Under the pieces are notes generated by a model that ran no database searches, was not told where the DNA came from, and saw only the letters and a program-made list of their open reading frames with translations. The position numbers were made by a program, and so were the translations under genes. From a virus, in the IMG/VR virus record IMGVR_UViG_3300025070_000274, positions 1 to 21,663 of that record: 21,663 nucleotides of DNA. The stretch is one strand, 5' to 3'. Below, piece by piece: positions 1 to 21,663 of this stretch (position 1 is the first letter of the stretch; every line of letters begins with the position of its first letter).

Positions 1-89
1 AACGCCCACTCGATGCAGCGAATATACATTACAGTCATTACCAGCATCATCAGACGCGGCATGATCTTCCAAGCAAGTATCTTTTCCAT
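1..89 (-). CDS. Small membrane protein, N-terminus only (cut by window edge)
   Basis: The reading frame opens with ATG at 89, two bases after the stop of the upstream membrane protein, and runs off the window after 29 codons. A GAGGTG Shine-Dalgarno lies just before it, overlapping the end of the upstream gene. The visible residues start MEKILAWKIMPRLMMLVM and give a hydrophobic, methionine-rich stretch from about residue 13 to 23, consistent with a first membrane-spanning helix after a short basic cytoplasmic end. I recall similar short proteins in marine phages, usually two-helix membrane proteins of unknown role. Its place after two other single-span membrane proteins suggests a lysis-related or membrane-modifying cluster, but this is inference. 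The function and full length cannot be judged from 29 residues. Confidence 0.6.
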   Translation of the reverse strand, partial: MEKILAWKIMPRLMMLVMTVMYIRCIEWA

Positions 90-91
90 AG

Positions 92-553
92 TCACCTCAT
101 ACCTTTCAAAAATTCAGTAAAGAAGTACAGAGCAATCAAGCCCCCAAAACTTAGGGTAGCAATTAAACCCCAGGAAATATATTTAATTGTATTGGCTATC
201 TGCCTCTGTCGCTCTTCAGCTTCTTTCTTTCTTTGAACGCGCATCTTAGCTTCAAACTGTAAGAAACTATCCCACGTTCCAGGCTTGCCGTATAAACGAC
301 AAATACTTTCCAGCTCTTTGCGTTGCTCTTGGATCTTCTGCAAAGCTAAGAACTCATCAAAGTCATCAGCAGACTTACCCATGACCTTGGAAAACAAACC
401 GTTCTTCTTGCGATTGCCTCTGGCTCTTAGCTCTTCCTCAGAGCTTACAAGGTTTTTAAGAGGTGCCAGAAAATCCGACACCTCTTTGCCATTAGAAACA
501 AACTTCTTGATCGTGCTGTAAGCAGCGTTAGCTGCTGCTAATTCAGCAAGCAT
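92..553 (-). CDS. Tail-anchored membrane protein of unknown function
   Basis: This 153-residue protein has a mostly helical, charged cytoplasmic part: a hydrophobic N-terminal helix (about 1-20), then segments rich in Lys, Glu and Arg including a likely coiled coil at 69-84 and another at 100-124. A single strong membrane span covers roughly residues 126-145 and is followed by a short basic tail (FLKGMR). That pattern is a C-terminal membrane anchor. The start ATG at 553 lies 3 bases after the stop of the previous small membrane protein. I recall this kind of protein from marine phage genomes, where it is left as hypothetical and sits near the fibre or lysis genes. A spanin or holin-accessory role is possible, but no lipobox, signal peptide or hydrolase motif is visible, so no function is assigned. 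Confidence 0.8.
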   Translation of the reverse strand: MLAELAAANAAYSTIKKFVSNGKEVSDFLAPLKNLVSSEEELRARGNRKKNGLFSKVMGKSADDFDEFLALQKIQEQRKELESICRLYGKPGTWDSFLQFEAKMRVQRKKEAEERQRQIANTIKYISWGLIATLSFGGLIALYFFTEFLKGMR

Positions 554-556
554 TTT

Positions 557-748
557 TTAACTCATCATATTAATGCGAAGAAGCAGAGCTATGATGAATG
601 CAGAAGCACCGATAACAATCGCCTCTAAGCGCTTAACGCGGTTAAATAAATCTTTGAATTGAATGTCCATCTCGGTTTTAATAGCCACGATTTCCTTCTC
701 CAATCCATCAATGCGCGTGTGAGCAGATGATACAGTGCGTTTATCCAT
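557..748 (-). CDS. Holin-like/XhlA-type single-span membrane protein
   Basis: The 63-residue product has an N-terminal amphipathic, heptad-like helix (about 8-41, alternating hydrophobic and charged residues) followed by one membrane span at about 42-58 and a very short tail. This is the architecture of the XhlA/haemolysin-like family, small proteins that work with holins in some phages and prophages. The match is by layout, not by a diagnostic motif. The start codon overlaps the stop of the upstream gene as TAATG, so the two are probably translationally coupled. It could instead be a class III-like holin or a small anchor protein. No endolysin is present in the window to support the lysis assignment. 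Confidence 0.7.
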   Translation of the reverse strand: MDKRTVSSAHTRIDGLEKEIVAIKTEMDIQFKDLFNRVKRLEAIVIGASAFIIALLLRINMMS

Positions 749-951
749 TACTCTTCTTCCTTTATTTCAGCCTTTAACTTTTCCATGTATCCAGCACGAC
801 CAACTTGCATCTGCTCCATGTTAAGCTCAAAGCCTCTGATCTTTCCATCAAGAGAATTGATCTGATTTATGCAATGCTTTGCAACATCGCTCAGTTGATC
901 TTCAGTGTATTCTACTTCGTCAATCGTAATGACCTTTTGTTCTTCAGTCAC
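748..951 (-). CDS. Small conserved phage protein, GTG start (DUF6447-like)
   Basis: This 67-residue acidic protein begins VITIDEVEYTEDQLSDVAKH after a short leader and continues as one long helix ending in Lys/Glu-rich residues. The pattern 'ID-x-x-x-Y-x-x-x-x-L-S-x-x-A' followed by a helix with regular Gln, Leu and Lys resembles a small family I know from cyanophages and other marine phages (possibly DUF6447). The family name is from memory. Initiation is at GTG (949-951). This choice is supported by AAAGGAG at 958-964, six bases upstream, and by the absence of a better start. It follows the 103-aa gene by 17 bases and overlaps the next gene by one base. Function unknown. Confidence 0.8.
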   Translation of the reverse strand: MTEEQKVITIDEVEYTEDQLSDVAKHCINQINSLDGKIRGFELNMEQMQVGRAGYMEKLKAEIKEEE

Positions 952-957
952 GTTGAT

Positions 958-964
958 CTCCTTT
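958..964 (-). promoter_or_regulatory. Ribosome binding site deciding the GTG start
   Basis: AAAGGAG lies six bases upstream of GTG at 949-951. It is the main support for using GTG as start of the 67-residue protein. Confidence 0.7.
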
Positions 965-968
965 CAAG

Positions 969-1280
969 TTATGCTGCCCACGGAACTCCGTCAGCAGACG
1001 TTGGATTAGCTATCGCAGCAATCTTAGCAGCAATAGCAGCTTCAGTATCAGCTTGTGATACATGACCCCAGACCCAGCCTTGAGCTTGAGCCTCAGTTAT
1101 ATCGGCATACGGCGTAAAATCAGCAGCAGAGGCATCGTAGGTTAGCCCACAAGTGCCATAGCTAGATGCGCTGTTGCCATCTTCATCAACGCCTGTGCAG
1201 CGCCAGTGGGCTACATATACGCCACCGTCAGCGATTTCGTGTTCCAATGTTGGAATAGTCCAAGTGTAAGTAATAGCCAT
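969..1280 (-). CDS. Conserved protein downstream of the tail fibre, unknown role
   Basis: The 103-residue product starts MAITYTWTIPTLE and contains VYVAHWRCTGVDEDGNSAS, then FTPYADITEAQAQGWVWG, and ends with NPTSADGVPWAA. The combination of an N-terminal beta pair with a W-R-C-T-G-x-D-x-D-G-N motif, the 'F-T-P-Y-x-x-I-T-E' segment and a final Pro-Trp is one I recognise from small proteins often encoded next to tail-fibre genes in marine myo- and podoviruses. The family has no settled function. The start ATG is 11 bases after the fibre stop, and its AAGGAG ribosome site overlaps that stop codon, so its translation is probably linked to that of the fibre. A fibre-associated or assembly role is a reasonable guess from position alone. 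Confidence 0.85.
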   Translation of the reverse strand: MAITYTWTIPTLEHEIADGGVYVAHWRCTGVDEDGNSASSYGTCGLTYDASAADFTPYADITEAQAQGWVWGHVSQADTEAAIAAKIAAIANPTSADGVPWAA

Positions 1281-1287
1281 GATGTTT

Positions 1288-1294
1288 CTCCTTA
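1288..1294 (-). promoter_or_regulatory. Shine-Dalgarno fused to the tail-fibre stop codon
   Basis: On the minus strand the sequence TAAGGAG carries both the fibre stop TAA (1294-1292) and the AAGGAG ribosome site for the next gene (ATG at 1280), seven bases ahead of it. A ribosome terminating on the fibre is left on the next ribosome site. Confidence 0.7.
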
Positions 1295-4200
1295 AATAGC
1301 AGCTATAATAAAGGCGAGAAGTTCACTATATCTTACGCCCATTCGTGTTCTTTCTTCGCCAGTTTCTTCGTCAGTCCATGTGCTTGAGATAAACATAGCA
1401 TAGTCACCAGCGTCTAATCCTTCAGCCGCAAATGCAGCTTGTAGGTCTTGCGCAATGATACCAAAGTGCGTTCTGGCTTCATCGCCTTTTTCTGCTACCG
1501 CATCTTTCCAGCGGAACTTGCGCAACAACCCTTTAGCAGCTACAGCTACACGTTGCTCTGCATCAGATAGCTCTGCAATGTCTTGTTTTTCGTTGCGGTC
1601 AGATGTTTGGATTGTGCCGTTGGTGGCGTAGATGTCTTTGAAGCGGGTGCCGCTCATCCCAAGGTCTACGTCATTGTCGTTTCTATATAGAACTCCCTGA
1701 CCTTGGGTAGGAACAATCGCATGGTCAAGTATGCCAACTCCAGCATTTTGACCTGCAAGTGTTATCTCAGTGTTTGTGGAAGTCCCAATACTCCCCACTT
1801 CTACGCCATCTTTGTGAAGTTCAATAATGTCACCATCACCGTTCAGCCTGTTAAGCTGCAAAGGACCGCCATTATCAAAGGTAAAAAAGGCACGACCAGT
1901 AGAAGAAAACTCTGAGCCTGCGTTTGCTATCCCAGCAGCAGTCTTACCCACCAGCAAGTTACCGCTCGCATCGAGGCGCATGGCTTCTGAGCTTGCGCCA
2001 TTGTTAAACGCTATAGCGGTCGCTGAGCTATTGCTGTCTGTGTAAGCCTTAAATATTACACGGTCACCACCAGTACCTACCTCAAGACGCTTATTATTAG
2101 AACCACCGCCGCTTGGAACACGGAAAGTTGCTACAGTGCTTGCGCTAGATGACACATCTAAACGAGTGCTTGGCGAACTCGTCCCAATCCCGACCGATCC
2201 GCTGCTGGTGATGCGCATGGCTTCTGATGAACCTGCCCCATTCCTAAATATCTGCGTATTTCCGTCAAAGTAATTAGCAGACGTTCCATCGAAACCAATC
2301 AATAATTGAGATGGATTGGAGCCGCTATTCTTAACTCTAAGGGATGTCTGAGATGTGCTGGTTGAAGAAATATCCGCTCTAGCATTGATTGAACTCGTCC
2401 CAATCCCAACTGATCCTGACGATGTGATGCGCATGGCTTCTGAGCCAGAAGTGCCAGTGTGGAAAGTAGTGTACCCACTTTTTATAGACAACGATGCACT
2501 AGCAGATGTCGAGTAGTAGCTGTTTTGAATATTTGCTGTAGTTGTTCCGCTATTCGTTTGCTCAAACAACAATCCTGTTGCAGAGGTTGAGCCGCCACCA
2601 ACTCTAAGTTGACCGTTGTTAGTTCCGCTAGTTTTAATGTCAGCCGCATAAATTGGCGAACTCGTCCCAATCCCAACCCGATTATTTGCGCTGTCAACAT
2701 GCAGTGTGTTTGTATCCACAGTCAGCCCATCGCTGGTTAAAGTCCCAGTGATTTCTACACCTGTGCTGGTGGTGGCTATTTTAGCCGAACCATCGTGAAA
2801 TAGTGTGGTTGCGCCACCTTCAGCCGAAACAACAGAATCAACAAATGCAGAATTAGCGCTGTTTCTAACTTGCGTATGCACATCGTTAAATGAGCTAATA
2901 TACAAATTACCAGTTGAGCCAGCATCAATATAGCTATTACTTGATACATGATAAAGCTTAAGATCTTTGCCAGTGCCAAGCTGAAGATTTTCGCCATCGT
3001 CAAAAGTAAGATCGCAACCTATAGTTATGCCTACAGCTCCAGTCAGGTTTAAAAGACTATCAACTTTAAGCGTTCCACCCTCTAAGCGCATTTCTTCTGT
3101 AGAGCCATCTAACCACTGAAACTGAAACGCATTAGATGACTCGCCATTTAAATCACCAACAAAACGCATCTGATCCGCAAAGCCATTAACAATAGCATTG
3201 TCAGTGCCGCTATCTTTAAATGCAATATTGGCTGATGCACCACTTTCCCCCGATATAGTTAATCTATAGCCAGACTGCGGAGTATTTGTTCCTAAAGAAA
3301 CTTCACCAGCATCAGTAATTGTTAATAGTGGCGAAGAACCTATTGAGCTTGAATTGGCAATTTTAAATTTTTTGCTATCACTAACATCTAACCCAACCGT
3401 AAAAACATCACTGCTTTGATAAGCAAACTGAACAAATGGATCAATGCTTGTACCATTACTCTTTAGTGATATTGAGGCAGTTTGCATCTGACCAGAAACA
3501 GGATTGCCATAAATATTAAGTGAGGATCCTTGATCTGCTGTAGTATTGCCAATCGTTAATGGCTTGTTAAGCTGCCATCCAAGCAAAGAGTGCGTATAAT
3601 TAAATGTAGCATCTGCACCATCAACAGTAAGGCCAGCGCCATCAGCAGCGGATGAACCACTAGAGCCATAAGCAATAGTAATGTTCTTATCGGCAATATC
3701 GACCTCAGTGCTATTAACTGTGGTTGTGGACCCGTTGACAACAAGATCACCAGAAATAACAACATCACCAGTGCCGTTTGGAGTAAGCGTTAAGTTGCCG
3801 TTTGTATTTGTTGTGCTTATGGTATTGCCATCGATGGTGATGTTATCAACATTTAACTTATCAACCGTAAGCTCTGGAAGGCTGGACGCATTGCTGGTGC
3901 TTACCGCGCCTGTGCTGGTAAATATTAATATTTGATCAGCTCTTGCGGATGCGGTAGGAAGCTCCAAGCTAACATCTACATCACCTGGACTAACTGATAT
4001 TGACCGGCCAAAGCGCTCATCAAGCTGCTGAGACATAATAACATTGCTGTCGAGCTGTTCATTCAAGCTAGATGCAAGCAAGTCACCGCCAGTAACAAAA
4101 TCCGTTGTGCGCTCTAAGTCTCTACCGCCAACAATAGTAAGGTAATCAGAAGCTACAAGCGCCTGGCCTGAAACCAATGTTATCGATCCGGTGCCATTCG

Positions 4201-4369
4201 CGTTGATAGTAACACTGTAATGCGAGGTAAGCGTTAAAAGTGTTGTGTTCTTGTAAACATCAATATCCGTGTTTTCTAAGATATTAAACGTAAACGCAAA
4301 AGGGCCAGTTCCAGTATTGCCCGTAAACTGAACTCGCCGCGCAACCGGATTTATTGGAATGTCAGTCAT
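1292..4369 (-). CDS. Tail fibre protein with C-terminal S74 intramolecular chaperone
   Basis: This 1025-residue protein binds the host surface from the virion tail. Residues about 1-125 match the T7-type fibre N-terminus that attaches to the tail tube: R-x-x-Q-F, then F-x-F-x-x-L-x-x-T-D-I-x-V-Y, and later 'R-T-T-D-F' and 'SLNEQLDS'. The middle is a Gly/Ser/Thr/Asn-rich beta-structured shaft with repeated SSGSVGIGTSS-like and SEAMR units (about 566-800). From about 909 onward lies a peptidase S74 chaperone domain, which trimerises the fibre and cuts itself off. The expected Ser-Lys dyad is visible in TSDRNEKQDI (Ser923, Lys928). The protein stops at LLAFIIAAI, without the helical tail that often follows in this family. 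A 40-base gap with a promoter-like sequence precedes it. T7 gp17 is 553 residues, so this fibre is much longer. Confidence 0.95.
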   Translation of the reverse strand: MTDIPINPVARRVQFTGNTGTGPFAFTFNILENTDIDVYKNTTLLTLTSHYSVTINANGTGSITLVSGQALVASDYLTIVGGRDLERTTDFVTGGDLLASSLNEQLDSNVIMSQQLDERFGRSISVSPGDVDVSLELPTASARADQILIFTSTGAVSTSNASSLPELTVDKLNVDNITIDGNTISTTNTNGNLTLTPNGTGDVVISGDLVVNGSTTTVNSTEVDIADKNITIAYGSSGSSAADGAGLTVDGADATFNYTHSLLGWQLNKPLTIGNTTADQGSSLNIYGNPVSGQMQTASISLKSNGTSIDPFVQFAYQSSDVFTVGLDVSDSKKFKIANSSSIGSSPLLTITDAGEVSLGTNTPQSGYRLTISGESGASANIAFKDSGTDNAIVNGFADQMRFVGDLNGESSNAFQFQWLDGSTEEMRLEGGTLKVDSLLNLTGAVGITIGCDLTFDDGENLQLGTGKDLKLYHVSSNSYIDAGSTGNLYISSFNDVHTQVRNSANSAFVDSVVSAEGGATTLFHDGSAKIATTSTGVEITGTLTSDGLTVDTNTLHVDSANNRVGIGTSSPIYAADIKTSGTNNGQLRVGGGSTSATGLLFEQTNSGTTTANIQNSYYSTSASASLSIKSGYTTFHTGTSGSEAMRITSSGSVGIGTSSINARADISSTSTSQTSLRVKNSGSNPSQLLIGFDGTSANYFDGNTQIFRNGAGSSEAMRITSSGSVGIGTSSPSTRLDVSSSASTVATFRVPSGGGSNNKRLEVGTGGDRVIFKAYTDSNSSATAIAFNNGASSEAMRLDASGNLLVGKTAAGIANAGSEFSSTGRAFFTFDNGGPLQLNRLNGDGDIIELHKDGVEVGSIGTSTNTEITLAGQNAGVGILDHAIVPTQGQGVLYRNDNDVDLGMSGTRFKDIYATNGTIQTSDRNEKQDIAELSDAEQRVAVAAKGLLRKFRWKDAVAEKGDEARTHFGIIAQDLQAAFAAEGLDAGDYAMFISSTWTDEETGEERTRMGVRYSELLAFIIAAI
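1976..2674 (-). repeat. Direct repeats within the tail-fibre shaft
   Basis: The 17-base string gaactcgtcccaatccc (plus-strand reading) occurs exactly at 2175-2191, 2391-2407 and 2658-2674. The 15-base string gcgcatggcttctga occurs at 1976-1990, 2213-2227 and 2429-2443. They encode the GIGTSS and SEAMR motifs of the shaft. Spacings differ (216 and 267 bases between copies of the first), so these are conserved boundary motifs around variable inserts rather than a simple tandem array. Confidence 0.85.
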
Positions 4370-4394
4370 TTCATTTTCCTATGTCTATGTTTAC

Positions 4395-4423
4395 TCTATA
4401 CCAGATTTATCATCTTTGCTCAA
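4395..4423 (-). promoter_or_regulatory. Possible sigma70-like promoter before the tail fibre
   Basis: On the minus strand TTGAGC (4423-4418) is followed by a 17-base spacer and TATAGA (4400-4395), with TGG directly before the -10 box as in extended -10 promoters. Each box matches the consensus at four of six positions. It lies across the end of the 822-aa gene and one of the few gaps over 20 bases. Chance occurrence in AT-rich DNA is quite possible. Confidence 0.3.
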
Positions 4424-6878
4424 ACACGTTTGAAACATCGGGCCGCCTTTCTGGAGCAACCTTGCCAGGACGCCACCAAAAATTCTGACCATATTCACGT
4501 TTATACCTAGATTCCAACCGGCGCATCTTGCTTCTGGCGTCTGGATCTGCCCATAGCTTTCCTTGATCCAGAACCATTCTTTCCAATGCCAGGCGAGAAT
4601 ACCAAAGCGTAGAGCCTGGAGTATAGCGACCGGCAAAGTTAATAAACTCGCTTCCGATATTTGTGTCTTCGCCTTTGATAGCTTGCGTAACATTACCGAT
4701 CGTCAGCTTGCGAACATCATCAGCAAAGCCAACAACCGGCCCTGCAATGGTTTCAGCCAAGCCTCGATCGTAACGGTTTACATCTGAGAATAAGAAGTCT
4801 CCGTATATACCAAGGCCACCACCTTGAAGCATCGCAGCGCCCCAAAATTCTGGATCTGTCATTGGGCGAGGATCTCGGCCCTTAGCCATTTCCTTTAGCT
4901 GCATTGCCAGAGCGCCCATCAATGTAGTGCTAATCAACAAATCCGCGAAGTAAGTGCCTTTGGCCCTCTGTGTCGGTTGCGCCAGTCCGCGCATGATATG
5001 CGTGTTGACCAGAGTAACGCCAAAGTTTTTATACATGGCAAACGATCGAGTAAGCTCACCAGCAAGTGTACCTGGCCGAGTATCACCAGTTAGAGCAGTA
5101 CGGCCACGGAGCGACGAGCTGGGTACAGCAAAGTTAGTTTCTGTTTCTACCATAGCCAAGAGATTAGTTGCTAAGTCACGGGCTAAATCTGAGCGTATAT
5201 CTGTACGGGCCTCGATGTCCTCAGCCCTTAAAAACGAAGCGCCCTCATATTCATAGAGCGGGGTTGTTCTAACAATCTCCCATTTGTCAGCGCCAATGCC
5301 ATAATGATCTAGCGTTTTCTGCATCATGGGATCGAGCTGTTTAAATGTCTTGCCAGCGTTGTCAGCCAGGTTTCCTAAGAACTCCATGCCAAAAGACCAC
5401 CGGCCCGCATTCGTCCAGGGAGAAAGCAACGAAGCCCTCATAACAAAGTCAGCCATACGGCGCGTTATCTCTGGCCCAGACAAATCACCGACATACCGCA
5501 TTTGTGCAGCAGCAAGAGTTGACCAGCCTTCAGCCGTTAGACCCAGGCGAATAGCCAGGCGTCCTTTCTCTTCCATGCTAAGAGGGTTCATAAAGTCTAG
5601 GTATTTCTTCAGCATTTTGGTTTGCGGCAAGCCAACCATAGATCGAGCAATGCGCCCAAAATTCATATCAGTTGTTGCAGCAATAGCCGCGCCACCGAGC
5701 TGCGCCGATTGCAATACCTGGCGAATACCGGCGAATGTATATGCGAATGTGCTATCGACAGGCGCGTTTATAGATCCACTTACCGCTGAATATAATGAAT
5801 CTATAGATGCTTCAGTACGTCTAGCAACGCGCTCTGCCGCTGCATCTCCAGCCGCATCAGCACCCAATGTCTGTTTGATAAAGTTTGCTGTTGCTCTTGG
5901 ATTAGGACCAAGCACTTCCATCATAGCAATGTCACGCGACATCATATCAATATGGCCCATCATTGCGTCAAACGCATTTGGATTGCCAAATTTTTGCTGG
6001 TACTCCATCCAGCCATCTGCATTTTCAAAAACAAAGAAACGATGATCTTGATTGCGTAGAGCAAAGGACTTGTTGCCTGTCATTGTGCCAGGCTTAACTT
6101 TGTTAAATCCATCTGTGCGGATTGTTTCGTAAGCATCACGCAGAGCGAACTCAAGTTTTGCATCCGAGAAAGGCAAGCCTGTTTGCTCATCTTTCATCTT
6201 TTTTAGATCCAAGCGCGGAGAAATGAAGTCTCGCCATTCTTCATATGTTGATTGACGAACGCGCATAGTGTCATGGATCTGAGGCATACCCCAATCAGCG
6301 CGTTTCGGTATGGCACCACCGGCAGCATTGAACCGAGCGCGTAAATATTCCGAAGATGCTTTCCATGCCTGAGACATTTCTCTAGCAGCCGCATCGCCGG
6401 TTTCTTCGCCAAAGATTTCACGAACTACATTTTTAAGTTGGGCTTTGTTTCTTGTTTCTCCAGCTACATTGCGCCGAAAAGTAGACAAGAACTCATCCAT
6501 CTTTCTCGTAGCACTACGCTGAACAGCTTGCTGCACTTGGACAATGCTTCTGAACTTTGATGTCTGATCTTGCTCAAACAATGCCAAGGCCGCTCTGTTT
6601 TTGTCAGGTGTGCCTAAAGCCGTTTTGTAATTTGATAAGTCATAATTAATCTTCTTCCAGGTTGTAGCCTGGAGCATAGCGCGGCGCTTGCGTTCTATAG
6701 CAATCTTTTTTGCAGAGATAGATGTATCAGCCGCAGCTTTGGCTGTTGCAGCAGCACCACCCATTTGCCGGTTATACTGCGTTTCTAGCTCATCAAACAG
6801 ACCTTTGATCTCATTGGCCTGATCCTCAGTGATCTGACCTTCAGCAACGCCCTCATCAATACAGTTTTTAAAAGTCAT
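4410..6878 (-). CDS. Internal virion (ejection) protein, gp16-like C-terminal part
   Basis: The 822-residue product belongs with the inner-core proteins that podoviruses inject into the cell envelope to build a DNA channel. The first ~190 residues are helical and charged, then W196-G-M-P-Q-I-H-D-T-M-R-V-R. The C-terminal third has hydrophobic stretches at about 643-661 and 678-698 around KEMAKGRDPRPMTDPEFW, then YTPGSTLWYSRLALER (about 752) and a Tyr/Arg/Trp-rich end. I recognise this C-terminal pattern from long hypothetical or 'internal virion protein' sequences of many podoviruses. Its ATG overlaps the stop of the 1096-aa gene as ATGA, implying coupled translation. No lytic transglycosylase motif was seen. 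The assignment rests on pattern and position, and the exact step it performs is inferred. Confidence 0.75.
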   Translation of the reverse strand: MTFKNCIDEGVAEGQITEDQANEIKGLFDELETQYNRQMGGAAATAKAAADTSISAKKIAIERKRRAMLQATTWKKINYDLSNYKTALGTPDKNRAALALFEQDQTSKFRSIVQVQQAVQRSATRKMDEFLSTFRRNVAGETRNKAQLKNVVREIFGEETGDAAAREMSQAWKASSEYLRARFNAAGGAIPKRADWGMPQIHDTMRVRQSTYEEWRDFISPRLDLKKMKDEQTGLPFSDAKLEFALRDAYETIRTDGFNKVKPGTMTGNKSFALRNQDHRFFVFENADGWMEYQQKFGNPNAFDAMMGHIDMMSRDIAMMEVLGPNPRATANFIKQTLGADAAGDAAAERVARRTEASIDSLYSAVSGSINAPVDSTFAYTFAGIRQVLQSAQLGGAAIAATTDMNFGRIARSMVGLPQTKMLKKYLDFMNPLSMEEKGRLAIRLGLTAEGWSTLAAAQMRYVGDLSGPEITRRMADFVMRASLLSPWTNAGRWSFGMEFLGNLADNAGKTFKQLDPMMQKTLDHYGIGADKWEIVRTTPLYEYEGASFLRAEDIEARTDIRSDLARDLATNLLAMVETETNFAVPSSSLRGRTALTGDTRPGTLAGELTRSFAMYKNFGVTLVNTHIMRGLAQPTQRAKGTYFADLLISTTLMGALAMQLKEMAKGRDPRPMTDPEFWGAAMLQGGGLGIYGDFLFSDVNRYDRGLAETIAGPVVGFADDVRKLTIGNVTQAIKGEDTNIGSEFINFAGRYTPGSTLWYSRLALERMVLDQGKLWADPDARSKMRRLESRYKREYGQNFWWRPGKVAPERRPDVSNVFEQR

Positions 6879-9800
6879 ATCGTACAGAACTCCAAGCGCT
6901 CGATCATAGCATTCTCTTGATCTATTTGGGCCTTAACATCTCTTAGCGTCATAGTTGTTGGCACAACATCACCAGTATCAGGATCTACGCGCTCACCAAG
7001 AGGAACCTCAAGATCCATATCGTCAAAGATGTCAGATGTATTTATATCGTCAGCTATTCCTCCGTCTGGGGTAGGCTGCGTTTTTTCGAGAGAATACGTT
7101 GCACTATCGCGCTCTGCGACTCTGATAGCGTCTGGTCCTGTTCGTCCACCCGAAGGTACATCGAAGCTAGATCCTGATAACGGGTTGTCTCCTGAGACTT
7201 CTCTGATTTCTTTGGGGTCATTGAAGCCGCCATTGTTGTCGATTTCTGCATAGCCATCGGCTGCGCCCTCCTGTCTTAATGTTCTAAATGTGGCAGATGG
7301 ATTAGCTCCAACAGCATCAAGATATGCCGGTGGGATAATTCTGCCAGAAGATACGAAACGCCTGATCATACGTTGATATGCGTTTTCTGGGGTAACATCC
7401 ATATTTACAAGACGAACCTTATACCCCTTATCTTTATATAGTGATATTACTTTACGAATACTAGAGGCAGAATGCCCTACCTTTGGCAAAACGATATTAG
7501 TTCCTTGTTCGATCATCAAGGATTGTAAGATCTTTGCTAGGTCAGAACTCTCTTCATGCACCGCTGATGCACCAATACCACCCTCATACTCTGGCAGTGC
7601 CTTCTTAATCTCATCGCTGTCGAGGATAGCAGATCTATTTGCAACGGCTAATTCATTAGCGATTGTGCTTTTACCAGCAGCGGGTGGGCCTAAAACTATA
7701 GTAAGCTCTTTATTTCTGAGAACAGGCTGCGGATCTATGCCTAGCTCTTTAAATGCTAACTGCTCTGCATCAAGCTCAAACCGAACCATTGCCTCTGCTG
7801 TTGAGGTAACATCCTGGTCATCTATTTTATAAACGCGAGAGTTATGCCAGGCTTCTGTGTTGTAACCTTCCAGCCCCTTAGTTTCTGCGCGAGCTTCCAT
7901 TTCATCTAGCGCTTTAATCACAGATGGATGATTGTCTATCTGATCTTTGGTCGGACTTTCATCAAGCAACCGTTTGAGGCCAGCAATAGAGTCAGCATCC
8001 ACCTCATCAGCGCCAAACATATCATCAATTAGCTGATCGGCCTGGCGTTCTGCTGCTACCCCTGTTGGCTCGTCGAAGCCCTCAAGGGCTGGTTCTTTTT
8101 TAATTTCAGATCGAGCGATCTGCGGCGTACCATCGACAGCGCGTCCAATGTCGCCAGAAGATATGCGGTCGAAGTCGCCCGATTCAATTGATCCTCTGAC
8201 AGCATCGAGGAAACCTCTGGTTGCTTCAACATAGCTGTTTGTGTCTCTGGCTGTTCTTGCTGCTTGGTTGAGGGCATCGGAGAGCGGCCCTTTTCTGTTT
8301 GCAAGCGTTTGGAGGAGCGCGATCGTTTGGCCATCTGTATTCGCCTTTCTTTCGTTTGCTTCCTTAACTAAGACGTTGCCTTCTGCTTCCAGGCGTTCCG
8401 AGTTACGAACCAATGTTTCAAATGCTGCCTTATCACGGCGCAGTTCTTTATATGCTCGATCTAAGACCTTTGCACGTTCTACATAATAGCTTTCAGTTAC
8501 CAGCTCTTCACCGAATAGAGATATTTGCTCTACCTCTTCAGCTCCAGCCTCACGCACCTGGCGCACGATTGATTCTGCTTGGAAGGCATTGCTAGGCTCA
8601 GACTTAGCTAAGACCTGGATAGCAGCATCTTGCAGCTTAGGATCATCAATCAATCTGCCAACAATAGCGCCATAGTTTGCCGGTATTACTTCATTAACAA
8701 TAGCCCCAAATGCTTCATCGCTTAAAGCCATCATATCTCTAGCCTGGCGAACTAGCTCAGAACGTGGCGGCAGTTCTGACAATCTATCAGGCTCAACCCG
8801 CAATACCTTAGCAGCATCAATAGATGTGCCAGTGCCTTCTGCAATATTCTTCATTGCAGCAATTACACGCGCCTCTTCTGGGCTGATTCCGTCAACCTCG
8901 CGCAGCTTATACCCGATAACCTTTACATCCTGAGAAGGATCTTGTGATCGAATGCGCTTTGCTAGACCTAGACGCTGGTGGCCATCCGCAATAGCCATGC
9001 GGCCATCGGCGTATTCATACACCGTTACAACACCAGCTTTGTATTTATCCCAGGTTGTTACACCTTGCAGTCTTTCTGTTACGCCAAACTCATCACCGCC
9101 AGATTTAAATTGAAACGTCTTAGCATCAACCTCAATCATATCTGGATCTAAGGTGTATAGAACGCCATCAAGATTATCTGCTGCCTCAGCCGCTACAGAA
9201 GGTTTTATAGGCGCGTTTGGCTCTGGGCTTATCTTTGGCGCTTGATTGTTCTCTATCGCCGCTTGTGCGGCAGTTAAGCGGCTCTGATGCTCAAACTCTG
9301 CCACATTAGAATCTTGCGGCGTTTCTAGCGGATTACTGGCAACCACTTCCTCTTGTGCTTGGAGGACATCAACCAGGGCTTGATCTTCTGGGCTAATAGG
9401 ATTGCGACCTTTTCCAGATAATACTTCCCAGCCTTTCTTAGCTTGCTCCGCAGTCATTCTTATACCGCGACCAGCAACAGGCAATGCTGCACCGAATGCG
9501 CCTTGGATAGCTACATTTGCCAGAAAGTCTTGATAGCTGTATTCCAGATCAAGCTCATTATACCACTTGGCAACATCAACCTCAGTAATTGCACCAACGC
9601 CAGCATTTATAGCGGCGCTCTGCATTACGTTTTTCCAGAATGATTTAGACCAACCGCCAAACGGCATTGTGGCTTGCGTTACCGGATCACCAAACGCTGA
9701 ACCCATAGAGCCAATAAAGCGAGCAGATGCACTAGCCAGGTCAGGATTTGTTCTAGCAAGCTCTGCTAATTCATTCTGCTTAGATTGCACAAAGTCTTTA

Positions 9801-10165
9801 GTGCGCTGATCGATTACATCAGGCGTTATATCTTGTAGCTCTGGCGGCAATGATTGTCTGTTCTCTGCCATCCAAGAATAAAGCTCTTGGGTTTGCCTCT
9901 CATAAACGCGAGGCGCACTTGTATCAAACAAGCTACTGCTAAGATATATGCCAGGGTTTTCAAAGTCACCGCCGTTTTGATTGGCTAGGTCTACGATCGG
10001 CCCCCAGACCTCCAGCATAGTAAATGCTTTGCTGTTTGCGCCAGATCCACCGTTGAAGCGAGCAACATCAAACGCAGTCGTAAGATTTTCCGTAAGCGTA
10101 CCAGGTGGCGCTTGCAAGCCTTGCTGGGGAAGGATGTCTAGCGGATCGGGTTGGTCAAAGTTCAT
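6875..10165 (-). CDS. Ejected polyvalent protein with ParB-like and zeta-toxin-like kinase domains
   Basis: This 1096-residue protein combines several parts. Residues 1-250 look like an internal virion protein, with Gly/Ala-rich helices at 181-232. Residues about 335-450 resemble a ParB/Srx-fold domain with the core motif ADGHQRLGLAKRI (393-405). A helical segment (465-545) and probable coiled coils (560-650) follow. Residues about 815-965 form a P-loop kinase like zeta toxins (PF06414): strand LTIVLG, Walker A GPPAAGKST (826-834), LDSD (848-851) before a Pro-Glu-Tyr, and RMIRRF...SGR (932-942) as the phosphate-binding lid. Zeta kinases phosphorylate UDP-N-acetylglucosamine; the substrate here is not known. 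A low-complexity linker leads to a conserved-looking end (GERVDPDTGDVVP). It overlaps both neighbours by ATGA. Delivery into the cell with the DNA is inferred from context. Confidence 0.8.
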   Translation of the reverse strand: MNFDQPDPLDILPQQGLQAPPGTLTENLTTAFDVARFNGGSGANSKAFTMLEVWGPIVDLANQNGGDFENPGIYLSSSLFDTSAPRVYERQTQELYSWMAENRQSLPPELQDITPDVIDQRTKDFVQSKQNELAELARTNPDLASASARFIGSMGSAFGDPVTQATMPFGGWSKSFWKNVMQSAAINAGVGAITEVDVAKWYNELDLEYSYQDFLANVAIQGAFGAALPVAGRGIRMTAEQAKKGWEVLSGKGRNPISPEDQALVDVLQAQEEVVASNPLETPQDSNVAEFEHQSRLTAAQAAIENNQAPKISPEPNAPIKPSVAAEAADNLDGVLYTLDPDMIEVDAKTFQFKSGGDEFGVTERLQGVTTWDKYKAGVVTVYEYADGRMAIADGHQRLGLAKRIRSQDPSQDVKVIGYKLREVDGISPEEARVIAAMKNIAEGTGTSIDAAKVLRVEPDRLSELPPRSELVRQARDMMALSDEAFGAIVNEVIPANYGAIVGRLIDDPKLQDAAIQVLAKSEPSNAFQAESIVRQVREAGAEEVEQISLFGEELVTESYYVERAKVLDRAYKELRRDKAAFETLVRNSERLEAEGNVLVKEANERKANTDGQTIALLQTLANRKGPLSDALNQAARTARDTNSYVEATRGFLDAVRGSIESGDFDRISSGDIGRAVDGTPQIARSEIKKEPALEGFDEPTGVAAERQADQLIDDMFGADEVDADSIAGLKRLLDESPTKDQIDNHPSVIKALDEMEARAETKGLEGYNTEAWHNSRVYKIDDQDVTSTAEAMVRFELDAEQLAFKELGIDPQPVLRNKELTIVLGPPAAGKSTIANELAVANRSAILDSDEIKKALPEYEGGIGASAVHEESSDLAKILQSLMIEQGTNIVLPKVGHSASSIRKVISLYKDKGYKVRLVNMDVTPENAYQRMIRRFVSSGRIIPPAYLDAVGANPSATFRTLRQEGAADGYAEIDNNGGFNDPKEIREVSGDNPLSGSSFDVPSGGRTGPDAIRVAERDSATYSLEKTQPTPDGGIADDINTSDIFDDMDLEVPLGERVDPDTGDVVPTTMTLRDVKAQIDQENAMIERLEFCTI

Positions 10166-12711
10166 TGAGTGGCCTCAACTAACTTCTGCATATCAAAAGT
10201 TAAAGCACTACCAGTTTCATCAAAAACATATATAGGCTCGCCAGTACTAGGATCTCCGTATACTAGGACAAAGTTATTCCCACCATATGATATCGGCTTG
10301 TAATTATTGTCATAATTAAACATTCCACGGCCAGATATTTCTTCTGCATATTCTGCGCTTAAAACTTGACCGCCAGAAGCGGCAGCTATGCTATCCGGTG
10401 TCATTGCCTTTAATGCTGCTTCAATATCATCAGAGCTTAGGTTTGGCGGTACAAGTGTATTTGCACCACGGACTTCTTGAATACCACCATTGCCAGCTCC
10501 ATCAGCTCCAAGGGCAAGATCTATGGCATGTTCCCAAAGATCTTCATTGAAGTCTTGTAAATTGTTAGTGTTAGCCATGTCAGCATAGATTGCTGTAGCT
10601 ACCTCTCTAGTAATTCCAATTGTATTTGGCAGGTAACGTAAAGCCTCAGTGGTTTTTGCGTTAAATAATACATCTGTATTTGAAGCGGTAAACTCAGGCG
10701 GTTTATATCCACCTTTTAACTTATCCATTCCACGCAATGCAAAGTTAGCCGCATCCATTCTTTCGTTTACAACCAGCGCACCAATACCGGCAAACTCTGG
10801 AGCAGTCTTAGATATTTCAGCCATCATATCAGGAGCGGCTTGGCCACCGCCATCAACAATACCACCTAATATAAACATACGCTGAGAGCGATCGGCACCA
10901 TCCATAACTTCAGCCAGCATAGATCTTTCTTGCGGCGTAAAGTACGTTACCGGCGTTGAATACTTAGAGGAAACAATAGTCGCATCATTTATGCGTTTCT
11001 TCATAGTTTCTATTGTTGCATCTGGGTTTGTAAAATCAATCGGTGTGATTTCAATAGCATTGCCATTTGCATCATTAAGACCAACGCGCATAGCGTATGA
11101 CAGAGGATCTTTCTTTAGTTCTGCCTCCATGCCAGAAAACATTTTCTTCGCAAGATCGTATGTTTCTATCTCGACCGGAGTATCTAATCCAGCATCGCCA
11201 ATGCCCTCAATGCCCGCTCCGAGGGATCTAATGTATCCAGCAGCTTCGGCTGGCGTCATGTTTCCTACAGCCTCAGCAGTAGCGCTTGTTATGTTTAATG
11301 CCATAACATCTTCAGTAAGATCTTGCCTTAGATCTTCTGGAACATTGCTGACAGCTTTAATTAACTTTGCAATATCTCCACTTTCCACAGCGCGACCGGA
11401 ATCAACTATCTTTTGGAAGTCTGCAATCTCATTCGCCAGGTTATCAACAATGGGCTTGAACTCTGCTTTGCGAGCTGTTTGAGCTTTTTCTACACCGGCT
11501 TCAGCGGCAGTTAGATACGCCCGTGCAACCTTTAATGTTTCAGCTTCTATGAGCGTATCAATGCCAGCCTCGCCCATACCTTCAAGACCCTGGCTAAGGG
11601 CTTGCACCTCAGCGGCTAGATCTTCTGGCGTCATCTTACGAAATGCAGCAGCCTTTTCCATGTTAAACTGTAAGCGTCCGACAGCATCCCTTGCGCCCGC
11701 ACCATAATCACCGGCAGCGTCAGCTCGCTCTCTCAGCGTTAATACTTCTTTCTGCGAAGGCATACCGCCCAATGCTAATATGCGGCTTTGCTCATTGACA
11801 TCAGCGACAACAGCCGCGGCCTCGCCTTGAGTAACACGCAATTTAGAATTGTAGTCAGCTCGAAGTTGCTTACGCAGAGTTTGAGTTTGCGCTAAAGACA
11901 TACCAGCAACAGGCTTTGTTTCCATGCCAGTCAGCATCTCAGCCTGAGTATCAAGATCCGCTGTATTGAATCTGTAAATTGTATTTTCTTTTATAGCGGC
12001 ATTAAACGCTTGTTCTTTAAAGGCGATAAGCGTTGCATCGTCAGCACCCAAACCCGCCAGTAAATCAAGACTAACATCAATATCAATTCTTATCTTTTCG
12101 GCATTATGGCCAGGCAATATTGCATTGCCAACAACCATTTCAAGCTGAACATCAGCAGCGTTATTTACTTTGGCCTTAGCCTTTGATGCCTGTAACTTTA
12201 CATAATAATTTGAATATCTCTCTTCTGCTTTAACAGACGCAGAGGATAACCTAGTCTGCAACATCAATGCTGCCTCTGGGTCTATTGTATCTAGTGACGC
12301 AGAATAGCCATCCTTAATATCTGCAAGCTGCGTCTGGATAGCAGTAAAGGGCGTTTCGTTTCTTTCACCCTCTGCCAAAACGCGCATGATCTCGATCTCA
12401 GCTTCGTTTTGTATTTCAGCAACAGCCACACGACTACCCAAAGCATATGCTGCACGTTCTGCAATCGTAGAAGGGCCACCGGCTTCTTCTATTGCTGCAA
12501 GAGTAGGACGGGCGCCCTCTTCTCTAACGCGCTCTTGCCCTCTTACCGCAGCAGCCGCAGATGCTTCTCTGAAGGCAAAGTCAGCCATACGATCAACTTG
12601 CTGAGAAATGGTTTGGCCAAGCCTGGCTTGTTCCCGCGTAGCGGCAAAGTCCAACTGTTGAGGCTGGCGGGTTTGTAAACCGATACGCTGATATCTGGGA
12701 AGAATAGCCAT
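10162..12711 (-). CDS. Internal virion protein, gp15-like ejection channel component
   Basis: The 849-residue protein is almost entirely helical and rich in Ala, Glu and Gln, with no membrane span or signal peptide. It starts MAILPRYQRIGLQTRQ, followed by a heptad-rich N-terminal third. Position directly after a gp14-like gene and before the largest ejection protein matches T7 gp15 (747 residues), which forms a tube through the periplasm during DNA entry. Two segments about 125 residues apart, 360-409 and 485-534, are clear copies of each other (20 of 50 positions identical, no gaps), with the pattern MTP...L..G.EG.G.AG.DT..E.ET. The C-terminal 50 residues are Gly/Tyr-rich beta-like sequence. 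Its stop overlaps the next start (ATGA). Assignment as gp15-like is from size, composition and order. Confidence 0.75.
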   Translation of the reverse strand: MAILPRYQRIGLQTRQPQQLDFAATREQARLGQTISQQVDRMADFAFREASAAAAVRGQERVREEGARPTLAAIEEAGGPSTIAERAAYALGSRVAVAEIQNEAEIEIMRVLAEGERNETPFTAIQTQLADIKDGYSASLDTIDPEAALMLQTRLSSASVKAEERYSNYYVKLQASKAKAKVNNAADVQLEMVVGNAILPGHNAEKIRIDIDVSLDLLAGLGADDATLIAFKEQAFNAAIKENTIYRFNTADLDTQAEMLTGMETKPVAGMSLAQTQTLRKQLRADYNSKLRVTQGEAAAVVADVNEQSRILALGGMPSQKEVLTLRERADAAGDYGAGARDAVGRLQFNMEKAAAFRKMTPEDLAAEVQALSQGLEGMGEAGIDTLIEAETLKVARAYLTAAEAGVEKAQTARKAEFKPIVDNLANEIADFQKIVDSGRAVESGDIAKLIKAVSNVPEDLRQDLTEDVMALNITSATAEAVGNMTPAEAAGYIRSLGAGIEGIGDAGLDTPVEIETYDLAKKMFSGMEAELKKDPLSYAMRVGLNDANGNAIEITPIDFTNPDATIETMKKRINDATIVSSKYSTPVTYFTPQERSMLAEVMDGADRSQRMFILGGIVDGGGQAAPDMMAEISKTAPEFAGIGALVVNERMDAANFALRGMDKLKGGYKPPEFTASNTDVLFNAKTTEALRYLPNTIGITREVATAIYADMANTNNLQDFNEDLWEHAIDLALGADGAGNGGIQEVRGANTLVPPNLSSDDIEAALKAMTPDSIAAASGGQVLSAEYAEEISGRGMFNYDNNYKPISYGGNNFVLVYGDPSTGEPIYVFDETGSALTFDMQKLVEATQ
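11110..11634 (-). repeat. Internal duplication in the gp15-like protein
   Basis: The segments encoded by 11634-11485 (residues 360-409) and 11259-11110 (residues 485-534) align without gaps over 50 residues with 20 identities. The shared core is G-[LI]-E-G-[MI]-G-[ED]-A-G-[IL]-D-T. This is a protein-level repeat; the DNA copies have diverged. Confidence 0.75.
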
Positions 12712-12714
12712 GTC

Positions 12715-13203
12715 TTAACCTTGTAGTTGTCCATATCTATATGCACCCTGTCCGAGCGTACCCGCAGCAGAAACATAAGATGTTAATTGTGCTGCACGAC
12801 CAGCAGATTGATAAATGCCCGCCTGAGTGCTGGCCTGGCCGAGAGCCATAAGAGCGTTGTCCTGAGCGATAGCCTTTTCTCTTGCGCCTTCAGCTAAAGC
12901 ATATCTCTGTAAAGTCGCAGCAGATCCAGATGTAGGATCTACACCGCCAGCCGCCGATCGAGAGATAACAGCAGCAAGCGTTTCGTTTAGATTGCGTAAA
13001 GCATCAGCGCCCCTTTGCTTATATGCAATGGCTTCAGATCTGCCGCGAAGCTCTGCTTGTCTTGCTTGCGCCTCATATTGTCTGCGCTGGGCAGCACCCG
13101 CTGCCATTTGACCAACAGCAGAAACCCCAGCCATAGCAAGCTGGAACCCACCGCTGGCCGCTAAACCTGTTGCCGCCGTTGCTAATGGAGCTAAAACAGC
13201 CAT
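12715..13203 (-). CDS. Internal virion protein, gp14-like
   Basis: From the chosen ATG at 13203 the product is 162 residues: MAVLAPLATAATGLAASGGF, a Gly/Ala-rich hydrophobic helix at about 12-38, then a long Gln/Arg/Ala-rich amphipathic helix ('AAGAAQRRQYEAQARQAELR'). This composition and the position after tail tube B match T7 gp14 (196 residues), which inserts in the outer membrane at the start of DNA ejection. A GTG at 13218 would add five residues (MWGID), but it lies inside the tail tube B gene with no ribosome site. The ATG follows the tail tube B stop by one base and has GGGGA about seven bases upstream. Three bases separate its stop from the gp15-like start. The family is poorly conserved in sequence, so the call is by context plus composition. 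Confidence 0.75.
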   Translation of the reverse strand: MAVLAPLATAATGLAASGGFQLAMAGVSAVGQMAAGAAQRRQYEAQARQAELRGRSEAIAYKQRGADALRNLNETLAAVISRSAAGGVDPTSGSAATLQRYALAEGAREKAIAQDNALMALGQASTQAGIYQSAGRAAQLTSYVSAAGTLGQGAYRYGQLQG

Positions 13204-13204
13204 A

Positions 13205-15403
13205 TCAATTCCCCACACTTAAACGATACTCAAGACCCAGAACGGTCATGGCCAATGGCACAGATTGGCTTATCGTTATTTGTCCAGTGCCAGTATATCC
13301 TAACAAGCCGTGAGCAGTCTTAGTGCCAGTAAACGGTTGCACCGCTATATCCAGAACGTCCTCACCAAAGTTCCTAAACGAAACCTTCTTGCCGTTGATA
13401 GTCATGTCTTGCGTATCATTGATAATAGCATCAACCTGTATGATCCGCTTCTTAAATCCCTGCACCGAGCCAGAAGATAACACCGGCTCGGCTGGCATTG
13501 TTCGAGCTGTAACAGTGTAGTCCAATCCTACCTGATAGCTGGATGCTGCCGCCGTTGCGAAGGTAATCGTGTAAGGAGATGCTGGCACGACCTGAGTAGG
13601 CTCTATAATGCCATCACGAATGATCGATACGGTTTTGCCCTGTAGCTGATTCATAGTCACTGAGGAAGCAGCACCGCCGCTCTTGGCGCTATCCAGCGTT
13701 AAGTCTGGGCTAAACTTCTCTAGCATGTAATTTGCAGCGCCATTAATAGTACGCTTTACTATTACATAAACGTCAGCAATCTCCACACCTACAGCAACAA
13801 ACTCACCGTCAGTTGTAAACCTACTAGGAGCAATTACGTTCTGGCCAACTAGAATAGAATACACCGCCATCGATCCATCTGTTGCATTTACAACAAACAA
13901 ACGATCTGACTCATCTGTTGACGCCGCTCGACGCGCAGCCATATCAACAGGATCTTTTAGCAAGTGAGAGCTGAGAGCAGAAATGTTCTGCACCTGGTAC
14001 GATGCAGTAGTATCGCCAAATTGGAACGCATTGATAGATTTACCCTGGCGCTGAATAAACACAGATGCACCATTAAGATCTTCAATCGGAATGCCAGTTT
14101 TTGCACCCAGCCGCGTTTGTGGCCGAACAAAGAACGATGCCGGTGTAATAGGATTATCACCAGTCTGGAGAACAACAAACTCACCGCCGGTTGTAAAGAT
14201 GCGGAAGTCATTGCCTGAGAATAGATTAACAATCGTGTTAAGCTGGTTGGTGTTGATTGTTGCTTCTACCGCCTCATCATCGAGGCCGGTGCCAGGATTA
14301 AAGTCAAAGTAGTTTATAACGCCAGAACCCCATACGGTATTGGGTCGCGACTTAGATCCACCGAAGTATAACCGGCCCTCATGGAATGCAGCAGACTTTG
14401 GCCACCCGCGAGTGTTTGACCATACATCCTCATAGCCATGCTCGCTTTCCCAGTTACCGGCAGTAATTCCGCTGGTGTCAAAGAAGTTGACCTCAACAAC
14501 AGCCTTCATTTCTGTGGCAGAAACAAACTCTACATATCGAGCGCGACCAAAGGTGCTGAGAACCTGAGCATATTCACCAACAGCACTAGGAGCAAATGCC
14601 TCTACCTTATAGCCTGTTGTCGCATCTGGAGCCGTATCCCATGCGGGATAAACCGTAAGAACCTTTGTGGAAGCAACATAGTCCTCAACATGGCGCGTTT
14701 GGCCAGAGCCAGTGCCAGATGTTAAGGTTATGAACATTCCATTAGGCTCATCATCGACGCTATATGATGTTGATGATTTGAGCGTAATTGTATCTGCGCC
14801 ACCCGCCTGTGCTGTGCCGGTGTCAGTCGTTACGGCAGATGCAGTGATCGTAATATTGCCTGTCGATGCGCTGGGCGTAATCGTAAAGTTTGGCTGGTGA
14901 GTATCAAACGCATAAGGATATTGCGGCAGATTGATTAACGGCAAGTTCTCCAGCGTCCAAGACGTATCGCCGTTTCTTACCAATCGTTTTGTTTGAAGAT
15001 CCTCATGGCAAAGAATGAGCGTATCAACCGCTTGCGTGTAGTTGATCTCATCGAGCATGGCAGTCGTTATATCTGTCGCTGCAATATAATCATTGCCAGA
15101 TGCGTTTATGTTTGTTTGCAACACTCCAGACTTGAATACATAGATGCGCTGGTTCACAAACACTAAAAAATAACTATCGTTTACGCTGAACTCAAAGGGA
15201 ATAACCTTGAAGTCTGTGAAAGTTGAGCCAAAGTTATAAATAAACTCTAACCCGTCACGGCGTTTAAATCCACCTTGAGGCTGAATGATTACATTCGTCG
15301 CCTCTTCTAGGGCATTCTGATATTGCTGTAGATCCGTTCTAGCACGAATAAGCGGATCAAGCTCGCCAACCGAGAAATTGGTCTGGAACTGGATGACCCG
15401 CAT
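13205..15403 (-). CDS. Tail tubular protein B (tail nozzle, gp12-like)
   Basis: This 732-residue protein forms the lower part of the short tail through which DNA leaves. The N-terminus is diagnostic: MRVIQFQTNFSVGELDPLIR, then YQNALEEATNVIIQPQGGFKRRDGLEF, the pattern shared by tail tubular protein B and nozzle proteins of podoviruses (residues about 1-60). The body is rich in beta strands and Thr/Ser. A segment near 340-360 reads WPKSAAFHEGRLYFGGSKSRP, another conserved feature of this family where the propeller begins. The length is close to T7 gp12 (794). It starts one base after the tail tube A stop and shares the operon with it, as in T7. I am confident of the family; residue-level contacts with the fibre are not visible. 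Confidence 0.95.
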   Translation of the reverse strand: MRVIQFQTNFSVGELDPLIRARTDLQQYQNALEEATNVIIQPQGGFKRRDGLEFIYNFGSTFTDFKVIPFEFSVNDSYFLVFVNQRIYVFKSGVLQTNINASGNDYIAATDITTAMLDEINYTQAVDTLILCHEDLQTKRLVRNGDTSWTLENLPLINLPQYPYAFDTHQPNFTITPSASTGNITITASAVTTDTGTAQAGGADTITLKSSTSYSVDDEPNGMFITLTSGTGSGQTRHVEDYVASTKVLTVYPAWDTAPDATTGYKVEAFAPSAVGEYAQVLSTFGRARYVEFVSATEMKAVVEVNFFDTSGITAGNWESEHGYEDVWSNTRGWPKSAAFHEGRLYFGGSKSRPNTVWGSGVINYFDFNPGTGLDDEAVEATINTNQLNTIVNLFSGNDFRIFTTGGEFVVLQTGDNPITPASFFVRPQTRLGAKTGIPIEDLNGASVFIQRQGKSINAFQFGDTTASYQVQNISALSSHLLKDPVDMAARRAASTDESDRLFVVNATDGSMAVYSILVGQNVIAPSRFTTDGEFVAVGVEIADVYVIVKRTINGAANYMLEKFSPDLTLDSAKSGGAASSVTMNQLQGKTVSIIRDGIIEPTQVVPASPYTITFATAAASSYQVGLDYTVTARTMPAEPVLSSGSVQGFKKRIIQVDAIINDTQDMTINGKKVSFRNFGEDVLDIAVQPFTGTKTAHGLLGYTGTGQITISQSVPLAMTVLGLEYRLSVGN

Positions 15404-15404
15404 T

Positions 15405-16022
15405 TTAGTATCTCACATCAATTAAAGAGTAGTCCTCAATGATTTGCGGCGGCTTTCCACGACCATCAACATTCATAGCCGCTCTCATTCTGCCACCGCG
15501 ACCCGCCTCACCTGGAGATCCGTAAGCCTCAGCTCGGAAATAATCAGCTTTAGAAATCTGGTCCGTTATCACAAACGCAATCTTAGAAGCCAACGCATAA
15601 GTAAGCAGTTCAACAAAATAAGGCGGCATTTTACTTTCGTCTACTGTGGCTTGATAGTCTATATAAACCTCTTCAAAGTTTGTATAAACGTCATCGCCGT
15701 AAACTTCCCAGCCATATCTAACTGGAAGCTCGCCAACTCCAGACCCCTTGAATAATGCTATAACACCGGAAAGCATATCGCCTGGCATTTGATAAGCATA
15801 CTTCCACTCGTCAACAGGGGTTGTTGCAAGCCTTGCTAGTTGCTCTTTTTTAACACTCCATGACCAAAGATAATTTGATAAAATTGTGTCTCTTAGATCT
15901 GGGTATAATCTATCGCAGGCTTGGGCCGCATCAGTTCCCTCTGTAAAAGAAGAAATGGGCGCGGCACCCAACAGGATTAGAGCATCTGAGCAGATTGAGA
16001 GTGAAGTATCACCAGCGGCCAT
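15405..16022 (-). CDS. Tail tubular protein A (adaptor, gp11-like)
   Basis: The 205-residue product sits between portal and nozzle in the virion. It begins MAAGDTSLSICSDALILLG, then 'ISSFTEGTDAAQACDRLYPDLRDTILSNYLWSW', the typical start of tail tubular protein A: a helical bundle in which a conserved Ala-Cys-x-x-x-Tyr and a Leu-x-x-x-x-W-x-W mark the core (about 30-55). The length is nearly that of T7 gp11 (196). It is preceded by an AGGAGG ribosome site six bases before the ATG and by a stable hairpin, so it probably marks the first gene after the capsid unit. The next gene, tail tubular protein B, starts one base after its stop. Confidence 0.93.
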   Translation of the reverse strand: MAAGDTSLSICSDALILLGAAPISSFTEGTDAAQACDRLYPDLRDTILSNYLWSWSVKKEQLARLATTPVDEWKYAYQMPGDMLSGVIALFKGSGVGELPVRYGWEVYGDDVYTNFEEVYIDYQATVDESKMPPYFVELLTYALASKIAFVITDQISKADYFRAEAYGSPGEAGRGGRMRAAMNVDGRGKPPQIIEDYSLIDVRY

Positions 16023-16041
16023 ATTGCCCTCCTGTTAGTGG

Positions 16042-16067
16042 GGAAGGGGAGCCGAAGCCCCCCAACC
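16042..16067 (-). terminator. GC-rich hairpin with UUCG loop after the capsid unit
   Basis: On the minus strand GGGGGGC-TTCG-GCTCCCC forms a 7-base-pair stem (16063-16057 with 16052-16046, one G-T pair) closed by a C(UUCG)G tetraloop. Outside a TT/TT internal loop, two further G-C pairs extend it to 16067 and 16042. It begins two to six bases after the stop of the 79-residue gene. No run of T follows (TTCCCC), so it may act as an RNA-stabilising or partial terminator rather than a strong intrinsic terminator. Confidence 0.6.
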
Positions 16068-16068
16068 T

Positions 16069-16308
16069 TTAGATAACTGCCGTTGTAATAACGCCAGATG
16101 TATTTGTAGCAACAAGGGTCTGACCACCATCACTACCATATGTATAGATCCAATCACCAGTAGTGATAAGAGCTTGAACGGTATTGAAGTAACCAGAACC
16201 AGCAATAGCAGCTTTGTTGTCACCAGATGACTTATAGCTATAAATTGCTGGAGCATTGCCGCTTTTAGAAGCGCCAACTGTTGCCCAATTTGCAGATGCG
16301 AATGCCAT
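16069..16308 (-). CDS. Small protein next to the capsid, probable virion/decoration protein
   Basis: This 79-residue protein starts MAFASANWATVGASKSGNAP and continues with IYSYKSSGDNKAAIAGSGYF and 'DWIYTYGSDGGQTLVATNTSGVITT'. It is rich in Ser, Gly, Ala, Thr and Tyr with alternating beta strands and no charge clusters, the look of a small virion surface protein. I recall similar proteins in marine phages with a repeated 'Y-x-S-x-D-x-x-A-x-I-x-x-x-G-Y-F' core near the capsid gene, without a proven role. It starts 15 bases after the capsid stop with an AGGAGA site and is followed at once by a strong hairpin, so it shares the capsid transcript and is probably made in large amount. Head decoration is the leading guess. 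Confidence 0.8.
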   Translation of the reverse strand: MAFASANWATVGASKSGNAPAIYSYKSSGDNKAAIAGSGYFNTVQALITTGDWIYTYGSDGGQTLVATNTSGVITTAVI

Positions 16309-16323
16309 TGTCTAATCTCCTAA

Positions 16324-17157
16324 TTATTCGGTGCAAGAAATTTTGACAATGCCTTCACCGTCGATTGCAACAGAACCTGCGGAGAACATCGAGCTAACCA
16401 AGAATGACGTTTTTTCCGGAACGTAATTCACTTCGGTTTTCTGCGACATTGACTCAGCGTAGCCCATTGAATCCTGGTGCCAAGCAAAACAGGTGCGAGT
16501 AGAAGGCTTAGGAATACCGCCCTCATCACGATCACCCATAGTCAAAATGGTGAAGCCCATGAACGTGTTGATCTCACCTTGCACAAGAGCCTTTACAGCA
16601 GCAAAGTCTTGGCTAGTGATTTCAGTTTCACCAAGCAATGCGTCAAGCTGAGAAGCGTGCATGAGCAACCTACGATTTTCTGAAGGTACGTTCTTCTCAT
16701 TCAATGCTTTAGCTGTAGCGCGTAGCTTTTCAATGTTCATGTTAGTGCCAGCACCGCCCACAGTTGTTGCAACTGTAGATGTACCAGTGGCCGCGTTCAG
16801 AGCATCAATCATAATCTGATCCATACGACGAGCGATAGATTTAGATACGACTTGAACCAACTCAGAGCGCTCATCAAAGTTGATGTGCGATTGCTGGAAG
16901 ATGTCTGAATATTCTGCCGCGATGTAATCTTCCATCGTTGCAGTTACTCGACCATAAGTCACGTTTAGTGGTGTGACATCAGTTTGTGGAACGCGAAGTG
17001 TAGCAACACCTTTTCCGATTGTGGGAAACTTTACGGTATTACCGGCTACTCCGGTGCGTGTCCTCATCGTGCCGCGAAGCAGCGATTCGGCTTGATACGC
17101 TTGTTTGACCTCAGAGTCGAAAAGATCAACAAACGCCGTTGTGACGTTCTGCGCCAT
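16324..17157 (-). CDS. Major capsid protein
   Basis: The 277-residue product builds the icosahedral head. Start MAQNVTTAFVDLFDSEVKQAYQ is followed by 'RGTMRTRTGVAGNTVKFPTIGKG' (an extended-loop region typical of this fold), then 'TMEDYIAAEYSDIFQQSHINFDERSELVQ' and the spine helix 'SKSIARRMDQIMIDALNA'. The C-terminal half contains LLMHASQLDALL and 'INTFMGFTILTMGDRDEGG', matching the phage capsid family with an HK97-type fold (I believe PF19821, from memory) rather than T7 gp10 itself, which is 345 residues. The gene lies between scaffold and tail genes, where a capsid is expected. It has the strongest ribosome site in the window (AGGAGGT, seven bases before ATG) and a long structured leader, consistent with the most highly expressed gene. 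Confidence 0.93.
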   Translation of the reverse strand: MAQNVTTAFVDLFDSEVKQAYQAESLLRGTMRTRTGVAGNTVKFPTIGKGVATLRVPQTDVTPLNVTYGRVTATMEDYIAAEYSDIFQQSHINFDERSELVQVVSKSIARRMDQIMIDALNAATGTSTVATTVGGAGTNMNIEKLRATAKALNEKNVPSENRRLLMHASQLDALLGETEITSQDFAAVKALVQGEINTFMGFTILTMGDRDEGGIPKPSTRTCFAWHQDSMGYAESMSQKTEVNYVPEKTSFLVSSMFSAGSVAIDGEGIVKISCTE

Positions 17158-17164
17158 TGCAGAT

Positions 17165-17171
17165 ACCTCCT
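17165..17171 (-). promoter_or_regulatory. Strong ribosome binding site of the capsid gene
   Basis: AGGAGGT on the minus strand, seven bases upstream of the capsid ATG, is a near-full match to the 16S rRNA 3' end. It fits the need for very high capsid translation. Confidence 0.8.
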
Positions 17172-17176
17172 ATTGG

Positions 17177-17325
17177 GTTTCAACAAAACGCTTCCGTTAT
17201 CCGAGGGTCGGGCGGTCGCTTGCGCGTTATGGCCGCGCCAGCCAGTAGAATACTACATCCAACGGGCCGGTGCGCGGTTAGCCGTCAAGACTAAAATACA
17301 CGCAAGCGATACTTATTGCAAGAGT
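17177..17325 (-). promoter_or_regulatory. Non-coding gap with nested inverted repeats (capsid leader)
   Basis: The scaffold-capsid gap is the largest in the window and clearly richer in G and C than its surroundings. It can fold as a nested set: outer 9-bp arms TCGCTTGCG/CGCAAGCGA (17309-17301 with 17224-17216), middle 6-bp arms CCGCGC/GCGCGG (17277-17272 with 17238-17233), and an inner 4-bp hairpin (17256-17245). A small CCGA/TCGG hairpin follows at 17211-17201. An alternative 5-bp hairpin (17238-17222) would exclude the outer and middle stems. No reading frame of note was found. Function, such as translational control or RNA stability, is inferred. Confidence 0.5.
17293..17321 (-). promoter_or_regulatory. 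Possible sigma70-like promoter for the capsid unit
   Basis: TTGCAA (17321-17316), a 17-base spacer and TATTTT (17298-17293) sit just after the scaffold stop on the minus strand. Each box matches four of six consensus positions. A transcript from here would begin near 17286 and would lack the outer arm of the nested repeat. Confidence 0.3.
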
Positions 17326-18096
17326 TTAGGCTCTTTGCTGTGATTGGAACCATTGACGTTCCATTTTGGTGCGCCAGGCGGCATCAGTTTTCCAACGCGG
17401 ATCTGCAACAGCAACATTAAGATCTTCTTTAGTAAACTCTTGCTGCTCGACCACAGGCTTGATCGGAATGTTCTCATTCGTGATAGCCTGGTGATACTTT
17501 AGGAACGCATTGATTGAGTCGGCATTGTTCAGAGAATATGCTATCGCTTCACGCTCAGAGTTGTTGAGAGGCGCTTTCTGCAAGATGCGCTCAGTCATTT
17601 GGATCTTTTCAGAGGCGTTAGAGCCTAGCTTCTCCATCTCAGCGCGCTGATCGTACTGGACACTCTCTTGCTCATCCTTCGCCATAGATAAGACGCGACC
17701 GGCAAGATCCTCGAAAGCATCCTGGCTAATCCCGTTTTCCTTAGCCCAGTCCTGATATACGGAGACAGTCGGATCGTCAGCGTCCAAACCCTGATCCGCA
17801 AGTGAAGATATATCATACTGCTCCGGTGCTTTATGCTTGCCCGACTTAAACTTCTTTTCCAGCTCTGCGTAACTTTTCGCCAGCTTTTCAACATCAGGGC
17901 CATCCTCATCCCAAAACTTTGCAGGGTAATAGTCAGGGCGCTCTAGCGGCCCATCATCATCTTCAGATGCTTGCATCTCTTCCTGTGGCTGTTCGTGAAC
18001 CGGAATAGGTGCATCCTCTTGAGGAGCCTCTGGTTCTACCACGTTAATCAACGGTGCATCTGCATCCGCTTCTACTGCTGCCGCTTCTTCAGCCAT
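17326..18096 (-). CDS. Capsid assembly scaffolding protein (gp9-like)
   Basis: This 256-residue protein is expected to guide capsid assembly and leave the head before DNA fills it. It is acidic, with a disordered Glu/Asp/Pro/Ala-rich N-terminus (1-55), then 'RPDYYPAKFWDEDGPDVEKLAKSYAELEKKF' (54-84), the signature near the start of gp9-like scaffolds, and KAPEQYDISS. The middle and C-terminal half are helical, and the end 'DPRWKTDAAWRTKMERQWFQ' is basic and aromatic, as expected for the capsid-binding tail of a scaffold. T7 gp9 is 307 residues. The ATG overlaps the previous gene by 8 bases with AAAGG upstream. Directly after it come the gap and the capsid gene, the standard order. Confidence 0.92.
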   Translation of the reverse strand: MAEEAAAVEADADAPLINVVEPEAPQEDAPIPVHEQPQEEMQASEDDDGPLERPDYYPAKFWDEDGPDVEKLAKSYAELEKKFKSGKHKAPEQYDISSLADQGLDADDPTVSVYQDWAKENGISQDAFEDLAGRVLSMAKDEQESVQYDQRAEMEKLGSNASEKIQMTERILQKAPLNNSEREAIAYSLNNADSINAFLKYHQAITNENIPIKPVVEQQEFTKEDLNVAVADPRWKTDAAWRTKMERQWFQSQQRA

Positions 18097-18346
18097 TGTT
18101 TGACCTTTCTATTTTTTTCTCAATCATGCGAACGATCTCTGCCATTCCTGTTCTAGCATAACCAAAGCTCGCATCTTCTCCAGGGTGCCAAGTTGGTTGC
18201 TCAATCGTAACGCTACGCAAATGGCTTAGAACCTTCTGCCCTTCAGAACTTTTGAAAACCTTACCATATAGAATATCTATATCTTCGGCTCTTGGCGCTT
18301 CACTGACAGCCTGGGTTAATCCTTCCCAGCCTTCGGGTGAACTCAT
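18089..18346 (-). CDS. Bbp19-like small head-region protein
   Basis: The 85-residue product contains 'DILYGKVFKSSEGQKVLSHLRSVTIEQPTWHPG', then 'SFGYARTGMAEIVRMIEKKIE'. The layout 'F-x-x-x-x-G-Q-x-V-L-x-x-L' followed by a Pro-Trp turn and 'R-x-G-x-x-E-I-V-R-x-I' is the pattern of the Bbp19-like phage domain, named from a Bordetella podovirus and usually found between portal and scaffold genes, as here. The role is unknown; an accessory part in head assembly or in DNA packaging is inferred from position only. The start ATG overlaps the portal stop (ATGA) and the stop lies inside the scaffold start region, so the three genes are probably translated in a coupled way. Confidence 0.78.
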   Translation of the reverse strand: MSSPEGWEGLTQAVSEAPRAEDIDILYGKVFKSSEGQKVLSHLRSVTIEQPTWHPGEDASFGYARTGMAEIVRMIEKKIERSNNG

Positions 18347-19905
18347 TGCATTGCCTCCATTGTGGCCCCTCCATCAGTTGCAGCGGGTGGGCCTTGTTCT
18401 GCCATCATTGCTTGCTGCATCTGTTCCATCATCATTTGCTGCTCTTCCGGTGTGGTAAGCAGTTCTTGGTTTATGTTCATCTTGCTTGCGATGAATTGAG
18501 TTATGCGCGGAATAGACAAAGCTGCTTGACCCTGTGGGCCGAGAGCATTGGCGATCTGCATAAACTGAACAATATCGTTTACTTCTTGTAGCTTCTGAGC
18601 CTGAGCCAGAGGCGCAACCGGCGTAACCTTAACCTCAACGCCATTTACCTTTAGTGGTAGATCGATGAAGCCCTGCTGATCCATGATAAACAAAATGCGC
18701 GATACAATCGGAACCATCGTTTCATCTATCAATCGGCCAAAGGCAGATCCTAGATTAGTCGCAAGCTCACGGGATCTTTCTGCAATTTCTGTTGCTGATC
18801 GAGCAGACATATTATCAGGCGGCAACGTGTCATCCATCAGGATCTTCTTCACGTTCATACGCAGATCATTCATCACGATCTGACTTACATTAAAGTCACC
18901 GGCTCTAGGGAGGGGAGCCAGTGACGCACCCTGTGGGCCACCGTTACGAGCAACACCGATAACCGAGCCAGGCTGTATCTTAATATTCTGAGGGTTCAGA
19001 ACGCCATCATCTGCCGCTGTATATACGCCAGCAATCGCCAAAGAAGCATTCTTAAGAACTAGCTCAACAGTTTTGTTAAGCGTCTTAATGTCAGAAATGG
19101 CTGTAACTAATGGGCCACGGCCATATATCTCACCGGCCACCTTCATATATCGAGCAACAATAAACGGTGATGACTTCATTGTTCGGTACACAAGCTCTTG
19201 CTTCTTGCCAGGCCAAATAACGTGATAGCAATAAACGGCTCGCTCATAATCATAGATAACCGCATCCATCAGATCGATCTCTTTGGATGGCGATTGCTCT
19301 ATTGCCTGGGCTAGTTCACTTGTCATTTCCGCGTCAGGAAACTCTTGTGGTATCGTTTCAGCCTTCATGCGGAGCTTGCGATAAACATTATCGACATTGC
19401 CGAATGTTCCCTCTTCAATAGCAACGAGATACTGAGGAATAGGCGTAAAGCGGATGGGCGTAACCTCATCACCAGGCGTCACCATCATCACGGCAGTACC
19501 TACGCAAAGATCCAGCAAGAACTCACCCATAGCCAGATCAAAGTTCGTCTGACGCATGATCTCAAACATACGGGTGGTATAAGCATCCAGAGCAGCCTGA
19601 GCCTGCGGTTGTTGCTGCTCTGGAATGCCGGTGCCAGCCTCTAGGCGACACCATTCTTTTTGCGGGGGAAACAAACCAGCTTGTATGCGATTAGCAAAGC
19701 GCTGGGTGGCGTGAATAGCCGTAGAGTCAAAGACCCTAGACATCTTGCCTTTACCAGCTACACCGCCCTCATAATAGCCTGAGTATAAGTTTCGTTGCGG
19801 GAGAGCGAACTCATAGCAATCTTCATAGATAGAACGCCACTCATCCTTGCGAGCCTGAGCTTTGGCTTCACGTTCAATAATATCTTTTACATTCAGCCGA
19901 GCCAT
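18343..19905 (-). CDS. Head-tail connector / portal protein (gp8-like)
   Basis: The 520-residue protein is the dodecameric ring at the head vertex, through which DNA is packaged and to which the tail attaches. It opens MARLNVKDIIEREAKAQARK, then 'WRSIYEDCYEFALPQRNLY' (24-42), 'KMSRVFDSTAIHATQRFANRIQAGLFPP', and 'LLDLCVGTAVMMV', all characteristic of the T7-type head-to-tail connecting family (PF12236). The middle includes 'YCYHVIWPGKK', 'PFIVARYMKVAGEIYGRGP' and 'LPPDNMSARSATEIAERSREL', further family hallmarks. The C-terminus (about 490-520) is rich in Met and Gln and probably flexible. The length is close to T7 gp8 (536). The start at 19905 has AAAGGA upstream overlapping the stop of the preceding gene. 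Confidence 0.96.
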   Translation of the reverse strand: MARLNVKDIIEREAKAQARKDEWRSIYEDCYEFALPQRNLYSGYYEGGVAGKGKMSRVFDSTAIHATQRFANRIQAGLFPPQKEWCRLEAGTGIPEQQQPQAQAALDAYTTRMFEIMRQTNFDLAMGEFLLDLCVGTAVMMVTPGDEVTPIRFTPIPQYLVAIEEGTFGNVDNVYRKLRMKAETIPQEFPDAEMTSELAQAIEQSPSKEIDLMDAVIYDYERAVYCYHVIWPGKKQELVYRTMKSSPFIVARYMKVAGEIYGRGPLVTAISDIKTLNKTVELVLKNASLAIAGVYTAADDGVLNPQNIKIQPGSVIGVARNGGPQGASLAPLPRAGDFNVSQIVMNDLRMNVKKILMDDTLPPDNMSARSATEIAERSRELATNLGSAFGRLIDETMVPIVSRILFIMDQQGFIDLPLKVNGVEVKVTPVAPLAQAQKLQEVNDIVQFMQIANALGPQGQAALSIPRITQFIASKMNINQELLTTPEEQQMMMEQMQQAMMAEQGPPAATDGGATMEAMQ

Positions 19906-19909
19906 TTAC

Positions 19910-20182
19910 TTATCCTTTTTTATTCCGTTGGGCAAAGTTACGAGCTGCCTCAACAGAGCCGAATCCCCACGCCTTGAGCGCCAAAGCCTTTCTAGTAGGC
20001 CTACCCTTTTCATCTTTCATTGGCCCCTTCATTCCAGCAAAACGAGCAGCAAAGCTAACTCGCCTGGGGTTTGTTCCCTTTTTAACTGGAGCTTTTAGGT
20101 TGCCACCCTCTTTTGCTTCAAAGTGCTTACGACCAGCTTCGTTAAGACCGCCCTTTGGGTTTTGAAACTTTTTTGCTACCAT
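19910..20182 (-). CDS. Small basic conserved phage protein (DUF6321-like)
   Basis: This 90-residue protein has a net charge of about +17 (23 Lys/Arg, 6 Asp/Glu). It contains 'GGLNEAGRKHFEAKEGGNLKAPV', then 'NPRRVSFAARFAGMKGPMKDEKGRPTRKALALKAWGF'. The combination 'G-L-N-x-x-G-R', 'G-x-N-L-K-x-P-V' and 'R-x-S-F-x-A-R-x-x-G-M-x-G-P-M-K-D-E-K-G-R-P-T-R' is a conserved small family I recall from many phage genomes near packaging and portal genes (possibly DUF6321, name from memory). The function is unknown; the charge suggests nucleic-acid binding. An AGAGG site lies four bases before the ATG, and an in-frame TAG just upstream rules out an earlier start. The portal starts four bases after its stop. 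Confidence 0.82.
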   Translation of the reverse strand: MVAKKFQNPKGGLNEAGRKHFEAKEGGNLKAPVKKGTNPRRVSFAARFAGMKGPMKDEKGRPTRKALALKAWGFGSVEAARNFAQRNKKG

Positions 20183-20229
20183 CGCCCTCTATCCGCTTCA
20201 TAGTGCCATAAACATAGGCTTGCTTACGC

Positions 20230-20370
20230 TCACCCTTTAGATTTAGCCGCTTTGCGCTTAGGAGCAGACTTCGGTGTAGCTTCTTTGGCATCAGCTTTTA
20301 CCTCTTTAGTTTTTTCTGGCGCAGGCTTTGCGCGGTGATGAACTCTAGGATCTGATTTAATCTGTGTCAT
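20230..20370 (-). CDS. 46-residue lysine/alanine/proline-rich protein, histone-tail-like
   Basis: A short frame from ATG at 20370 to TGA at 20232-20230 encodes 46 residues: MTQIKSDPRVHHRAKPAP, then alternating Lys, Ala, Glu, Pro and Thr, ending in KRKAAKSKG. It has 14 Lys/Arg against 5 acidic residues (net about +9). The composition is like the Lys-Ala-Pro tails of H1-type or Hc1-like DNA-binding proteins, without a recognisable fold. Its start overlaps the stop of the 113-residue gene as ATGA and has GAAGG upstream, so it is translationally coupled and probably real despite its size. It could be a nucleic-acid-binding virion protein. Only composition and context support it. Confidence 0.65.
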   Translation of the reverse strand: MTQIKSDPRVHHRAKPAPEKTKEVKADAKEATPKSAPKRKAAKSKG

Positions 20371-20708
20371 TTTTTTGCCTTCTCTATATTAAGCAGTAAT
20401 GCCCTTCTCTTTTTGGTTTTTTCACCCTTTTCTTTTTCAAACTTTTTTCTTCGGCGCTGACCAGCAGCCTTCTCTTCAGCAAGCCTTTTTGCGGCAGCAT
20501 CATTTACTGAGGAAGCTCGCCTATTTCTTTCTCTGCGATCCTTAGAGCTTTTACTTTCCAGATCAGCCATAACTTTTTTTGATGCTTCGGATTGGCCGCT
20601 GTTGCCGGTAATCTTTCCTCTAGGAATAGCAGTCAATGGTCTGCCGCCAATATCAGCCTTAACTTGGTTAAAAGTATTCTTGGCCGTTGCGCCAGCGCTC
20701 ATCTTCAT
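20367..20708 (-). CDS. Basic, disordered protein of unknown function
   Basis: The 113-residue product has about 33 Lys/Arg and 13 Asp/Glu (net about +20). The N-terminal half (1-50) contains a Gly/Asn/Pro-rich stretch, GGRPLTAIPRGKITGNSG, and the C-terminal half (54-113) is a continuous charged helix with clusters such as DRRERNRR, QRRRKKFEKEKGEKTKKRR and a final IEKAKK. It is likely a long, unstable or nucleic-acid-bound helix. I do not recognise a family. Its ATG overlaps the preceding stop by one base (TAATG), and its stop overlaps the next start (ATGA), so it lies in a coupled chain. Nearness to terminase and portal suggests a part in packaging or in the virion, but this is inference. Confidence 0.75.
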   Translation of the reverse strand: MKMSAGATAKNTFNQVKADIGGRPLTAIPRGKITGNSGQSEASKKVMADLESKSSKDRRERNRRASSVNDAAAKRLAEEKAAGQRRRKKFEKEKGEKTKKRRALLLNIEKAKK

Positions 20709-20944
20709 TACTGACCGCCGCCCAACTTAGTTTGCTGCGGCAAATCACCTGGCCCCTCCTGACGAGCTGGAGAGAACAGCAGCCTCATTCCACCAGTACG
20801 GCGCAACCGTCGACGGGCCTGAGCGCCCTGCATCTCTGTGCGCTCCTGAGCTGTTGCGCGTTCTTCAGATCTTGCCTGAGCCGCTTCAGCATCTTTCTCC
20901 GCTTGTGTCTTGCCGCGTCTACCGCCACCAAATAATCCCGCCAT
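20708..20944 (-). CDS. Small Arg/Gln/Gly-rich conserved phage protein
   Basis: This 78-residue protein starts MAGLFGGGRRGKTQAEKDAE, continues as a Glu/Ala/Arg/Gln helix (12-45), and then has RRRLRRTGGMRLLFSPAR (44-61) before a Gly/Pro/Gln-rich end. The motif 'R-R-T-G-G-x-R-L-L-F-S-P-x-R' is one I have seen in small proteins next to the portal in podoviruses; no role is known. Glycine-rich ends with a central helix suggest a linear, possibly virion-associated peptide. It begins one base after the GNAT-like gene stop with GAGG as ribosome site, and its stop overlaps the next start (TAATG). Confidence 0.78.
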   Translation of the reverse strand: MAGLFGGGRRGKTQAEKDAEAAQARSEERATAQERTEMQGAQARRRLRRTGGMRLLFSPARQEGPGDLPQQTKLGGGQ

Positions 20945-20945
20945 G

Positions 20946-21425
20946 CTAAAACCTCGTCATCATGTAATAGTCAGCCCCCTCTGGGCCAAACCTTCTCATA
21001 ACACTTTCTACCTCAAAACGTAGTGCTTTGGCAAACTTAAATGCGGTATCATTTTCCACTTTTACGCAGATTTGTAGCCTTCTAACCCCATAATCTTGCA
21101 AAGCGGTATCGGTTACGGCCCTTGCGCCACGCACAAGTGATATCGCATGACTGCCAATGTCCTTGCTGGGAACAAGCCACATCTCTGCCAGGCCATGCCA
21201 GATGTGCCGAATGCCAAAAGCTATAACAACCTTGCCTCTGCCAATACCCGCCCAGCTCCATCCATCCTCAGAATTATCCCAAATGTAATCTATATAGTTG
21301 GGAATATACTCCATGTATTCTTTGTTATCATCGGCCAGTCGCATTCTGGCGACATGCTCATAGCGCAGAGGAACAAGCTGCTCGTCGGAACTCATGCGGA
21401 ACTCTGGAAGCTGAACCAATCCCAT
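20946..21425 (-). CDS. GNAT-fold protein resembling internal core protein A (gp13-like)
   Basis: The 159-residue product shows the order of elements of a GNAT acetyltransferase-like fold: a central strand GRGKVVIAFGIRHIWHGLAE (about 63-82), 'WLVPSKDIGSHAISLVRGARAVTDTALQ' (84-111) as the usual strand-to-helix step, 'RRLQICVKVENDTAFKFAKALRFEVE' (115-140) with the Asn and Phe/Leu-Gly-Phe-Glu-like end, and a final 'GPEGADYYMMTRF'. Phage proteins of this kind are annotated as internal virion protein A or acetyltransferase; T7 gp13 is 138 residues. The acetyl-CoA loop (R/Q-x-x-G-x-G/A) is not clearly present, so activity is doubtful. The start overlaps the terminase stop by one base (TGATG). Confidence 0.75.
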   Translation of the reverse strand: MGLVQLPEFRMSSDEQLVPLRYEHVARMRLADDNKEYMEYIPNYIDYIWDNSEDGWSWAGIGRGKVVIAFGIRHIWHGLAEMWLVPSKDIGSHAISLVRGARAVTDTALQDYGVRRLQICVKVENDTAFKFAKALRFEVESVMRRFGPEGADYYMMTRF

Positions 21426-21663
21426 CAGAAGATCTCGAAGTCTGTTGTTGCGTTGAATGTCTGGCCACCGCCAAAGCTATTGCCGTATGTACCGCGCCGC
21501 AATCGACGTTGCTCACCACCACCCAGCATTAGATACCCAAACGCATCCCCGCAGTGAGAATGCTCATTCTTTACCGGCATATCCTTGAAGCGCTCTTGCC
21601 CAGCGCCGAGAGATTGACGCTTGAAGAAGTAACCGCCAGCCAAAGACTTTCGCACCCGCAAGC
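21425..21663 (-). CDS. Terminase large subunit, C-terminal end (cut by window edge)
   Basis: The open frame enters from the window edge and ends at 21425 with about 79 visible residues. It reads RVRKSLAGGYFFKRQSLGAG, then 'KNEHSHCGDAFGYLMLGGGEQRRL' before a short tail. The segment H-S-H-C-G-D-A-F-G-Y is typical of the end of terminase large subunits, where the last Asp of the RNase-H-like nuclease sits in a helix of the form H-x-x-D-A-x-x-Y; terminases cut and pump concatemeric DNA through the portal. The true start and the ATPase domain lie outside the window; a TTG near the edge is not taken as the start. Location directly before portal-region genes agrees with a packaging role. Confidence 0.88.
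   Translation of the reverse strand, partial: LRVRKSLAGGYFFKRQSLGAGQERFKDMPVKNEHSHCGDAFGYLMLGGGEQRRLRRGTYGNSFGGGQTFNATTDFEIF

Follow-up and report, generated by a model that had tools for sequence, protein, structure and literature searches.

In IMG/VR virus record IMGVR_UViG_3300025070_000274, whose 21,663 bases are called the window here, the gap preceding the gene for the major capsid protein (MCP) very probably encodes a structured 5′ leader RNA with a pseudoknot, which belongs to a new family and acts in cis on the MCP transcript. Comparison of related leaders shows that an RNA fold, made up of helices H1 and H2, a pseudoknotted H3 and H4, is conserved on the capsid strand, at a fixed place and in one copy per contig. 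From this we infer both action in cis and the existence of a partner.

Anatomy of the conserved RNA

The genes of the window, annotated by PHROG, lie mainly on the minus strand in a podovirus order: a portal-like head-tail adaptor (PHROG 332), a scaffold-like protein, the MCP and two tail proteins (PHROG 394 and 376). The scaffold-like and MCP genes are separated by 168 bases, and the structured RNA lies inside this gap; no tRNA or tmRNA was found in the window. The nearest named phage is Methylophilales phage MEP301, with an MCP identity of 61.6%. The elements of the region are listed below in window coordinates; A1 is the alignment, and R1 and R2 are the models, described in the following sections.

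17326-18096: scaffold-like gene
17293..17321, minus strand: predicted promoter, TTGCAA 17316-17321, 17-nt spacer, TATTTT 17293-17298 (clade score against shuffles)
17301..17309, minus strand: 5′ arm of a 9-bp outer stem, inside the promoter spacer, partner 17216-17224
17189..17286, minus strand, read 17286 to 17189: conserved structured RNA core, 98 nt (A1 pair counts; R1, 83 bits; R2, 29 bits, E 1.7e-6)
17282-17286 with 17261-17265, minus strand: H1 outer stem, 96.2% of cells paired (A1)
17278-17281 (CUAA) opposite C 17266, minus strand: H1 internal loop
17274-17277 with 17267-17270, minus strand: H1 inner stem, 89.9% of cells paired (A1)
17245..17256, minus strand: H2 hairpin, 17253-17256 with 17245-17248, 99.0% paired, 4 of 4 pairs with double changes (A1)
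17230..17244, minus strand: pseudoknot, UGG 17242-17244 with CCA 17230-17232 in the H3 loop, 98.7% paired (A1)
17222..17238, minus strand: H3 stem, 17233-17238 with 17222-17227, 92.6% paired, 5 of 6 pairs with double changes (A1)
17213-17215 with 17194-17196, minus strand: H4 outer stem, 100% paired (A1)
C 17212 opposite AUAA 17197-17200, minus strand: H4 internal loop
17208-17211 with 17201-17204, minus strand: H4 inner stem, 93.8% paired (A1)
17166..17171, minus strand: Shine-Dalgarno sequence AGGAGG of the MCP gene (sequence)
16324..17157, minus strand: MCP gene, 277 aa (PHROG 3437, E 3.4e-53)

The common plan comprises H1 with its internal loop, H2 (in types 1 and 3, defined below), an H-type pseudoknot with H3, the trinucleotide AAG, H4 and a terminal GCG. 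Taken as a whole (17261..17286), H1 has double changes in 5 of its 9 pairs; in the window itself, its last inner pair is a C-C mismatch. The outermost pair of H3 on the loop side is often unpaired, and AAG (17219-17221) comes next. The pseudoknot pairing UGG/CCA is replaced by UAG/CUA in four loci (L091, L094, L131 and L187). In H4 (17194..17215), 4 of 7 pairs have double changes, and the outer pairs occur as CCG/CGG, CUG/CAG, UUG/CAA and GCG/CGC (A1).

The internal loop of H1 consists of four bases, NNAA or NNAC and usually NUAA or CAUA, opposite a single C, and H4 repeats it in inverted order. The loop of both helices can be written as 5′-GG-NNAM-C-3′ against 5′-G-C-CC-3′, and the two copies may form one and the same three-dimensional module. 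Between the core and the Shine-Dalgarno sequence (17166-17188) the window has a GAAAC or GARAACC stretch, which recurs in many type-1 and type-3 leaders.

Covariation, strand and constraint

Type-1 relatives were collected by three scans with MCP proteins, which gave 202 usable leaders from 212 loci, some loci being one contig fetched more than once. Two loci were left out on purpose (L001, L082), four were too short (L003, L052, L068, L208) and four had no matched start (L009, L022, L148, L152). Judged by their last 160 bases, 95 leaders, including that of the window, are distinct. A regular expression that splits the type-1 element fits 89 of 96 distinct leaders, and the core is visible by eye in the other 7.

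The structure was read from A1, which holds 52 distinct cores including that of the window, and its pairs were then counted. Of 1466 cells, 95.4% pair, as opposed to 85.4±0.5% in shuffles; 157 cells are double-changed, as opposed to 38.9±5.7, and both sides have changed in 19 of the 29 pairs. Partners moved by 1-3 columns pair in 30-41% of cells, a contrast that is inflated because the structure was derived from the same sequences; the counts also include changes common to related sequences. Double changes in independent lineages are less exposed to both objections, circularity and kinship.

In the stems, G-U exceeds A-C by 50 to 10 in A1, by 38 to 13 in the type-2 alignment A2 and by 13 to 5 in the type-3 alignment A3 (H4 left out), and the conserved molecule is therefore taken to be RNA on the MCP strand. 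A DNA-level element, such as an operator, a packaging site or a replication site, is by contrast very improbable: it would suit the single copy per contig and the outer arms, which form an inverted repeat across the promoter, but not this tolerance of G-U over A-C, nor a place between promoter and Shine-Dalgarno sequence that is fixed in three clades.

The core is also under constraint. It is more alike than the third codon positions of the MCP in 779 of 780 pairs (mean identity 0.686 vs 0.470), as compared among 40 of the 52 type-1 sequences, those with a 277-codon MCP. Motif loops are more conserved than stems (mean identity 0.881 vs 0.747). Such loops, in a compact pseudoknotted fold, would be expected of a riboswitch, a ribozyme or another ligand-dependent RNA by which the capsid gene would be informed of how the infection stands; this reading is nonetheless improbable, given that there is no Rfam match, that no conserved expression platform was seen and that the gene context is single.

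The initial annotation had proposed two tests, covariation in relatives and a minimum free energy better than that of shuffled sequence. The former gave a strongly positive result, whereas the free energy of the core alone (17189-17286) is no better than that of shuffles (z -0.04), and its predicted minimum-energy structure differs from the covarying fold. Free energy was dropped as proof of structure, the core not being exceptional in this respect.

The same plan in three clades

The model R1, built from type-1 cores, recovers the core from every one of 77 sources; these comprise 76 of 80 loci from one MCP scan plus the copy in the window, and most of them either contributed to the training set or are similar to it. 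A DNA-pattern scan reached a locus (L288) whose MCP belongs to another group, termed type 2. Of 80 type-2 loci, 79 have an R1 match in the MCP leader, at 18.8-30.8 bits, and in the remaining one (L397) the core is recognisable by sequence. The type-2 RNA is without H2 and has a longer pseudoknot. In A2 (33 cores, five rows of which are out of register in H3), 92.9% of cells pair, with 68 double changes against 25.2±4.9 in shuffles; two of five measures are less decisive, namely further pair types (93 of 500 shuffles) and pairs with a double change (2 of 500).

A third version of the RNA (type 3) precedes the MEP301-type MCPs (80 loci). Type-3 sequences were extracted by match coordinates, and one (L476) was dropped as too short. 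In A3 (40 sequences, with the MEP301 row misaligned and many rows out of register in H4, where 55.0% and 74.4% are paired), 87.8% of cells pair and 153 double changes stand against 52.2±8.2 in shuffles; further pair types are not above shuffles (237 of 500). R1 finds 34 of 81 type-3 sources at E<=0.12, with a best E of 1.2e-6, and misses MEP301.

The model R2 was trained on 28 type-3 cores (alignment A5), from which MEP301 was left out. It finds MEP301 at 94.6 bits (E 6e-26; 23636-23744, minus strand), just before its MCP, and the window at 17189-17287 on the minus strand with the score listed above; no other match was found in six sources totalling 195,505 bases. Among type-1 sources, R2 detects the leader in 19 of 26, with E<=5e-4 in 17 cases; among type-2 sources it detects the leader in 0 of 12. 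The pseudoknot pairs in 98.7% of type-1 cells, in 84.8% of type-2 cells and in 100% of type-3 cells, where it is invariant. The same plan is kept in three clades, and their covariation upholds the suggestion of the initial annotation that the capsid gene has a structured leader or regulatory RNA.

The RNA is found once per contig. Each of 17 whole contigs has one R1 match at E<=1. In 9 type-3 contigs there is a single strong match apiece, accompanied in two of these contigs by weak ones of at most 11.3 bits; the contigs used for these counts may be fragments. DNA-pattern sites lie before an MCP gene in 63 of the 80 matches listed in a first set, the other 17 having no R1 match above 17.8 bits. 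The corresponding counts are 78 of 80 listed in a second set (2 being too near an end) and 77 of 80 listed in a third (2 near an end, 1 before an MCP without a start). Thus, the MCP is the single gene context among the matches listed, and other contexts may exist beyond these. In the contig of L618, an intact RNA is followed by an MCP frame without the usual start.

The RNA was not recovered from more distant named phages: over MEP301, SI2, HTVC010P, Vibrio phage 416E50-1 and EXVC031P, R1 gave only two chance-level matches, which score 8.4 and 8.2 bits and each lie in Dunaliella viridis virus SI2. This virus (L214, NC_023841) carries phage-type head, tail, holin and terminase genes together with a related MCP; it is labelled as having a green-alga host, a label that looks doubtful. 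In bacterial contigs scanned with the L288 MCP, none of 40 pattern matches was confirmed as a relative.

Promoter and predicted transcript start

The RNA is preceded by a predicted promoter that would place the transcript start at 17286-17287, on the first base of H1. In type 1, the score of a sigma70-type promoter before H1 is 10.69, as opposed to 7.78±0.16 in shuffles (72 distinct leaders), and the -10 box ends 6-7 bases before H1 in 63 of the 72. Analogously, type 2 scores 13.2 vs 7.73±0.23 (35 leaders), with the -10 box 6-7 bases before H1 in 31, and type 3 scores 10.43 vs 7.94±0.16 (56 distinct leaders among 74 located of 79), with the -10 box 5-6 bases before H1 in 40. It should be noted that the window itself has only weak -35 and -10 boxes, which fall below the threshold of a generic promoter scan. 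The MEP301 paper does not use the words promoter, terminator or noncoding (PMC8024684).

In the stretch of about 95 bases that precedes H1, a terminator-like hairpin is present in 18 of 36 type-2 leaders (0.1 in shuffles) and in 31 of 64 type-3 leaders (0.6 in shuffles), and in 0 of 91 type-1 leaders. Because in types 2 and 3 these hairpins stand just upstream, a fresh start of transcription there is likely. In several type-2 leaders (L333, L334, L345, L352 and L362), a -35 box TTTACA lies inside the loop of the terminator hairpin upstream of H1, and the 3′ arm of the hairpin with its T-run forms the promoter spacer, so that the upstream stop and the capsid start use the same bases.

Putative mode of action

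The following mechanism would fit this arrangement. Host RNA polymerase would start at the dedicated promoter, and the transcript would begin with H1 itself. With its opening nucleotide already paired in H1 and the pseudoknot as a lock, the 5′ end would shield the late capsid message from 5′-end-dependent decay. The Shine-Dalgarno sequence, about 20 nt further downstream, would meanwhile stay open and allow much capsid protein to be made. A stem closed at its first base would hinder such decay, which suits a message needed in bulk. Protection from decay is the likeliest of the modes of action considered, yet a tentative one: a simple 5′ hairpin would be enough for protection, and the elaborateness of the conserved fold suggests that there is a specific partner, which argues against mere protection. 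The twin internal loops of H1 and H4 are the likely points of contact with such a partner. It is possible, if short of probable, that the pseudo-symmetric RNA, with its twin loops around the pseudoknot and its start at the first nucleotide of the late capsid transcript, binds the transcribing host RNA polymerase or a virion protein and thereby couples late transcription or capsid supply to assembly.

An RNA that governs the supply of capsid protein in this way is not known from tailed DNA phages, nor was one found in the literature searched. A folded RNA at the head of the message for a bulk protein would, if true, be a control point in aquatic phages that are known almost only from metagenomes; since the isolate MEP301 carries the RNA, its start, structure, partner and effect are directly testable. 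R1 and R2 can serve to mark this group of phages, and they are candidates for inclusion in RNA family libraries.

A partner might also act on translation. An autogenous operator, whose loops and pseudoknot would be bound by the MCP, the scaffold or another late protein so that surplus protein represses capsid translation, in the way gp32 uses the leader pseudoknot of T4 gene 32, is a somewhat doubtful explanation. An H-type pseudoknot in a leader, two copies of one internal-loop module and the constant presence of the capsid gene are what it would predict; however, the core ends about 18 nt before the MCP Shine-Dalgarno sequence in the window, and no conserved alternative pairing that hides this sequence was found.

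It is unlikely that the RNA works in the manner of put RNA, in which case the nascent leader would bind host RNA polymerase and make it resist pausing or termination over a long late operon. The RNA does begin where transcription of an operon, one that extends for about 17 kb in the window, is predicted to start. Moreover, MEP301 encodes no RNA polymerase (PMC8024684), and putL of HK022, which follows its promoter closely, is active as an RNA by itself (PMC9378689). Yet, downstream terminator-like sites are near chance, both strands taken together, in the window (19 vs 15.0±3.9) and in MEP301 (15 vs 10.5±2.9), and put RNA is described as a two-stem V without a pseudoknot (PMC9378689). The near-chance number of terminators argues against antitermination at intrinsic terminators, not against anti-pausing; antitermination was for this reason set aside as the leading mechanism.

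Relation to known RNAs

At gathering scores, Rfam 15 has no match in the window or in 20 loci of the three types, nor does it have any at E<=5 in the leaders of L413 and L345; below threshold, the window stretch gives 3 matches, none of them over the core on the minus strand. A known RNA family was rejected because Rfam 15 gave no match in any clade. No description of such an RNA was found in the literature searched, and these two results together are why we regard it as a new family of structured phage leader RNA.

The closest likenesses are partial. According to a 2010 review, the T4-type gene 32 pseudoknot may be the only viral pseudoknot that autoregulates translation (PMC3014915). Like the capsid leader, it is an H-type pseudoknot in a phage mRNA leader, where it is followed by an unstructured stretch and by the ribosome site (PMC3014915); unlike it, the capsid leader is longer, has three further helices and belongs to phages of another group. 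The T4 operator heads the gene of a single-stranded DNA-binding protein and is bound by its product, whereas the gene here is that of the MCP.

HK022 put RNA resembles the present RNA in its size of about 70-100 nt, in its position directly after a phage promoter (predicted here) and in its stem-loops with internal loops; it differs in having two stem-loops of about 70 nt in early operons (PMC9378689), whereas the capsid RNA precedes a late gene and has four helices plus a pseudoknot. Put RNA suppresses termination and pausing via the β′ zinc-binding domain, and polymerase binding is putative in our case. The manA and wcaG motifs of marine metagenomes and cyanophages are likewise structured RNAs mainly from marine metagenomes and phages (PMC2864571); they precede metabolic genes, unlike the capsid-leader RNA, which has no Rfam match.

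The 5′-terminal stem-loop stabilisers of the ompA and papA type would be a further likeness if the capsid transcript begins at H1, as predicted, since an abundant message would then carry base pairing at its extreme 5′ end. These stabilisers are simple stems that lengthen mRNA half-life and are not known to be held by covariation across clades.

Nested inverted repeats and the predicted promoter

The initial annotation had described a nested set of inverted repeats in the leader and an alternative hairpin competing with the two outer pairs. All four arm pairs are present in the sequence: 9-bp arms TCGCTTGCG (17216-17224) and CGCAAGCGA (17301-17309), 6-bp arms CCGCGC (17233-17238) and GCGCGG (17272-17277), 4-bp arms GTAG (17245-17248) and CTAC (17253-17256), and the arms of the alternative hairpin, GCGCG (17222-17226) and CGCGC (17234-17238). 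The gap is also GC-rich as described, at 0.553 in 17175-17324, compared with 0.427-0.540 in other 150-base windows of 16500-17999.

As for the fold itself, the innermost 4-bp pair is H2, whereas the two larger pairs are without covariation. The 5-bp hairpin is real and lies within H3; it is part of the conserved structure itself and not a competing alternative. The 6-bp pair, whose formation excludes H1 and H3, pairs in 81.5% of cells vs 79.9% in shuffles, with 6 of 286 cells double-changed vs 3.3±1.5. The 9-bp pair reaches 70.1% vs 68.9±0.7%, a value reached in 38 of 500 shuffles (39 sequences). The nested fold was accordingly rejected as the functional structure. A swap test of duplex energy is mildly positive for the 9-bp pair: with 59 pairs, none of 300 swaps does as well, and with 30 thinned pairs 4 of 300 do. 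This stem may be a feature of the window's closest relatives.

Because the 5′ arm of the 9-bp stem lies in the promoter spacer, the stem can form only in read-through RNA, where it would compete with H3. A read-through switch confined to the window's subclade might make use of this: the spacer arm would pair with the AAGCG region and break H3, and only RNA started at the promoter would fold correctly. We consider such a switch quite improbable. The swap test favors it, as does the complementarity of 12 of 13 bases between 17216-17227 and 17298-17309, and in types 2 and 3 the terminator occupies the same region; against it, the 39 sequences contain no covariation, and only 1-4 of the 9 pairs form in ten leaders (L045, L048, L061, L073, L077, L120, L129, L144, L145 and L174). 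The complementary stretches have one mismatch as DNA and none as RNA if G-U is allowed; 17298-17309, in the promoter region, complements the end of H3 and the AAGCG stretch, a match kept in close relatives and lost in many others.

In 17177-17325 as a whole, the minus strand has a better predicted fold than its shuffles (z -2.47; matched by 4 of 200), and the plus strand does not (z -0.29). In the predicted minimum of the minus strand, the outer stem grows to 12 pairs and lies partly upstream of the core.
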